From: Cycloclasticus sp. 46_120_T64
GTDB taxonomy: Bacteria; Pseudomonadota; Gammaproteobacteria; Methylococcales; Cycloclasticaceae
Assembly: GCA_002162695.1 (NCBI GenBank)
Contig: MAAM01000011.1
Span: 186,001 to 250,000, forward strand
Reading direction: 5' to 3'
Length of the DNA: 64,000 nt
Position 1 is the stretch's first letter. Each line of letters starts with the position of its first letter. This document shows positions 1 through 64,000 of the stretch, one piece after another. Under the pieces are notes generated by a model. The model did no database searches, had not been told where the DNA came from, and saw only the letters and a program-made list of their open reading frames with translations. The translations under genes and the position numbers were made by a program.

Positions 1-2
1 CG

Positions 3-485
3 GAGTTGTCTTTCGAATTGATCGATGAGAATAATAATGAGGTGACTGGAAAGGATTATTTGGGGCAGACGCTGATCGTGTTTTTTGGTTTTACCAATTG
101 CGCAGAAGTTTGTCCATCGGCGATGTATAAGTTAGCTGGGGTGTTAAAAAAGCTAGGCACTGAGGCGGAACAAGTTAATGTGTTATTCATCTCGGTTGAC
201 CCTAAACGAGACACACCGAAGAAGCTACAGCGGTATACCGATGTATTTGGCCCCGCCTTTATCGGCTTGACCGCTAAAAATGAGCTTGTTAAGCAGATGA
301 GTAAGCGCTACCGAGTGACATTTGGCTATGGCGACGCGGATGACGAGGGGAATTATGAGGTGTCGCATAGCGGTGCCATGTTCATTTTTGATAAGTTAGG
401 ACGGGCGCGTTTATTAGCGACCCAATCATCCTCTATGGAAGATATCTTATTGGATTTGCGCTGGTTGCTTAATAGTAAGGTTTAA
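3..485 (+). CDS. SCO1/SenC-family copper chaperone, 5' end outside window
   Basis: Thioredoxin-fold protein of the SCO1/SenC family, which delivers copper to or reduces the CuA site of cytochrome c oxidase in the periplasm. The copper-binding CxxxC lies in NCAEVCP (cysteines encoded at 99-101 and 111-113), and the distal ligand histidine is in VSHSG (codon 366-368). The SVDPKRDTP segment is also typical. The frame is open to the window edge without a convincing start; family members carry an N-terminal membrane anchor of 20-30 residues that is missing here, so the true start is upstream. Family assignment is secure; the oxidase partner is not visible. Confidence 0.9.
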   Translation, partial: ELSFELIDENNNEVTGKDYLGQTLIVFFGFTNCAEVCPSAMYKLAGVLKKLGTEAEQVNVLFISVDPKRDTPKKLQRYTDVFGPAFIGLTAKNELVKQMSKRYRVTFGYGDADDEGNYEVSHSGAMFIFDKLGRARLLATQSSSMEDILLDLRWLLNSKV

Positions 486-543
486 TCATAAAGAAAAGAT
501 GCTGCAGCGCTAAGAATTCGTGCTGTAGGCTACAGCTTTCGAT

Positions 544-1386
544 TTAAGCAGTGATGAATATTTCTTCGATTTCATCGATTTGCTCGGCAACACCTTCGAT
601 TTCGATGACCTCTATTTCATGGTTCAAGCCCAACTTCTTAAAGGCGGGTATGTCTGCCCAATTGACCGTGTGGCTGTTATTGCCGGAAGGGATCTGCAAG
701 TTAGCCACCAGTACGACGTCAGAATAATCGGCTTCGGGGTAGGGGTCCCTTAACAGGTTATTATGTTCCCAAACCACTTCAGTCAGGCTGTCTGGAAAGT
801 TCCAGTGTTCCACGATTAATTTGCCGACCTCTGGCTGTAGTTGCTCGATCATTTTTTCGAGAGCGTTTGAGTCGGCGAGTAATAGGGGGCAGTTTTCTGC
901 GGCCATTAGGATGGGTAAGGAACCGATGTTATGGAATAGGCCAGCGAGCATCGCCTGCTCAGGGTCTAAACCGTTTGAGTTTGCTGCAAGCACACGACTA
1001 AACGCGGCAACGTGTATGCTGTGTTGCCAAGTATTTTTGAAGTGTTCGCTGAGTTTTTTTGATTGGGTGCTGAACATTTGTTCAACGCTGATGCTCATGA
1101 TTAAGTTTTTAACCACCTTATTGCCCATTCGGGTGATCGCAATTTGAATATTGTCGATTTCACTGCGAGCCCTAAATAATGGCGAGTTGGCAACTTTTAA
1201 TAAACGCGCTGACAGTGCGGCATCGGTATTGATGATCGCGGCAAGGTCTTGTGCGGTAGAGTTTTCATCATTGGCCGCTTCCCGAGCCTTGGTGGCGACC
1301 TCAGGAAAGCTTGGTAAGATAAGTCTGTCATTCTCCAAATCACTCTTAATGGTTTGTAAGAACTCTTTGTGTGTAGGGATGCTCAT
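544..1386 (-). CDS. HDOD domain protein
   Basis: 280-residue protein formed almost entirely by an HDOD domain (about residues 20-220), a catalytically inactive relative of HD phosphohydrolases found in bacterial signalling proteins. Recognisable features are LPSFPEVATKAREAAND near the N-terminus, INTDAALSARLLKVANSP, the helix around IAITRMGNKVVKNLIMS, and AGLFHNIGSLPIL, where the HD pair of true hydrolases is replaced by HN. It has no fused receiver, GGDEF or EAL domain. It lies 25 bp downstream of ygfZ on the same strand, so the two may be co-transcribed. Its target is unknown; HDOD proteins often act in motility, cell-cycle or c-di-GMP circuits. Confidence 0.85.
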   Translation of the reverse strand: MSIPTHKEFLQTIKSDLENDRLILPSFPEVATKAREAANDENSTAQDLAAIINTDAALSARLLKVANSPLFRARSEIDNIQIAITRMGNKVVKNLIMSISVEQMFSTQSKKLSEHFKNTWQHSIHVAAFSRVLAANSNGLDPEQAMLAGLFHNIGSLPILMAAENCPLLLADSNALEKMIEQLQPEVGKLIVEHWNFPDSLTEVVWEHNNLLRDPYPEADYSDVVLVANLQIPSGNNSHTVNWADIPAFKKLGLNHEIEVIEIEGVAEQIDEIEEIFITA

Positions 1387-1411
1387 GGTTTTTTTTTGTG
1401 TTTATTTGCTT

Positions 1412-2290
1412 TTAGTCTAGATCATATTCTGCTTGTTGAATAATAACTTCGCTATTGTCACTTAAAACTAATGGGTTGTTTTCTATGCATTCCACTTTGA
1501 GGACGGCGAGTCCAGCGTAGTTGGAGTTTTTTGATTTATGTGAGCTTAAAATGGTGCCAATACTGTTATCTGTATTGAGCTGGTAAATGTCGTCGCCGGC
1601 TACGTATTTATTAGCTGATTGATAGGATACTAGGCGGCGCTTTACGCTACCTTTATAGTGCATGCGGGCGACAATCTCTTGCCCGGTGTAACAACCTTTT
1701 TTGAAATTAATCCCATTTAACTTATCTAGGTTAAGCATTTGAGGGATGAATAACTCGCTGGTGGCGGTGTTGACCTCGGGGTAGCAAGCGGAGGTTAATA
1801 TTTCCTGCCAAGGTTCGAGTTCCTGCTCGATACTGAATGAATCAGTTAGTTGCTCGCGTTGAAACTGCTGTTTGTTGCTGATTATAATTGTTAGATGAGC
1901 GTACGGGGCGATTGGAATGCTCGCGATGGGTGAGAGTTGTTGTTTTTGTTCTGTGCTTATTTCGTTTGCGCAGCCCAGTAGAACAAACTCGTCTGAAGCA
2001 TCGCGTATTGTTACCTTAGAGCGAAATACAAACATGCTTAAGCGTTTGACAATAAGGCTACTCATCTCACGAGGTAGTAACATGAGGAAATCATCGCCGT
2101 GTTTGACCAGATGGAATAAAGAAATGACGCGGCCCTTAGGGTTGCATAACGCGCCCAATGCACCGCCTGCTTCTGCTATAGCGAATACATCACAGGTCGT
2201 TTGCCCTTGTAAAAAGGTAGCCGCATCCTCACCGGATATCATTAGGCTGCTAGTGGATGCATTGAGTTCGAATAGGCGGAGAGGGTTCAT
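1412..2290 (-). CDS. ygfZ: YgfZ/GcvT-type folate-binding protein
   Basis: 292-residue member of the YgfZ (COG0354) family, a folate-dependent protein that supports assembly or repair of certain iron-sulfur enzymes, including the MiaB tRNA-modification enzyme. The signature KGCYTGQEIVARMHYKG with the conserved cysteine is intact, and the N-terminal LFLQGQTTCDV-type segment (here ATFLQGQTTCDV) is also typical. Location beside the succinate dehydrogenase operon, divergently transcribed, is a common gammaproteobacterial arrangement and fits an Fe-S maintenance role. The ATG at 2290 places the protein start close to the family norm. Confidence 0.93.
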   Translation of the reverse strand: MNPLRLFELNASTSSLMISGEDAATFLQGQTTCDVFAIAEAGGALGALCNPKGRVISLFHLVKHGDDFLMLLPREMSSLIVKRLSMFVFRSKVTIRDASDEFVLLGCANEISTEQKQQLSPIASIPIAPYAHLTIIISNKQQFQREQLTDSFSIEQELEPWQEILTSACYPEVNTATSELFIPQMLNLDKLNGINFKKGCYTGQEIVARMHYKGSVKRRLVSYQSANKYVAGDDIYQLNTDNSIGTILSSHKSKNSNYAGLAVLKVECIENNPLVLSDNSEVIIQQAEYDLD

Positions 2291-2425
2291 AAGCTTGCAG
2301 TAGTGAGTAAAACTGTATTGTATCGCTAACGGATGCTGATTAGGTGACTAAAAAACACAAGGATGTTCTTGAATATAATCGGTCGATGTTTTAATCTACC
2401 GCGTTTGTATTCAAGGGGAATATTG

Positions 2426-2587
2426 ATGGCTAAGGAATCTGACGTGGTTGATCTGTCTAAAAAAGATACGGCGAAAGAACAGAGCGAGATCCCTGCTGAA
2501 TCAGCGGTAGAAGTTAATGGGCGTGCCGGCCTAGAACCCACTCGTTATGGTGATTGGGAGAAAAACGGTCGTTGTATAGATTTTTGA
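2426..2587 (+). CDS. DUF1674 / SdhAF4-like succinate dehydrogenase assembly factor
   Basis: Small protein of 53 residues. I start it at the ATG at 2426 because AGGGGAA lies just upstream (2413-2419); the frame is open further upstream but there without a ribosome site. The C-terminus RYGDWEKNGRCIDF is the diagnostic DUF1674 motif shared with mitochondrial SDHAF4, which binds flavinylated SdhA and protects it before assembly. The N-terminal half is polar and probably disordered. It lies 38 bp before sdhC, so it is likely the first gene of the sdh operon. A TATAAT hexamer at 2374-2379 is a candidate -10 box, although no good -35 is seen at the usual distance. Confidence 0.85.
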   Translation: MAKESDVVDLSKKDTAKEQSEIPAESAVEVNGRAGLEPTRYGDWEKNGRCIDF

Positions 2588-2625
2588 GTTTTTCCTTCAC
2601 TTACTTTAGTCACTAGAGGTTTTAT

Positions 2626-3021
2626 ATGAGTAGTAATAATCGGCCACTATCGCCGCACTTAGATGTATATAAATTGCCATTATCGGCATTATTGTCCATC
2701 GTCCACCGTGGAACGGGTGCATTTCTTTCCTTAGGTTCAGTTGTTTTAGTTTGGTGGTTAATGGCACTTGCGGGTGGCCAAGAATCATTTGCCTCGGCTC
2801 AGTCGTTTATGGGCAGCTTTTTTGGTTGTTTGATCTTATTTGGTTGGACCTTTGCGTTGTTTTTTCACTTGGCAAATGGCATTAGACATTTGGTTTGGGA
2901 TGCTGGTTACGGGTTTGAGAAAGAAGCTGTTGAAAAGTCTTCTTTGGTGGTATTGGGTGCAGCAGGTTTCTTAACAATACTTGTTTGGATTGTTGCCTTT
3001 ACATTTTCTACAGGAGCATAA
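2626..3021 (+). CDS. sdhC: Succinate dehydrogenase cytochrome b556 subunit
   Basis: 131-residue membrane anchor of complex II, with three hydrophobic helices. The N-terminal RPLSPHLDVYKLPLSALLSIVHRGTG is characteristic, with the quinone-site serine and arginine in the SIVHR region, and the heme-binding histidine is in HLANGIRHLVWD. With SdhD it carries heme b and the ubiquinone site in the inner membrane. First of the four structural genes; the stop is separated from sdhD by one base, indicating translational coupling. Confidence 0.96.
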   Translation: MSSNNRPLSPHLDVYKLPLSALLSIVHRGTGAFLSLGSVVLVWWLMALAGGQESFASAQSFMGSFFGCLILFGWTFALFFHLANGIRHLVWDAGYGFEKEAVEKSSLVVLGAAGFLTILVWIVAFTFSTGA

Positions 3022-3022
3022 A

Positions 3023-3403
3023 ATGAGTTTAAGATCGCCATTAGGAGAGGCCAAGGGTCTCGGGTCTGCAAAAGAAGGTTTACACCATTGGTGGGCGCAG
3101 CGTGTTACCGCTATTGCACTTATCCCATTAACTATATGGTTTGCATTTAAAGTTGCGGTACTTAGCCAGTCTGATTACCAAACTGTGTTGGCGTGCATAG
3201 GCTCTCCATGGTCTGCTGCGTTGATTGTTTCTTTAATCGTGGCTGCTTTTTATCATGCAGCACTCGGTATGCAAGTTATTTTTGAGGATTACATCGGTCA
3301 TAAAGCGGCTCGTGTAGGCGCTATCATGGCGACCAACCTCTTATTATTTTTATTAGGTGCGGCGGCAATTATTGCTGTTGTTCGTATTGCCCTCGGAGGC
3401 TAG
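3023..3403 (+). CDS. sdhD: Succinate dehydrogenase hydrophobic anchor subunit
   Basis: 126-residue second membrane anchor of complex II. The start is the ATG at 3023, one base after the sdhC stop and preceded by CAGGAG; an in-frame start further upstream would overlap sdhC by about 40 bp and is less likely. Three predicted transmembrane segments follow a short cytoplasmic N-terminus. The GLHHWWAQRVTAIALIPL segment and YHAALGMQVIFEDYI, which holds the second heme-proximal histidine and the quinone-site region, are standard for SdhD. Confidence 0.95.
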   Translation: MSLRSPLGEAKGLGSAKEGLHHWWAQRVTAIALIPLTIWFAFKVAVLSQSDYQTVLACIGSPWSAALIVSLIVAAFYHAALGMQVIFEDYIGHKAARVGAIMATNLLLFLLGAAAIIAVVRIALGG

Positions 3404-3409
3404 AGTTTT

Positions 3410-5203
3410 ATGAGTATTAAAGATTATAAAATAACCGAACATAAGTACGACGTAGTTGTTGTCGGCGCGGGCGGTGCGGGTTTACGTGCAACGTTTGGTA
3501 TGGCTCAAAAAGGCCTCAAAACGGCGTGTATTACTAAAGTTTTCCCAACGCGTAGCCATACGGTTGCTGCTCAAGGTGGTATTAGTGCGGCCTTAGGTAA
3601 TATGGGTGAAGATGATTGGCGCTGGCATATGTATGACACCGTCAAAGGTTCAGATTGGTTGGGTGACCAAGACGCGATTGAATACATGTGTCGTGAAGCG
3701 ATCCCAGCGATTGTTGAGCTGGAGCACTACGGTGTACCATTTTCACGTACCGAAGAAGGGAAAATTTACCAACGTCCATTCGGTGGCATGACCACTAATT
3801 ACGGTGAAGGTACTGCACAACGTACGTGTGCGGCTGCTGATAGAACTGGACACGCGATTCTTCATACGCTTTACCAACAATCTTTAAAGCACGATGCTGA
3901 ATTCTTTATTGAGTATTTTGCATTAGACTTAATTATGGATGAAGACGGCGTTTGCCGTGGTGTATTAGCGCTTAAAATGGACGATGGAACCTTACATTTG
4001 TTCCGTTCACATATGGCAGTCATGGCAACCGGTGGTTACGGTCGTTCATACTTCTCTTGTACATCGGCTCATACTTGCACCGGTGACGGTAATGCGATGG
4101 TATTACGTGCTGGTTTACCGTTACAAGATATGGAGTTTGTGCAATTCCACCCAACCGGTATTTATGGTTCGGGTTGTCTCATTACTGAAGGTGTGCGTGG
4201 TGAGGGTGGTTACTTAACGAACTCTAAAGGCGAACGCTTTATGGAGCGTTATGCGCCGAATGCTAAAGACTTGGCTTCACGTGATGTTGTTAGTCGTTCT
4301 ATGACGATCGAAATTAACGAAGGCCGTGGTGTAGGTCCAGATGGTGATCATATCCATCTTCACCTTGAGCATTTAGGCCCTGAAGTTATTAACGAACGTC
4401 TACCAGGTATCGCAGAAAGCGCGAAGATTTTTGCTGGTGTTGATGTGTCTAAAGAACCTATTCCTGTATTACCAACGGTTCACTACAATATGGGTGGTAT
4501 TCCAACCAACTATAAAGGCGAAGTGGTTACCTTGAAAGACGGTGACCCAGATGCGGTTGTTTCAGGCTTAATGGCGATTGGTGAGGCGGCTTGTGTGTCT
4601 GTACATGGCGCTAATAGACTGGGTTCTAACTCCTTGCTTGATTTGGTTGTATTCGGACGCTCTGCAGCGATTAGAGCGGCAGAAGTTGTGACGCCGAGTA
4701 CTGAGCATATTGAATTAGGCGAAGCAGCTTGTGATGAAGCGTTAACGCGTTTGGATAAGTTCCGTAATGCCAATGGTTCTAAGAAAACTGCGGATATTCG
4801 TCTTGATATGCAAAAAGCGATGCAAGCTCATGCAGCGGTATTTAGAACGGGCGAATCAATGCAAGAAGGCGTTGATAAAATCACTGCGGTTCAAGAATCG
4901 TTTAAAGATGTTTCTGTTACCGATCGTTCATTAATTTGGAACACCGATTTAATTGAAACCCTAGAGCTTGATAACTTGTTGTCTCAGGCGGCGGTGACTA
5001 TTACCGGTGCGTTGAATAGAGAAGAAAGCCGTGGCGGGCATGCTCGTGAAGATTATCCGGATAGAGATGATGCTAATTGGCATAAGCACTCTATCATGTG
5101 GATTGATGAGCAAAATAAAGTCGACATCAAATATCGTCCGGTTCATATGTATACACTGACAGATGATGTGGAAGTTGTGCCGCCTAAAAAGCGTGTCTAT
5201 TAA
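3410..5203 (+). CDS. sdhA: Succinate dehydrogenase flavoprotein subunit
   Basis: 597-residue FAD-containing catalytic subunit that oxidises succinate to fumarate on the cytoplasmic face. The N-terminal dinucleotide-binding motif [11 protein letters not shown] is followed by [17 protein letters not shown], whose histidine is the covalent FAD attachment site. [23 protein letters not shown], the capping domain and the C-terminal [14 protein letters not shown] segment are all present. Length is typical. Both flavinylation and assembly helpers (SdhE and the SdhAF4-like protein) are encoded in the same operon. Confidence 0.98.
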
Positions 5204-5222
5204 GATTAACGAGGATTAAGAA

Positions 5223-6008
5223 ATGGCTGAATTTAAACTTCCAGAAAATTCTGTAATACAAAAAGGTAAAACTTACCCAGCACCTGAAGGTGCCACTAGA
5301 ATCCAAGAGGTAGAAGTTTACCGTTGGGATCCTGATAGTGGTGAAAACCCTCGTGTTGATAAGTATAAAATTGATTTAGATAGTTGTGGGCCAATGGTAT
5401 TGGACGCGATTATCAAAATTAAGAACGAGATCGACCCAACGTTGACGTTCCGTCGTTCATGCCGTGAAGGTATTTGCGGTTCATGTTCAATGAACATTAA
5501 CGGTAAAAATACCCTAGCGTGTACTAAAGATATTGGCGACATTGAGGGTCCAATTAAAATTTACCCATTGCCGCATATGCCAGTGGTTAAAGATATTGTG
5601 CCGGACTTGACCCATTTTTATGCGCAATACGCATCAATTAAACCTTGGATTCAATCATCCACACCACCTCCATCAGATAGAGAGCGTTTGCAATCTAAAG
5701 AAGACCGTACAAAGCTGGATGGCCTGTACGAATGTATTCTTTGTGCTTGTTGTTCAACATCTTGCCCGAGCTACTGGTGGAATGGCGATCGTTACCTAGG
5801 CCCTGCTATTTTGTTGCAAGCTTACCGTTGGTTGGCTGATTCGCGTGATGAAAATGCCGGTGAGCGTTTAGATGAGTTAGAAGATCCGTTTAAGTTGTAT
5901 CGTTGTCATACAATTATGAACTGTACTGAGACTTGCCCTAAAGGCTTGAACCCGGCTAAAGCGATTGCTGAAATTAAGAAATTATTAGTTGAACGTAAAA
6001 TTGCTTAA
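5223..6008 (+). CDS. sdhB: Succinate dehydrogenase iron-sulfur subunit
   Basis: 261-residue electron-transfer subunit. Cluster ligands are visible in order: [16 protein letters not shown]...C for the plant-type [2Fe-2S], [12 protein letters not shown] for the [4Fe-4S], and [17 protein letters not shown] for the [3Fe-4S] centre. It carries about 25 more residues than the E. coli protein, mainly an N-terminal leader-like stretch before [11 protein letters not shown]. An AACGAGGA ribosome site precedes the ATG. Its TAA stop overlaps the sdhE start (TAATG), giving strict coupling to the assembly factor. Confidence 0.97.
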
Positions 6009-6244
6009 TGGATTCTAAGTCAAAACTTCTTTGGCGGTGTCGCCGCGGTATGAAGGAGTTGGATGTCCTGTTTACTAATTTTGTCGAGTCGTCTTACGAT
6101 GATTTGCCAGACCATGAAAAACAGGCATTCGCTAAGTTGTTGGATATTGAAGATCCGGTGATTCTTGGATTTATGTTGTATGGCGACAAACCTGAAGATC
6201 CAGATGTCGCCCGCATCGTTGAAAAAATCCATACCAGCGTTTGA
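6008..6244 (+). CDS. sdhE: FAD assembly factor SdhE
   Basis: 78-residue SdhE (YgfY/CptB) family protein that promotes covalent attachment of FAD to SdhA. The family signature RRGMKELD (RGxxE) is present at residues 12-19, and the helical bundle segment LPDHEKQAFAKLLDIEDP follows. The start codon overlaps the sdhB stop by one base. It is followed by ygfX, the usual partner in gammaproteobacteria, although the two are separated by a strong terminator (see that entry). Confidence 0.95.
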   Translation: MDSKSKLLWRCRRGMKELDVLFTNFVESSYDDLPDHEKQAFAKLLDIEDPVILGFMLYGDKPEDPDVARIVEKIHTSV

Positions 6245-6665
6245 GATAGACCTAATAAACCCCGTAACACGACATGTTGTTACGGGGTTTATTTTTTTGA
6301 GCGCGTTGATTTGTTGCTGGTCCAATAGCTTGTTACCCATTCTGAAATTCGGTTTATCTGTCGCTGTGTTATTCAGCTTCCTAGCTGGGTTTAGAAAAGG
6401 CGCTTTTTGTCACCGGGGATTACGCAGTATTGCTTGCCAGCCAGATGCTTATTGGTTGTTGTACGATACGAAGGGCTGCCGGCACGATGCGACTCTGCTG
6501 GATTCGAGTGTTATTATCGGGCCGTTTTATTTCTTAAATTTTGTTAGCCAAACTGGGCCTATTCCGCTGTTGCTGACGACGGACTCTATGTCTGTTGAGG
6601 CGGCTAGGAAGCTACGTGTTAGCTTGAAGCTGTATCGTCAGCAATTAATTGCGGCCCGGCTTTAG
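6204..6665 (+). CDS. ygfX: YgfX (CptA)-like membrane protein
   Basis: About 154 residues. The N-terminal FEIDLINPVTRHVVTGF resembles the family's opening before two transmembrane helices (about residues 25-62), and the C-terminal LLLTTDSMSVEAARKLRVSL matches the soluble domain end (E. coli has LWLAADSMDEAEWRDLRRM). The start is uncertain. The family's opening segment lies close to the sdhE stop, so I favour the ATG at 6204, giving 41 bp of overlap with sdhE; a TTG at 6297 would remove the opening segment. YgfX is the proposed partner of SdhE and has been described as affecting cell shape or flavinylation. The 3' end overlaps the converging nadB by 21 bp. Confidence 0.72.
   Translation: MSPASLKKSIPAFEIDLINPVTRHVVTGFIFLSALICCWSNSLLPILKFGLSVAVLFSFLAGFRKGAFCHRGLRSIACQPDAYWLLYDTKGCRHDATLLDSSVIIGPFYFLNFVSQTGPIPLLLTTDSMSVEAARKLRVSLKLYRQQLIAARL
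6254..6299 (+). terminator. Strong intrinsic terminator after sdhE, inside the ygfX reading frame
   Basis: A perfect 13-bp stem (AAACCCCGTAACA at 6257-6269 with its complement at 6278-6290), loop of eight bases, then seven T at 6292-6298; flanking A/T bases extend the pairing. It begins about ten bases after the sdhE stop and ends the sdh operon. It also lies within the early codons of ygfX. Confidence 0.9.
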
Positions 6666-8255
6666 TACGGTGTCCCGCTTGAAGTTTTTATCGTCCAACT
6701 CGGGGTAGTCACGGGTGTAATGCAGGCCGCGGCTTTCTTTACGGCTTAAAGCGCTATCAATAATCAACTCAGCGGTGTGAGCAAGGTTTCTCAGCTCAAG
6801 GAAATCGTTGGTGACGTGGAAATTACTGTAATAATCTTCAATTTCTTTATTGAGTAGGGTGATGCGGTTTTTTGCTCTCTGTAAACGTTTGGTTGTTCTG
6901 ACGATACCCACGTAATCCCACATGAATTGACGTAATTCGGCCCAGTTATGCGAGACCACGATGGCTTCATCGGAATTGATGACATTGCTGTCATCCCATG
7001 GGCGGATAATGGCTGTTTTTCGGTTGTCGCTTAGGTAGTTTTGTATGTGTTTGCTGGCTTGTTTAGCGAACACCAAGCACTCTAAAATTGAATTGCTGGC
7101 CATTCTGTTGGCGCCGTGTAGGCCGGTAAAAGCGGTTTCGCCAATCGCGTATAAGCCATGGATGTCGGTTGAGCCGTGTTTATCGGTTATCACTCCACCG
7201 CAAGTGTAGTGGGCGGCAGGTACCACCGGCAACGGATCCTTGGTCATATCGAAGCCGAAGTCTAAACACTTTTTATATAACATCGGAAAGTGTGACTTAG
7301 TGAATTGCGGGGTGAGGTGGCTAATGTCTAAGAAAACAGACTCTATGCCGAGGCGCTTCATTTCGTGGTCGATGGCTCTGGCGACGATGTCGCGTGGTGC
7401 TAACTCAGCGCGTTTGTCGAAACGCGGCATAAAACGTGAGCCGTCGGGGAGTAATAATAATCCACCTTCGCCTCTGACGGCTTCGCTGATCAAAAATGAT
7501 TTGGCTTGCGGGTGGTATAAGCAAGTTGGGTGGAATTGCATAAATTCCATATTAGCTACCCGACAGCCTGCTCGCCAAGCCATGGCGATACCATCGCCGG
7601 TTGATACATCAGGGTTGCTGGTATAGAGGTAGACCTTGCTAGCGCCACCGGTTGCCAAGGTGATGCAGGGGGCGCTCATGCTGAAGATGCGATCTTTTTT
7701 GGTATCTAATACATAACAGCCGATGATCTTACTGCTGCTCGAGTTAACGTCGTCTTCGGTAATTAAATCAATGACATTATGGTGCTCAAATATTTTGATA
7801 TTTCGCTGGTTGAGGACTTGCTCATTTAGCGCTGTTTGTACCGCGCGGCCTGTTGAATCATCAGCGTGCACGACGCGGCGATGAGAATGGCCGCCTTCCT
7901 TGGTCAGGTGTAGCTTGTTATTTGAGTCTGAGCTATCGTTGGTGGAAAACTGCACGTTATTACTGATTAACCAGTCGATGCTGGCCTTCCCATTGGCGAC
8001 GACTAATTCAACGGTATCCTCATGACAAAGACCGGCGCCGGCTTTGATGGTATCTTTTTTATGGGCTTCGATGCTGTCAAATTCATCCAGTACCGCAGAG
8101 ATGCCACCTTGTGCGTAAAAAGTGCTTCCTTCTGACATATTGGACTTAGAAATAATGGCTATTTGCAGTCGACTGGGTAATGAGAGGGCGAGGCCTAAAC
8201 CAGCCGCACCGCTGCCAATGATGATGACGTCGAAGGTAAAAGTATTGTCTTGCAT
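6645..8255 (-). CDS. nadB: L-aspartate oxidase
   Basis: 536-residue flavoenzyme making iminoaspartate from L-aspartate, the first step of de novo NAD synthesis. It belongs to the SdhA/FrdA flavoprotein family: VIIIGSGAAGLGLAL at the N-terminus, STFYAQGGISAVLDE, MEFMQFHPTCLYHP, EAVRGEGGLLL and the C-terminal SRKESRGLHYTRDYPE. I start it at the ATG at 8255 because the 26 extra residues of the longer frame are unlike the family and E. coli NadB has almost the same length. It is divergent from rpoE, the same neighbour as in Pseudomonas and E. coli. The 3' end overlaps ygfX by 21 bp. Confidence 0.95.
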   Translation of the reverse strand: MQDNTFTFDVIIIGSGAAGLGLALSLPSRLQIAIISKSNMSEGSTFYAQGGISAVLDEFDSIEAHKKDTIKAGAGLCHEDTVELVVANGKASIDWLISNNVQFSTNDSSDSNNKLHLTKEGGHSHRRVVHADDSTGRAVQTALNEQVLNQRNIKIFEHHNVIDLITEDDVNSSSSKIIGCYVLDTKKDRIFSMSAPCITLATGGASKVYLYTSNPDVSTGDGIAMAWRAGCRVANMEFMQFHPTCLYHPQAKSFLISEAVRGEGGLLLLPDGSRFMPRFDKRAELAPRDIVARAIDHEMKRLGIESVFLDISHLTPQFTKSHFPMLYKKCLDFGFDMTKDPLPVVPAAHYTCGGVITDKHGSTDIHGLYAIGETAFTGLHGANRMASNSILECLVFAKQASKHIQNYLSDNRKTAIIRPWDDSNVINSDEAIVVSHNWAELRQFMWDYVGIVRTTKRLQRAKNRITLLNKEIEDYYSNFHVTNDFLELRNLAHTAELIIDSALSRKESRGLHYTRDYPELDDKNFKRDTVLKPGRN

Positions 8256-8425
8256 GTTAATAATTTGAATTGATACGCTTTTAAGGGTAATAATGTAGTT
8301 TACTAACACTAAATTATACGGAATAAATATCAACTTGCCTTTTTATATTCAACAATTGAACTACTTAATGGACTCTTGGTCTTTTGAACAAGGCGAGCGG
8401 TTTATTGTGGTCAGTTTGAGGCGAT

Positions 8426-9004
8426 ATGATGACTGATTATGACGATAAGTTGTTAGTCAGTGAGGTTCAAGGTGGTAATAAGAAGGCGTTTGATATGCTT
8501 GTGCAGCGGTATCAGCAGCGTGTTGTTCAGTTGGTGGCCCGTTATGTACGCGACTCTAGTGAGGCTCAGGATGTTGCGCAAGAGGCTTTCATTAAGGCTT
8601 ATAAGGCGCTACCTAACTTCAGAGGCGAGAGTGCTTTTTACACTTGGCTTTACCGGATTGCAGTGAATACGGCAAAGAATTATTTGGTGGCTCGCGCCAG
8701 AAGGTCCTCAGGTAATGAGGTCGATGTGGCTGAAGCAGAGAATTTTTCCGGTGCGTTTAGGTTAAAGGTCTGTGATACCCCAGAGCACTTATTGCTCAGT
8801 GAGGAAATTAGAGTGACGGTTCAGCGGGCGATAGAAGGATTACCCAATGAACTTAAAATGGCGATTAGGTATCGTGAGCTTGATGGCATGACCTATGATG
8901 AAATAGCGAAAAAGATGGACTGCCCAGTCGGTACTGTCCGCTCGCGGATATTTAGGGCAAGAGAGGCGGTGGATAAGATTTTAGAGCCACTACTCGATGA
9001 ATGA
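8426..9004 (+). CDS. rpoE: RNA polymerase sigma-E factor (AlgU/RpoE type)
   Basis: 192-residue ECF sigma factor with very high resemblance to RpoE/AlgU: region 2 around FDMLVQRYQQRVVQLVARY through FRGESAFYTWLYRIAVNTAKN, and region 4 with ELDGMTYDEIAKKMDCPVGTVRSRIFRARE. It directs the envelope-stress response. A weak sigma-E-like promoter can be read upstream (TGAACTA at 8357-8363, 16 bp, TCTTT at 8380-8384), compatible with autoregulation but poor in the -10. The start has TTGAGG upstream and two consecutive ATGs. The next gene is a truncated-looking anti-sigma. Confidence 0.96.
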   Translation: MMTDYDDKLLVSEVQGGNKKAFDMLVQRYQQRVVQLVARYVRDSSEAQDVAQEAFIKAYKALPNFRGESAFYTWLYRIAVNTAKNYLVARARRSSGNEVDVAEAENFSGAFRLKVCDTPEHLLLSEEIRVTVQRAIEGLPNELKMAIRYRELDGMTYDEIAKKMDCPVGTVRSRIFRAREAVDKILEPLLDE

Positions 9005-9019
9005 TATATTGGATAAGAG

Positions 9020-9253
9020 ATGAAGGAATTATATAAAGAACAGCTGTCACAACTATTGGATGATGAGCTGGAAGGAAATAAGTTGAATGGTCTACTCGAA
9101 GAGCTTGAGAAAGATCTGAATCTGCACCTTAAACTAGATCGTTATGCGCTGATCGGCGAGGCCTTGAGTCAAAGCCTCGAATGCTCGGAGTTGTTGTTTG
9201 TGAAAGCTGGTGAAGGAGCGATTGCGCCAGCTGCTAAACAGCGAATGGCGTAG
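9020..9253 (+). CDS. Mini anti-sigma-E factor: RseA/MucA N-terminal domain only
   Basis: 77 residues. LSQLLDDELEGNKLNGLL, then RYALIGEALSQSL, match the cytoplasmic sigma-binding domain of RseA/MucA (compare the LS-x-MDxE, RYxLI pattern). The protein stops just after this domain. There is no transmembrane helix and no periplasmic domain, whereas RseA/MucA proteins are about 190-220 residues. It follows rpoE by 15 bp, as rseA should. An intrinsic terminator follows within 50 bp, and neither rseB/mucB, rseC nor mucD is present, so it is not simply a frameshift with the remainder downstream. It could be a soluble anti-sigma factor or a decayed one. Confidence 0.8.
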   Translation: MKELYKEQLSQLLDDELEGNKLNGLLEELEKDLNLHLKLDRYALIGEALSQSLECSELLFVKAGEGAIAPAAKQRMA

Positions 9254-9295
9254 ATTTATTCTGTTTGCCAAGGGCTGCTAAATTTTTTGTTGTCT

Positions 9296-9334
9296 AAAAA
9301 AAGACTGGGTTAAGCCTGACCCCCAGCCTTTTTT
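9296..9334. terminator. Intrinsic terminator, probably bidirectional
   Basis: A-tract at 9296-9302, stem GACTGGG (9303-9309) pairing with CCCAGCC (9322-9328) with one A/C mismatch, then six T at 9329-9334. It separates the anti-sigma gene from the converging suhB and has A and T tracts on both sides. Confidence 0.8.
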
Positions 9335-9349
9335 ATTTTAGAGTTTTGT

Positions 9350-10171
9350 TTATTCGCTAGTTTTTGTTTGGCCGGCACTGAGTACTTTCTGTGCATGCGG
9401 TGCAATGGTGTCTAGCAGTACACGGTGCATTTTAGGGTTGGCGCATACAATATTGCCGGTCTTGAAGTAATCGTATTCACCCTCAAAATCGCTAATAACT
9501 CCGCCTGCTTCCTGAATTAACAACATACCCGCAGCAAAATCCCACGGTTTTAAACCAATTTCAAAAAAACCATCTAATTTACCGGCGGCAACGTAGGCTA
9601 AGTCTAATGAAGCAGCGCCCGCACGTCGTACCCCTGAGGTGCGAGTGAAAATATCGCGGAAAATATCTAAGTAGGGTTCGATATTATGGTCGTTTTTAGA
9701 TGGGAAGCCGGTACCAATGAATGCACCTTCCAATTTGCGTTGACGTGCAACTCGAATACGACGGTTGTTAAGTGTTGCGCCTTTACCACGTGAGGCGGTA
9801 AATAAATCCTGCCGCACAGGGTCGTAGATAACGGCCTGTTCAATCACGTTGCTGTGTTTCAAAGCGATGGAGACAGCATAGTGTGGAAAGCCGTGCATGA
9901 AATTGCTGGTGCCGTTTAGCGGATCGATGATCCACATATATTCGGCGTCTTGGTTGGTGTAACCCGATTCTTCGGTTAATACACCGTGATCTGGGTACGC
10001 GGAGAGCAGGGTGTTGATGATTTCCTCTTCTGCGTGTTTAGCTATCTCAGTAGCATAATCATTTTGACTCTTAATAGTTATCTTAAGAGTATCAATAGAG
10101 TCCGCAGAACGTATTATAATGTCGCCTGCTTGTCTTGCTGCTCGAATAGCAATATTTAACATTGGGTGCAT
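9350..10171 (-). CDS. suhB: SuhB, inositol-monophosphatase family, with altered metal site
   Basis: 273 residues; begins MHPMLNIAIRAARQAG, almost identical to the E. coli start, and sits divergent from trmJ as in many gammaproteobacteria. SuhB is an inositol-1-phosphatase in vitro and a Nus-complex factor in rRNA antitermination. Metal-binding motifs TEESG and KPWDFAAGMLL are intact. However, the central DPLDGT motif reads DPLNGT (Asp83 kept, residue 86 is Asn encoded at 9914-9916), replacing one of the carboxylates that bind catalytic magnesium. Phosphatase activity may therefore be weak or absent while the transcription role could persist. The R..G.A.LDLAYVAAG.. segment is typical. Confidence 0.93.
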   Translation of the reverse strand: MHPMLNIAIRAARQAGDIIIRSADSIDTLKITIKSQNDYATEIAKHAEEEIINTLLSAYPDHGVLTEESGYTNQDAEYMWIIDPLNGTSNFMHGFPHYAVSIALKHSNVIEQAVIYDPVRQDLFTASRGKGATLNNRRIRVARQRKLEGAFIGTGFPSKNDHNIEPYLDIFRDIFTRTSGVRRAGAASLDLAYVAAGKLDGFFEIGLKPWDFAAGMLLIQEAGGVISDFEGEYDYFKTGNIVCANPKMHRVLLDTIAPHAQKVLSAGQTKTSE

Positions 10172-10229
10172 GATTTTGCCTAGCCTTTAAAATGGCGAAA
10201 GGATAACAGATACAGCCGGAGATTGCCTT

Positions 10230-10991
10230 TTGAATATCGATGAAAATAGTAAAATACTATCAAATATAAGAATTGTTTTAGTCCAAACCTCCCACCCTGG
10301 GAATATTGGAGCCACTGCGCGGGCGATGAAAAATATGGGCCTGTCCGATTTGGCGTTGGTGCAGCCGAAAATTTTCCCCAGTTCAGAGGCAACCTCAAGA
10401 GCTTCTGGGGCGGATAACATCTTAGCTAGCGCTAATGTTTATGATAGCCTACAAGAGGCGTTAGCGCCCTGTGAATTGGTGCTCGGTGCGAGTGCTCGAA
10501 TCAGACACCTAGGTTGGTCTGAAGTTGGGCCGAAAAAAGGCTGCGAATTAGTCATTGCCGCGGCAAAACAGGCGAAAGTTGCATTGGTGTTTGGCCGGGA
10601 AAATTCCGGTTTAACTAATGAAGAGCTTGAGTTATGCCACCACTTATTACATATTCCAACACATCCTGACTTTAGTTCGTTGAATGTCGCCTCGGCGGTA
10701 CAAGTGCTGTGTTATGAAATATATTCTACGGTTATTGGTGAGCAGGTCATCGAGTCACCTGAGGTGGAAGATCGGCCGGCAACCAGTCAAGAATTTGAAG
10801 GTTTTTTTCAGCACCTGTTAATGACCTTAGAAAAAACAGATTTTCTGCAGCTGTATAAAACTAAACGTTTGCAGCAGCGAATTAGGCGGGTGTTTTATCG
10901 TTCTGAGCTGAACCGGACCGAAGTGAATATTTTGCGTGGTATTTTAACCGCGGTAAATAATAAAATTGAGGGGATCAAAAAAAGATCCTAA
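10230..10991 (+). CDS. trmJ: tRNA (cytidine/uridine-2'-O)-methyltransferase TrmJ
   Basis: 253-residue SPOUT methyltransferase that 2'-O-methylates position 32 of several tRNAs. The N-terminal IRIVLVQTSHPGNIGATARAMKNMGL is the SpoU signature; VFGRENSGLTNEELELC and IPTHPDFSSLNVASAVQVLCYE form the knotted SAM site. The start is probably the TTG at 10230, with GGAG nine bases upstream; the next in-frame ATG (10326) would delete motif 1. The C-terminal helical extension KTKRLQQRIRRVFYRSELNRTEVNILRGIL is the TrmJ-specific tail. It leads a run with cysE and a cysteine desulfurase. Confidence 0.94.
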   Translation: MNIDENSKILSNIRIVLVQTSHPGNIGATARAMKNMGLSDLALVQPKIFPSSEATSRASGADNILASANVYDSLQEALAPCELVLGASARIRHLGWSEVGPKKGCELVIAAAKQAKVALVFGRENSGLTNEELELCHHLLHIPTHPDFSSLNVASAVQVLCYEIYSTVIGEQVIESPEVEDRPATSQEFEGFFQHLLMTLEKTDFLQLYKTKRLQQRIRRVFYRSELNRTEVNILRGILTAVNNKIEGIKKRS

Positions 10992-11052
10992 GTTTGTTTG
11001 TTGCTACTTGGCAAGCGTTAGAATGTAATTAAATTAGCTAAATAAGCCATCT

Positions 11053-11832
11053 ATGTTTAATCAATTAAAAGAAGATATCAATATCGTATTTGACCGTGAT
11101 CCTGCGGCGCGAAGTATGTTCGAAGTGGTGACGACTTACCCCGGATTCCATGCGATTTTGTTGCACCGGATGAATCATTATTTATGGCGCGCTAATTTTA
11201 AATTTATGGCGCGCTTTTTATCATATTTCTCCCGCTGGTTCACTGGTATCGAAATCCACCCCGGCGCGGTGATTGGCAAACGATTTTTTATCGATCATGG
11301 AATGGGTATCGTGATTGGTGAAACCGCGGTGATAGGTGATGATTGCACGCTATACCATGGGGTAACCCTCGGCGGTACAAGTTGGAAAAAAGGCAAACGC
11401 CACCCCAGTTTGGGTAATGGGGTGGTGGTCGGTGCAGGTGCGAAGGTACTCGGGCCTATTGATATAGGTGATGAAGCTAGAATTGGTTCTAATGCGGTGG
11501 TTATTCGGACTGTTCCAGCAGGTGCCACGGTTATTGGTATTCCAGGGCGAATCGTCAATACGGACATTGCTAAGCCAACCCCAGAGCAAGAAGCGATGGC
11601 AAAAAAAATTGGTTTCGATGCGTATGGCGCGGTGCAAGATATGCCAGACCCCGTTGCCGTGGCCATTAACGGCATGCTCGAACATATTCATTTGATGGAT
11701 GTTGAGATGGAGAAGATGTGCCGTGAAATAAAATCCTTGGGTGGTCGGGTGCAGGTGAATGCGGTAGAGGAGATTTGCAGTGAACCGGTGGATGACGGCA
11801 CGGGCCCTCGTTGCCAAGAAAAACAAGATTAA
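11053..11832 (+). CDS. cysE: Serine O-acetyltransferase
   Basis: 259-residue enzyme making O-acetylserine for cysteine synthesis. The N-terminal helical region ([33 protein letters not shown]) is followed by a left-handed beta-helix of hexapeptide repeats (about 70-170) with catalytic histidines in [13 protein letters not shown] and [12 protein letters not shown]. It is the shorter class without the long N-terminal domain of enteric CysE, as in Pseudomonas and Azotobacter. It lies 61 bp after trmJ and 12 bp before a cysteine desulfurase, linking cysteine supply with sulfur mobilisation. Confidence 0.94.
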
Positions 11833-11844
11833 ACAGAGGCCACG

Positions 11845-12963
11845 ATGATTTATTTTGACCATAATGCAACAACCCCGTTAGATCCCGAAGTGCTAGACGC
11901 GATGATGCCATTTCTAACGAGCTTGTATGGCAACCCTTCCAGCTTGCACCGGCATGGACGTGTGGTGAATACCGCGCTTGAACAAGCCCGATTTCAGTTG
12001 GCTAGTTTAGTCAATGTGAGCCCCGAACAAGTGGTGTTTACCAGTGGTGGCACCGAGGCGAATAATTTAGCAATATCAGCTGCGCTGAAGGCCGATAAAC
12101 GACATGTTTTATTCGGTGCGACTGAACACCCATCGGTGACGGAGACGGTGGGTGACTTGAGCGACCACGGCTTTACCACCGAGGCCTTAGCGGTAGATAA
12201 TAATGGTTTGATCTCGGTCGATTCATTGCTCAATAAATTACAGCCAACAAGCGGTTTTATCAGTGTGATGTTGGCGAATAACGAGTCCGGGGTTATTCAA
12301 GATGTTGCCGCACTCAGTGCCGCCGTCAAAAATAAAGGTTTGGTTTTTCATACCGATGCGGTGCAGGCCGCAGGTAAGGTGACGGTTGATTTTAATCAAC
12401 TTGGGGTGAATCTGATGTCTCTATCGTCACATAAAATTTATGGGCCGAAAGGTGTGGGTGCACTCATCCATGATAAGGCAACGCCATTAAGCGCGATGCA
12501 GCGTGGTGGCGGTCAAGAAGCAGGCTTACGCCCGGGGACGGAAAATGTGGCCGCTATTATTGGTTTTGGTAAGGCCGCCGAATTGGCTAAGCTGCGACTC
12601 AATGAACGTGCTCAGCATTTAGCCGCGTTGCAATCGAGCTTGGAGCAGGGTTTGCAGGACGTGGCCGGCTTAACAGTGGTGGCTGCCGAGGTTGATCGGT
12701 TACCCAATACCAGTCAGATCTTATTGGACGGCATCGATGGTGAAATGCTGTTGATGCAGTTGGATCAGCAATCTATTGCGGTATCAAGTGGCTCGGCTTG
12801 CTCCAGTAATAGCAAGCAGCCGAGCGCGGTCCTCACGGCAATGGCTTACCCCGATAAACTTGCGATGAGCGCGATAAGGGTGAGCCTAGGGCAGCAAAAT
12901 ACGCTCACTGAAGTGAATGATTTCGTGGCGAAAGTGAAGCTTATTGCCGCGCAGCGTCGTTAG
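11845..12963 (+). CDS. Cysteine desulfurase, IscS/NifS group
   Basis: 372-residue class V PLP aminotransferase-fold enzyme that takes sulfur from cysteine. The N-terminal MIYFDHNATTPLDPEV, TSGGTEANN, the PLP lysine in SLSSHKIYGPKGVG, and the mobile-loop cysteine in SSGSACSSNSKQ are all present, placing it in group I (IscS/NifS). It is shorter than IscS (404 residues), lacking the C-terminal part that docks IscU. No iscR, iscU, iscA or hscBA genes follow; the strand changes immediately. Its TAG stop interlocks with the stop of the converging SDR gene. Confidence 0.92.
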   Translation: MIYFDHNATTPLDPEVLDAMMPFLTSLYGNPSSLHRHGRVVNTALEQARFQLASLVNVSPEQVVFTSGGTEANNLAISAALKADKRHVLFGATEHPSVTETVGDLSDHGFTTEALAVDNNGLISVDSLLNKLQPTSGFISVMLANNESGVIQDVAALSAAVKNKGLVFHTDAVQAAGKVTVDFNQLGVNLMSLSSHKIYGPKGVGALIHDKATPLSAMQRGGGQEAGLRPGTENVAAIIGFGKAAELAKLRLNERAQHLAALQSSLEQGLQDVAGLTVVAAEVDRLPNTSQILLDGIDGEMLLMQLDQQSIAVSSGSACSSNSKQPSAVLTAMAYPDKLAMSAIRVSLGQQNTLTEVNDFVAKVKLIAAQRR

Positions 12964-13715
12964 CAGCTAAAGTACTGCCCGGTTTGTTTACTTAAACAAA
13001 CCTTGACCATCGCGTCGGCGAGTTGTTCGGCGGACTTTAAGCCGGCGTCCTCTTCGCCTGGGTGGGTCTTTTTGCGGATCGGTAATAGGCTCGGCCCTGG
13101 AATAAAGACATTGCAGTGTACTGATGTGGTATCGAGTTCATCGGCGAGGATGCTAGATAAGCTCTCTAGGGCCACTTTAGAGACCCCGTAACCACCCCAG
13201 TAGGCCTTACTTTGACGAGCCGATGAGTCAGAGGCGAAGATGATGTTAGCGTGTTTCGATTGTTGTAACAGGGGTAGGCAGACCTTGTTCAATAAGAAGC
13301 AGGCATTGACGTTAACCTGCATGACTTTTTGCCATAATTCGGCGTCTTGACTATTCGTGGGGCCGATCACCCCAATGTTGCAAGCCAGGTGTAGTATGCC
13401 GTCTAATTGTTTGAACTCATTGTATATTGAGTGAATTAACTGCGCGTAACTTTCCTCTTCTGTTTGTGCTAAATCGAAGGGGATAATGGCCGCTGTTGGG
13501 TAGCCTGCGGCGTCAATTTGGTCGTAAACTTGGTTTAGCTTTTCTTCATTGCGCCCGCTTAAAATAACCGTGGCTCCTTGCTTGGCTAAAGCCAAGGCAC
13601 TGGCTCGACCTAAACCACCACTAGCACCGGTGATCAAGTAGACACGTTCTTTCAGTTGATCGGAGGGGCTGTTTGTTGCGGGTAAGGTTTGAGTGTTATT
13701 CATTATTGAAGTCAT
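12960..13715 (-). CDS. YciK-like short-chain dehydrogenase/reductase
   Basis: 251-residue SDR. The TGASGGLGRASAL cofactor motif is near residue 28, an NNAG-equivalent is LACNIG, and the catalytic Tyr-Lys pair is in YWGGYGVSKVALE. Overall pattern (VILSGRNEEKLNQVYDQI, LDGILHLACNIG, WQKVMQVNVNACFLLN) follows E. coli YciK, whose substrate is unknown. It overlaps the upstream rmuC by 20 bp, but a second in-frame ATG at 13703 could be the real start and would reduce that overlap to 8 bp. Last gene of the ubiG-mupP-rmuC run. Confidence 0.88.
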   Translation of the reverse strand: MTSIMNNTQTLPATNSPSDQLKERVYLITGASGGLGRASALALAKQGATVILSGRNEEKLNQVYDQIDAAGYPTAAIIPFDLAQTEEESYAQLIHSIYNEFKQLDGILHLACNIGVIGPTNSQDAELWQKVMQVNVNACFLLNKVCLPLLQQSKHANIIFASDSSARQSKAYWGGYGVSKVALESLSSILADELDTTSVHCNVFIPGPSLLPIRKKTHPGEEDAGLKSAEQLADAMVKVCLSKQTGQYFSC

Positions 13716-14967
13716 TAATTAGGCTGTGTTGACGGGCTGATTTTTCAATCGGTTCAGGGGTTGGCATCGGTTTACGGCTTTCAATGCCGAGCGCTTTAAA
13801 TTTACGTGCAGTAGGGAAAACTTGGCGTTCCAGCGAGCCCACGGCTTTGTTATAGTGCTCGACACTTTTATCTAAGCTACTACCGACCTTGACCATATGT
13901 TCGACGAAGGTGGCGAGGCGGGCGTACAGGCTTTCGCCTAATTGGCGAATTTGCTCGGCGTTTTCGCTGCTGGCTTGTTGCCGCCAGCCGAATGCGATCG
14001 CGCGAAGCAGTGCGACTAAACTGGTTGGTGTTGCCAAGATAACGTGTTGGGCGAGGGCGTCTTCTAATAAACTATGGTCTTGTTCGAGCGCAGCGCTGAG
14101 AAATTGGTCACCGGGAATAAATAATACCACCAAGTCAGGGGTGTTATCGAACTGGGCCCAATAAGACTTCTTAGATAACTCCTTCACGCGCTCCCTAAGT
14201 TGTTTTGCGTGACGAATAAGTTGGGTTTTACGACCAGCGTCGGTCTTTTGTTCAATGGCGTTTAGGTACGCGTCTAGCGGGGTTTTTGCATCGACCACGA
14301 TGTCGCGCTGATCGGGCATGCGAATAATCATATCAGGCCGCATGATGCCTTCATCAGTGTTTAACTGGGTTTGTTGGAAGAAATCGCAGTGTTCCACCAA
14401 CCCAGCGAGTTCAACGAGGCGCTTTAGGGTCAACTCACCCCATTGCCCTCGAACCTCGGGTCGCCTTAAGGCTTGTACGAGGTTACGTGTTTCCTGCTGT
14501 AATTCGTTTTGTGTGTCACTCATGTTTTGTAAAAACTGACTGATTGAACCGTAACTTTGTTGGCGGTCGGCTTCGAGCTTTTTGAGTTGCTGATCGGTTT
14601 GCTGAAGAATATCTTTGATCGGCGTGAGCATGTCGGCAAACGCGTGTTGTTTCTGATCTAAGCGAGATTCGGCGTTAATTTGTTGTTGGCTGAAGTTTTC
14701 TCGTGCGAGTTTGAGAAACTCATCGGTATTGTTTTTTAACGCTTGGCCGGATAGGGCGGCAAAACTATCACGGAGGTGTTGTTGTTGTTTTTCTTCGTGT
14801 AAGGCGGTTTTTTTGGCGACTTTTTGTTCTATGTCGGCGCGTATTTTTGCGGATGTTAGTGCGTCTTTTAGTTTGGCGGTCGACTTTAAGGTGATGAAAT
14901 AACAGCAAATAAAACCAAGGAGTGCGCCGCCAATAAAAACTTCGATGTGGTTGAGTATCTCGATCAT
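13696..14967 (-). CDS. rmuC: DNA recombination protein RmuC
   Basis: 423 residues. One N-terminal membrane-spanning helix (about residues 8-28) is followed by a long coiled coil to about residue 150, then the RmuC nuclease-like domain with EVRGQWGELTLKRLVELAGL, RPDMIIRMPDQRDIVVDAKTPLDAYL and VVLFIPGDQFLSAAL. RmuC limits inversions at short inverted repeats in E. coli. It sits between mupP and a yciK-like gene in one transcription unit. Confidence 0.95.
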   Translation of the reverse strand: MIEILNHIEVFIGGALLGFICCYFITLKSTAKLKDALTSAKIRADIEQKVAKKTALHEEKQQQHLRDSFAALSGQALKNNTDEFLKLARENFSQQQINAESRLDQKQHAFADMLTPIKDILQQTDQQLKKLEADRQQSYGSISQFLQNMSDTQNELQQETRNLVQALRRPEVRGQWGELTLKRLVELAGLVEHCDFFQQTQLNTDEGIMRPDMIIRMPDQRDIVVDAKTPLDAYLNAIEQKTDAGRKTQLIRHAKQLRERVKELSKKSYWAQFDNTPDLVVLFIPGDQFLSAALEQDHSLLEDALAQHVILATPTSLVALLRAIAFGWRQQASSENAEQIRQLGESLYARLATFVEHMVKVGSSLDKSVEHYNKAVGSLERQVFPTARKFKALGIESRKPMPTPEPIEKSARQHSLINDFNNE

Positions 14968-14989
14968 TAAGTGTGTTAGTTCGATTCGG

Positions 14990-15676
14990 CTATGCGGTTA
15001 ATGTTTTGAGTGCGTGTAATAAATCAACCGGCGTTTCGATGAGTTGATCGGCTTGCCAGCTGTTGATGTCATCGAGCTGATCAATGTAGCCGTAAGCGCA
15101 GGCGATTGTTTTAAGTCCGGCTAGCCTGCCCGAGCGGATATCTCGTTCGGCATCACCGATGTAAATACTGTATTCGGGTGCTATTGAAAGTTGTTTACAG
15201 GCTAAATAAATCGACTCGGGGTGGGGTTTGGGGTGGTTAACTTGATCACTACAGACGATGCAAGCAGCGCGTTGGTCTAGGCCTAGTTGTTCCAATAAGG
15301 GGAGGGTTAAGTGAGCCGGTTTATTGGTAACGATGCCCCAAGGGATTTGTTGGTTTTCTAAATGATCCAAGGCCTCGGCTAGGCCGTCAAATAACTTAGA
15401 TTGTGTGGCGATATTTTGTTGGTAATAAGCAATGAGTTCGGCCTTTAAACTTTGCTGCTCGCCGCCCTTGATGTTGTTGCCAAAAGCTAGTGTTATTAAC
15501 GCGTCTGCGCCGTTTGAGACGATGGCGCGGATGGCGGGGTAAGCAAGGGCGGGTTTGTTATGCGCACGTAATACGGCATTTAAAGCAGCCGCTAAATCAG
15601 GCGCGGTATCAACTAGGGTACCGTCTAGGTCAAATAAAACGGCTTTCACGGGCCACCCGCTTATCGCTTGCAACAT
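14990..15676 (-). CDS. mupP: N-acetylmuramic acid 6-phosphate phosphatase MupP
   Basis: 228-residue HAD-family hydrolase with the nucleophile motif LFDLDGTLVDTAPDL at about residues 15-29, the motif III region TNKPAHLT, and YIGDAERDIRSGRLAG at the acidic motif. Sequence alone would allow phosphoglycolate phosphatase (gph). I prefer MupP, of the Pseudomonas peptidoglycan-recycling pathway, because it directly follows ubiG with the yciK-like gene close by, the same arrangement as in Pseudomonas. It begins six bases after the ubiG stop. Confidence 0.82.
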   Translation of the reverse strand: MLQAISGWPVKAVLFDLDGTLVDTAPDLAAALNAVLRAHNKPALAYPAIRAIVSNGADALITLAFGNNIKGGEQQSLKAELIAYYQQNIATQSKLFDGLAEALDHLENQQIPWGIVTNKPAHLTLPLLEQLGLDQRAACIVCSDQVNHPKPHPESIYLACKQLSIAPEYSIYIGDAERDIRSGRLAGLKTIACAYGYIDQLDDINSWQADQLIETPVDLLHALKTLTA

Positions 15677-15682
15677 CTATTT

Positions 15683-16402
15683 TTATTGTTGTTCGCTATT
15701 TTTTTGAAACACGCAGATGTAGTTAACGCTGATGTCTTGGCTCATTGAAAAAGATTTGCTGAGAGGGTTGTATTCAATGCCACGGCTGTCGACCAAGTTA
15801 AGATCCGTTTGCCGGCACCAAGCGGCGAGTTCAGAAGGCTTGATGAAGCTGGCGTAATCGTGGGTGCCTTTGGGTAGCATGCCTAAGACGTATTCTGCAC
15901 CGATAATAGATAATAGATAAGACTTGGGGTTTCTGTTTAAGGTCGATAAAAAGACGTAACCGCCAGGTTTTACTAGGGTTGCGCAAGCTTCGATGATGGC
16001 GATGGGGTCGGGTACGTGTTCGAGCATTTCCATGCAGGTCACGCTATCGAAACTGGCGGCTTGCTGGCTGGCTAACTGCTCTACACTGATCGTTTGGTAA
16101 TCTACGTTTACCCCAGTATCTAAACTGTGTAGTTCGGCGACATCGATAAGCTCTTTGCCCAGATCAATGCCGGTGACTATCGCGCCTTTAGCTGCCATCG
16201 ATTCCGACAATATACCGCCACCACAGCCTACATCTAGAATTTTTTTGCCTTTTAGGCCGATCGTTTTATCAATCAGCTGTAGGCGTAGCGGGTTGATTTG
16301 GTGCAGGGTTTTAAAGTCACCTTCAGGTTCCCACCAATGGGAGGCCATGGAGCTAAACTTTTCGATTTCCGCTGGGTTTACATTGTCTGTTGGCTGCTTC
16401 AT
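15683..16402 (-). CDS. ubiG: Ubiquinone biosynthesis O-methyltransferase
   Basis: 239-residue SAM-dependent enzyme carrying out both O-methylations of ubiquinone synthesis. The N-terminal EIEKFSSMASHWWEPEGDFKTLHQINPLRL is diagnostic for UbiG, and the SAM site is KKILDVGCGGGILSESMA; EMLEHVPDP and the Arg/Lys-rich loop NRNPKSYLL follow. It is 9 bp downstream of mtaD and 6 bp upstream of mupP, so is clearly in an operon. Confidence 0.97.
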   Translation of the reverse strand: MKQPTDNVNPAEIEKFSSMASHWWEPEGDFKTLHQINPLRLQLIDKTIGLKGKKILDVGCGGGILSESMAAKGAIVTGIDLGKELIDVAELHSLDTGVNVDYQTISVEQLASQQAASFDSVTCMEMLEHVPDPIAIIEACATLVKPGGYVFLSTLNRNPKSYLLSIIGAEYVLGMLPKGTHDYASFIKPSELAAWCRQTDLNLVDSRGIEYNPLSKSFSMSQDISVNYICVFQKNSEQQ

Positions 16403-16411
16403 CGTTGTATT

Positions 16412-17746
16412 TTACACCGCTTTTTTGGCTGGGTGATGAAACGGCTGTATTTTTCCTTGCCACTGAGTCGCGGTGGCAAGCAAGTCAGCTTCGTCTAAGG
16501 TGGTTAGCTGCTGACTATCCATTAGCTGTTGGCCTGCCACCCATAGGTCGGTAATTTGTGAGCGATTGGCTGAGTAGATCAGAGTGGATACCACGTCATA
16601 CACGGGTTGGGTTTCAATGCTGTTTAAATTAATCGCAAACAGGTCGGCTTGTTTGCCAATTTCTAAGGAGCCTATTTTGTCTTCTAGACCTAATGCCTTC
16701 GCGCCATTGATGGTGGCCATGCGGAGTGCTTGCTGAGCGGGTAAGGCGTCGGCCTGTTGCGCTGTACCTTTTGCTAATAGCGCGGCGCTGCGTAGTTCAC
16801 CGAGCATATCGATGTCATTATTGCTGGCCGAGCCATCGGTACCGAGCGCGACATTGACCCCAGCGTTGAGTAATTTCATCACGGGGCAAAATCCACTGGC
16901 CAGTTTAAGATTTGATTCTGGGCAATGCACCACGTGTACGCCGTGTTCTACCAATAGCTGAATGTCTTCATCGTTGAGCTCAGTCATATGGACGCTGATG
17001 AAGTTAGGCCCTAACAGGCCGAGTTTATTTAAACGACTGATAGGGGTTTGCCCGTGGTCGGCGATGGATTGTTTAACCTCATCGGCGGTTTCATGGGTGT
17101 GGATATGCATCGATAGGCCGAGTTCATCCATCAGTGGTTGAATCCTTTTTAAAGAATGATCCGATACCGTGTACGGCGCATGTGGCGCGAAAGAGAAACT
17201 GAGTCTGGATTGATGGGAAAACTGGTCACGCACGGCGAGACCTTTGCTGATGTATTCGTCGAGATTTTTCGCCCAACGAGTGGGGAAATCAATCACCGGA
17301 ATACCGATATTCGCTCGGATCCCCGAGCGTGCGGCGACGGCGGCGGTTTGATCGATAAAAAAGTACATATCGTTAAAGCAGGTGGTGCCACCACGAATCA
17401 TTTCTGCAATAGCCAAGGCTGAACCATCGTGCACAAACTCCGCATTGGCCAATGCGGCTTCGGCGGGCCAAATATGTTCATTCAGCCACTCTTCCAGCGG
17501 AAGGTCGTCAGCCAAACCCTTTAGTAGACTCATAGCGGCGTGACTATGGGCATTAATGAAACCGGGTAGCAGGGCGTGATCGTTGAGCTCTATACATCGA
17601 TCAACCTGATGTTTAGCTGCCTCTTGCTGGGGCAAAATATCAATAATCGTATCGTGTTGAATAATCAACGCATGGTTTTCAAGTACGTTATTATCCGCAT
17701 CTACCGTTATAATCCAGCGGGCATTAATTTGAAGAGTATTTGGCAT
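16412..17746 (-). CDS. mtaD: 5-methylthioadenosine/S-adenosylhomocysteine deaminase
   Basis: 444-residue amidohydrolase (TRZ/ATZ family). Metal ligands are visible in FINAHSHAAMSLLKG, HIHTHETADE, SVHMTELND and GTDGSASNNDIDM. In Pseudomonas the homologous enzyme deaminates methylthioadenosine, feeding methionine salvage through methylthioinosine. The divergent neighbour is mtnA, which acts later in the same salvage path, supporting this specificity. It heads the ubiG-mupP-rmuC-yciK run. Its start codon is only two bases from the mtnA start. Confidence 0.9.
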   Translation of the reverse strand: MPNTLQINARWIITVDADNNVLENHALIIQHDTIIDILPQQEAAKHQVDRCIELNDHALLPGFINAHSHAAMSLLKGLADDLPLEEWLNEHIWPAEAALANAEFVHDGSALAIAEMIRGGTTCFNDMYFFIDQTAAVAARSGIRANIGIPVIDFPTRWAKNLDEYISKGLAVRDQFSHQSRLSFSFAPHAPYTVSDHSLKRIQPLMDELGLSMHIHTHETADEVKQSIADHGQTPISRLNKLGLLGPNFISVHMTELNDEDIQLLVEHGVHVVHCPESNLKLASGFCPVMKLLNAGVNVALGTDGSASNNDIDMLGELRSAALLAKGTAQQADALPAQQALRMATINGAKALGLEDKIGSLEIGKQADLFAINLNSIETQPVYDVVSTLIYSANRSQITDLWVAGQQLMDSQQLTTLDEADLLATATQWQGKIQPFHHPAKKAV

Positions 17747-17748
17747 AA

Positions 17749-18777
17749 ATGATTGACAATGAAATAGTGTTATATGACTCCATTCGTCCTGTGCGTTGGC
17801 AGGCGGATGGTTTGTACTTATTGGATCAGCGTAAGCTTCCTGATGAAGAAGTATATCTACATATAGTTAGCACGCAAGCCCTGTATCAGGCAATCAAAGA
17901 GATGGTAGTGCGCGGCGCACCGGCGATTGGCATTGCCGCCGCTTATGGCGCGGTTATCGCGGCCACCGAGAGCAAACAAGCGGGGAGGCAGGATTTTCAG
18001 GCGCGGTTAGATTTATTGGCCTCATCTCGACCTACGGCGGTTAACTTATTTAATGCCCTAAAGGCGGCCCAACGAATTGCCGTTGATAGTGCGGATCCGA
18101 TCAGTAGTTTGTTAAGCTGGGCTCATAGATGGTTAGCGGACGATATCAGCGCCAATAAGGCGATCGGTGCGTATGGTGCCCGTTGTTTTGCTGCTGGAAG
18201 CCGCGTGTTAACCCATTGTAATGCCGGCGCCTTGGCAACCGGTGGTTATGGCACCGCCCTCGGGGTGATACGAAAGGCTTACCAAAACGGCCAGTTGACA
18301 CATATTTACAGCGCTGAAACACGGCCTTGGAACCAAGGTTCACGGCTCAGCTTATGGGAGTTTGAACAGGAAAATATTCCGGCGACACTGATTGCCGATA
18401 GTGCGGCGGCTTCCTTAATGCAGAAAGGTTTGATTGATTGGGTCGTGGTCGGCGCGGACAGTATTTGTCGCAACGGCGATATAGCTAATAAAATCGGTAC
18501 TTATTCCTTAGCGGTTTTGGCTAAACATCATGGTGTTAAATTAATGGTGGCAGCGCCAACAACAACCATCGATTTAAGTGCCGAATCAGGCGATAGTATT
18601 GTTATTGAACAACGCGCAGTCAGTGAGATTTTACCGGCTAACTATGTCGATGGGGTGGTGAACGCATTAAACCCCGTATTCGATGTGACCCCCGCGCATT
18701 TAATATCTGCAATTGTGACCGAAAAAGGGGTGATTGAATCGCCGGATGCCCGTAAAATGCGGGTTTTAACCGAATAA
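17749..18777 (+). CDS. mtnA: Methylthioribose-1-phosphate isomerase
   Basis: 342-residue aldose-ketose isomerase of methionine salvage, related to eIF2B subunits. Conserved IRPVRWQADGLYLLDQRKLP, VRGAPAIGIAAAYG, the catalytic cysteine in LTHCNAGALATGGYGTALG and the catalytic aspartate in VVVGADSICRNGDIANKIGTY are intact. The ATG at 17749 leaves two bases to the divergent mtaD, so its promoter must lie within mtaD coding sequence. It is followed after 16 bp by crcB. No SAM riboswitch fits in the available leader. Confidence 0.95.
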   Translation: MIDNEIVLYDSIRPVRWQADGLYLLDQRKLPDEEVYLHIVSTQALYQAIKEMVVRGAPAIGIAAAYGAVIAATESKQAGRQDFQARLDLLASSRPTAVNLFNALKAAQRIAVDSADPISSLLSWAHRWLADDISANKAIGAYGARCFAAGSRVLTHCNAGALATGGYGTALGVIRKAYQNGQLTHIYSAETRPWNQGSRLSLWEFEQENIPATLIADSAAASLMQKGLIDWVVVGADSICRNGDIANKIGTYSLAVLAKHHGVKLMVAAPTTTIDLSAESGDSIVIEQRAVSEILPANYVDGVVNALNPVFDVTPAHLISAIVTEKGVIESPDARKMRVLTE

Positions 18778-18793
18778 AATTAAGCTCAAACAG

Positions 18794-19168
18794 ATGACCC
18801 AGATTCTAGCGATTGCCGCAGGTGGTTCAATAGGCGCAGTAATGCGTTACCTCGTATCGACGGGCGTCTATAGTTATTTGGGGCGTGGTTTCCCCTACGG
18901 TACCTTAGTGGTTAACGTGCTGGGGTCCTTATTAATGGGTTTATTATACGAATTATTTTTACAGCGCTTAGCGATGTCTGCTGAACTAAGGGCGATGTTA
19001 TTGGTTGGCTTTTTGGGTGCATTCACCACCTTTTCGACGTTTTCAATTGAAACGATTAATCTAATTGAACAAGGTTATTTGCTCAAAGCCGTTGGCAATA
19101 TCCTCGCCAGTGTTATTTTGTGTGTACTGGCGGCTTGGTTAGGTTTACAACTTGCGAGGCAATTATGA
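18794..19168 (+). CDS. crcB: Fluoride ion channel CrcB
   Basis: 124-residue four-helix membrane protein of the Fluc/CrcB family, which exports fluoride. Signature segments are AAGGSIGAVMRYLVS, GTLVVNVLGSLLMGLL (with the conserved Asn) and VGFLGAFTTFSTFSIET (the phenylalanine-box region). The last four bases overlap the DUF190 gene (ATGA). It lies between mtnA and serS, as part of a plus-strand run. I see no room for a fluoride riboswitch in the 16 bp upstream. Confidence 0.95.
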   Translation: MTQILAIAAGGSIGAVMRYLVSTGVYSYLGRGFPYGTLVVNVLGSLLMGLLYELFLQRLAMSAELRAMLLVGFLGAFTTFSTFSIETINLIEQGYLLKAVGNILASVILCVLAAWLGLQLARQL

Positions 19169-19467
19169 CGACTAGGGCTGTGCGTATTGCACGAATCTAC
19201 CTGAGCGAAGCCGATCAACAATTGAATGATATTATGCAATATCTGCATGATAACGGAAAAATATCGGGTGCAACCGTCTACCGAGGCATTGAAGGTTATG
19301 GTGCGTCAGGAAAAATTCATGAATCGTCATTATTAGACTTATCATTTAACCTGCCGATTACGCTGGAATTTTTTGATGAATCTAGCAAAGTGTTAGCCAT
19401 TATAGAGCAGCTTAAACAACAATTTAATCTCAGCCAAATAATTTCCTGGTTGGCTGACCAACACTAA
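19165..19467 (+). CDS. DUF190 family protein, CrcB-linked
   Basis: 100-residue DUF190 protein, starting at the ATG (19165) that overlaps the crcB stop. The pattern RIARIYLSEADQ, GATVYRGIEGYGASGKIH, and LPITLEFFDESSKVLAIIEQL is the family signature and resembles a PII-like ferredoxin fold. DUF190 genes regularly neighbour crcB, so a role in fluoride resistance or channel regulation is plausible, but the biochemical function is unknown. Confidence 0.88.
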   Translation: MTTRAVRIARIYLSEADQQLNDIMQYLHDNGKISGATVYRGIEGYGASGKIHESSLLDLSFNLPITLEFFDESSKVLAIIEQLKQQFNLSQIISWLADQH

Positions 19468-19483
19468 TAAACTAACTATATAA

Positions 19484-20773
<1,290 letters not shown>

Positions 20774-20780
20774 AATATAC

Positions 20781-20821
20781 AGACATAAAAAAAGCCCCAT
20801 AACGGGGCTTTTTTTATGTCT
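20781..20821. terminator. Bidirectional intrinsic terminator
   Basis: A perfect 18-bp inverted repeat (20781-20798 and 20804-20821) with a five-base loop. The GCCCC/GGGGC core is flanked by seven A on one side and seven T on the other, so it can terminate both serS and the converging YccA-family gene. Confidence 0.95.
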
Positions 20822-20832
20822 GAAGGTTTAAC

Positions 20833-21504
20833 TTAGTCGTCGCCACCCATCACACCTAAAATGTGTAATAAGCTGGTGAACAAGTTAAACAGGCTGATGT
20901 ATAAAGACACGGTCGCCATAATATAGTTAGTTTCGCCACCGTGAATGATTTCACTGGTTTGATATAAAATCATTCCCGACATCAGCATGATGAACATCGC
21001 TGATACACCCAGTGATAAAGCAGGAATGCTAAAAATAGCGGCGCCAATACCGGCAAGTAAAGCCACGATAATACCGACCATTAAAAAGCCTGACATAAAG
21101 CTAAAGTCTTTTTTGCTGCTTAAGGCATAGGCTGATAGGCCAAGGAAGATAACACCGGTACCACCCAATGAAGTCATGATGAGTTGGTGGCCATTAGAGT
21201 ATGCATTCAGGTACATATTAAGCATTGGACCTAAGGTCATGCCCATAAAGCCGGTTAGGGCGAATACACAAACAAGGCCCATCGAGCTGTTTCTAAACTT
21301 GCTGGTGAGGAACAGTAAACCGATGTAGCCAACAAGGGTGATGATGAAACCCGGGTGTGGCAAGTTCATGCTCATTGATACACCAGCGGTTATCCCGCTG
21401 AAGATCAACGTCATAGCGAGTAGCGCATAGGTATTTTTTAATACCTTATTACTCGCGAGAATGCTGGCCTCATTGCGAGTGATGGATTGATTAAATTGAT
21501 TCAC
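20833..21504 (-). CDS. Bax inhibitor-1/YccA family membrane protein
   Basis: 223 residues with about seven transmembrane segments, of the BI-1/TMBIM family; the E. coli homologue YccA modulates FtsH protease. The N-terminal NEASILASNKVLKNTYALLAMTL, the central GLSAYALSSKKDFSFMSGFL and the C-terminal acidic pair in MGGDD are typical; SLYISLFNLFTSLLHIL is the last helix. The gene is transcribed toward serS and shares its terminator. Confidence 0.9.
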   Translation of the reverse strand: MNQFNQSITRNEASILASNKVLKNTYALLAMTLIFSGITAGVSMSMNLPHPGFIITLVGYIGLLFLTSKFRNSSMGLVCVFALTGFMGMTLGPMLNMYLNAYSNGHQLIMTSLGGTGVIFLGLSAYALSSKKDFSFMSGFLMVGIIVALLAGIGAAIFSIPALSLGVSAMFIMLMSGMILYQTSEIIHGGETNYIMATVSLYISLFNLFTSLLHILGVMGGDD

Positions 21505-21618
21505 TAAAATACCTCAGTTGAAAGTTAGATAATTCCCGTAACTAATAAGATCATTACGAGTAGATTAGGTTCAATCGTACGTCTTTATAAAAAAAGTTCA
21601 AGTCTTTTAAAATTTTAC

Positions 21619-21647
21619 TGGCAAAATCATTCAGACTTAAGTACTAT
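21619..21647 (+). promoter_or_regulatory. Candidate tRNA-Ser promoter
   Basis: TGGCAA (21619-21624), 17 bp, TACTAT (21642-21647), followed by a GCGCG discriminator as is usual for stringently controlled stable-RNA promoters. The leader then holds an 8-bp hairpin (CGAAATGA/TCATTTCG, 21656-21682). The -35 match is moderate. Confidence 0.5.
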
Positions 21648-21696
21648 GCGCGTCTCGAAATGAAATGTTTTTTGTCATTTCGGGTGTTAGCTATTC

Positions 21697-21786
21697 GGAG
21701 GGATGGCAGAGCGGTTGAATGCACTAGTCTTGAAAACTAGCATGGGTTAACGCCCATCCAGGGTTCGAATCCCTGTCCCTCCACCA
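21697..21786 (+). tRNA. tRNA-Ser (anticodon UGA)
   Basis: 90 nt including the encoded CCA. Acceptor GGAGGGA (21697-21703) pairs with TCCCTCC (21776-21782). The anticodon stem CTAGT/ACTAG encloses loop CTTGAAA with anticodon TGA at 21731-21733. A long variable arm (CATGGGTTAACGCCCATC region) and the T arm CAGGGTTCGAATCCCTG identify a class II serine tRNA reading UCA and related codons. Confidence 0.97.
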
Positions 21787-21795
21787 TACAATGAT

Positions 21796-21824
21796 AAAAA
21801 AGCCCCTTATTCAGGGGCTTTTTT
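21796..21824 (+). terminator. tRNA-Ser terminator
   Basis: Stem of 11 bp, AAAAAAGCCCC (21796-21806) with GGGGCTTTTTT (21814-21824), seven-base loop, T-run included. Downstream to 22086 I see no further gene; the stretch is probably the leader of the signalling operon. Confidence 0.93.
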
Positions 21825-22086
21825 ATTGCCTGTCGCATTCATTACAATGAATGAAATATATTGTCGCTATTCTCTTTTTTGTAGGCTTGCCGTCATATGA
21901 ATATATAAATTAGTGTCTATACTGATGATTGAGTACATATATAGGTCTGAGATTGGGTGCCTTCAAGAGTGACGAGCTAAGGCATTATTAATGTTCGTTT
22001 GCGCTGAAGCTAGCAGCTATAGCTTGGGTCTTTAAGCTAACAATCGTTCGTGAAGACTGGTCGCTTATGGTGGTTTTTGAAACGTT

Positions 22087-25050
22087 ATGGGGGAGTGGGT
22101 TGAATTGAATATAGGTAATGAGTCTAGTCCGATGACGACACAGAGGCGACGCGTCTTATTCGCTGAGGCCAGTGCTGTCAATCAATTTCTAATCGAAGAT
22201 ATATTCGAAGCACTCAACTTTGACGTGACCTTGGTGAAGAGTGCCCAGTTGGCTATCGGGGAAATCGAAACGACTCAATATGACATTGTGTTGGTGAACG
22301 TTGAGTTGGCGGATTTAAATACTGCCGAGCTATTGGCGGTGTGCCGTCAGCACGAGAATAAGTCCGAGCCGACTTCCGTTGTTGGTTTGGTTGATAGCTT
22401 AGAGCAAGATGCAAAACAGCCGATAGTGGATCTTCAGCTAGATGCTTATTTATTCCAACCCTTCGATAAAAATTCGCTTGAGCAATTGTTAATGCGTTGT
22501 TCAAACCGACCGCAGCAAGTAACGCCTGCGCAAACAGGTTTTGTGGCACCTCCCTTAGACCTGAGTGCTCAACACGAGTTAGAAGAGCGCTATCAAGGAG
22601 ATCGTAGGCCCGGACTTATTAAGTTAGTGACAGCCTATCAAGAACTATCAACTGAGCTGATTGTTGACTTGACGATGGCTATTGATAATGACGACGCAGA
22701 AGCGTGTTATCAAGCAGCGCATAGCCTTAAATCCTGTTCGGCGAATTTAGCAGCCTTACAGCTGAGCCGATTTTGCAATAATTTAGAACAAACGGCACGG
22801 TCAGCTGTTATGGAACACGCGCCTTTATTGCTGTCGAGTATTAGGGATGAGCATAGCCGTGTATCGAAGGCATTAGAGTGTATTATTAAAAAGCCTCTGC
22901 AGTCGGTTAAGGTGAGTGACAATCCAAAGGTCTACCCGCCCGGTACGTTGAATGAGTTGGTGGAAATCATGGTGGTGGATGATGACCCAACGGCGAGGAT
23001 GCTGGCGAAGGATGTGTTGATGAGCAATGGTTTCAATGTGGTTGTCGCGGAGGATGGTCTAAAAGCATTGGCGCTGATGGATGAAAACCAGCCTAACCTT
23101 ATTCTACTCGATGTAGAGATGCCCGTTTTGGGTGGTTTTGCAACTTGCGAAAAAATTCGTGGGCAGCAGCATACGGCAGAAATACCGGTGATCATGTTAA
23201 CTGGGCGAGATGATATTGCCGCGGTGGAGCGCTCATTTGATGTTAAGGCGACTGATTTTGTCAGTAAGCCGGTTAATTGGCTAGTGTTGGTTCAGCGTAT
23301 TCGTTACATCTTACGCGCCTCTGAAACGGTGCGCCAATTAAAAGAAAGTGAGCGACGCCTTGAGAGTGCGCAACACGTCGCGCAAGTCGGTTACTGGGAT
23401 ATGGATATTCAGGCCGATTGTTTGTATGTATCGGATAGTTTGTGTCGTTTGACGGGGTGTAGCCGAGAGCAATTAACAAAGATGGATGACTTTGTGAAAA
23501 TTGTTACTCCAGATGATCAAAAGCGGGTGGCGCAGGAAATTGAGACCAAAGTACTGGCTGGGCATAATTATAAACTGGAATACAAGATTATCACTTCGAA
23601 AGGGCTTGAACGGCGTATTGAAGCTGTAGGGACAAGCACCTTGTCGAATGAGGGGGAAGTCATTTGGGCAATGGGCACCTTGCAGGATGTGACTGAACAA
23701 CGTGAAAGAGAAGAGTTGATTCATTATCAAGCCCACCACGATAGTTTAACCAGTTTACATAATCGTAATTCCTTTAATGAGCAACTAGACCAGGCGATTA
23801 AATTACATAAACGGCTAGAGGCTAATTTAGCCGTGGTGTATTTGGACCTAGATAACTTTAAACGGGTGAATGACTCTCTTGGTCACCATATGGGTGATGA
23901 GTTATTAAAAATATTTGCTAATCGATTAAAAGCCGAAATACGCGATAGCGATTTTTTAGCGCATAATTCGGTGAGCAGTATCGCTCGCCTTGGTGGTGAT
24001 GAATATACCTTGTTATTTAGTGTTTTGGACAAAGAAACAGACGCCGCGATCATTGCTCAACGAGTGCTAGCCGACCTAGCTGAACCCTTTAAACTGAAAG
24101 ATAGTAGAGGGGGGAATGAGTGGCACGAGGTTTTTGTTACGGCGAGTATAGGGATTGCTATTTACCCCAGTGATGGTGATACCGCGGGTGAACTATTAAA
24201 AAATGCCGATACGGCGATGTATGCGGCGAAGAATAAAGGCAAAAATAGTTATTGTTTTTATGATCATTCGATGAATGATTTATCGTTGATTCGGCTCAAT
24301 ATGGAAAGTGAGTTACGCAAGGCAGTCGCCCATAATGAATTCTTTTTATATTATCAACCAAAAATTGACCTTGTTACGGGAAAGATGGTGAGTGTTGAAG
24401 CCTTGTTACGCTGGCAGAACGATACCTTTGGGGCGGTGTCCCCTGCGGAGTTTATTCCACTGGCGGAAGAAACGGGGTTGATTTTGCCGATCAGTGAATG
24501 GGTGCTGGAAGAGGCTTGTAAGCAATTATCCGCTTGGCAGACGGGTGATTTATCGGCGATAAGCATCGCCGTTAACATTAGTGGTTTTCACTTTCGGCAA
24601 GGCACGCTTGAGGGTTTTGTGAGTGGTTTATTGAATAAATATAAACTCGACGGGCAACAGCTTGAGTTAGAACTAACCGAGGGGATTATTATGGATGATG
24701 TGCATAAAACGATTGATACCTTAGGAGATTTAAAACGTCTAGGGGTGACTATATCGGTTGATGATTTTGGCACCGGTTATTCGTCGTTAAATTATTTAAA
24801 ACGTTTCCCGATTGATGTCTTAAAGATTGATCAATCTTTTGTACGTGACCTAGAAAGCGATGAAGAAAATGCCGCGATCGTCGATGCGATTATCATTCTC
24901 GGGCATAGCTTAGGGCTTAAATTAGTCGCGGAAGGGGTCGAAACGGCGGCTGAACTAGCGTATTTGAAAGATAAGTCTTGCGATATGGTACAGGGTTACT
25001 ATTTTAGTAGGCCGGTACCCGCGGAAGAGATTATTCATTATGGGCAATAA
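22087..25050 (+). CDS. Pseudo-receiver/Hpt/receiver/PAS/GGDEF/EAL protein
   Basis: 987 residues. Domains: a receiver-like domain (about 20-140) without acceptor Asp (Asn71 in VLVNVEL), with AEAS instead of the acidic pair and Gln for the switch Lys; an Hpt domain (about 160-275) with phosphorylatable His212 in AHSLKS; a canonical receiver (about 297-415; DDD, Asp342, KP); a PAS/PAC domain (about 425-545); GGDEF with GGDEY at 636-640; and EAL with E771 in VEALLRW, plus ELTEG, DDFGTGYSS and AEGVET, all needed for phosphodiesterase activity. The stretch between RDSD and GGDEY has about eight extra residues. It could make or degrade c-di-GMP; the EAL half looks the more complete. First gene of a four-gene run; 41 bp to the next. 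No clear ribosome site at this ATG. Confidence 0.92.
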   Translation: MGEWVELNIGNESSPMTTQRRRVLFAEASAVNQFLIEDIFEALNFDVTLVKSAQLAIGEIETTQYDIVLVNVELADLNTAELLAVCRQHENKSEPTSVVGLVDSLEQDAKQPIVDLQLDAYLFQPFDKNSLEQLLMRCSNRPQQVTPAQTGFVAPPLDLSAQHELEERYQGDRRPGLIKLVTAYQELSTELIVDLTMAIDNDDAEACYQAAHSLKSCSANLAALQLSRFCNNLEQTARSAVMEHAPLLLSSIRDEHSRVSKALECIIKKPLQSVKVSDNPKVYPPGTLNELVEIMVVDDDPTARMLAKDVLMSNGFNVVVAEDGLKALALMDENQPNLILLDVEMPVLGGFATCEKIRGQQHTAEIPVIMLTGRDDIAAVERSFDVKATDFVSKPVNWLVLVQRIRYILRASETVRQLKESERRLESAQHVAQVGYWDMDIQADCLYVSDSLCRLTGCSREQLTKMDDFVKIVTPDDQKRVAQEIETKVLAGHNYKLEYKIITSKGLERRIEAVGTSTLSNEGEVIWAMGTLQDVTEQREREELIHYQAHHDSLTSLHNRNSFNEQLDQAIKLHKRLEANLAVVYLDLDNFKRVNDSLGHHMGDELLKIFANRLKAEIRDSDFLAHNSVSSIARLGGDEYTLLFSVLDKETDAAIIAQRVLADLAEPFKLKDSRGGNEWHEVFVTASIGIAIYPSDGDTAGELLKNADTAMYAAKNKGKNSYCFYDHSMNDLSLIRLNMESELRKAVAHNEFFLYYQPKIDLVTGKMVSVEALLRWQNDTFGAVSPAEFIPLAEETGLILPISEWVLEEACKQLSAWQTGDLSAISIAVNISGFHFRQGTLEGFVSGLLNKYKLDGQQLELELTEGIIMDDVHKTIDTLGDLKRLGVTISVDDFGTGYSSLNYLKRFPIDVLKIDQSFVRDLESDEENAAIVDAIIILGHSLGLKLVAEGVETAAELAYLKDKSCDMVQGYYFSRPVPAEEIIHYGQ

Positions 25051-25091
25051 ATAACTGCTCTATTATCCAGCATATATCTTGGGAATAATTT

Positions 25092-27179
25092 ATGAACAGT
25101 GATTCGACTCGGCAGGTATTTGAGGGCTGTTATTTAGCGGTAGGGCAAGCAGCGTCAACTAAAACCTTAATAACATTATTATTGAGTCTTTGTTTATCCT
25201 CGTATACCGGCACGCTTAGCGCGGAGGGTACTAACTTGCAACGTTTAAAACGTTTTAGTCTCGAAGATTTGGCGGCGGTAGAAGTGAGTATTGTCGGTAA
25301 GGCAGCGCAGAAGGTGGTCGATGTTCCGGCGGCGGTTTATGTTTTGACGGCGGCGCAGATCCGTAACTCTGGTGCCACAAATATTCCGGATTTATTACGT
25401 GGCGTGCCCGGTTTGCATGTGGCACAAATGGACGCCAATAAATGGATTGTTTCCAGCCGAGGGTTTAGTAGCCGCATCACCAATAAATTATTGGTGATGA
25501 TTGATGGACGCAGCATTTACAGCCCTTTGTTTGGCGGCGTGATGTGGGACCAGCAAAACCTTATGCTCGAAGATGTTGAGCGAATTGAAGTTGTGCGTGG
25601 CCCCGGCGGTACGGCCTGGGGTTCAAATGCGGTTAATGGTGTGATCAATATTATCACTAAGCATACACGGGATACACAAGGTGGTTTAGTGAGCAGCTTA
25701 GTGGGAAGTGAAAAAAATATTGTCAGCTTGCGCCAAGGCGGAAAAATAATGCCTAATGCCTTCTATCGCCTTTATGCTAAACGGCGTGAGCATGAGGCCA
25801 GTGCTTTTCTAGATGGCTCCGACGCAACGGATGAATGGAACGATACGCAAGCCGGTTTCCGGCTTGATTGGCAGCCAGCCAAAAACAAACAATTCACCTT
25901 ACAGGGGGATATTTATCGCGGCAGTTTATCCGAACAGGTAACCGTGCCTAGTTTAAACACCGCGACATTTACCGCCTTACGCGAAGATAATATTGACGTG
26001 AGTGGGGCTAATTTAATGACTAAATGGAGCCAAACAACTGACAAGGGTGCTACCAGTGAATGGCAAGTCTATATCGACCACGTAGAACGTGATCAATGGA
26101 TTATTGATGAGCAGCGGGATATATTTGATATTGATTACCAATATCATGCCAGCAGGGTCGGACGGCATCAGCTATCGCTGGGCACGGGGTATCGTTATAC
26201 ACGTGATGAATTAGCAACGGGAAATTTTAGTATTGGACAGGTAAGAATTTTTAGCCCTAGTAGCCGCTCGGATCATTTGTTTAGCGGCTATATTCAGGAT
26301 GATATAGAGTTACAACAAGATCGTTGGTGGTTGACCGTTGGCACCAAGCTTGAACATAACCAATACACGGGGATTGAGTTTCAACCCAGTGTTCGCCTGC
26401 GCTGGAAACCAGAAGACAATCAATTGCTTTGGGCCAGTGTGTCTAGGGCGGTGCGCACACCTTCACGCGCTGAGACGGATGGTTTATTGGTGCTCGGTGT
26501 ATTGGCTGCAGGACCGCCGCTAGTGGCTTTAACCTTGGCAGGGAGTGATGAACTTAAAGTCGAGAGTCTACTGGCCTATGAATTCGGTTACCGCCTCGAT
26601 GTGGGGACAAACTTTATATTTGACCTAACAGCCTTCTATCAAGACTACGATGATTTGGTGTCGTTTGAACCTATTGGCTTAATACCGGTGCCCGTAAGCA
26701 CTCCGATCCCGATTGTATCTAGCTTATTACAATCAGCCAATTTAGTAGAGGCTGCGAGTTACGGAATAGAGCTATCGGTACTTTGGCAGCCTGAGGCGGC
26801 GTTTAATATAGTGACTAACTATTCATACCTAAAGCTTGAACTGAGCCCTAAAAACTCGAGTCTAGATGTGGAGTCAGAGCGGCGTGAAGGCTTAAGCCCA
26901 CGGCACCAGATCAATATTTCATCAAACTATCAGTTCAGCAAACAGCTCAAGCTTAATCTTACTGCTCGCTATGTGGGTGAGCTAACTGAGGCTAATATTG
27001 ATGCTTATACGGAACTTGATGTAACCCTGAACTGGCTTGTTGCCAGTGATTTAGAGCTGTCGTTTAGCGCCCGTAATTTATTGCATGACGAACATAGAGA
27101 AGCGACACCCGCCTTTTTTCCGACCACGCCAACGCAGCTTGAACGTGAGTTTTTTCTTAAATTGGACTGGTCTTTCTAG
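25092..27179 (+). CDS. TonB-dependent outer-membrane receptor
   Basis: 695 residues. The signal peptide is preceded by an unusually long hydrophilic lead (about 25 residues), with the hydrophobic core TLITLLLSLCLSSYTG and processing near LSAEG. The plug domain (about 55-170) has the TonB-box-like start, then SGATNIPDLLRGVPGLHV, GRSIYSPLFGGVMWD, IEVVRGPGGTAWGSNAVNGVINIITK. The remaining 500 residues are a 22-strand barrel ending FFLKLDWSF with the terminal aromatic. No N-terminal FecA-type signalling domain. Substrate unknown. Because it sits between a c-di-GMP protein and a YfiR/kinase pair, I infer that it senses or imports a signal; the YfiR gene starts five bases after its stop. Confidence 0.9.
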   Translation: MNSDSTRQVFEGCYLAVGQAASTKTLITLLLSLCLSSYTGTLSAEGTNLQRLKRFSLEDLAAVEVSIVGKAAQKVVDVPAAVYVLTAAQIRNSGATNIPDLLRGVPGLHVAQMDANKWIVSSRGFSSRITNKLLVMIDGRSIYSPLFGGVMWDQQNLMLEDVERIEVVRGPGGTAWGSNAVNGVINIITKHTRDTQGGLVSSLVGSEKNIVSLRQGGKIMPNAFYRLYAKRREHEASAFLDGSDATDEWNDTQAGFRLDWQPAKNKQFTLQGDIYRGSLSEQVTVPSLNTATFTALREDNIDVSGANLMTKWSQTTDKGATSEWQVYIDHVERDQWIIDEQRDIFDIDYQYHASRVGRHQLSLGTGYRYTRDELATGNFSIGQVRIFSPSSRSDHLFSGYIQDDIELQQDRWWLTVGTKLEHNQYTGIEFQPSVRLRWKPEDNQLLWASVSRAVRTPSRAETDGLLVLGVLAAGPPLVALTLAGSDELKVESLLAYEFGYRLDVGTNFIFDLTAFYQDYDDLVSFEPIGLIPVPVSTPIPIVSSLLQSANLVEAASYGIELSVLWQPEAAFNIVTNYSYLKLELSPKNSSLDVESERREGLSPRHQINISSNYQFSKQLKLNLTARYVGELTEANIDAYTELDVTLNWLVASDLELSFSARNLLHDEHREATPAFFPTTPTQLEREFFLKLDWSF

Positions 27180-27184
27180 TTATC

Positions 27185-27787
27185 ATGAAAAATACGGTTA
27201 TTCGGTTAATGGCTAAGTTTTCTGACGGGATCGGTTGTACTCGCGGCCTAGCTGTCTTGTTAATAACATTATTTATTAGCAGTGCGCCAGCGACAGAATT
27301 TAGCGCCGATGAAGTAAAGGCAGTTTACCTATTCAACTTTACCAGTTTTATCAGTTGGCCTGACGATACATTCAGCGATGAACTTGAGCCATTTACATAT
27401 TGTTCAATGGGCAGTAAGAGTGCGGTGATAGAACCCTTGGGAGAGATTTTGTTGGGGGAAAAAGTGGAGGGACGAGCGGTGCAGTATAAAACCATATCGA
27501 GTCTTTCCAAGCTTAAAAGCTGCCAGATTTTATATATCGATCAGCAGCAAAAAGTGGATGTAGTTGAGATCTTATCGGCGATTGCCGATGCGTCAGTCCT
27601 CACGGTTAGTGATATCGATGGTTTTGCTGAACAAGGGGGAGGGGTTGAATTTTCAGCTAAGGCTGGGCGTATAAAGCTGTTGATTAATATATTGAGCATA
27701 AAAAAATCAAGGTTAAACATCAGTTCCAAATTACTACGAATTGCTGAGTTAATTAACTCTCCTGATGAGGGTAATGAACGATGGTAA
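27185..27787 (+). CDS. YfiR-family periplasmic protein (DUF4154)
   Basis: 200 residues, with a signal peptide core [16 protein letters not shown] and mature protein beginning near [23 protein letters not shown]. That opening, the [10 protein letters not shown] segment, [23 protein letters not shown], and [16 protein letters not shown]...[23 protein letters not shown] are the DUF4154 hallmarks. Pseudomonas YfiR is a redox-sensitive periplasmic repressor of the diguanylate cyclase YfiN. Here the partner gene, overlapping by seven bases, is a hybrid histidine kinase instead. Two cysteines (in TYCSM and KSCQI) could form the stabilising disulfide. Confidence 0.9.
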
Positions 27788-30531
27788 GCTTGAAAAACAG
27801 TTCAATTCAACGCAAAATTATCGCCATCGTGATGTTGATCAGCGTCTGTATTTTATTGATTTTATTAATCACGTTAGGTATCAATGAATGGCAGGAAAAG
27901 CGTGAAGACTTGGTTGTCTCATTAAGTGCACAAAGCCGCACCGCAGCTGTCAATGCTGGGGCGGCCTTGGTGTTTTCGGATCAGGAAACCGCTATGGAGA
28001 TTTTGCAGACCTTAGAAACTAATGTTGACGTGGTATCGGCACAGATTATTGATAGTGAGTTAGAGGTATTTGTGTCTTACACACACGGTAGCGAGAAGCT
28101 TAAGCAACAGCCGGAAGGATTATTGTTGGCGCTGGATAAAATCGAGAGTGATGTCGATGGTGCAATAAAAAACCACTATTTTATTGATGATTACCTGGTT
28201 ATTGTCGAACCCATTTTGTTAAAAAACCGCTTATTGGGTTATATAACTGTCAAAGGAAGCTTGTATAGAATGCAGCAGGCAGTTTTAGACAATATATTTT
28301 TCATCTGCGGGATGATGGTGATGGCATTTTTTATGGCGTTTATATTGGCCAGCCGCTTGCAAAAGATTATTACGGTACCAATTAGTGAGCTGCATAAAGG
28401 GATACGCAAGGTCTCCGATAATAATGATTATTCTTTAAGGGTGGATCCAGGCGGCGAGGATGAGCTGGGGCAGTTATCGAAGGCCTTTAACCAGATGATT
28501 GAGCAAATTCAATTGCGTGACGCGGCGTTAGAGGATGCTAAAACATTTGCCGAAGAAGCCAATAAGTCAAAATCACAGTTTTTGGCGAATATGAGCCATG
28601 AAATTCGTACGCCGATGAACGGTATCTTTGGTATGAGTGAGTTATTAGCTAATACTCAACTCAACGTAACGCAGGCGCGTTATGTGAAAGTTGTAAGAAA
28701 CTCTGCGACCTCGTTATTGAGTATTATTAACGACATTCTTGACTTTTCAAAAATTGAATCCGGTAAGTTTGAGCTAGAAATCATCGAGTTTGATTTGTCG
28801 GAAGTGCTCGATGAAACGATGGAGCTGTTTGCCGAAACAGCTGCGGGGAAAAGCCTGGCACTAACGAATAATACGGCTTGGGATATACCTAACCTTTTGC
28901 TGGGTGACTCGGTACGTTTACGTCAGATACTGGTTAACTTATTGGGTAATGCTTTAAAATTTACCCAGCAAGGCGGAGTGGAACTTCTCGTGTCGGTGGT
29001 GGAGGAAAGCTGTGATACGGTGAGTTTGAAACTAGCCGTTAGAGATACGGGTATCGGCATAGAGAAAGCCAAACTCGGTAGTATTTTTGATGCGTTTACT
29101 CAGGCGGATGAAACGACGACCCGTCGTTTTGGCGGAACAGGACTTGGGCTGGCAATTTCTAATCATTTAATTGGCATGATGGGGGGGGAGTTACGGGTAG
29201 AAAGCCAACCCAATGAAGGTTCTACTTTTTGTTTTCAATTAACGTTTTCTAAACAAAAGGAAATCCTTGCTGAAGAGCTTAGAAAGCAGGGTATGGTTAA
29301 ATTACAGGCGCTTCGTGTATTGGTCGTTGATGATAAGTATACTGAAAGAGAGCTTATTTGTGAGCAACTGACTACATTGAGTATTCGCTATTCTGAGGTT
29401 AATAATGGTGTTGTTGCACTGCAGAAGCTGCATCAAGCGGTTGCAGTGGGTGATCCTTTTGATGTGGTTCTTATTGATATCATGATGCCCAGTACACGGG
29501 GTATTGAAATAGCTAAAGTCATTGAAGCAGAGCCGATTTTTAACAACACAGCGCTTGCTCTGTTAGCCACCGAGCTAGAAATAAACCAAGGTGGTTTGGC
29601 TGCGAGTGATTTGTTTGGTGTGTTGCAAAAACCGTTTGATATCAATAAGCTACGATCTTGTTTGTTCTCTATGTTGATGCGTGAGACTAGCCAAGATCAG
29701 CAGCTAGCTTTAACGAAAAATGAAAAACAGAGAGAAAATACTTTTAAAGTTATTTTACTCGCGGAGGATAACCTCGTTAACCAAGATGTTGCGAAGGATA
29801 TGCTTGAGCAATTGGGTAACCAAGTGGATATCGCAAATAATGGTCTGGAGGCCGTATCGATGGTGCAAAACCGTCGATATGACGTCATTTTTATGGATAT
29901 CCATATGCCGCAGATGGACGGTATTGAAGCGACGCATAAGATTAGGCGTTTGCAGCAAGCCCAGGGGCGTCGCACGCCGATTATAGCCTTAACGGCCAAT
30001 GCAATGAGCGGTGATCGGGCTCGCTTCTTAGCAGAAGGGATGGATGGTTATTTGAGTAAACCATTTAATAAAGCGGCGTTAGCAGAGATACTGGTACTTA
30101 ATGATCCCGCTGCTAAACAAATAGAGCGTTCAAACATCGAAAGTGTGCAAAAAGAGGCGCCTGCTGTCGCGCTCGATCCGCAGGTTTTTTCCCAGCTGGC
30201 TGAGTCGTATCAAGGTACTCGTGCAAAAAAGCTGCTGCGCTTGGTTGCTGCTTACCAAGAGGATTCGAGTTCGTTAGTTGATGCCATCAAACAACATGAA
30301 GTCTCAGCTGATCCCGAAGAGCTGGTTAAGCCTGCGCGTGATTTGAAGTTATCGAGTGAGAAACTGGCGGCGCTGAACTTAGCATCCTTATGCCTCAGCT
30401 TGGAGCAATATGCTATGGCTGGTCGGCTTGATGTTGATGAACTAACAACAATGGTTCACTCTATTGAAAACGAATACGATCGTGTGGTGCAAGCGTTAGA
30501 GCAGGAAACAGCCTCTCTTAATATGTCTTAG
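27781..30531 (+). CDS. Hybrid histidine kinase with YfiN-like sensor and degenerate Hpt
   Basis: 916 residues. Transmembrane helix about 12-33, periplasmic CHASE8/YfiN-like domain (35-170, with [19 protein letters not shown]), second helix about 175-195, HAMP, then HisKA with His273 in [12 protein letters not shown], HATPase with [14 protein letters not shown] and GTGLGLAIS, two receivers (Asp566 and Asp706, each with acidic pair and switch Lys) and a C-terminal Hpt-like domain. In the Hpt the histidine position is Arg853 ([14 protein letters not shown]), so it cannot accept phosphate; it is clearly related to the Hpt of the first gene of this run. The natural acceptor for its receivers may be that protein. 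Start overlaps the YfiR stop. Confidence 0.92.
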
Positions 30532-30679
30532 TTCCGGTTCCAGTCGACACTTCAGTTTACTATGAAGTGAATTATCCTAGTGTAGTTTTAGGGTTTATAC
30601 GTTCACTCCATGTTATCTAATGATAGAGCTGGCCTAAAGGGCTTTAGTAGACGAGCTCTACTTTCCAAGGGGCGGGTTT

Positions 30680-32995
30680 TTATATTGTCGCTTCAGCGCT
30701 GCCTGGTATGAAGAATTTGAATGTTGCACCCTCTTCTTTGTTTGCTTCAGCCCATATTTTCCCACCGTGTGCCTCAATGAATTCTCGGCTAATAGCAAGG
30801 CCTAGGCCGGTGCCGGTGATATCAGATTTTGGTTTGCTGCTTTGAATAAAGGGGTCAAAAATAGACTCTAATTCATTAGCAGGAATAGGCGCTCCATGAT
30901 TGTCTATCCTAAACACAAGTTGGTCGAGGTCATTTCTGTCGCTGCTAATGTTAATGACCGTACTCTTTGCGCTAAATTTTATAGCGTTTGATAATAGGTT
31001 GCAGACCACTTGAGTGATACGTGCTTCATCAAAGTTTGCGTCGAGTCGGGCCTGTCTTTTATCAAGTTGTATACTCAGCCCTGAATCAGCGAGGTGTTGT
31101 TGTTGTTCGCGGTTACATGTGTCGATAATAGTATTTAAGTCTGCTTGTTGTTTATTTAAGACTAATTTGCCAGCTTCGACTTTTGATAGGTCTAATAAGT
31201 CATTCAACAGGGCGAGTAAACGTTGACCGCTAGTTTTAATATAGATGAAATATTGCAGAAGTTTTTCTCGTTCGGCCGACTCAGATTTTTTAATGCCAAA
31301 CTCAGAGAAACTCAATATTCCGTGCATCGGTGTCCTGAGTTCATGTGACATATTAGCGAGAAACTCTGATTTTAAACGATTTGAGTTTTCAGCATTCTCT
31401 TGGGCTATTAGTGAGGCTTCTGATGCTTTTCTTTCCGTTAAATCGAAGTGTAGGCCGCTGCAAGATATGGCTGTTCCATCGGCCTCACGGGTGAATCGCA
31501 CACTGCCTTGTATCCAGCGCATTGATTGATCGGCTAGGATGACTCGATACTCAATTTCATAATTCATTACGGCGGGGTCATCGATGGCTGCTTTAAAGTG
31601 AACTGTTATTTTCTCTAAATCATCGGGGTGAACAATTTGTATTAAGGCATCGTACTTATCGCCAAGCTGGTCATGAGGTAGGCCGAAAATCATACTGCTC
31701 TTTTCATCCCACTCGAGAGTATGGCTTTTTGCATCAAAAAATACGGTGCCAGCGTGTGCGGAATCTAAGGCGCGTTGCAAATTATCGCTGCTTTCACGAA
31801 GCTGTTGTCTAGATTTTTCTAACTCTAGGTGTCGTTGGTTAAATAATTTGGTGAGCTTACCGAGCTCATCATCCATTCGGGGATATTTAAGCAGCTTATC
31901 GTTATTTTTAAGTTGCATAATCAGTGTCATAAAGGGCTGGCTAATGTATTTTTTAATACAAAAATAAATCACTGCCAAAAATATAAATAAGGTTATAACT
32001 TGGTAAGTGGCTGCTTTTTTGAGGAAATTATTAATGGGTGCCCGAAAGGCGCTCTTTGCGGTGCTAAAGCCAAGCGTCCATTGTGTTTCTGGCATGTTTA
32101 ATAACAGGACTCGTGTATTGTCTTCGGTGTTTACCGCGTTTATATCAAAGAATTTTATGTTTTCAGCATCTTGGTGATGACGTGGGCTAGTTTTTCTATC
32201 GGCGACAAAGTTGAGATTGTTTTTTGTTAGAATACTTAAAGATAAGGGGGTATTGTCAACCTGCTGTTGATCTAAGGTTGTTTTGGGCTGGCTAATGAAT
32301 AGGCCAGTACTGTCAACGAGGAAACCTAGTCCGCCTAACTGCTCTGCACTGTCGGTAATTAACTGGATGATATTATCTAAATTTAAATCGATGGTACTAA
32401 CGCCATAGAAGTCGCCGTCTATAAAAATAGGCGCCGATACGGTGATCATGTGTTGTTGGGTGTAAGGGTCTATATAAGATTCAGACCAATGGACTTGATT
32501 AGCCTTCAGGTTCTTAACCGGGGTGTACCAACTTTCATTATGGTAGGCCGGTGCTGACGCTTGATTGTAATCATCGAAATAGATCAGTTTACCTTGGCTA
32601 TTTTTACCCCAGAAGAGGCTACTTTTTTCTAGTTTAGGGTCAGCTTTAAAGGGTTCTGGCCAGATCCCTCCGCCAACAACGGTTTGGATGATACCTTGGG
32701 CGTTGATGACTTTAGGTAATAAATTATGCAGGGCTTTTTTATCATTGGGCAGGCTGTTCGCAATGCTTGCGAGTGAGATGGCTAGAGTTTTTGCGATATT
32801 GAGTTCTTGTTTAATTGTTTCTAGAACTTTGCTGCTTGTTTTAAGCATTGATTCATCAGATAGCTTTGATAATAAGGGCGAAACATCACGGCTCATTAGG
32901 TAATTAGAGACCGTGAAGGCACTGATGAAGCTTAAAAATATTATTAGGTGTACTTTGCTAATGATGCTCGTTTTGATGTTAATACTTTTAGACAT
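30680..32995 (-). CDS. dCache/PAS sensor histidine kinase
   Basis: 771 residues. First transmembrane helix about 14-32, then a double-Cache periplasmic domain (FDDYNQASAPAYHNESWYTPVKNL, SAPIFIDGDFYGVSTIDLNL) to about residue 330, second helix, short linker, PAS/PAC domain (about 410-535), HisKA with NMSHELRTPMHG, and HATPase with LLSNAIKFS, GLGLAIS. It has no receiver of its own. The two genes upstream on the same strand encode receiver proteins that are likely targets. dCache domains commonly bind small organic ligands; the ligand is unknown. Confidence 0.9.
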   Translation of the reverse strand: MSKSINIKTSIISKVHLIIFLSFISAFTVSNYLMSRDVSPLLSKLSDESMLKTSSKVLETIKQELNIAKTLAISLASIANSLPNDKKALHNLLPKVINAQGIIQTVVGGGIWPEPFKADPKLEKSSLFWGKNSQGKLIYFDDYNQASAPAYHNESWYTPVKNLKANQVHWSESYIDPYTQQHMITVSAPIFIDGDFYGVSTIDLNLDNIIQLITDSAEQLGGLGFLVDSTGLFISQPKTTLDQQQVDNTPLSLSILTKNNLNFVADRKTSPRHHQDAENIKFFDINAVNTEDNTRVLLLNMPETQWTLGFSTAKSAFRAPINNFLKKAATYQVITLFIFLAVIYFCIKKYISQPFMTLIMQLKNNDKLLKYPRMDDELGKLTKLFNQRHLELEKSRQQLRESSDNLQRALDSAHAGTVFFDAKSHTLEWDEKSSMIFGLPHDQLGDKYDALIQIVHPDDLEKITVHFKAAIDDPAVMNYEIEYRVILADQSMRWIQGSVRFTREADGTAISCSGLHFDLTERKASEASLIAQENAENSNRLKSEFLANMSHELRTPMHGILSFSEFGIKKSESAEREKLLQYFIYIKTSGQRLLALLNDLLDLSKVEAGKLVLNKQQADLNTIIDTCNREQQQHLADSGLSIQLDKRQARLDANFDEARITQVVCNLLSNAIKFSAKSTVINISSDRNDLDQLVFRIDNHGAPIPANELESIFDPFIQSSKPKSDITGTGLGLAISREFIEAHGGKIWAEANKEEGATFKFFIPGSAEATI

Positions 32996-33026
32996 ACTAG
33001 GTCCTTAAACGTGGGTTCAACTAGGG

Positions 33027-33395
33027 TTAAAGGTACAGTTGAATGGTGTCTAATAATAGACTCTCTTCGAATGGTTTGGTGATGTAAGCACTGGCGCCTG
33101 TGCTAATTCCATCGTTTGATTCGATTTCATTGGCTAAGGCTGACAACATTACAATGGGCAAATGGGCGGTACTCTGTTGGTTTTTAAGTACTGAACACGC
33201 TTCTAAGCCATCCATGATGGGCATGTTAACGTCCATTAGGATTAAATCCGGTAACCTTTCGTTGACGGACTCTATGCAGCAGCGGCCATTTTTAACGAAG
33301 CTTAATTCGTATTTGTCGCCTAGTAGTTCTTCTAAAATAAGCAGGTTTAGCTCCTCATCATCGACAGCAAGAATGTAGGGTTTTTTCATCAGCAA
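33027..33395 (-). CDS. Single-domain response regulator
   Basis: 122 residues, only a receiver: acidic pair in AVDDEELN, acceptor Asp in LILMDVNMPIMDGLE, Thr/Ser in VMLSAL and switch Lys in ITKPFEES. No output domain, so it acts by protein contact or as a phosphate relay. It lies 31 bp upstream of the dCache kinase and 26 bp downstream of another receiver gene with which it shares the LLILEELLGDKY/LEVLKELLEDHY pattern, suggesting a duplication. Confidence 0.92.
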   Translation of the reverse strand: MLMKKPYILAVDDEELNLLILEELLGDKYELSFVKNGRCCIESVNERLPDLILMDVNMPIMDGLEACSVLKNQQSTAHLPIVMLSALANEIESNDGISTGASAYITKPFEESLLLDTIQLYL

Positions 33396-33421
33396 ATCCT
33401 CTATTCATTGGTGTAGGTTAA

Positions 33422-34522
33422 TTAAATAACCCCATCTATATCGCGCATGAGACGAGAAATCTTGGCTTCAATATCTAAACCATCCTTATACAAAGATTTC
33501 GATTTGTTCTCAGCGGCGACTAAAATACTGACTAAGCTATCTTCATCCTCGATACGCATTTCTAAATACTGAAAGGCTTCACTCATTTCACGGTGTAATA
33601 AAGCAAGAATAGAGTCGTTTTTCCCTGCATTCGCCTTGTACTCGAGGTTTATTTCACTCAATATTTCTTTCGATGAGATAACAACGGTATTGAGGGCTCT
33701 TTCTACTTCGATTGATTGTGCACGTGCTTCGGCGGCATCACCGATAAAACCGAGGTTATCTTTCATTTCACCAAATTTTTGTTCATCATCCACCGGCATG
33801 TTTTTAATTAATACGGAAACACGTTCATAGTTGACCAGTGTTCGTTTACCAAAATCAATGAAACGACCTTGTTCATTGGCTTGGTTCATGAGTTTTTTTT
33901 CTAAATCGTTCACCTCGTTGGTGTGAGAATAAAATTTAATGGTGTTTTCTTGCACATAACGAATCGTGATGATAAGTCCATAAATGGAATAATACTCGAG
34001 TATCATTTCAGCCAATTCATCGGCCGTTTTGCAAGCGAGGCTGGCATTAGAAAATTGCAGGGCGGTGCCAACATTACCCGCGGTAGATAAAGCGGTCATC
34101 GCCATACTCATCGTGTCGGCAGAGCTTTTTTCATATTCGGCAATGGTGGCTTGTGCGGACAAGGTGAGAGCGACCTTGGCAAACAACTCTTCGCCATCAA
34201 AGGGTTTACTGAGATAATCTTCAGCACCCACTTTATACCCCTCCATTTTTTCTTGGTGAGTTGATAGCGCAGAGACAAAGATGACGGGGATGGAGGATGT
34301 GGATGAGTCTGCTTTTAATTTTTTACAGGTTTCTAAGCCATCCATAGTCGGCATATTGACATCCATCAGGATTAAATCAGGCCTTGTGTGCTGGATGATA
34401 TCTAAGCAAGTATGGCCGTCGTTGGCTGTCATGACGTTATAGTGGTCTTCGAGTAATTCCTTTAGTACTTCGAGATTAATGTCTTCATCATCGACCGCTA
34501 GTATTGTGTGTTTATGTGTCAA
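33422..34522 (-). CDS. Receiver protein with uncharacterised C-terminal domain
   Basis: 366 residues. Residues 1-125 form a canonical receiver (VDDEDIN, LILMDVNMPTMDG, LSKPFDGEEL). The rest is not a DNA-binding, GGDEF or HD domain that I recognise. Residues about 150-260 (AMTALSTAGNVGTALQFSNASLACKTADELAEMI...) look like a small-molecule or GAF-like fold, followed by helical coiled-coil segments to the end, with features reminiscent of methyl-accepting or scaffold proteins. First gene of the minus-strand three-gene run. Confidence 0.8.
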   Translation of the reverse strand: MTHKHTILAVDDEDINLEVLKELLEDHYNVMTANDGHTCLDIIQHTRPDLILMDVNMPTMDGLETCKKLKADSSTSSIPVIFVSALSTHQEKMEGYKVGAEDYLSKPFDGEELFAKVALTLSAQATIAEYEKSSADTMSMAMTALSTAGNVGTALQFSNASLACKTADELAEMILEYYSIYGLIITIRYVQENTIKFYSHTNEVNDLEKKLMNQANEQGRFIDFGKRTLVNYERVSVLIKNMPVDDEQKFGEMKDNLGFIGDAAEARAQSIEVERALNTVVISSKEILSEINLEYKANAGKNDSILALLHREMSEAFQYLEMRIEDEDSLVSILVAAENKSKSLYKDGLDIEAKISRLMRDIDGVI

Positions 34523-34760
34523 TTTATGTCCTTATAAATGTTTATGACTCTCATACAACATGGCTCAACTTAAATAATAGAGCTTATTCTTAGCAAAGCC
34601 AACTTTTTCTTATAATATTAGTTGCCTTTTTACAAGGTTTATTGGAACTAATTTGGAATCGTTTTTAATAAACCTTGTTTTACAACAGTTTTATGTCTTT
34701 AATCTGCCTAACATTTGTTTTATTATTTCTATGGCTAATTTAAATAAAAGGAGATAAGGG

Positions 34761-35504
34761 ATGTTGAGAGATGCGGCGGCATTAATAATGGTTAGAGATA
34801 GTGGGGCAGGTATTGAGGTGTGTATGCTACGGCGGGTGACGAGTTCGCGTTTTGCCGCCGGGGCTTATGTGTTTCCAGGTGGTTCGGTAGATCCTTTAGA
34901 CAGCCAACTTGCAAGTACATGTCTTGTTAATGGAGCGGCAGAGGAATCATCAGATAGCGCTTATAAAATAGCGGCGATTAGAGAAACTTTTGAAGAGGCC
35001 GGCCTGTTAACGGCTGCGGCAACGAGTGAGCCGAATATCAAACCGCAGCTTCGTGAAAAACTACACCAAGGCGAGATCGGGCTGGAGCAGCTATTATTGG
35101 AGACAGGAATACAGCTGGATTTAGCAAGTTTAGTTTTTTACGATCATTGGATCACTCCCGAAGCTGCGCCGATTCGTTTTGATACGCGCTTTTATCTATC
35201 GATTGCGCCTGAAGGTCAGCAGTTGCTGCACGATGAGAAAGAAACGGATTCATCGTGTTGGGCAAAACCAGCTGATATTTTAGCTTTGTATGATAAGAAG
35301 GACGTGAAGCTAATGCCAGTAACCCATGTTCAACTGACACGTTTGGCTCGGTTTGATTGTGTTGCCAAGTTGATGGGATTTGCTTCTGGGCAAGGGGATA
35401 TTAGCCCAACGATGCCTGTTATAGCTCGTTCAGATGATGGTAAAGGAAAAATCGTAAAAATTGCTTTACGCGAAGGGCCGGCTGAATACCCCGTGTTCAA
35501 ATAA
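34761..35504 (+). CDS. NUDIX hydrolase, NUDT19/CoA-type
   Basis: 247 residues. The Nudix box is split by an insertion: YVFPGGSVDP is followed some 30 residues later by AAIRETFEEAGLL, which supplies REx2EExG. This layout resembles the NUDT7/NUDT19 CoA-diphosphatase-like group rather than MutT. The ribosome site AAAGGAG precedes the ATG. Surrounded by acyl-CoA genes, a role in CoA ester housekeeping is likely but not proven. A terminator follows. Confidence 0.83.
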   Translation: MLRDAAALIMVRDSGAGIEVCMLRRVTSSRFAAGAYVFPGGSVDPLDSQLASTCLVNGAAEESSDSAYKIAAIRETFEEAGLLTAAATSEPNIKPQLREKLHQGEIGLEQLLLETGIQLDLASLVFYDHWITPEAAPIRFDTRFYLSIAPEGQQLLHDEKETDSSCWAKPADILALYDKKDVKLMPVTHVQLTRLARFDCVAKLMGFASGQGDISPTMPVIARSDDGKGKIVKIALREGPAEYPVFK

Positions 35505-35508
35505 AGCC

Positions 35509-35542
35509 TTATCCCCACTCACCTGATGGGTGGGGATAATTT
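35509..35542. terminator. Hairpin terminator between converging genes
   Basis: TTATCCCCAC (35509-35518) pairs perfectly with GTGGGGATAA (35530-35539), followed by TTT. It lies between the NUDIX gene and the converging CoA-ligase gene; the T-run is short, so strength is uncertain. Confidence 0.7.
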
Positions 35543-35549
35543 GCCGTTT

Positions 35550-36902
35550 TTAGTTTAATTTTGATAATAAGGAAACGAGCTCGGGGATTTCTTCAAACAC
35601 CATCGTTCCATTATCTGAAATAGTGCTCAGTAACTCCTTGCGACCACCCATCCAGATAAGTAGTACTGGGCAATTGGGTTTCTTTTCTAACTGCAATAAA
35701 CCTTCAGTTAGCCTTTCGGCAATACTGCCCATCAGTCCCATGAAAATAACCACCGCATCGAACTCATTGGAGTCCACCAGCATGTTGGTGACATTAGGTA
35801 ACATCTGTGGTTCGGCAACCATGGCCGCGGTTAAATCAACCGGGTTCTGTGAGGTGCTAAAGGAGGATAGGTGAGGGCGCATTTCATCGGCAAGTTTTGG
35901 ACTAAATTTGCTAACGGATAAACCGGCATTTTCTAGCTGATCGGTGAGCATCACACCGGCGCCGCCGGAGATTGAAACGATGCCGATTTTTTTACCCTGC
36001 AGTGTATGGCCTTGGATATAAAACTTCGCGTAGTTAATCATCTCACTTAGCGAGTCGACTTCAATCACCCCAGTCTTATCAAAAATAGCTTGGTAGTCTA
36101 CGCCGTTGAGTGCATTTGAATTGGTATGTGCTTTTGTTGCGAGTGCGCCAGCGGCTGTTTTACCGCCTTTTAATGCAATAACCGGCTTGCCTTGCTGCTG
36201 CGCGACTAATAAGGCTTGTTCGAACTTGTCGGCATCTCTGATTTCTTCGATATACAGTGAAATGACCTTGGTTTGCTGATCATAGGCGAGATATTCAACA
36301 ATCTCTGCCAACTGTACATTGGTTTCGTTACCGCTAGAAATCCATTTGCTGACACCAATGTCAGCTTGAATCGTTTTATCTAACCAGTAAGCGCCCAAGG
36401 CTCCGCTATGCCCTGCGAAACTGAAACCGCCGGCTTTTAAAGGGTTTTCTTCCATCGCGGTGGTGAACGAACCAATAAGCTGGGTTTCTGTATTAATGAA
36501 ACCTAGACAATTTGGCCCGAGTAAGCGTGCATCGGTGTTTTTAAAGAGTTCTTGTAGTTGTTGTTGTTTAGCATCACCTTCGGCGCCTACTTCGGCGTAA
36601 CCCGAGGCAAAAACCACGAAGTTTTTAATACCATTTTCAATGCCTTCTTTGATCACTTTTTCAACCAATGCACCGGGTGTTGCAATAACGGCTAGATCAA
36701 CGGGAGAATCTAAATCAGCCAGTGAACGCTTAGCGGGTAAGCCTTGGATAATGTCAGACTTAGGGTTTACCGGAATAAGCTGACCCGCATAACCCAAGCG
36801 TTTCATATAAGCGATAGGGCGACCGCCGAGCTTATGTGGGTCGTTAGAGGCGCCAACAACGGCGACCGATTTGGCTTCAAATAAAGAAGTTAAAGAATGC
36901 AT
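35550..36902 (-). CDS. NDP-forming acyl-CoA ligase, alpha-type half only
   Basis: 450 residues with CoA-binding domain (about 8-100; SVAVVGASNDPHKLGGRPIAYMKRLGY), the flavodoxin-like ligase domain (FAGHSGALGAYWLDK...WISSGNETN) and the phosphohistidine region TKAHTNSNALNG. It lacks the ATP-grasp beta domain seen in the 708-residue homologue at 59350-61476, and no separate beta gene lies nearby. Both reading frame ends are clean. It would need a partner from elsewhere or do something else. It follows an acyl-CoA dehydrogenase by 3 bp. Confidence 0.85.
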   Translation of the reverse strand: MHSLTSLFEAKSVAVVGASNDPHKLGGRPIAYMKRLGYAGQLIPVNPKSDIIQGLPAKRSLADLDSPVDLAVIATPGALVEKVIKEGIENGIKNFVVFASGYAEVGAEGDAKQQQLQELFKNTDARLLGPNCLGFINTETQLIGSFTTAMEENPLKAGGFSFAGHSGALGAYWLDKTIQADIGVSKWISSGNETNVQLAEIVEYLAYDQQTKVISLYIEEIRDADKFEQALLVAQQQGKPVIALKGGKTAAGALATKAHTNSNALNGVDYQAIFDKTGVIEVDSLSEMINYAKFYIQGHTLQGKKIGIVSISGGAGVMLTDQLENAGLSVSKFSPKLADEMRPHLSSFSTSQNPVDLTAAMVAEPQMLPNVTNMLVDSNEFDAVVIFMGLMGSIAERLTEGLLQLEKKPNCPVLLIWMGGRKELLSTISDNGTMVFEEIPELVSLLSKLN

Positions 36903-36905
36903 AAA

Positions 36906-38042
36906 TTAAAATCCTAAAGAACGTGCAATGATATTGCGTTGAATTTCACTGGTGCCTTCACCAATGATATATAAGAGGGTGTCACGGTGTATTCTGCCAA
37001 CGGAATAGTCGCGCATAATACCGGCGCCACCAAGAATACGAATAGCGTCTTCACTGACGCTGACCGCCATTTCACTGGCGACTAATTTAATTTTTGCCGC
37101 GCTGGCATTGCTAAGCGTTTCTTGATCGACCTGCCAAGCGCCGTGGTAAACCATCCATTGTGCGGCTTCAATTTCGGCGGCCATATTGGCAAGCTTATGC
37201 CCAATAGCCTGAAATTTACCGATCGGGCGGCCAGAGATAATTCTTTCGTCGGCGTAACGTGTCGCTTCGTCGAATGCGGCTTTAGCCATACCCAAACAAT
37301 TAGCTGAAACACCGACGCGGTTTTCAGTGAGTGACTCTAAAATGACGGGATAAGTGCCTTCACGACCGCCTAATAAAGCTTCATCGGGTACAAACAAATC
37401 TTCAATAAAAATCAGTCCGGTTTCGGAGGCTTTGATGCTTTCTTTTGCTAGTTTTTCGATGACCACATTTTTTGATGGCAAATCGACAATAAATAGACTG
37501 ATGCTGTCTGCGCTAAGCTCTGGCGAGGTGCGCGCGGCCAATAACATGAAGTCCGCCATTGGTGCATTGGTGATGTAGAGTTTGCTGCCGTTGATGATAT
37601 AACCGCCGTCTACTTTTTTAGCATGGGTTTTCAGCGCGCGAATATTAGAACCGCCATCGGGTTCGCTGAGCCCGAAACAGGAGACTTTTTGTCCCGCCAT
37701 CGCAGGTTTTAAGTATTGTTCTTTTTGCGCTTCGGTACCAATTCGCCAGATAGGCCAAATGCCTAGGTGACTATGTGCTGAAAGTGATGAGGCAAAGGCT
37801 TGGCATACACGGCTGGTTTCTTCTCGAATAATGCAATCGGCAATTTTATCAAAACCGCCGCCACCGTCTTTTTCGGGGTAACGCGCGGCAATTAAACCCA
37901 TTTCTCCCCATTTAGGAAAAAGTTCACGTGGAAATGTTTCATTATCATCCGCTTCTCGTACCAGCGGCGCGAGCTCGGTTTCTGAAAAACGCCTAACGGT
38001 TTCTCTGAGTAATTGATGTTCTTCTGAAAAACTAAAATCCAT
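36906..38042 (-). CDS. Acyl-CoA dehydrogenase
   Basis: 378-residue FAD enzyme introducing the alpha,beta double bond in acyl-CoA. FSEEHQLLRETVRRF at the N-terminus, FGLSEPDGGSN, LYITNAPMADFML and the catalytic base region LYIIGEGTSEIQRNIIA (Glu in GEGT) are present, as in short/branched-chain enzymes. It forms a two-gene unit with the ligase half. Its promoter carries an operator-like copy of the leucine-regulon site (see 38091-38106). Confidence 0.93.
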   Translation of the reverse strand: MDFSFSEEHQLLRETVRRFSETELAPLVREADDNETFPRELFPKWGEMGLIAARYPEKDGGGGFDKIADCIIREETSRVCQAFASSLSAHSHLGIWPIWRIGTEAQKEQYLKPAMAGQKVSCFGLSEPDGGSNIRALKTHAKKVDGGYIINGSKLYITNAPMADFMLLAARTSPELSADSISLFIVDLPSKNVVIEKLAKESIKASETGLIFIEDLFVPDEALLGGREGTYPVILESLTENRVGVSANCLGMAKAAFDEATRYADERIISGRPIGKFQAIGHKLANMAAEIEAAQWMVYHGAWQVDQETLSNASAAKIKLVASEMAVSVSEDAIRILGGAGIMRDYSVGRIHRDTLLYIIGEGTSEIQRNIIARSLGF

Positions 38043-38090
38043 GAGTTTGTCCTAAGTTTTGGTGAATAAGGCGGGAAATACCGCGGAATA

Positions 38091-38106
38091 ACTAACGTAT
38101 GTTAGA
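38091..38106 (-). promoter_or_regulatory. Operator copy (TetR/Liu type) at acyl-CoA dehydrogenase promoter
   Basis: Read on the minus strand TCTAACATACGTTAGT: the outer TCTAAC/GTTAG half-sites match the four sites in the liuA-regulator intergenic region except for the last base. It starts one base after the -10 box, the same placement as operator 4 of that region, so it should block this promoter. Confidence 0.7.
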
Positions 38107-38107
38107 A

Positions 38108-38136
38108 ATAGTACCAAATGAACGTTTTATAGGCAA
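38108..38136 (-). promoter_or_regulatory. Sigma-70 promoter of the acyl-CoA dehydrogenase operon
   Basis: On the minus strand TTGCCT (38136-38131), 17-bp spacer, TACTAT (38113-38108). Both boxes are near consensus with ideal spacing; the start would lie inside the adjacent operator. Confidence 0.65.
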
Positions 38137-38371
38137 AGAAAAATTCAATAAGCCCTTATCAGGTTAGGCGCCAGTTATAGATGGGTACTTAGTTTTAGCC
38201 CCAGCAGCGCGAAGTGCTGGTGACGAGATCGCTCAATGTGGCTGAGTCGGTAGTGCGGGGGTGCTGTTGAAAAGCGGTGCGTTTAAACGAATAAGTGTTC
38301 GTTATTTAGCGGCGTGGGGAATAGCTTGGGCTGCTTAGCCGCAAGCTATTGTTTATTGCGGGTGTTAGTAC
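38137..38371. other. Non-coding stretch upstream of the acyl-CoA dehydrogenase promoter
   Basis: The full gene-free interval is 38043-38371 (329 bp); its left part holds the promoter and operator described above. In the remaining 235 bp I find no convincing ORF, RNA gene or terminator. GC-rich patches such as the CAGCGCGAAGTGCTG hairpin near 38203-38217 (CAGC/GCTG arms) are too short to name. Confidence 0.5.
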
Positions 38372-38755
38372 CTAGTCTTCCCAGGCGTCTAATATTTCTC
38401 TAGCCGCTCTAAAGGCTTCTTGCGCAGCGGGTGCGCCGCAATATACCGCCGAGTGTAATAGGGTTTCGCGTATTTCTTCTTTTGTACAGCCATTGCGCAA
38501 GGCACCACGAACGTGGCCTTTAAGTTCAGCGGGTGCTTTCAGCGCCGCTAACATGGCAATGGTGATTAGGCTGCGTGTTTTAAGTTCTAAACCTGGGCGG
38601 TTCCAAGTAGCACCCCAGCCGTGTTCGTTAATGTATTCTTGTACGGGTTCAGTTAACCAGTCGGCGCTGTCGAGTGCTTTATCGACGAATTCATCGCCCA
38701 TCACTTGGCGGCGAATACTTTCTCCGGATGGTTTTTTATTATTCTCTGTGCTCAT
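38372..38755 (-). CDS. Carboxymuconolactone decarboxylase-like protein
   Basis: 127-residue AhpD-fold protein of the carboxymuconolactone decarboxylase family: RRQVMGDEFVDKAL, NRPGLELKTRSLITIAMLAAL, LKGHVRGALRNGCTKEEIRETLLHSAVYCGAPAA. There is no CxxC pair, so it is not an AhpD-type peroxidase. It resembles PcaC of beta-ketoadipate metabolism, but no other pca gene is present. It is last in the leucine-degradation run, separated from scoB by 85 bp containing a stem-loop. Confidence 0.87.
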   Translation of the reverse strand: MSTENNKKPSGESIRRQVMGDEFVDKALDSADWLTEPVQEYINEHGWGATWNRPGLELKTRSLITIAMLAALKAPAELKGHVRGALRNGCTKEEIRETLLHSAVYCGAPAAQEAFRAAREILDAWED

Positions 38756-38785
38756 GGTTTTACTCGCTGAGGTTAATAAATAATG

Positions 38786-38826
38786 ATGATTAGGCCCTAC
38801 GCTCGTAGTGGCTAGAGCCTAATCAT
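38786..38826. repeat. Stem-loop between scoB and the decarboxylase-like gene
   Basis: Arms ATGATTAGGC (38786-38795) and GCCTAATCAT (38817-38826) are perfect complements; an inner CTAC/GTAG hairpin (38797-38808) lies in the loop. No T-run on either side. It may be an attenuator or a processing site that lowers expression of the distal gene. Confidence 0.6.
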
Positions 38827-38840
38827 TAGAGGCATACTGC

Positions 38841-39497
38841 TTAGAGTGACATCTCAGGAACGTTATCAGGTATCACTAATTTGCCGGCGGTTTTTTGCTG
38901 AATTTCTTCAACCGATACGCCGGGTGCACGTTCAATGAGGTGAAACGCGCCGTCTTTAATTTCGATAACGGCTAAGTCACTAACAATACGTTTGACACAG
39001 CCTACACCGGTTAACGGCAGCGTACAGGATTCTAATAATTTAGAGTTTCCACGTTTGTCGGCGTGGGTCAAGGTGACGATGATATTATCTGCACCCGCAA
39101 CAAGATCCATCGCGCCGCCCATGCCCTTAACTAACTTACCTGGGATCATATAAGAGGCGATGTTGCCGTTTTGATCCACTTCAAAAGCGCCCAGTACGGT
39201 TAAATCAACGTGGCCACCACGAATCATCGCAAAACTTTCAGCCGATGAAAAAATAGATGCACCTGCGGCTGCGGTAACGGTTTCTTTACCGGCGTTAATC
39301 ATGTCGGCATCGACTTGATCTTCAGTCGGGTAGGGGCCAATACCGAGTAGGCCGTTTTCTGATTGAAGCATCACATCAATATCATCGGGCACGTAATTCG
39401 CTACTAAGGTAGGAATACCAATCCCCAAGTTAACGTAATACCCATCTTCAAGTTCTTGAGCCACTCGCATGGCAATTTGGTCACGATCTAAAGACAT
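38841..39497 (-). CDS. scoB: 3-oxoacid CoA-transferase subunit B
   Basis: 218-residue beta subunit of succinyl-CoA:acetoacetate CoA-transferase. The catalytic glutamate lies in [31 protein letters not shown] and [30 protein letters not shown] are family signatures. With ScoA it activates the acetoacetate released by HMG-CoA lyase. It is 10 bp after scoA. Confidence 0.95.
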
Positions 39498-39507
39498 TTG
39501 AGGCTCC

Positions 39508-40209
39508 TTAAGTTTTTGCTAGGGTGATTTTTTCGATACGCTTATCGAAGTTACCCTTAATGATACGGTTAACGTAAATACCCGGTGTATGAATTTCGTT
39601 TGGATCTAATTCACCGACTTCTACGATTTCTTCTACTTCTACCACGGTAATTTTACCGGCTGTAGCGGCTACAGGGTTGAAGTTCATCGCGGTGTTGCGG
39701 AATACAAGGTTACCGACTTTATCGGCTTTCCAGGCTTTAACGATGGCAAACTCACCGGTAACGCTTTCTTCTAAAATGTACTCACGGCCGTCAAATTCTT
39801 TAATTTCTTTGCCTTCAGCCACTAAGGTACCGACACCAGTAGCAGTATAAAAAGCGGGGATTCCTGCACCACCAGCGCGCATTTTTTCAGCTAAGGTACC
39901 TTGCGGTGTTAACTCAACTTCAAGTTCACCGGATAGGTATTGGCGCTCAAATTCAGTATTATCGCCCACATAAGAGGCCACCATTTTCTTAATTTGTTTG
40001 TGCTCTAATAACATGCCTAAACCGAAATTATGAGTTCCGCAGTTATTTGATACGACGGTTAATCCTTTAACACCTAGACGCTTAATTTCACAAATTAAGC
40101 CTTCTGGAATACCACATAGTCCAAAACCACCTGCAATGACGGTCATGTCATCTGTTAGTCCAGCCATTGCTTCTTCATAGCTAGATACAACCTTGTTAAA
40201 ACCACTCAT
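39508..40209 (-). CDS. scoA: 3-oxoacid CoA-transferase subunit A
   Basis: 233-residue alpha subunit, with [33 protein letters not shown] at the CoA-binding end and [25 protein letters not shown]. Forms a heterodimer/tetramer with ScoB. An AGGAGTAAG ribosome site precedes the ATG on the minus strand. Position just after liuE completes the leucine pathway. Confidence 0.95.
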
Positions 40210-40276
40210 GGTCTTACTCCTGTTTGATTTGTATTAATGAGGCTTTTATACCGAAGTACGCAAGCCTCGTAAAATA

Positions 40277-41176
40277 TTATTTGTAGACAGCGCCGATTTT
40301 ACTGTTATTACAACAGCCAATCTTTTCAGTAATATAGTGACCAACAGCCGCTAATTTTTCTAAATTAATGCCTGTTTCGATGCCCATACCGTCAAGCATA
40401 TACACCACGTCTTCGGTTGATACATTACCTGATGCACCGGGCGCATAGGGACAACCCCCTAAACCAGCCACTGAAGAATCGATACTCGCAATGCCGTATT
40501 CGAGGCAGGCTAAAGTATTAGCTAGGGCTTGTCCACGGGTATCGTGGAAGTGTAGGCCTAGTTTATTGCCCGGTACCTCTTTAGTAATGGCATCCATCAT
40601 CAAACGAGCTTTGACCGGTGTGCCTAAGCCCACGGTGTCGCCTAAAGAGACTTCATAACAGCCCATATCGATGAGTGCCTTGGTTACTTTTACAACAACA
40701 GCAACATCAACATCGCCTTCATATGGGCAACCTAATACACAGGAGGTATAACCACGAACACGAATACCAAGCTTATTGGCTTTCTCCATAATAGGAACAA
40801 AGCGCTCTAAAGACTCGTCAATCGTGCAATTGGTATTCTTTTGGCTGAATGTTTCTGAGGCTGCCGCAAAAATGGCGACTTCTTTAGCACCGCTTTCAAT
40901 AGCGCGGTCGAAACCGCGCATATTGGGCGTTAACACCACGTGAGAGGTGTTCTCAGGTTGTTTTAGTTGCTGAAGAATCTCCGCTGCATCCGCCATTTGA
41001 GGCGTCCACTTAGGGCTTACAAAACTAGCAATCTCAATATCTTTAATGCCGGTATCGTAGAGCTTATTAATAAGCTCTATTTTTACCTCAGTCGGCACGT
41101 TTGTTTTGATGTTTTGTAAACCATCACGCGGTGACATCTCAACGATTCTGACACTTTTTGGATAGGTATAAGCCAT
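40277..41176 (-). CDS. liuE: Hydroxymethylglutaryl-CoA lyase
   Basis: 299-residue TIM-barrel enzyme splitting HMG-CoA into acetyl-CoA and acetoacetate. EMSPRDGLQNIK carries the catalytic Arg-Asp pair, GLHFHDTRGQALANTLACLEYG the metal histidines, and GLGGCPYAPGASGNVSTEDVVYML the catalytic-cysteine loop. It is four bases from the stop of liuD. Confidence 0.97.
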   Translation of the reverse strand: MAYTYPKSVRIVEMSPRDGLQNIKTNVPTEVKIELINKLYDTGIKDIEIASFVSPKWTPQMADAAEILQQLKQPENTSHVVLTPNMRGFDRAIESGAKEVAIFAAASETFSQKNTNCTIDESLERFVPIMEKANKLGIRVRGYTSCVLGCPYEGDVDVAVVVKVTKALIDMGCYEVSLGDTVGLGTPVKARLMMDAITKEVPGNKLGLHFHDTRGQALANTLACLEYGIASIDSSVAGLGGCPYAPGASGNVSTEDVVYMLDGMGIETGINLEKLAAVGHYITEKIGCCNNSKIGAVYK

Positions 41177-41180
41177 GCTA

Positions 41181-43184
41181 TTAATCCTGATCCTTAAAGG
41201 TAACTAAGGTGGCGTCGGCTTCTACAAAATCTTCTGCTGCGTAGAATACTTGATCAACTTCACCATCAAAGGGTGCACTTAATGTATGTTCCATTTTCAT
41301 TGCTTCAATAATAGCAAGCGGTTGACCTTCCGTTACGGTGTCGCCACTAGCCACCAGTACTTTTAATAACTTACCAGGCATTGGGGCAATAATGTTTGAA
41401 GCGCCACCGATGGCTGATAAATCAGGTTCGAATGGATTAACTTCAGTCAGTAAGTACCAGCGATTTCTCCAAGAAACCAGCATGGAGTCATCTTGTCTAA
41501 GGGTAATAAAGCGCTCCCAGCTACCATTGATTTGTAAGCGAATAACGTTGTTATCCGCTGTCTCGGCAATCACATCTAAATCATTGTCCAAGTGAAAGAT
41601 GAAGTGATTTTCATTTTCGGTAACTTGAACTTCAACTTCATCAGCGCCTTCATAACTGAAGAATAAGCTGCGTTGACTTTGTCCATTGGGACGCCAGCCC
41701 GTGGTATCAAACCACGGTGAGTTACTCTCGGCTGATGCCGTAGCCATGTCGTCAACGGCTTGTTTACCATCCAGTAAAATACTGACCGTTGCTGCGAGTA
41801 ATACATTTTGTGGTAATTCAACTTCGCTATCGGCAAGAAGAACGTCTAATTTTTTATCGATATATTGAGTATCAATTTTATTACCAATAAAATCTGGGTG
41901 TGTAGCTAAGGTTTCTAAGAAAGCAATATTGTTTTCTACACCAATAATGCCACTTTCGCCAAGCGCATTAAGTAAACGCTCACGAGCCACTTCACGGTCT
42001 TCACCCCAAACCACTAATTTAGCGATCATTGGGTCGTAAAATACGCTAATGGTATCGCCTTGCTCTACACCTGTTTCAACACGTAGGTTTTCATTGGTAG
42101 CAGGGAAGCGTAGGTGATGTAGTTTACCGGTTGATGGTAAGAATAAATTATTAGGGTTTTCTGCATACAAACGTGTTTCAAACGAGTGGCCGCTGCTAAT
42201 AATTTGTTCTTGCTTTAACGGTAATGCTTGACCTGCTGCAACGCGAACTTGCCATTCAACTAAATCTTGCCCAGTGACCATTTCGGTTACAGGGTGCTCT
42301 ACTTGCAGACGCGTGTTCATTTCCATAAAGTAGAATGAACGATCTTCACCAACGATAAATTCGATAGTACCGGCGCCTAAATAACTAATGGCACGTGCGG
42401 CATTAACCGCAGCAACACCCATTGCTTGACGAGTTTCTTCGTTTAAGAATGGTGAAGGTGTTTCTTCGATAATTTTTTGATGACGACGTTGTAATGAACA
42501 TTCACGTTCGTGCAAATGCACATAATTCTCATGAGAATCACCAAATACTTGGAACTCAATATGGCGAGGCTTGCTGATATAACGTTCTAACAATACACGT
42601 TCGTCGGCAAAGGCGTTAAGCGCTTCACGTTTAACCGAATCGAGTAATTCAGCAAACTCACCGGCTGAAGTAACCACGCGCATGCCTTTACCACCGCCAC
42701 CTGAGACGGCTTTAATCAATAGCGGAAAACCTACTTTTTCAGCTTGCTGTTGTAAGTAGTCAGGGTCTTGGTTTTCACCGTGGTAACCCGGCACAACAGG
42801 TACATTGGCTTTTTCCATTAGGGCTTTAGCGGCATCTTTAGCCCCCATTTTTTCAATGGATTCAGCGGTAGGGCCAATAAAAGCAATACCCGCTTCAGGA
42901 CAAGCGCGTGCGAAAGAGCTATTTTCAGATAAGAAACCGTAAGCTGGGTGAATCGCATCAACTCCAACTTTTTTAGCTAACGCTAAGAGTACATCGGCTT
43001 TTAAGTATGACTCATCAGGGCGTGAACCACCAATATGGTAAGCCTCATCGGCTAATTTTACATGGCGTGAATCACGGTCAGCATCGGAGTAAACGGCAAC
43101 GCTGGTGATGCCCATTTTTTTCAAGGTGGAAATAACGCGACAGGCGATTTCACCACGGTTTGCAATTAGTACTTTTTTAAACAT
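41181..43184 (-). CDS. liuD: Methylcrotonoyl-CoA carboxylase, biotin-carrying alpha subunit
   Basis: 667 residues. I start at the ATG at 43184 with GAGGA eight bases upstream; a TTG at 43199 would add five residues. Biotin carboxylase domain (FKKVLIANRGEIACRVI to about 445, with ATP loop SGGGGKGMR and ERECSLQRRHQK), middle domain, and a biotinyl domain at the end with the lysine in IEAMKMEHTLSAP. Carboxylates 3-methylcrotonyl-CoA together with LiuB. Confidence 0.97.
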   Translation of the reverse strand: MFKKVLIANRGEIACRVISTLKKMGITSVAVYSDADRDSRHVKLADEAYHIGGSRPDESYLKADVLLALAKKVGVDAIHPAYGFLSENSSFARACPEAGIAFIGPTAESIEKMGAKDAAKALMEKANVPVVPGYHGENQDPDYLQQQAEKVGFPLLIKAVSGGGGKGMRVVTSAGEFAELLDSVKREALNAFADERVLLERYISKPRHIEFQVFGDSHENYVHLHERECSLQRRHQKIIEETPSPFLNEETRQAMGVAAVNAARAISYLGAGTIEFIVGEDRSFYFMEMNTRLQVEHPVTEMVTGQDLVEWQVRVAAGQALPLKQEQIISSGHSFETRLYAENPNNLFLPSTGKLHHLRFPATNENLRVETGVEQGDTISVFYDPMIAKLVVWGEDREVARERLLNALGESGIIGVENNIAFLETLATHPDFIGNKIDTQYIDKKLDVLLADSEVELPQNVLLAATVSILLDGKQAVDDMATASAESNSPWFDTTGWRPNGQSQRSLFFSYEGADEVEVQVTENENHFIFHLDNDLDVIAETADNNVIRLQINGSWERFITLRQDDSMLVSWRNRWYLLTEVNPFEPDLSAIGGASNIIAPMPGKLLKVLVASGDTVTEGQPLAIIEAMKMEHTLSAPFDGEVDQVFYAAEDFVEADATLVTFKDQD

Positions 43185-43199
43185 GTTATCTGTCCTCAA

Positions 43200-44807
43200 T
43201 TACATTCTGAAGACGCCAAATTTGGCATCTTCAGTAGGCGTTTTAGCGGCAACAGCAAGCGATAAACCAAGCATGCGTCTTGTGTCTCGTGGGTCAATTA
43301 AGCCATCGTCCCATAAGCGAGCAGTGGCAAAGTAAGGGTTCCCTTGTTCTTCATATTGCGCAAGAATCGGTGCTCTAAAGGCTTCCTCTTCTTCGGCAGA
43401 CCAAGTTTCACCTCGGGCTTCAATCGCATCGCGTTTTACGGTTGCAAGAACAGATGCAGCTTGTTCACCGCCCATGGTTGCGATACATGAGTTTGGCCAG
43501 CTCCATAACATTCTTGAGCCGAACGCACGGCCACACATGCCGTAGTTACCAGCGCCGTATGAACCACCAATAAGAACAGTAAATTTAGGTACGCTAGAGC
43601 ACGAAACAGCAGTCACCATTTTCGCACCATTTTTAGCAATACCGCCTTCTTCGTATTTTTTACCGACCATAAAACCGGTAATGTTTTGTAAAAATAGAAG
43701 AGGGATGCCGCGTTGGTTACACAATTCAATGAAATGTGTGCCTTTGAGTGCAGACGGTGAAAATAGAATGCCATTATTAGCAATAATACCCACTGGGTAA
43801 CCATGAATATGCGCAAAACCACAAACTAATGTTGGGCCGTATAGTGGTTTGAATTCTTGGAATTCTGAAGCATCTACTAAACGTGTAATGATTTCACGTA
43901 CGTCATACGGTTGTTTAGGGTCTTTCGGGATAACACCTAAAATATCATCCGTTGGGTAAAGTGGCTCACGTGATTCACGAACTTTTACATGAACTTCTTT
44001 TGTGTCGTTGAGGTGCTCGATAATGTTACGTGCAATAGATAAGGCATGTGAATCATCTTCAGCAATATGATCAGTTACACCTGACAACTTACAGTGTAAT
44101 TCCGCACCACCTAGCTCTTCTGATGAAACTTCTTCACCGGTAGCGGCTTTAACTAATGGTGGGCCACCTAGGAAAATAGTACCTTGCTCTCTAACGATGA
44201 TAGATTCATCACACAAAGAAGGAATGTAAGCACCACCGGCAGTACATGAGCCCATAACCACTGCAATTTGTGGAATACCGGCAGCAGACATACGTGTTTG
44301 GTTATAGAAGAAACGACCAAAATGTTCTTTACCAGGAAATACTTCGTGTTGTAACGGTAAGAAAGCACCGCCTGAATCAACCAAGTAAATACAAGGAAGT
44401 TTGTTTTCAGAGGCAATTTCTTGCGCTCTAAGATGCTTAGTAACGGTTAGTGGGTAATACGTTCCACCTTTAACGGTTGCATCGTTGGCGATAATCATCA
44501 CCTCGCCACCGTGTACACGACCAATACCGGTAATAATACCGGCTGCTGGCGCTACATCATCATAAATACCGTTTGCAGCGAGCTGTGAAAGTTCTAGGAA
44601 TGCGCTACCTGGATCGAGTAATGCCTTAATGCGATCTCTAGGAAGCATTTTATTACGATCTAAATGTTTTTTACGAGCACGTTCACCACCACCTTGGGCA
44701 GCGCTTGTGATTTTCTCGTTTAACTCGCCAACGAGCGATTCCATTTTAATTTTATTTTCTTTGAATTCAGCAGAAGCTGTTTCAATTTTTGACTTAATTA
44801 CGGGCAT
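43200..44807 (-). CDS. liuB: Methylcrotonoyl-CoA carboxylase, carboxyltransferase beta subunit
   Basis: 535-residue carboxyltransferase. Segments [82 protein letters not shown] and [16 protein letters not shown] are those of MccB rather than propionyl-CoA carboxylase. It lies between the thiolase and liuD genes; the liuD ATG follows 15 bp after its stop. Confidence 0.97.
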
Positions 44808-44839
44808 TTTTTTACCTTATTCTAGTTAAGACGTAATGA

Positions 44840-46021
44840 TTAAATTATTTCGATGGCCATTGCAGTAGCTTCACCGCCACCAATACACAGAGTGGCAACA
44901 CCTTTAGTTTGTTGTCTGGCTTTTAACGCATGGATTAGGGTGACTAAGATACGTGCACCGGATGCGCCAATAGGGTGGCCTAAGGCACAAGCGCCACCGT
45001 TAACATTAACTTTATTAGGGTCAAGCTTAAGCTCTTTGATGGCGATCATGGTGACCACCGCAAAGGCTTCGTTAATTTCAAATAAATCAACCTCATCAAG
45101 CTGCCAATCACATTTTTTAAGTAAGCTATTAATCGCGTGAACCGGCGCAACGCTGAACCAATCAGGGTCATCAGCAAAAACACTTTGCGCGGTGATTTTT
45201 GCTAATGGTGTTAAACCTTGTTTTGCAGCTTCTTCGGCATCCATCAAGATGAGTGCGGCAGCACCATCGGAAATAGACGAGGCATTAGCCGCGGTTACCG
45301 TGCCATCTTTTTTGAACGCAGGGCGTAGACTTCTAATTTTGTCGGTATCTGACTTCGCAGGCTGTTCATCTTCAGCAAAGGTTTTTTCACCCTTACGTGA
45401 CTTAACAACAACCGGGGTGATTTCATCGCTGAATGCACCCGATTGAATCGCGGCATTAGCACGGTTAACCGAACTGATGGCAAAGTCGTCTTGTTGTTCA
45501 CGGCTCACTTCAAATCGTTCAGCGCCCATTTCTGCAAACGAGCCCATTAGATGGCCGTGTTTTACATCACGTAGGCCGTCATAAAACATATGGTCAATCA
45601 CTTCACCATCACCCATACGGTAACCACCACGAGCTTTTGGCAATAAATAAGGGGCATTGGTCATCGATTCCATACCGCCAGCGACAACGCAGGTCGCGTC
45701 ATCGGCAAGGATTTGGTTGTAGCCGTACATCACCGCCTGCATACCAGAACCACACATTTTATTAATGGTGTTACACGGTGTTGATAAGGGTAAACCGCCT
45801 TTCAAGGAAGCTTGACGAGCAGGGGCTTGGCCTTGCCCAGCCGGTAATACACAACCAAAGTGAACGGTATCGACCTGTTCTGGTTTGATATCAACTGATT
45901 GCACCGCGGCTTTAATGGCTGCGGCACCAAGATCGGAGGCGCTAAGAGAGGAAAATTGGCCTTGAAAAGAACCGAGAGCGGTTCTTTTCGCGGCAACAAT
46001 AACGACGCTTTTAGTAGCCAT
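44840..46021 (-). CDS. Acetyl-CoA C-acetyltransferase (thiolase)
   Basis: 393-residue thiolase with active-site cysteines in NTINKMCGSGMQAVMYG and in VATLCIGGGEATAMAIE, and the histidine in NVNGGACALGHPIGASGARI. Cleaves acetoacetyl-CoA (from ScoAB) to two acetyl-CoA, finishing leucine breakdown. Two bases separate it from liuA. Confidence 0.95.
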   Translation of the reverse strand: MATKSVVIVAAKRTALGSFQGQFSSLSASDLGAAAIKAAVQSVDIKPEQVDTVHFGCVLPAGQGQAPARQASLKGGLPLSTPCNTINKMCGSGMQAVMYGYNQILADDATCVVAGGMESMTNAPYLLPKARGGYRMGDGEVIDHMFYDGLRDVKHGHLMGSFAEMGAERFEVSREQQDDFAISSVNRANAAIQSGAFSDEITPVVVKSRKGEKTFAEDEQPAKSDTDKIRSLRPAFKKDGTVTAANASSISDGAAALILMDAEEAAKQGLTPLAKITAQSVFADDPDWFSVAPVHAINSLLKKCDWQLDEVDLFEINEAFAVVTMIAIKELKLDPNKVNVNGGACALGHPIGASGARILVTLIHALKARQQTKGVATLCIGGGEATAMAIEII

Positions 46022-46023
46022 AA

Positions 46024-47184
46024 TTATTTAGTATCCTGAAATAATTCACGACCAATTAACATACGACGAATTTCATTGGTACCGGCACCGATATCATAGA
46101 GTTTTGCATCTCTTAATAAGCGGCCGGTAGGGAATTCGTTGATGTAACCATTACCACCGAGTGTTTGAATCGCTTCGAGTGCAACTTTAACGGCATTTTC
46201 AGAAGCGAATAATAAAAGAGAGGCGGCATCTTTACGTGAGTCATTGCCCTTGTCGTATTGTTCGGCAACACGGTAGGCGAATGCACGAGTGCTTTGTAGC
46301 GCCGTATACATATCAGCAATTTTGCCTTGCATCAGTTCGAAGGTACCAATTGCTTTACCAAACTGTTTACGCTCATGTATATAAGGTAAGCAGACATCCA
46401 TTGCTGCTTGCATAATGCCGATAGGGCCACCAGATAACACCATACGTTCGGTGTTTAGGCCGCTCATAAGCACTTTAACGCCTTCATTGACTTTACCCAG
46501 TACGTTTTCTTCAGGGATTTCACAGTTTTCAAATACCAGCTCACAGGTGTTTGAACCACGCATGCCGAGTTTGTCTAGTTTTTGTGCGGTGCTAAAACCG
46601 GCAAAATCTTTTTCGATGATGAATGCAGTCATGCATTGTGAACCTGCTTCAGGACCGGCAGTACGCATGTAAACAACCAGTACGTCAGCGTCAGGGCCAT
46701 TGGTGATCCACATTTTATTGCCGTTAGCGACCCATTTATCACCTTTCTTTTCGGCTTTACAGCTCATAGAACCCACAACATCAGAACCTGCACCTGGCTC
46801 AGACATGGCTAAAGCGCCAATGTTTTCACCCGAACATAATTTTGGTAAGTATTTGTGACGTTGTTCTTCGCTACCATTTAGATAGAGGTTGTTAATGCAT
46901 AAGTTTGAATGAGCGCCGTAAGAAAGAGCAATCGCAGCAGAGGCGCGTGTAAGCTCTTCCATCACCACTAAGTGTGAGAGGTAGTTTAAACCCGTGCCAC
47001 CATATTCTTCAGGAACGGTCATGCCTAGCAGGCCCATTTCACCAAGCTTAGGCCAGAGTTCGTTAGGGAATTCATTTTTTTGATCGACTGATTCTGCTAA
47101 TGGTGCAATTTCACCGGCGGCAAATTTACGGACGGCGTCACGTAATGCATCAATCTCATCATTAATTTTAACGTTAAATGGCAT
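46024..47184 (-). CDS. liuA: Isovaleryl-CoA dehydrogenase
   Basis: 386-residue flavoprotein, first enzyme of the operon and first dedicated step of leucine degradation after the keto-acid complex. Two features mark it as IVD: the catalytic glutamate sits in the alternative position [18 protein letters not shown], and the classical position near the C-terminus reads [13 protein letters not shown] with glycine. The promoter and operators lie upstream. TCTCCTG upstream on the plus strand is an AGGAG ribosome site. Confidence 0.97.
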
Positions 47185-47226
47185 GGTATCTCCTGTTTAG
47201 TATTTAGTCTTGGAACGTTTGTTTGA

Positions 47227-47255
47227 ATCATAAACCATGTTATTTCTAATCGCAA
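47227..47255 (-). promoter_or_regulatory. liuA operon promoter
   Basis: Minus-strand TTGCGA (47255-47250), 17-bp spacer, TATGAT (47232-47227). The -35 box lies inside operator 1, so a bound repressor would block polymerase. Confidence 0.65.
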
Positions 47256-47260
47256 TTAGA
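47245..47260. promoter_or_regulatory. Operator 1 (TetR/Liu type)
   Basis: TCTAATCGCAATTAGA, an inverted repeat with 6-bp arms and 4-bp centre, covering the -35 box of liuA. Identical to operator 4. Confidence 0.8.
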
Positions 47261-47282
47261 TTTTTGCTGGAACGTGAAATAA

Positions 47283-47298
47283 TCTAACTTTAATTAGA
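47283..47298. promoter_or_regulatory. Operator 2 (TetR/Liu type)
   Basis: TCTAACTTTAATTAGA, arms matching in five of six positions, centre 38 bp from operator 1. Confidence 0.75.
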
Positions 47299-47322
47299 AT
47301 ATTGTGGCTGTTGGCTTTTATT

Positions 47323-47338
47323 TCTAACTAGGGTTAGA
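47323..47338. promoter_or_regulatory. Operator 3 (TetR/Liu type)
   Basis: TCTAACTAGGGTTAGA, perfect 6-bp arms, just upstream of the regulator's -35 box; centre 40 bp from operator 2. Confidence 0.78.
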
Positions 47339-47345
47339 TTTAGCG

Positions 47346-47374
47346 TTGATTTAGCTGTCTAGGAGGCCTATACT
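47346..47374 (+). promoter_or_regulatory. Promoter of the TetR regulator-liuC unit
   Basis: TTGATT (47346-47351), 17-bp spacer, TATACT (47369-47374), start expected near 47381 within operator 4. This implies autoregulation. Confidence 0.7.
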
Positions 47375-47377
47375 GTT

Positions 47378-47393
47378 TCTAATCGCAATTAGA
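47378..47393. promoter_or_regulatory. Operator 4 (TetR/Liu type)
   Basis: TCTAATCGCAATTAGA, same as operator 1, placed three bases after the -10 of the regulator promoter and covering its expected start point. Confidence 0.8.
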
Positions 47394-47408
47394 TATTAGG
47401 TTCGTGTT

Positions 47409-48041
47409 TTGACGGTAGAGAAAACAATAAGAACGAGCGCTAAGCGTGGCAAAACGCGGCAGTTGATTTTAGATGCGGCGGCTAAAATGATTAGTCGTCA
47501 TGGTTATCACGCAACGTATTTAAAAGATGTTGCGGCCGCGGTTAATATGAAAGCGGGAAGTCTGTATTACCACTTCGAATCAAAAGAAGCGTTGATGCAC
47601 GAGGTGCTCGATAAGAGCGTGAAGGTCATTTATGACACCGTTAAAGCTGAAGTGGAAGCGTTAGGATCTGAGCCAGATTTTCCTAGTTTATTAAAGGCAG
47701 CGATACGTGGGCACTTGATTGCGATCTTTAGATACCCCGATTATACCCTTGCGAGTATACGAAATTACGGGGTAATGCCGGATGTGGTACAGCAGGCAGC
47801 ACAAAAAGATCGTGATGCCTATGAAGAGTTCTGGCGTGATTTTTTTGATAAGGCAGAAGCCGCTGGATATATCCGCCCTAGCGTGGATAAGAATTTATTA
47901 CGTTTGGCTATTTTCGGCAGTATGAACTGGTCATCACTTTGGTATGAAAAAAGTGGTGCAAGTATCGAACAAATTGCTGAATCTCAGGCCGACTTATTTT
48001 TAAATGGTTGTTATCAAAGAGGAGAGGAAGATGGAGTATAA
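47409..48041 (+). CDS. TetR-family regulator of leucine/isovalerate genes
   Basis: 210 residues. HTH region RQLILDAAAKMISRHGYHATYLKDVAAAVNMKAGSLYYHFESKEALMHEVL at about residues 15-65 is typical TetR; the helical C-terminus binds ligand. Start probably TTG at 47409; there is no in-frame ATG before the HTH. It is divergent from liuA across four operators and overlaps liuC by 11 bp. It fills the role of the TetR-type Liu regulators known in some proteobacteria (others use a MerR-type LiuR); the inducer is probably an acyl-CoA of the pathway, which is inference. Confidence 0.9.
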   Translation: MTVEKTIRTSAKRGKTRQLILDAAAKMISRHGYHATYLKDVAAAVNMKAGSLYYHFESKEALMHEVLDKSVKVIYDTVKAEVEALGSEPDFPSLLKAAIRGHLIAIFRYPDYTLASIRNYGVMPDVVQQAAQKDRDAYEEFWRDFFDKAEAAGYIRPSVDKNLLRLAIFGSMNWSSLWYEKSGASIEQIAESQADLFLNGCYQRGEEDGV

Positions 48042-48813
48042 GACAATAGATTTTAAGGTGGATGATAGAGGCGTAGCTTACGTGACCTTCAATCGACCGG
48101 AAGTACACAATGCAATGAGCGCCGTGTTTATTCAAGAACTGCAACATATCTGCGCGGCAATCGAAGTGAGTAATACGATTCGTGTGGCGGTAGTCAGTGG
48201 CGCAGGCGAGAGTTTTTGTGCGGGCGGCGACTTAAAATGGATGGAAAGCAATCTGACTAAGTCGAGAGCTAAACGTATTGAAGAAACCGGTGAGCTAGCG
48301 GCTATGTTGGCGGCATTAAACGGTTTAAGTAAACCGCTGATTGGGCGTATTCAAGGTCCTGCCTATGGCGGTGGTGTTGGCATGATTTCAGTGTGTGACA
48401 TTACTATTGGGGTAAGCACAGCTAAGTTTGGTCTAACAGAAGTTAAGCTGGGTTTAACGCCAGCAACTATTTCTCCTTATGTGGTTAAGCGTATTGGTGC
48501 GGGTAACGCGCGTAGAAACTTTTTTAATTCGCGGATCTTTGGCGCGGCTGAGGCTAAAACAATTGGTTTGTTAACCGAGGTTGTTGAAGCTGATGAGTTG
48601 GATGCAGCGATTGAGAAGGAGTTAAAAATGATTTTGAAGTGTGCTCCGGTAGCGATTGCTTCAACAAAAAAATTGATTGATTACGTTGATTCTCATGGCA
48701 TGCAAGATAACCGGATTTATACCGCGGCAAACTTAGCCGATGCCTGGGAAACTGACGAGGGTAAAGAAGGTATCGACGCCTTTTTAAATAAACGCAAAGC
48801 TAGTTGGCATTAA
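48031..48813 (+). CDS. liuC: Methylglutaconyl-CoA hydratase
   Basis: 260-residue crotonase-fold enzyme making HMG-CoA. The start at 48031 is supported by AGAGGAGAGG just upstream. Oxyanion loop FCAGGDLKWMES and GPAYGGGVGMISVCDI; only the second of the two crotonase glutamates is kept (FGLTEVKLGL), and the ending AISPYVVKRIG-like TISPYVVKRIG is typical of LiuC. The rest of the pathway is on the other side of the operators. Confidence 0.92.
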   Translation: MEYKTIDFKVDDRGVAYVTFNRPEVHNAMSAVFIQELQHICAAIEVSNTIRVAVVSGAGESFCAGGDLKWMESNLTKSRAKRIEETGELAAMLAALNGLSKPLIGRIQGPAYGGGVGMISVCDITIGVSTAKFGLTEVKLGLTPATISPYVVKRIGAGNARRNFFNSRIFGAAEAKTIGLLTEVVEADELDAAIEKELKMILKCAPVAIASTKKLIDYVDSHGMQDNRIYTAANLADAWETDEGKEGIDAFLNKRKASWH

Positions 48814-48856
48814 TAGATAAAGATAAGTCATATAAATAACGAAGGAGTTTATTACA

Positions 48857-50002
48857 GTGGATTCAATTTATTTTTCAGAAGAACATAATATGTTACGCGA
48901 CCAAATTCGACGTTTTGTTGAACAGCGCGTGATGCCCGTAGCTGAACAATGGGAAGAAGACGGCATGGTGCCGCGTGAAATCCTGCGTGAAATGGGTGAA
49001 TTAGGATTTTTGGGTATTCGCTATTCCAGTGAGTACGGCGGTAGTGAATTAGATACTTTGAGCTCAGTTATTTTGGCTGAAGAGCTGGGTCGTTCAACCT
49101 TTGGTGGTTTTGCGGTAACGACCTTGGTACATACCGATATGGCGTCTCCTCACCTTGATAACTTTGGTAATAAAGAACAGTTAGCAAAGTATATGCCTGG
49201 CATTATTTCCGGTGAGACGATTGTGGGTGTGGGTGTGACCGAGCCTGATGTGGGTTCTGATGTAGCTGGAATGAAAACGCGTGCGGTAAAAGATGGCGAT
49301 GATTACATCATCAATGGCACGAAAATGTTCATCACTAATGGCGTTCACGGTGACTTGTTCTTCGTCGCGGCAAAAACTGATATGGACGTTAAAGCGTCGC
49401 GTGGGGTTTCGATTTTTGCGATTGAAAAAGGTACTCCTGGTTTCACCGTTGGCAAAAAGCTGAAAAAAATGGGCTGGTTATCATCCGATACGGCCGAGTT
49501 GATTTTTGATAATTGTCGAGTGCCTGCGGCTAATATTTTGGGTGAAGTGAATAAAGGCTTCTACTCAATTATGCGCAACTTCCAAAATGAACGCTTAGTA
49601 TTAGGCGCGCAAACCATGGGTGAAGCTTCAAAAGCGATTGAAATCACCTTGGATTACGTTAAAAATCGTAAAGCGTTCGGTGGTGTATTGTTTGACAAAC
49701 AAGTGATTCGTCAACGTTTAGCGTCGCTTGCTTCGCGTGTTGAAGCGGGTAAGCAACTTGTTTATCACGCTGCATGGTTGGATGCTAAAGGTGTTGATTG
49801 CATTAAAGAAGTATCGATGGCAAAAGCGTATTGCGGTGAGTTAGTAAACGAAGTGATGTATGACTGCCTACAATTCCACGGTGGTTTCGGCTTTATTCGT
49901 GAGAGTGCTATCGAGCGTATGTACCGTGATGCGCGGATTCAAACGATTGGTGGTGGTGCTACCGAAGTGATGCTTGAAGAAGTCTCCAAAAGAATGGATT
50001 AA
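48857..50002 (+). CDS. Acyl-CoA dehydrogenase, IVD-like catalytic position
   Basis: 381 residues, GTG start with GAAGGAG upstream. FSEEHNMLRDQIRRFVEQRVMP, GVGVTEPDVGSDVAG, FITNGVHGDLFFVA; the catalytic glutamate appears in NFQNERLVLGAQ, while the classical site reads GGGATEVM. This is the placement of isovaleryl- and some long/terpenoid acyl-CoA dehydrogenases (for example citronellyl-CoA dehydrogenase). Substrate not determinable. Follows liuC by 43 bp, and a long hairpin follows it. Confidence 0.9.
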   Translation: MDSIYFSEEHNMLRDQIRRFVEQRVMPVAEQWEEDGMVPREILREMGELGFLGIRYSSEYGGSELDTLSSVILAEELGRSTFGGFAVTTLVHTDMASPHLDNFGNKEQLAKYMPGIISGETIVGVGVTEPDVGSDVAGMKTRAVKDGDDYIINGTKMFITNGVHGDLFFVAAKTDMDVKASRGVSIFAIEKGTPGFTVGKKLKKMGWLSSDTAELIFDNCRVPAANILGEVNKGFYSIMRNFQNERLVLGAQTMGEASKAIEITLDYVKNRKAFGGVLFDKQVIRQRLASLASRVEAGKQLVYHAAWLDAKGVDCIKEVSMAKAYCGELVNEVMYDCLQFHGGFGFIRESAIERMYRDARIQTIGGGATEVMLEEVSKRMD

Positions 50003-50089
50003 GCTCCTGCATAAAGGCTAAGCCAACGGACATTCAGGGTTGAATATACGGTTGGTTTTCCTCTTTATCATTATGACGTTATAATGCAA

Positions 50090-50130
50090 AACAATTGGCC
50101 GCTAGAGCTCAGCTCTAGCGGCCAATTGTT
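50090..50130. repeat. 41-bp perfect palindrome (terminator-like)
   Basis: A 20-base arm (AACAATTGGCCGCTAGAGCT, 50090-50109), one central C, and its exact complement (50111-50130). It lies between two same-strand genes, 87 bp after one and 77 bp before the other. No run of T longer than two follows, so it is not a standard intrinsic terminator, though it would form a very stable hairpin. Confidence 0.85.
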
Positions 50131-50207
50131 CATATTAATAGTGCTTATTTTAATAACCGATGTTCTATTGCTTATTGATCTAAGTGTGCTAATTTTAAGA
50201 GGTTATT

Positions 50208-51059
50208 ATGTCTGATGTTAAACTGATCGGCGTCATTGGCGCGGGTCAAATGGGTAGAGGGATTGCACAAGTTGCTGCAATGTCTGGGTTTGAAGTGGTG
50301 TTGTTTGACGTCAATAAAGACGGCTTGGATTTCGGTTTTAACTTTATTCAAAAGCAGTTGGATAAAGGTGTTTCTAAAGATAAATGGGAACAAACCTTTG
50401 TTGATGCAACGATGTCGTCCATCTCTACATCAACTAGCATGGATGCTCTTAAAGAATGTGACCTGGTGGTTGAGGCAGCAACAGAGAATAAAAAAATCAA
50501 GTTTGAAATTTTTAAACAACTTGATAACATCGTTAAAGAAGGCGCCATTCTAGCGTCGAATACCTCGTCTATTTCTATTACTGAAATTGCAGAAGTGACG
50601 AATCGCCCAGAAGCGGTGGTGGGTATGCACTTTATGAACCCCGTGCCGGTGATGAAGCTCGTTGAAACCATCACTGGGCTTGAAACGTCAACAGCAACGA
50701 TTGAAAGAACTGAAGCCGTTGCCGAGAAGATGGGTAAAACCGTGGTTCGTGCCGATGATGTACCGGGCTTTGCGGTGAACAGGATCCTTGTACCGATGAT
50801 CAATGAAGCATTTTATGCTTTATATGAAGGGGTGTCTGATGCGCGTGGAATCGATAACGCAATGAAGCTGGGCTGTAATCAACCAATGGGCCCGTTAGAA
50901 CTAGCTGACTTCATTGGCCTAGACACTTGTTTAGCGATCATGAATGTCTTATACGAAGGTTTGGGTGATACCAAGTACCGACCATGTCCATTACTGAAAA
51001 AATATGTCGCTGCAGGCCGATACGGCGTGAAAGTGAAAAAGGGTGTTTATGAATACTAA
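50208..51059 (+). CDS. 3-hydroxyacyl-CoA (3-hydroxybutyryl-CoA) dehydrogenase
   Basis: 283 residues, typical of the short-chain HBD family. NAD motif IGVIGAGQMGRGIAQVAAMSG, catalytic histidine in GMHFMNPVPVMKLVE, SNTSSISITEIA and NRILVPMINEAF, C-terminal domain QPMGPLELADFIGLDT. Ribosome site AAGAGG upstream. Acts on L-3-hydroxyacyl-CoA. The next gene overlaps its 3' end by 11 bp. Confidence 0.95.
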   Translation: MSDVKLIGVIGAGQMGRGIAQVAAMSGFEVVLFDVNKDGLDFGFNFIQKQLDKGVSKDKWEQTFVDATMSSISTSTSMDALKECDLVVEAATENKKIKFEIFKQLDNIVKEGAILASNTSSISITEIAEVTNRPEAVVGMHFMNPVPVMKLVETITGLETSTATIERTEAVAEKMGKTVVRADDVPGFAVNRILVPMINEAFYALYEGVSDARGIDNAMKLGCNQPMGPLELADFIGLDTCLAIMNVLYEGLGDTKYRPCPLLKKYVAAGRYGVKVKKGVYEY

Positions 51060-51843
51060 ATTTGAAACAATCACATTAGACATTTCTGGCGATATCGCGA
51101 CCCTAACCGTGAGTCGTGAAAAAAGTCTGAATGCGTTAAATAAACAGGTTCATACTGATTTAAAAGAATGCCTATGGCAGTTGCGAGAAAATGCCGATAA
51201 TTTACATGGCATGATCTTTACCGGCGCGGGCGAGAAGGCCTTTATTGCCGGTGCAGATATCGTCGAAATGAGCGAGATGACGGCGCAGCAGGGTTATGAT
51301 TTCTCCGTCTTGGGGCAACAGGTCAGCGTGTTATTTGAAGAGTTACCTTTTCCGGTGATTGCCTGTGTAAATGGTTTTGCCTTAGGTGGCGGTTGTGAAA
51401 TGGCGATGAGTTGTGATTTCATTTACGCTACTGAAACAGCGGTATTTGGTCAGCCTGAAGTAAAGCTAGGGTTGATTCCTGGTTTTGGCGGAACTCAGCG
51501 TTTGGCCAAGCTGATTGGTCGCAATAAAGCCAAAGAAATTATCTATACCGGGCGTAATGTCAGTATCGATGAAGCCGTAGATTTAGGCCTAGTGGTGAAA
51601 AAATTCGCTACACAGGACGAGATGTTAGCGGCTGCGCTTAAAACCTTGGGGCAAATCAGTAGAAATTCACCGTTAGCCATTAACGAGGCAAAACAAGTGA
51701 TGAATCAGGCCAATGATTTAACACTGGCGGAAGGTTTAAGACTTGAAGCTGAGCGCTTTTCGGACATTTTTGGCACGGCAGAAATGAAAGAGGGTACGAG
51801 CGCTTTCATGGAAAAAAGAAAAGCTGATTTTAGCGTCAAATAA
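51049..51843 (+). CDS. Enoyl-CoA hydratase
   Basis: 264 residues from the ATG at 51049 (a GTG at 51043 is also possible). Both catalytic glutamates are intact (LGGGCEMAMSCDF and FGQPEVKLGLIPGFGGTQRL), as is the oxyanion loop AFIAGADIVEM. Overlap with the hydroxyacyl-CoA dehydrogenase gene indicates consecutive beta-oxidation steps. Confidence 0.95.
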   Translation: MNTKFETITLDISGDIATLTVSREKSLNALNKQVHTDLKECLWQLRENADNLHGMIFTGAGEKAFIAGADIVEMSEMTAQQGYDFSVLGQQVSVLFEELPFPVIACVNGFALGGGCEMAMSCDFIYATETAVFGQPEVKLGLIPGFGGTQRLAKLIGRNKAKEIIYTGRNVSIDEAVDLGLVVKKFATQDEMLAAALKTLGQISRNSPLAINEAKQVMNQANDLTLAEGLRLEAERFSDIFGTAEMKEGTSAFMEKRKADFSVK

Positions 51844-51874
51844 TTAGCAATTAACCGGTTTTACAGAGGGATCA

Positions 51875-52285
51875 ATGAGCGAATACGCAATTACTGAGTT
51901 AACAGAGGGCATGTCTGCGAGCATGACTAAGACGGTTACTGAAACCGATGTGGTGTTATATGCCGGCATTACCGGTGACTTTAACCCTGCGCATATCGAT
52001 GAAGAATACGCGCAGGCGAGTGCCTTTAAAGGCCGCATCGCTCACGGGATGTTATCGGCGGGTTTTATCAGTGCCACTCTTGGGATGAAACTGCCTGGTC
52101 AGGGTTGTGTGTATTTATCGCAAAACCTGAAGTTTAAATCACCGGTTAAAATTGGTGATACCGTTAAAACAACCGTCACCATCACCAGCGTGAATGTGAA
52201 CCGAAAAGTTATTAAGTTAGACACGGTTTGCACGGTGGGTGAAACGGTGGTTATCGCCGGTGATTGTATGATGATGAAATCATAA
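51875..52285 (+). CDS. MaoC/PhaJ-type (R)-enoyl-CoA hydratase
   Basis: 136-residue hotdog-fold hydratase. Catalytic motif AGITGDFNPAHIDEEYA with Asp and His and RIAHGMLSAGFISATLG. The R-specific enzyme in some bacteria feeds polyhydroxyalkanoate synthesis; no pha genes are seen here. A terminator follows. Confidence 0.92.
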   Translation: MSEYAITELTEGMSASMTKTVTETDVVLYAGITGDFNPAHIDEEYAQASAFKGRIAHGMLSAGFISATLGMKLPGQGCVYLSQNLKFKSPVKIGDTVKTTVTITSVNVNRKVIKLDTVCTVGETVVIAGDCMMMKS

Positions 52286-52317
52286 TCAATGATAAGAAAT
52301 CGATTATAACTGAATGA

Positions 52318-52368
52318 AAACCTTTGTATTTTGACGCCATTAGTTGTGTTAAATGCAAAGGTTTTTTT
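52318..52368 (+). terminator. Intrinsic terminator after maoC-like gene
   Basis: AAACCTTTG (52318-52326) pairs with CAAAGGTTT (52356-52364), pairing may extend inward (ATTT/AAAT); T-run to 52368. The long loop is unusual. Confidence 0.75.
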
Positions 52369-52385
52369 GTAAGAGGGAATAAAAA

Positions 52386-53717
52386 ATGAATTTAGCAGCA
52401 TTACACGCAGAAAAAATTAAATCGGCCTCTGAGGTCGCAAGCTTGGTTAATAGTGGAGACACCATAGAGTTTGGTTTTACCGTATCTAAACCCGATTTGT
52501 TTGACCTAGCCTTGGCCGAGCAAAAAGACCGTTTGAGCGATGTGATTATTCGAGGGGCGTTATCTTGCGCGCCGGTTGCGGTGGTGGAATGTGACCCTGA
52601 GCAAAAGCACTTTGAATATCAAAACTGGCATATGTCGGGTTACGATAGGAAAAAATCGGCATTAGGCGAAATGAGCTATATTCCCTTCAATTTTGGCGAA
52701 GGGCCTGGCATTTACCGGAACAATCTGAGTGTCGACTTGGCGGTGATTAAAACAGCACCGATGGATGAACACGGTTATTTTAATTTTGGTGTGTCAAACT
52801 CATATATCCGTGCGGCGCTTGATGTTGCAAAGAAAATTGTGGTTGAAACATCAACCGCTATACCTGTTTGTTACGGTAGTCAAAATACCGTGCATATTTC
52901 AGAATTAACGGCGATTATTGAAGGTAATAATGCACCCTTATTCGAATTACCAAGTGCGGCTATTAGTGATATTGATCGTGCGGTAGCGGATTTAATTGTG
53001 CCGCTGATTGATGATAGAAGCTGTTTGCAAATTGGTATCGGCGGGATGCCGAATGCGGTGTGTTCCGCGCTGGCTAGCTCTGAGGTGAAAGACCTCGGGA
53101 TTCATACCGAAATGTTCGTAGATGGCATGGTTGACCTGATTGAAGCTGGCAAGGTGACGGGGGCTTATAAGCAGACCTATATTGGCCAGATTGTGTACGC
53201 CTTTGCCCTCGGTTCGCAGCGTATGTATGACTTCATTAATAAAAATGAAAAGTGCTGCAGTATTTCGGTGGATGAAACTAATCTACCGGATAAAATTTCG
53301 GCGAATGATAATATGGTGTCGATTAATAACTGCTTGCAAATTGATTTAACCGGGCAGGTGGCTTCTGAAAGCAGTGGCTATCGACAAATTTCAGGCACCG
53401 GTGGTCAGCTACAGTTTGTACGTGGCGCGGTGGCTTCGAAAGGTGGTAAATCCTTTATGTGTTTGTCTTCACGCTTTATTGATAAAGCGGGTAAGGCAAC
53501 ATCGCGAATTATTCTAGGAATGGATCCCGGTACGGTAATCACTACCCCGCGCAGTGATGTTATGTACGTGGTGACGGAATACGGTATTGTTAATTTAAAG
53601 GGTAAGAGTACGAGTGATCGCGCCTTGGCGTTAATCAGCATCGCACACCCTGACGACCGTGAAGAGCTGACACAACAAGCGCGTGATAATTGCATTATTT
53701 CTCGCAAGCACTGGTAA
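52386..53717 (+). CDS. Acetyl-CoA hydrolase/4-hydroxybutyrate-type CoA-transferase
   Basis: 443 residues, Cat family. GDTIEFGFTVSKPDLF at the N-terminus, catalytic glutamate in HTEMFVDGMVDLIEAGKVTGAYK, CoA-binding GIGGMPNAV and YVVTEYGIVNLKGKSTSDRALALISIAHPDDR at the C-terminus. Transfers CoA between short acyl groups such as acetate, butyrate or hydroxybutyrate; donor and acceptor unknown. Confidence 0.92.
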   Translation: MNLAALHAEKIKSASEVASLVNSGDTIEFGFTVSKPDLFDLALAEQKDRLSDVIIRGALSCAPVAVVECDPEQKHFEYQNWHMSGYDRKKSALGEMSYIPFNFGEGPGIYRNNLSVDLAVIKTAPMDEHGYFNFGVSNSYIRAALDVAKKIVVETSTAIPVCYGSQNTVHISELTAIIEGNNAPLFELPSAAISDIDRAVADLIVPLIDDRSCLQIGIGGMPNAVCSALASSEVKDLGIHTEMFVDGMVDLIEAGKVTGAYKQTYIGQIVYAFALGSQRMYDFINKNEKCCSISVDETNLPDKISANDNMVSINNCLQIDLTGQVASESSGYRQISGTGGQLQFVRGAVASKGGKSFMCLSSRFIDKAGKATSRIILGMDPGTVITTPRSDVMYVVTEYGIVNLKGKSTSDRALALISIAHPDDREELTQQARDNCIISRKHW

Positions 53718-53731
53718 GCCTTTTAGCTGAT

Positions 53732-53771
53732 ATGGATTACTTACGCCAAGCTGTCTGTAAGTAATCCATTT
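53732..53771. terminator. Hairpin terminator after CoA-transferase gene
   Basis: A 13-bp perfect stem ATGGATTACTTAC (53732-53744) with GTAAGTAATCCAT (53757-53769), 12-base loop, followed by TT. T-tract weak. Confidence 0.6.
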
Positions 53772-53849
53772 AACTCGTTTACATGTTCGCTTATCGCGGC
53801 CTAGAACGGTAAGACGACACATTCAATTGATTTAATAGTAGGACACTCG

Positions 53850-54632
53850 ATGACATATTCAACGGTTAAATTCACCAAAAAAGACCAAATCGCCACCGTT
53901 ATTCTAAGCGATCCTGATACGCGTAATGCGATAACCGACCCGATTCTTTTAGAAGAGGTTAAGGCGGTTTTTAGGGCGATCCAAGATGACCCCGAGGTAT
54001 CAGTTTGTATTTTAACCGGTGAGGGCAAAGGCTTTTCATCGGGTGGCAATGTGAAAGATATGTTGCATCGAAAAAAGATGTTCGCGGGTGCGCCTTTAGA
54101 TGTGCAAAACGGATACCGTAATGGTATTCATAGCCTATCAAAATTACTCTATAACATAGAAATACCGATTATCGCGGCGGTTAATGGTGCGGCTGCCGGT
54201 GCGGGTTTTGACTTGGCGTTATTATGCGATATCCGCATTGGTTCTGAGCGAGCCAGTTTTTGTTCGTCTTTCGTTAATCTCGCGGTTATTCCCGGAGATG
54301 GGGGGGCTTGGTTATTGCGTAAAACGGTGGGTGCACAACGCGCTGCCGAGTTGGTGTTAAGCGGCCGAACCGTCCGCGCGCAAGAAGCATTAGATATGGG
54401 TTTGTTATTGAAAGTGGTTGAGCACGAGCAGCTAATGAGTGCGGCGCTTGAAATCGCAAAACCTATTGCTGAGAAGTCGCGCGAGACCTTGGTGGTCGCC
54501 AAACGCTTATTACGCTCAACGGATAGCTTGGGTTATGAAGATCACTTAAACCTATGTTCGGCTAATCAAGCGATGTTCCATCATGCGCCAGAACACCAAG
54601 TGGCTCTTGAGAAGTTTTTTGACAAGAAGTAA
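53850..54632 (+). CDS. Crotonase-family protein with altered active site
   Basis: 260 residues. Oxyanion loop GFSSGGNVKDML is typical. The first catalytic Glu position is Asp121 (AGAGFDLALLCDI) and the second is Phe (FCSSFVNLAVIPGDGGAWLL), so ordinary hydratase chemistry is doubtful; GDGG contributes an extra Asp. Such variants include isomerases, dehalogenases and other CoA reactions. It is an isolated gene between two hairpins and the thioesterase gene. Confidence 0.87.
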   Translation: MTYSTVKFTKKDQIATVILSDPDTRNAITDPILLEEVKAVFRAIQDDPEVSVCILTGEGKGFSSGGNVKDMLHRKKMFAGAPLDVQNGYRNGIHSLSKLLYNIEIPIIAAVNGAAAGAGFDLALLCDIRIGSERASFCSSFVNLAVIPGDGGAWLLRKTVGAQRAAELVLSGRTVRAQEALDMGLLLKVVEHEQLMSAALEIAKPIAEKSRETLVVAKRLLRSTDSLGYEDHLNLCSANQAMFHHAPEHQVALEKFFDKK

Positions 54633-54704
54633 CGAGGCCTGACTGGACGCGGTGCACAAATATGCTTATATTGCCTCTTTAATCTAACTAACAACTTGTA
54701 AAAT

Positions 54705-55130
54705 ATGGCGCGCGTAGAAATAACATACCCTGAACCGACTTTGTTTACCCATGAGCTTTCTGTGCGGGTAACCGACCTTAATTTTGCCGATCACCTTGCT
54801 CACGATAAGGTTATATCCTTATTGCATGAGGCGCGGGCGCAGTTCTTCATAGCGAATGATTTATTGGAGATGGACGTCGATGGTGCTGGCATTATCATGG
54901 CCGACCTCGCTACAAATTATCGTGGGGAAGCTTTTTATGGGCAAATATTGAGTATCGAAATTAGTTTGGGAGACTTCTCTGCTAAAGGCTGCGATATTTT
55001 TTATCGGGTCATTTGTAAAGATAATGCTAAGCTGATTGCTATCGCCAAAACGGGTATCGTATTCATGGATTATTCGACGAGAAAATTGGTCGATGTGCCC
55101 AAAGTATTCCTAAAAATAGCGGGTCTATGA
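54705..55130 (+). CDS. Hotdog acyl-CoA thioesterase
   Basis: 141 residues, 4HBT family. RVTDLNFADHLAHDKVISLLHEARAQFF has the catalytic Asp in the VTDLNFADHL stretch; the YRGEAFYGQILSIEISL strand and C-terminal KTGIVFMDY are typical. Hydrolyses acyl-CoA; specificity unknown. ATG preceded by ACTTGTAAAAT with no strong ribosome site, 72 bp after the previous stop. Confidence 0.87.
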   Translation: MARVEITYPEPTLFTHELSVRVTDLNFADHLAHDKVISLLHEARAQFFIANDLLEMDVDGAGIIMADLATNYRGEAFYGQILSIEISLGDFSAKGCDIFYRVICKDNAKLIAIAKTGIVFMDYSTRKLVDVPKVFLKIAGL

Positions 55131-55236
55131 TAATAGTGAAAGGCTTGATTAGCAGCCTAGCCACGAGTATTATCGATAGATACTAGTGCAGACATTATTT
55201 TAATATATTGCACATTGCTAGCTAAGGTTTAGTGCC

Positions 55237-56121
55237 ATGACAAGCTTAATTGATCCAGACAATATCCAGCAATGGGTTCCCGGTAGGGTGACCTTTGCCT
55301 GTGATACCGATGCTTGGAATGGTATGAGTTTGCGCGGCTATCGTTACCCAAAGTTAGACGTGGCTATTCCGCGGATGCGTGACTATATGTTTGTGGTCTA
55401 CCGGGGTGGGCAATCCAATATGGGGCGTCGACGAGACGGCCCTTGGGAAGAGCACCAAGTAGGCCCAGGCATCGTGTCAGTCTTGACCCGTGCGGAAGAA
55501 TCCCAATGGCGTTGGGATAAACCTATCGACGTTTCTCACCTATATTTATCGCATTCATCGATCGCAACAGTCGCCTCTGAAGTGTTTGAAAAAGATATCA
55601 GTAATATTGAACTCTGCGATAGGGTGCACTCGGAAGACGAAATATTACCGGCTCTGGTGGGTCAGCTGGAACATGAGTTAGTCGGCGGCGAGTTAGGCGG
55701 GCAGTTATACGTTGAGGCGCTTAAAAATCAAGCCTGTGTACATGTTCTACGGCGTTATTCGAATATTATGTTTAATGACGCCTCACAGGGGCATTTTAGC
55801 CCAGCACAAAAACGTTTGCTCAGTGACTTTATCGATGAGCACCTAGAACTTAATATCTCGATCAGTGATTTGGCCGGTTTACTGCAAATGAGTGTCTTCC
55901 ACTTTGGTCGAAAGTTTACCAAAGACTTTGGTTGCCCACCGCACGCTTATGTGATTAAAAAAAGGGTCGATAAAGCGGTCAAACTATTGTCTACAACGAG
56001 TATGCCAATTAAAGTCGTGTTCGCCCAATGTGGTTTCTCCGATCAAAGTCATATGACCCGTTTATTTAAGCGCTTTGTTGGTATGACCCCGTCGGTATTC
56101 CGTAAAAATCTTTCTCGTTAG
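55237..56121 (+). CDS. AraC-family transcription regulator
   Basis: 294 residues. The C-terminal double HTH (about 195-290) is clear: FIDEHLELNISISDLAGLLQMSVFHFGRKFTKDFGCPPHAYVIKKRVDKA and CGFSDQSHMTRLFKRFVGMTPSVFRK. The N-terminal ligand domain is unlike the sugar-binding cupins I know. Placed 446 bp upstream of the esterase/BVMO genes, which are the obvious targets. The interval holds candidate binding repeats. Confidence 0.92.
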   Translation: MTSLIDPDNIQQWVPGRVTFACDTDAWNGMSLRGYRYPKLDVAIPRMRDYMFVVYRGGQSNMGRRRDGPWEEHQVGPGIVSVLTRAEESQWRWDKPIDVSHLYLSHSSIATVASEVFEKDISNIELCDRVHSEDEILPALVGQLEHELVGGELGGQLYVEALKNQACVHVLRRYSNIMFNDASQGHFSPAQKRLLSDFIDEHLELNISISDLAGLLQMSVFHFGRKFTKDFGCPPHAYVIKKRVDKAVKLLSTTSMPIKVVFAQCGFSDQSHMTRLFKRFVGMTPSVFRKNLSR

Positions 56122-56567
56122 GCTTTCTTTTTTGCGCTGCTGCGCTAGCTTTTTTGTTCCTATTTTCTATTTTTTCAAGCGCTTAGCTTCGTCGTTAGAC
56201 GGTCGGTGCAACGATTGTATGTGCCGAGAAAATAGCCATTTTCGTTAAGGAAGATGGGGGTGTTCTGTCCGTAAACCTTTTTTCACTTCTTGCATCAAAA
56301 GACAAACTTCGTCATTACCATCGTTGCTAAGCGTAGATAAAGCAAAAGGCTTTCCCGTCTCTTTTCCTGCTGACTAGCCTCTTTTAAATAGGTGCATATC
56401 TACCAAATCCTGCTATTCCACGAACACAGAGCAATAGCAAGAATGTTCTAAAACTGTAGCTGATTGTTCTATAAATTCTATAAACCGCGTAATAAGCTAG
56501 ATGCTCGAGATTTTTCAAGCCCCATGAGTTGAGCTTGAATGATGAAACAGTTAATAGGATTTAAATA
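56122..56567. other. Gene-free regulatory interval
   Basis: No ORF or RNA gene recognised over 446 bp. The left half has T-rich runs (TTTTTTGC, CTTTTTTGTT) after the AraC gene that could help termination; the right half holds the AraC-type repeats. No convincing -24/-12 (sigma-54) element was found. Confidence 0.5.
56444..56474 (+). promoter_or_regulatory. Candidate AraC-type operator (direct repeats)
   Basis: TGTTCTAAAA (56444-56453) and TGTTCTATAA (56465-56474) are direct repeats spaced exactly 21 bp, two helical turns, as in araI sites. A further AATTCTATAA follows at 56474-56483. They lie about 95-125 bp before the esterase start. Confidence 0.55.
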
Positions 56568-57467
56568 ATGGCTAACAAGGAATCTGACTTTTTACGCACG
56601 CTCTATCAAAACTGGTCCGAACGGATGGCAGCAGACCCAGAGATGAGTATCGAAGGTTTACGTGCTTTATTTGATGAATGGGGTAAAGCGACACTTGAAG
56701 CAGAAGGTGTTTGTTATAAAAGCGATACGGTGGGCGGTGTTGATGCCATCTGGGCTTTACCGGTGGACGCTGATAAAGCAAAGGTTCTTATTTTTACCCA
56801 TGGTGGTGGGTTTGCCGTAGGTTCGGCTGATAGTCACCGTAAATTAGCGGCGCACTTTGCCAAAGCCCTCGGCGCTAATTGCCTAGTGTTGAATTATCGT
56901 TTGGCTCCAGAACACCCGTACCCCGCACAAATTGACGATGTGGTCGCAGTTTATAAAGCATTAATAGCTCAAGGTATCTCAGCGGAGAATATCAGCACCA
57001 TCGGTGATTCGGCGGGCGGCAACTTGGCGATCAGCTCGGTATTGAAAATGCGTGAGTTGGGCTTAGCGCTACCCGGTAGCGTTATTGCCATGTCACCGTG
57101 GATTGATATGGAAACAACCGGCGTAAGTTTGCAAAGTAATGCGGCAACAGATGCCTTGGTCAGTGCCGAGCTGTTGGCCGGTATGGCTGGGATGTTCCTT
57201 GGTGAGTCGGCCAGCGCGAGTGACCCATTGACGAACCCACTGTACGCCGATTTTAAAGACTACCCCGCGTTATATATTACCGCAGGCAGTGTTGAAGCCT
57301 TACTCGATGATGCGGTACGCATTCATGAAAAAGCTGAGGAATCTTCGGTTAATACGGTGTTGTCGATCGTTGAGGGTATGCAACACGTATTCCCGTTTAT
57401 GGCGGGTCGCGCTAGCGAGGCCGATGCGGAAATTGAAAAAATAGCGGCTTGGTATAAGGCTTTATAA
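56568..57467 (+). CDS. HSL-family esterase/lactonase (alpha/beta hydrolase)
   Basis: 299 residues. Oxyanion motif THGGGFAVGSADSHR, nucleophile GDSAGGNLAISS, acidic residue near LTNPLYADF and ITAGSVEALLDDA, and the catalytic His in EGMQHVFPF. In a Baeyer-Villiger pathway it would open the lactone or ester product. First gene of the operon; BVMO follows after 81 bp. Ribosome site AATAGGATT. Confidence 0.92.
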   Translation: MANKESDFLRTLYQNWSERMAADPEMSIEGLRALFDEWGKATLEAEGVCYKSDTVGGVDAIWALPVDADKAKVLIFTHGGGFAVGSADSHRKLAAHFAKALGANCLVLNYRLAPEHPYPAQIDDVVAVYKALIAQGISAENISTIGDSAGGNLAISSVLKMRELGLALPGSVIAMSPWIDMETTGVSLQSNAATDALVSAELLAGMAGMFLGESASASDPLTNPLYADFKDYPALYITAGSVEALLDDAVRIHEKAEESSVNTVLSIVEGMQHVFPFMAGRASEADAEIEKIAAWYKAL

Positions 57468-57548
57468 ACCAATAGGTATTTTGCTATCAGTTTTGCTGAA
57501 GCAAACGATAACAAATAGTAAGACAGAAAAAGTAATTAATAGGAAAAC

Positions 57549-59180
57549 ATGATGAGTAATGATATTAAAACAACAATTGCTGGGGCAGACTTTGACGCAA
57601 TCGTCATCGGTGCCGGTTTTGGTGGTCTATATATGACCCATAAGCTACGCGATGAATTGGGTCTGAAGGTACAAGCGTTTGATAAAGGTGGTGATGTGGG
57701 TGGCACATGGTATGCGAACCGTTACCCGGGTATTCTTTCAGATACCGAAAGTTTTTATTATTGTTATTCATTTGATAAAGAACTTTTGCAGGAATGGACG
57801 TGGAAAAATCGTTACGTAAACCAAACTGAAATTTTAGAATACTTGAATCATTTTGCGGATCGTTTTGAGATTCGTAAAAGCTACCAGTTTGAAACCATGG
57901 TGACCTCGGCGATCTTTAATGAAAGCACCGGCCTATGGGACGTCACGACTAATAAGGGTGACACTTACAGTGCGCAACACCTTGTTACTGGTTTGGGTTT
58001 ATTATCCGCCACTAATGTGCCCAACTTTAAAGGTATTAACGACTTTAAAGGGCAGATGTTTCATACCGCAAATTGGCCACATGAAGGCGTCGACTTTAAA
58101 GGAAAACGCGTAGGGGTCATCGGTACTGGCTCAACGGGCACCCAATTCATTACCTCAACCGCGCCACTGGCTGGTCATTTAACCGTCTTTCAACGTTCAC
58201 CTCAGTACACGGTGCCGATTGGTAACGGGCCAATTTCAGCAGAGTTTAGCGAAAATATTAAGGCCAACTATGACGCGAGTTGGAAGCAAATTAAAGGCTC
58301 AAATGTTGCCTTTGGTTTCGTAGAAAGTGCTGTGCCTGCCGCTGGATTGCCGGTAGAAGAAACCGATAAAGTTTTTGAAAAGGCTTGGCAGTATGGCGGT
58401 GGTTTCCGTTTTATGTTCGAAACATTCAGTGATATCGCGGTCGATCCAGGCGCTAACGAAGCGGCTTGTACGTTTATTCGCAAGAAAATTGATCAAATTG
58501 TTAATGACCCTGACGTAGCTGCAAAATTAAAACCCAGCGATTTATATGCTAAACGTCCCTTATGTGATACAGGTTATTACGCGACATATAACCGCGAAAA
58601 TGTCAGCTTGGTTGATGTTAAAGCCGATCCGATTGTTGAAATTAGTGAAAAGGGCATCGTGACCGAAAGTGGCGAACATGAACTGGATATTTTGGTATTC
58701 GCGACGGGTTTTGAAGCGGTTGACGGTAATTACGTGAAAATGGATATTCGCGGTAGAGATGGCCTAGAAATGAAAGAGAATTGGGCTGATGGACCAAAAA
58801 GTTATATTGGCATGAGCAATGCTGGTTTCCCTAATATGCATATGATTTTAGGACCGAACGGGCCATTTACCAATTTACCACCGAGTATTGAAACTCAAGT
58901 TGAATGGATTTCAGGCTTTATTGGCGATATGCGTGAAAAGGGTCAGCTTACTGCTGAAGCGAACAAAGAAGCCGAAGATGATTGGTGTAAGACGTGTTCG
59001 GATATTGCCCATATGACCTTGTTTCCAAAAGCTGACTCTTGGATTTTTGGTACCAATATTCCTGGTAAGGAAAATACCGTGCAGTTCTACCTCGCTGGCC
59101 TAGGTAATTATACGGATGTTATTAAAGCGGAAGCGAAAGGTGGTTACCAAAACTTTACCTTTACCCATGCTGGTAACTAA
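57549..59180 (+). CDS. Baeyer-Villiger monooxygenase (type I flavin monooxygenase)
   Basis: 543 residues. FAD motif VIGAGFGGLYMTHKL near residue 20, BVMO fingerprint FxGxxxHxxxWP at residues 166-177 (FKGQMFHTANWP), NADPH motif GVIGTGSTGTQFI following it, and the second fingerprint GGTWYANRYPG near the N-terminus, resembling cyclohexanone monooxygenase group enzymes. Uses NADPH and O2 to insert oxygen next to a carbonyl. Substrate not identified. A strong hairpin follows 36 bp after the stop. Confidence 0.93.
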   Translation: MMSNDIKTTIAGADFDAIVIGAGFGGLYMTHKLRDELGLKVQAFDKGGDVGGTWYANRYPGILSDTESFYYCYSFDKELLQEWTWKNRYVNQTEILEYLNHFADRFEIRKSYQFETMVTSAIFNESTGLWDVTTNKGDTYSAQHLVTGLGLLSATNVPNFKGINDFKGQMFHTANWPHEGVDFKGKRVGVIGTGSTGTQFITSTAPLAGHLTVFQRSPQYTVPIGNGPISAEFSENIKANYDASWKQIKGSNVAFGFVESAVPAAGLPVEETDKVFEKAWQYGGGFRFMFETFSDIAVDPGANEAACTFIRKKIDQIVNDPDVAAKLKPSDLYAKRPLCDTGYYATYNRENVSLVDVKADPIVEISEKGIVTESGEHELDILVFATGFEAVDGNYVKMDIRGRDGLEMKENWADGPKSYIGMSNAGFPNMHMILGPNGPFTNLPPSIETQVEWISGFIGDMREKGQLTAEANKEAEDDWCKTCSDIAHMTLFPKADSWIFGTNIPGKENTVQFYLAGLGNYTDVIKAEAKGGYQNFTFTHAGN

Positions 59181-59215
59181 GACTTTCATTTAACCCGTGT
59201 TAGGTTGAATGCCTC

Positions 59216-59257
59216 AATCGGGCTAGTTTGCTTTATGCAAATAGCCCGATTATTTTT
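59216..59257 (+). terminator. Intrinsic terminator after the BVMO gene
   Basis: AATCGGGCTA (59216-59225) pairs with TAGCCCGATT (59242-59251), inner TTTGC/GCAAA extends the stem past one bulged G, then ATTTTT to 59257. Separates BVMO transcription from the CoA-ligase run. Confidence 0.85.
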
Positions 59258-59349
59258 CTAACAATAAACTCGATTTTCTATTGTTTTGAATAGGAATGAA
59301 CCCATAAGCTAGAGCTAGCTAGCAATAAGAATAACTAAAGGCGATCAAG

Positions 59350-61476
59350 ATGGTATTAAGTACAAACACAGGCGTGGCTAATTCAAATGCATTGGCGGCT
59401 CTCTTTGAGCCCAAGTCAGTGGCGATTGTTGGTGCATCGGCAAACCCTGCGAGAATTGGTGGAAGACCCATATCGTATTATTTAAAGGCAGGTTTTAAGG
59501 GGGATATTTACCCAGTAAACCCCAAACGCGATGAAATTCAGGGACTCAAGTGCTATCCAGAGATAGCGGCGATTCCTGGCTCAGTGGATTTAGCCATCCT
59601 GGCGATTGCTGCTACTGCGGTTGCGGGTGCGGTGAAGGCTTGTGGTGAAAAAGGCGTTAAGGTTATTGTGCTCTTTTCTGCGGGTTTTGCTGAGGTCGGT
59701 GAGGCTGGCGATGCGATGCAGAACGAAGTGGATAAGATAGCCCAGCAGTATGGGATTAGAATATTAGGCCCTAATTGCTTGGGTTTATATAATGGCGATA
59801 ATGGCAATTGTCCAACGTTTACCTCCGGCCTAGAAGGCGGTTTTCCACGCGCAGGCCGAGTTGGCCTAATCACCCAGTCTGGAGCTTATGGGACACATTT
59901 ATTAACGATGTCTAAATCACGTCGTTTAGGGGTGACTAAGTGGATTTCTACCGGCAATGAATCTGATGTAACGGTCGCCGAGTGTTTAGAATATATGATT
60001 GACTCTGACAGCGTTGATGTCGTGGGTTGTTATATGGAAGGGATTAAAAACCCAGAGATATTGATCCGTGCCTTAAAGAAGGCGCGTGCCGCCGGTAAAG
60101 CCGTGACCATTATGAAGGTCGGAGTTTCTGAAGTGGGTTCCGAGGCGGTGCAATCGCATACCGCCTCATTAACGGGTTCCGATGCGAGCTTCCAAGCGCT
60201 GATTGACCAATACGGCGCCTTACGTGCTTATACCACAGAGCAAATGTTCGATATCTTGTATGCGTTTAGTTTGTCGCCACGTGCAACGGGCAGCAAATTA
60301 GGGGTATTAACGGTGTCAGGGGGCGCAGGGGTGTTGATGGCGGATGTCGCTGAAGAGTTAGCTTTAACCCTACCGGCGATGCCAGCAGAGACACAAGCTA
60401 GACTATCGGCGCGTAACCCCTTAGGTGCGCCACGGAATCCTGTGGATATTACCGCGAATGCGTTAAACGACTTTCCCTTGGTGGCCGAGAGCCTCGATGC
60501 GATGTGCGATGAAGGGGGATATGATTTATTAGTCGCCTTTTTCACCTCGTTGATTGGTTCGCCGGTGCATGGTGAAAAATTATTAAAAGTCTTTAGCGAA
60601 GGGGTTAAGGGTCAAGGCAAGCCATTTGCTTTGATCGGTCAAGCTCCCGTTGAAATGCTTGAAAAATACGAAGCTGAAGGCATTATGGTGTTTGAAGATC
60701 CATCGCGTGCGGTGGCGGCTTTATCGGCTTTAGCGAAGTTTAATACGTCGTTTAATGCAGCGGATGAAGACGAAGGCTCGCTACCTGAGATTGGTCAGAT
60801 AGACCTACCAACCTGCAAAATTGCCGAAGCCGAGGCGAAAGCGTTGATGGCGAAAACAGGCATTCCGGTGCCGGCAGAAGACGTGGTAGCTGGCCCAGAA
60901 CAAGCGGCTGAAGCAGCTGAGCGTATGGGCTTTCCAATTGTTCTTAAAATCGTTTCTGCGGATATCCCACATAAATCTGAGGCAGGCGGGGTTGCCTTGA
61001 ATTTAGCGGATGCCGATGCGGTTAAAGCGGCGGCTAGCTTAATGTTAGCAACGGTTAAAGAACGTGAGCCTACGGCAAAAATTGACGGCTTATTGGTTGC
61101 CCCGATGATTGGTGATGGGGTTGATCTAATTGTTGGAACCCAGCGTGACCCAGTGATGGGGCCGGTGGTTATGGTTGGTTTGGGGGGTATTTATACCGAA
61201 ATTCTTAAAGACGTTGCGGTGTCATTAGCGCCAATCACGCCAAAACGCGCACTCGGCTTGATTGAATCTTTACGCGGCGCGGCCTTATTGAAGGGCGTTC
61301 GTGGGCAAGAACCCGTCGACCTAAACGCGATTGCCGATGTGGTGAGTCGTTTATCGGTACTGGCAACGCAGAACGTTAAGGGCATTGAGAGTATCGAAAT
61401 TAATCCATTACGCGCGATGCCGAACGGGGTGATTGCCCTGGACGCGCTGATTATCGCAGGCGAGCAAAGCGAATAA
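59350..61476 (+). CDS. NDP-forming acyl-CoA ligase, fused alpha-beta
   Basis: 708 residues. CoA-binding domain (20-110), two flavodoxin-like domains with phosphohistidine site in QSHTASLTGSD, and a C-terminal ATP-grasp (about 480-708; KIVSADIPHKSEAGGVALNL, LVAPMIGDGVDLIVGTQRDPVMGPVVMVGLGGIYTEILKDV, GIESIEINPLRAM). Makes acyl-CoA with ADP+Pi as products. The enzyme that activates the acid formed by the aldehyde dehydrogenase is a plausible role. It is about twice the length of an alpha or beta subunit and homologous to the alpha-only protein at 35550-36902. Confidence 0.92.
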   Translation: MVLSTNTGVANSNALAALFEPKSVAIVGASANPARIGGRPISYYLKAGFKGDIYPVNPKRDEIQGLKCYPEIAAIPGSVDLAILAIAATAVAGAVKACGEKGVKVIVLFSAGFAEVGEAGDAMQNEVDKIAQQYGIRILGPNCLGLYNGDNGNCPTFTSGLEGGFPRAGRVGLITQSGAYGTHLLTMSKSRRLGVTKWISTGNESDVTVAECLEYMIDSDSVDVVGCYMEGIKNPEILIRALKKARAAGKAVTIMKVGVSEVGSEAVQSHTASLTGSDASFQALIDQYGALRAYTTEQMFDILYAFSLSPRATGSKLGVLTVSGGAGVLMADVAEELALTLPAMPAETQARLSARNPLGAPRNPVDITANALNDFPLVAESLDAMCDEGGYDLLVAFFTSLIGSPVHGEKLLKVFSEGVKGQGKPFALIGQAPVEMLEKYEAEGIMVFEDPSRAVAALSALAKFNTSFNAADEDEGSLPEIGQIDLPTCKIAEAEAKALMAKTGIPVPAEDVVAGPEQAAEAAERMGFPIVLKIVSADIPHKSEAGGVALNLADADAVKAAASLMLATVKEREPTAKIDGLLVAPMIGDGVDLIVGTQRDPVMGPVVMVGLGGIYTEILKDVAVSLAPITPKRALGLIESLRGAALLKGVRGQEPVDLNAIADVVSRLSVLATQNVKGIESIEINPLRAMPNGVIALDALIIAGEQSE

Positions 61477-61548
61477 CGAATAACATACATTAACGGCGTC
61501 TTGCTTGATGCCAGATAGATATAAAAATATCCTTAAGGAGGGTAAGCA

Positions 61549-62991
61549 ATGCAACATCCAGATTATGCCGTACCAGCACTATTTATTGATGGTGAATGGA
61601 TAACCGAGACGCCACGCAAAGGCGACGTTTGGAATCCAGCAACGGGTGAGGTTTTAGCCAGTTTCCCATTTGCAGAACCTGAGCAAGTAGAGCGCGCATT
61701 AGAGTCGTCTGCCGCAGCGTTTGAGCTTTGGAAGAAGACCTCTTATCAAGAGCGTACCGAGATCATGCACCGTGCAGCGGGGATTATCCGTAAAAATGCT
61801 GAGCAAACCGCGCGTCACCTAACCCTTGAGTTGGGTAAACCTTTGGCGGATTCAAAAGGCGAAGTAGAGAATTGTGCAACCCTGCTCGAGTGGTTTGCTA
61901 ATGCAGCGGCCAATCATCAAGATCGTACACTCGATGAGATGAGCGGCTTTACTAATAGAACCGTACGTAAAGAACCTATTGGTCCAGTGGTTGCGTTTGC
62001 ATCATGGAACTTTCCAGCTTCGTTGGCGACCCGTAAAATGGCCGCAGCGATTGCCGTGGGCTGTACCGTTATCGTAAAACCGGCGAAGGAAACCCCCGCG
62101 TCGTTCATGGCGGTGGTACACGCTTTAGATGAAGCGGGTTTACCAAACGGTGTGGTTAATTTATTGATGGGTAATTCATCGGAAATTAGCAAGCATTTGA
62201 TTGCATCTCCGGTTATTAAGAAGGTTTCGTTCACCGGTTCTACCCCAGTGGGTCAGCAATTAGCGGCCATGGCGGGTGAGCAAGCCAAGCCTTGCGTGAT
62301 GGAACTAGGCGGTCACGCACCGGTATTAATATTCAAAGACGCGGCGATTGAGAAAGTGATCGATCTAGCGGTGGCGACAAAAAGCCGCAACTCAGGTCAG
62401 GTGTGTATTTCACCGACCCGTTTCTTCATTGAAGACGCGGTTTATGATCAGTTCACCGAAGGATTTGTTAAAGGTTATGGTTCATTACGCGTGGGTGATG
62501 GTCTTGAGCCAGAAACACAAATGGGGCCGTTAGCTAATGCACGTCGAGTGGTTGATATTGATGAATTGGTACAAGACGCGATTAAACATGGCGCGCGCTT
62601 ATTAGCGGGTGGGCAACGTTTAGACCGTCCTGGCAATTTTTATGCACCTACGGTACTCGCTGATGTGCCAGATTCTGCAAGAATTATGCAAGAAGAACCC
62701 TTTGGCCCAGTGGCTATTATGAATCGTTTCAGCAGTTATGACGAAGCCATTGAAAAAGCCAATAATACCGATTTTGCCCTAGCGTCCTATGCGTTTACCG
62801 GTTCACAAGACAATGCAGACCGCTTAGCAGATGATTTAGATTCAGGTAAGGTTGGCATCAACGGCTTCCCCGTGGTATTCCTAGATTCACCGTTAGGTGG
62901 GCGTAGGTTGTCGGGTTATGGCAGTGAAGGCGGCTATGAGGGCTTGGATGCCTATAGAATTGTTAAATTTGTTAGTCAAAGTGAAATCTAA
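61549..62991 (+). CDS. NAD(P)-dependent aldehyde dehydrogenase (SSADH-like)
   Basis: 480 residues, ALDH superfamily. Catalytic Cys286 (SGQVCISPTRF) and general base Glu252 (MELGGHAPV) are present, with FTGSTPVGQQLA and EEPFGPVAIMNRF. Resembles succinate-semialdehyde dehydrogenase. In this cluster it probably oxidises an omega-aldehyde to acid. AAGGAGGG ribosome site; the adh gene starts 15 bp after the stop. Confidence 0.93.
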   Translation: MQHPDYAVPALFIDGEWITETPRKGDVWNPATGEVLASFPFAEPEQVERALESSAAAFELWKKTSYQERTEIMHRAAGIIRKNAEQTARHLTLELGKPLADSKGEVENCATLLEWFANAAANHQDRTLDEMSGFTNRTVRKEPIGPVVAFASWNFPASLATRKMAAAIAVGCTVIVKPAKETPASFMAVVHALDEAGLPNGVVNLLMGNSSEISKHLIASPVIKKVSFTGSTPVGQQLAAMAGEQAKPCVMELGGHAPVLIFKDAAIEKVIDLAVATKSRNSGQVCISPTRFFIEDAVYDQFTEGFVKGYGSLRVGDGLEPETQMGPLANARRVVDIDELVQDAIKHGARLLAGGQRLDRPGNFYAPTVLADVPDSARIMQEEPFGPVAIMNRFSSYDEAIEKANNTDFALASYAFTGSQDNADRLADDLDSGKVGINGFPVVFLDSPLGGRRLSGYGSEGGYEGLDAYRIVKFVSQSEI

Positions 62992-63006
62992 AAAAGGAAT
63001 ATAAAC

Positions 63007-64000
63007 ATGCGTTGTCAAACTTTAAATGAATTTGGTGGGGATGTCGTCGCAGAGGAACGCGCCGACATGACGGTAACGGGGACCGAGGTACTGTTAAAGG
63101 TCACCGCGAATGGTGTTTGCCATAGCGATTTACATATTCGTGAAGGCAGTTATAACCTGGGTGCTGGGAAAACGCTGAGTTTTGCTGACCGTGGAATGAA
63201 ACTGCCCTTAGTGATGGGGCATGAGCCTGCGGGTATGGTCGTTGAAACGGGGCCTGAGTCAGTAGAGCTGGATAGCACTAAAAACTTTGTTATCTTCCCA
63301 TGGCAGGGTTGCATGGAGTGTCATCAGTGCGAAAGTGGCCTAGAAAACTATTGCTCTGCACCGCGTTACACCGGTTTGCAGGTTGATGGGGGTTATGCGG
63401 ATTATATTAAAGTGCCGCACGCGCGTTATTTATTTGATATCGGTGATATGGAGCCGAGTATTGCAGCACCCTTGGCGTGTTCAGGTTTAACCACCTATTC
63501 AGCGCTAAAGAAAGTTGAAGATACCTTAACTAAAGCACCGGTGGTTATTTTAGGGGTAGGCGGCTTAGGCTTGATGTGTGTTGGCTTGGTTAAAGCGATG
63601 GGCGGTTTACCGCCAGTGGTGGTTGATATTGACCCTGCAAAACGCGAAGCAGCCTTAAAAGCCGGTGCTAGCGCAGCGATTGATGGGCTTGCTGATGATG
63701 CGGTTGCGCAAGTGCAAGCGGCCGTAGGTGGGCCAGCGCTAGCGGTGATTGATTTGGTGGGTGCGGAAAGTACCGCAACACTCGGTTTTGACGTCGTTGG
63801 TAAGGGCTGTAAGCTGGTGATCGTCGGTTTGTTTGGCGGTGCTTCTCCGTGGGCATTACCGTTGATTCCGGTTAAAGCAATTACCATCATGGGCAGCTAT
63901 GCGGGTAGCCTAGGTGAGTTTGCCGAGCTGATTGACTTAGCAAGAAAGGGTTTGGTGCCTGCATTACCGACTAAGACCTATCCATTAGAAGCGGTTAATG
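63007..64000 (+). CDS. Zinc-dependent alcohol dehydrogenase, 3' end outside window
   Basis: 331 visible codons of an MDR-family protein. Catalytic zinc ligands in NGVCHSDLH and MGHEPAG, structural zinc cysteines CMECHQCESGLENYC, Rossmann motif ILGVGGLGLMCVGL and NAD-type acid in VVDIDPAKREAA. Ribosome site AAAAGGAAT. Likely oxidises the alcohol or hydroxy acid of the pathway. Truncated by the window; typical members are about 340-350 residues. Confidence 0.92.
   Translation, partial: MRCQTLNEFGGDVVAEERADMTVTGTEVLLKVTANGVCHSDLHIREGSYNLGAGKTLSFADRGMKLPLVMGHEPAGMVVETGPESVELDSTKNFVIFPWQGCMECHQCESGLENYCSAPRYTGLQVDGGYADYIKVPHARYLFDIGDMEPSIAAPLACSGLTTYSALKKVEDTLTKAPVVILGVGGLGLMCVGLVKAMGGLPPVVVDIDPAKREAALKAGASAAIDGLADDAVAQVQAAVGGPALAVIDLVGAESTATLGFDVVGKGCKLVIVGLFGGASPWALPLIPVKAITIMGSYAGSLGEFAELIDLARKGLVPALPTKTYPLEAVN

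Follow-up and report, generated by a model that had tools for sequence, protein, structure and literature searches.

A Cycloclasticus sigma-E gene followed by a 77-residue RseA without membrane and periplasmic parts at a rearranged locus

We analyzed a window of 64,000 nucleotides (positions 186,001 to 250,000 of contig MAAM01000011.1) from Cycloclasticus sp. 46_120_T64, whose genome (G000) is a draft assembly of 2.21 Mb in 15 contigs, 99.97% complete. The ORF list contains rpoE on the forward strand (positions 8426 to 9004), the 192-aa product of which is a sigma-E factor of the RpoE/ECF02 type (NCBIfam equivalog TIGR02939, 295.9 bits versus a cutoff of 236.15). The gene directly after rpoE, with a start 15 bases after the rpoE stop, is a short rseA of 77 codons (9020 to 9253, forward strand). 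The neighbor upstream of rpoE, which encodes a nadB-like FAD protein (6645 to 8255, reverse strand; name and estimated start assigned by eye), is the same as in related genomes, which makes this flank of the locus ancestral. On the other side lies suhB (9350 to 10171, reverse strand), a member of the inositol monophosphatase family whose best NCBIfam match, NF008027, is below cutoff (305.9 versus 332); it is convergent with rseA, ends 96 bases past the rseA stop, and marks a rearrangement junction. Folding revealed a hairpin flanked by an A-run and a T-run (9293 to 9342) in this gap, a possible terminator for both convergent genes. The terminator claimed by an earlier sequence-only reading of this DNA is thus plausible but moderate, as the hairpin (−12.7 kcal/mol, z −1.76) was equaled or bettered in 15 of 200 shuffles and is absent from the list of the terminator consensus scan. 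The sole Rfam match above gathering score in the window is one tRNA (21697 to 21783, forward strand).

A sigma-E-type promoter-like site, GAACT-N16-GTCT, a motif that we take to be the sigma-E consensus, is located 68 bases before rpoE (8358 to 8382, forward strand). The same motif, with identical spacing, was found 68 to 74 bases upstream of 12 of 15 rpoE genes (G000 included). A scan of the whole window gave two matches versus a mean of 1.42 in base-shuffled windows, which is chance level, so the case for the site comes from its conserved place. This conservation suggests that sigma-E autoregulation of rpoE is probably kept in G000.

We then analyzed the RseA protein. It consists of helices 1 to 3 of the RseA_N domain and a degenerate helix-4 stretch (residues 57 to 68), with no membrane helix. 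The Pfam RseA_N match (E value, 1.9e-6; 28.8 bits versus a cutoff of 24) covers just positions 3 to 47 of the 87 in the profile, and the protein has no NCBIfam family at an E value of ≤0.01, the full-RseA equivalog included. With the 77-aa protein as the query, rseA was recovered in nine other genomes of the genus (10 of 21 genomes matched, its own counted; best E value, 5.6e-11), showing that the ORF is not a chance one. It is the sole RseA_N match in G000 at an E value of ≤1; a second RseA elsewhere in the genome was therefore rejected, and the genome search for a full-length RseA that the sequence-only reading had called for yielded none. The maximum 19-residue hydropathy is 1.04, versus 2.08 to 2.52 in 14 relatives, so the protein has no transmembrane helix and, as a consequence, no periplasmic domain, the target of the site-1 protease and RseB; in these relatives, 48 to 61 residues extend beyond the membrane helix. 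The pairing of sigma-E with a 77-residue anti-sigma devoid of membrane and periplasmic parts, as first read from the letters, is borne out by the TIGR02939 and RseA_N matches and by this hydropathy.

An RseA_N match was found in 15 of the 18 genomes of the genus, G000 included, and the three without one are incomplete (73, 58, and 80%). In the comparison of gene length in close relatives, which had also been proposed, the other 14 genomes all have frames of 155 to 179 aa, so the short form is a derived state whose origin is most simply placed on the G000 lineage. A tree of RpoE (plus LepA and MucD where present) with 19 taxa, including 15 of the 18 genomes of the genus, separated the genus from four outgroups with a support of 100; inside the genus, G000 is placed with supports of 46 to 68 and sits on a rather long branch (0.24, with 0.26 for G004). 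A frameshift or read-through hiding the 3′ end of rseA was rejected, as no RseA-like segment occurs in any frame past the stop. Alignments of the 14 full-length relatives to positions 9000 to 9400 by tblastn were confined to the 77-aa frame, the three frames after the stop contain no RseA-like membrane segment by hydropathy, and read-through of the stop gives just 19 residues before the next one, with no membrane helix. The frameshift removing a downstream transmembrane segment, against which the sequence-only reading had cautioned, is thus rejected on the tblastn and hydropathy results.

The same reading had the protein ending right after the sigma-binding domain, which was too generous: the Pfam match stops well short of the profile end, and the helix-4 stretch is an outlier. 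In BLOSUM scores against the other members of the genus (15 genus sequences out of the 25 in alignment A2), helices 1, 2, and 3 score as the relatives do (z −0.42, −0.77, and −1.26, respectively), and the helix-4 stretch, which contains two glycines, falls outside their range (z −5.63). Asp14 of helix 1, the counterpart of Asp11 via alignment to PDB entry 1OR7, is conserved without exception in the 25 sequences, and the sections of PMC7406223 available to us describe Asp11 as essential in the anti-sigma. A helix-3 Tyr that is invariant in the 25 aligned sequences is also present in the 77-aa protein. The AlphaFold model has block-mean pLDDT values of 80 to 87 for residues 1 to 50 and of about 41 to 59 for residues 51 to 77, and no separate helix 4; its top matches in one Foldseek search were MucA-AlgU complexes, which were weak (E values of 0.63 to 0.78 and TM scores of 0.50 to 0.52 by query). 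A phmmer search of the PDB with the 77-aa protein gave nothing relevant, and a profile built from the 25 aligned RseA sequences matched 1or7_C at 9.8e-10. The DNA from 9190 to 9340 has no convincing match to the surroundings of rseA or suhB in relatives, and about the last 20 residues may be either RseA or junction sequence; the helix-4 stretch may thus be nonhomologous sequence gained at the junction instead of an eroded helix. In the coupling analysis of PMC7406223, pairs between helix 4 and region 2 account for 12 of the 14 top sigma/anti-sigma couplings; conservation of helix 4 inside anti-sigma groups is low. The outlying helix-4 stretch favors a weakly restrained sigma-E in G000, the second of two outcomes that the sequence-only reading had envisaged.

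Evaluation of the genetic neighborhood revealed that the locus is rearranged (REARRANGEMENT), with suhB adjoining rseA and with rseC and mucD on contig C3 (L072, 1814 to 2263 and 2302 to 3702). NCBIfam identified these two genes (RseC, below cutoff, and a Do-type protease), and they are followed by lepA, lepB, rnc, and era (these four named by eye). The start of C3 (L072, 3 to 1433), upstream of the displaced rseC-mucD, is occupied by an unrelated VWA-like gene (named by eye) that carries a long Gln-Gln-Asp repeat. Among 15 relatives, suhB directly adjoins secF in 11; a small ORF lies between them in L093, and the neighbor is different in L079, L086, and L091 (all names by eye). RseB was not found in the G000 genome, and it is above cutoff in 6 of the 18 genomes of the genus. 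No remnant of RseB or of the RseA C-terminal part better than an E value of 0.1 was found in positions 1 to 2400 of C3 or past the rseA stop. The earlier statement that rseB, rseC, and mucD are missing is thus correct locally and, for rseB, agrees with the genome search, but does not hold for the rest of the genome for rseC and mucD. A separate disruption of the same operon was seen in G003, with full rseA and an rseB fragment on one contig (L030, about 3580 to 3730) and rseB fragments ahead of rseC-mucD on another (L073, about 6315 to 6620).

RseA is a textbook case of regulated intramembrane proteolysis, and the sequence-only reading had named cleavage by DegS and RseP as the normal control. 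RseP is present in G000 (C4, 143185 to 144537; 405.1 bits, above cutoff) and in all 18 genomes of the genus. A DegS/AlgW-type protease was not found in the same 18 genomes, several of which are incomplete. Our search with TIGR02038 (E value of ≤1e-40) gave no match above cutoff in 38 genomes; in the genus, it matched solely frames of 427 to 494 aa, the size of MucD and DegP/DegQ, and frames of 380 to 388 aa were seen in G024, G126, and G033 from the same order. In a control, one of 14 genomes, presumably E. coli, was above cutoff. A looser search with TIGR02037 (E value of ≤1e-5) detected frames of about 362 to 394 aa in the genus, matching the protease half of the model only, of which that of G000 was inspected more closely, and a partial frame of 360 aa in G013 (58% complete). 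The G000 frame, a 370-aa serine protease (C4, 75584; L075, 2904 to 3998), could be mistaken for DegS; it was rejected, as TIGR02038 matches the protease half only (64.2 bits versus 422.95) and, by eye, the protein lacks a PDZ domain and has a different, unrelated N-terminal region. A similar partial match occurs in many genomes of the genus. Since no DegS was found in 18 genomes and the RseA frame is full length in 14 of the 17 others, the textbook DegS cascade is not the rule in this genus. ClpP- and ClpX-like genes (named by eye) are located at L075, 6636 to 7277 and 7392 to 8003.

We looked into the length of RseA in other genomes. In the order, RseA_N was found in 182 of 234 genomes (149 genomes with 150 places, 32 further genomes, and G000; requested completeness of at least 90%). 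Frames shorter than 150 aa are rare but recurrent, occurring in nine of them (G000, G115, G194, G195, G196, G197, G226, G227, and G228), and all others have at least 155 aa; the short frame of G195 is cut by a contig start, and G196 has two copies. In a class-wide sample, RseA_N was found in 104 of 155 genomes, where G000 (78) and G265 (114) have short forms and the rest have at least 180. A named control of 80 loci yielded 64 RseA-like next genes, after removal of 11 loci without a following ORF and of 5 that were non-RseA by eye (L184, L187, L191, L217, and L242); 63 encode at least 176 aa, and one encodes 104 aa (L175, Methylococcales bacterium OPU3_GD_OMZ). RseP at an E value of ≤1e-30 is present in seven of the nine short-form genomes checked and was not found at this threshold in G226, G265, or the full-length comparator G025.

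Soluble forms of 84, 84, and 66 aa are encoded in genus g47 (G227, G228, and G226, at L129, 5268 to 5522; L130, 3111 to 3365; and L128, 7478 to 7678), where rpoE and rseA are followed by mucD. Like the protein of G000, they match RseA_N, adjoin rpoE, and have no membrane segment. The dN/dS ratio between G227 and G228, the closest pair in the genus, is 0.086 for rseA (9.5 synonymous and 3.5 nonsynonymous changes), 0.062 for rpoE, and 0.060 for mucD; against G226, that of rseA is 0.17 (G227) and 0.08 (G228), with dS above 1. Purifying selection thus keeps the short RseA in this genus. The helix-4 pattern is regular in the two 84-aa forms, the AlphaFold model of the 84-aa protein has a separate helix (residues 55 to 67; pLDDT, about 67), and the 66-aa form is cut inside the helix-4 stretch. 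Genus g47 probably has a competent soluble anti-sigma, and its selected forms may keep the other possibility of the sequence-only reading, an alternative release mechanism, alive outside G000.

Release by periplasmic and then intramembrane cleavage is inapplicable to the RseA of G000, as the protein lacks both a membrane and a periplasmic part, the genome has no second RseA_N match, and the relatives are full length. We propose that a rearrangement on the G000 lineage broke the ancestral rpoE-rseA-(rseB)-rseC-mucD operon within, or immediately past, the sigma-binding region of rseA, bringing the remaining stump next to suhB and stranding rseC-mucD in another part of the genome. The stump would encode a leaky, partly eroded cytosolic anti-sigma, with helices 1 to 3 still able to grip region 4 of the sigma factor and with a weakened or lost helix-4 clamp on region 2. 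Periplasmic and intramembrane proteases would have no substrate left on it, sigma-E would be loosely held at a level set by coexpression from its own promoter and by cytosolic turnover of the short RseA, and the proteolytic envelope signal would no longer control sigma-E through RseA. We favor this proposal and give it an even chance of being right; a single rearrangement behind all the changes, the strength of binding, the leakiness, and the control by turnover are what we infer in it. Against the leaky stump, helices 1 to 3 are undecayed, and the protein may therefore still be in full use; moreover, the state is known from one genome without a close strain; against a fixed junction, the neighbor of suhB also differs from secF in three relatives. 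Truncated MucA proteins of Pseudomonas aeruginosa point both ways in the available part of PMC3750012, where strains with such proteins, including 143+3 aa and 59 aa+35 aa, are recorded as mucoid, but an isolate with a MucA of 125+3 aa, which carries an AlgU mutation as well, is nonmucoid.

A soluble anti-sigma of full competence would instead silence sigma-E tightly in the cytosol and release it there, e.g., through regulated ClpXP degradation. The normal scores of helices 1 to 3, the selection on the g47 forms, and the ClpP- and ClpX-like genes of G000 agree with this, as do two statements in the accessible portion of the review PMC8103513, namely that SspB/ClpXP degrades the cytosolic RseA fragment of E. 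coli and that soluble anti-sigmas arose through truncation of membrane ones. However, G000 has an outlying helix 4 with a low-confidence model there, the g47 form differs from it precisely at helix 4, where its pattern is regular, and a release signal was not identified, so that we consider this possibility rather unlikely for G000. We think it similarly improbable that the stump is an inert remnant and that sigma-E is controlled solely via its promoter and competition for core polymerase. The break inside or after the domain, the lost helix-4 pattern, and an RseA_N score that is the weakest in the genus search (27.2 bits versus 33.9 to 48.2 in relatives) would fit such a remnant, and loss of rseA from the operon is tolerated in the order, as the gene is gone from the operons of G195 and G197. 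On the other hand, helices 1 to 3 resemble those of relatives, the operon has kept its promoter-like site and the open frame beside rpoE, and a neutral stump, if old, would be expected to decay evenly; the G000 branch is fairly long.

That a chimeric join or an error masks the true rseA 3′ end is very unlikely. It is true that the assembly is a draft and that rseC-mucD is near the start of C3, which opens with a simple repeat, but the rseA-suhB join is internal to a 312-kb contig, positions 9000 to 9700 contain no repeat of at least 12 bases, and rseA and suhB converge on a 96-base gap that contains a hairpin. On C3, the sequence ahead of rseC-mucD holds a different gene rather than a recognizable half of rseA, and read-through past the rseA stop, as described above, yields no membrane helix. 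To the leaky cytosolic anti-sigma that we favor, the competent soluble form and the inert remnant are the rivals to be taken seriously.

The system of G000 resembles that of E. coli RseA and sigma-E (PDB entry 1OR7) in the order rpoE-rseA, the profile match to 1or7_C, and the invariant residues Asp (helix 1) and Tyr (helix 3), and it differs in the lack of a membrane helix and periplasmic part, in the degenerate helix-4 stretch, and in that neither RseB in G000 nor DegS in its genus was found. P. aeruginosa MucA-AlgU (PDB entries 6IN7 and 8Z6G) is comparable through the top, weak Foldseek matches and, in the part of the literature cited above, through MucA truncations in mucoid strains; however, those are within-species mutations, whereas the short RseA of G000 is a species-representative state beside a rearranged locus. 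The consulted part of PMC7406223 gives about 35% of the classified family of class I anti-sigmas as predicted soluble, about 72% of these with a zinc motif, unlike the 77-aa RseA, in which none was seen by eye. The parts of PMC7406223 and PMC8103513 used here do not describe soluble members of the RpoE-RseA group, and the titles and abstract openings that we found, mainly of open-access literature, describe no natural membrane-less RseA. G000 is also unlike g47, which has mucD directly after rseA, a regular helix 4 in the 84-aa forms, and purifying selection on the gene. Natural RseA forms without the membrane or periplasmic part, in lineages where no DegS was found, suggest that the sensory half is dispensable while sigma-E and the sigma-binding half persist, and short RseA forms permit a direct test of the need for the periplasmic arm. 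The surprise is limited by the general idea of soluble anti-sigmas arising by truncation, already published in the part of PMC8103513 cited above.

Other types of short RseA occur outside G000 and g47. In genus g42 (the OPU3 genus), the 104-aa RseA of G194 and G196 ends 0 to 1 residues past its most hydrophobic 19-residue stretch, and its gene is followed by rseC and mucD; in G265, from another order, RseA has 112 aa and ends 8 residues past that stretch. The sole RseA of G197 is of an 88-aa type (L127, 3628 to 3894) with no adjoining rpoE, and a piece of the same type is located at a contig start in G195 (L132, 1 to 213). It is conceivable, although we hold it with more doubt than belief, that sigma-E control was rebuilt more than once in the order without periplasmic input, by a soluble RseA (G000 and g47), a stop after the membrane helix (G194 and G196, as well as G265 in the other order), or a soluble 88-aa copy away from rpoE (G197 and probably G195). 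In this reading, sigma-E would be a cytosolic switch controlled by stoichiometry or turnover and no more an envelope sensor that periplasmic proteolysis drives. The rpoE-rseC-mucD operons of G197 and G195 (L244, 8181 to 9302, and L245, 8624 to 9745) have no rseA. G196 contains, in addition to the ordinary operon, a further rpoE that is paired with an 88-aa soluble RseA beside transposase-like genes (L126, 2939 to 3802). In G115 (L131, 545 to 1045), rseA is split into frames of 80 and 75 aa, possibly by a frameshift or sequencing error.
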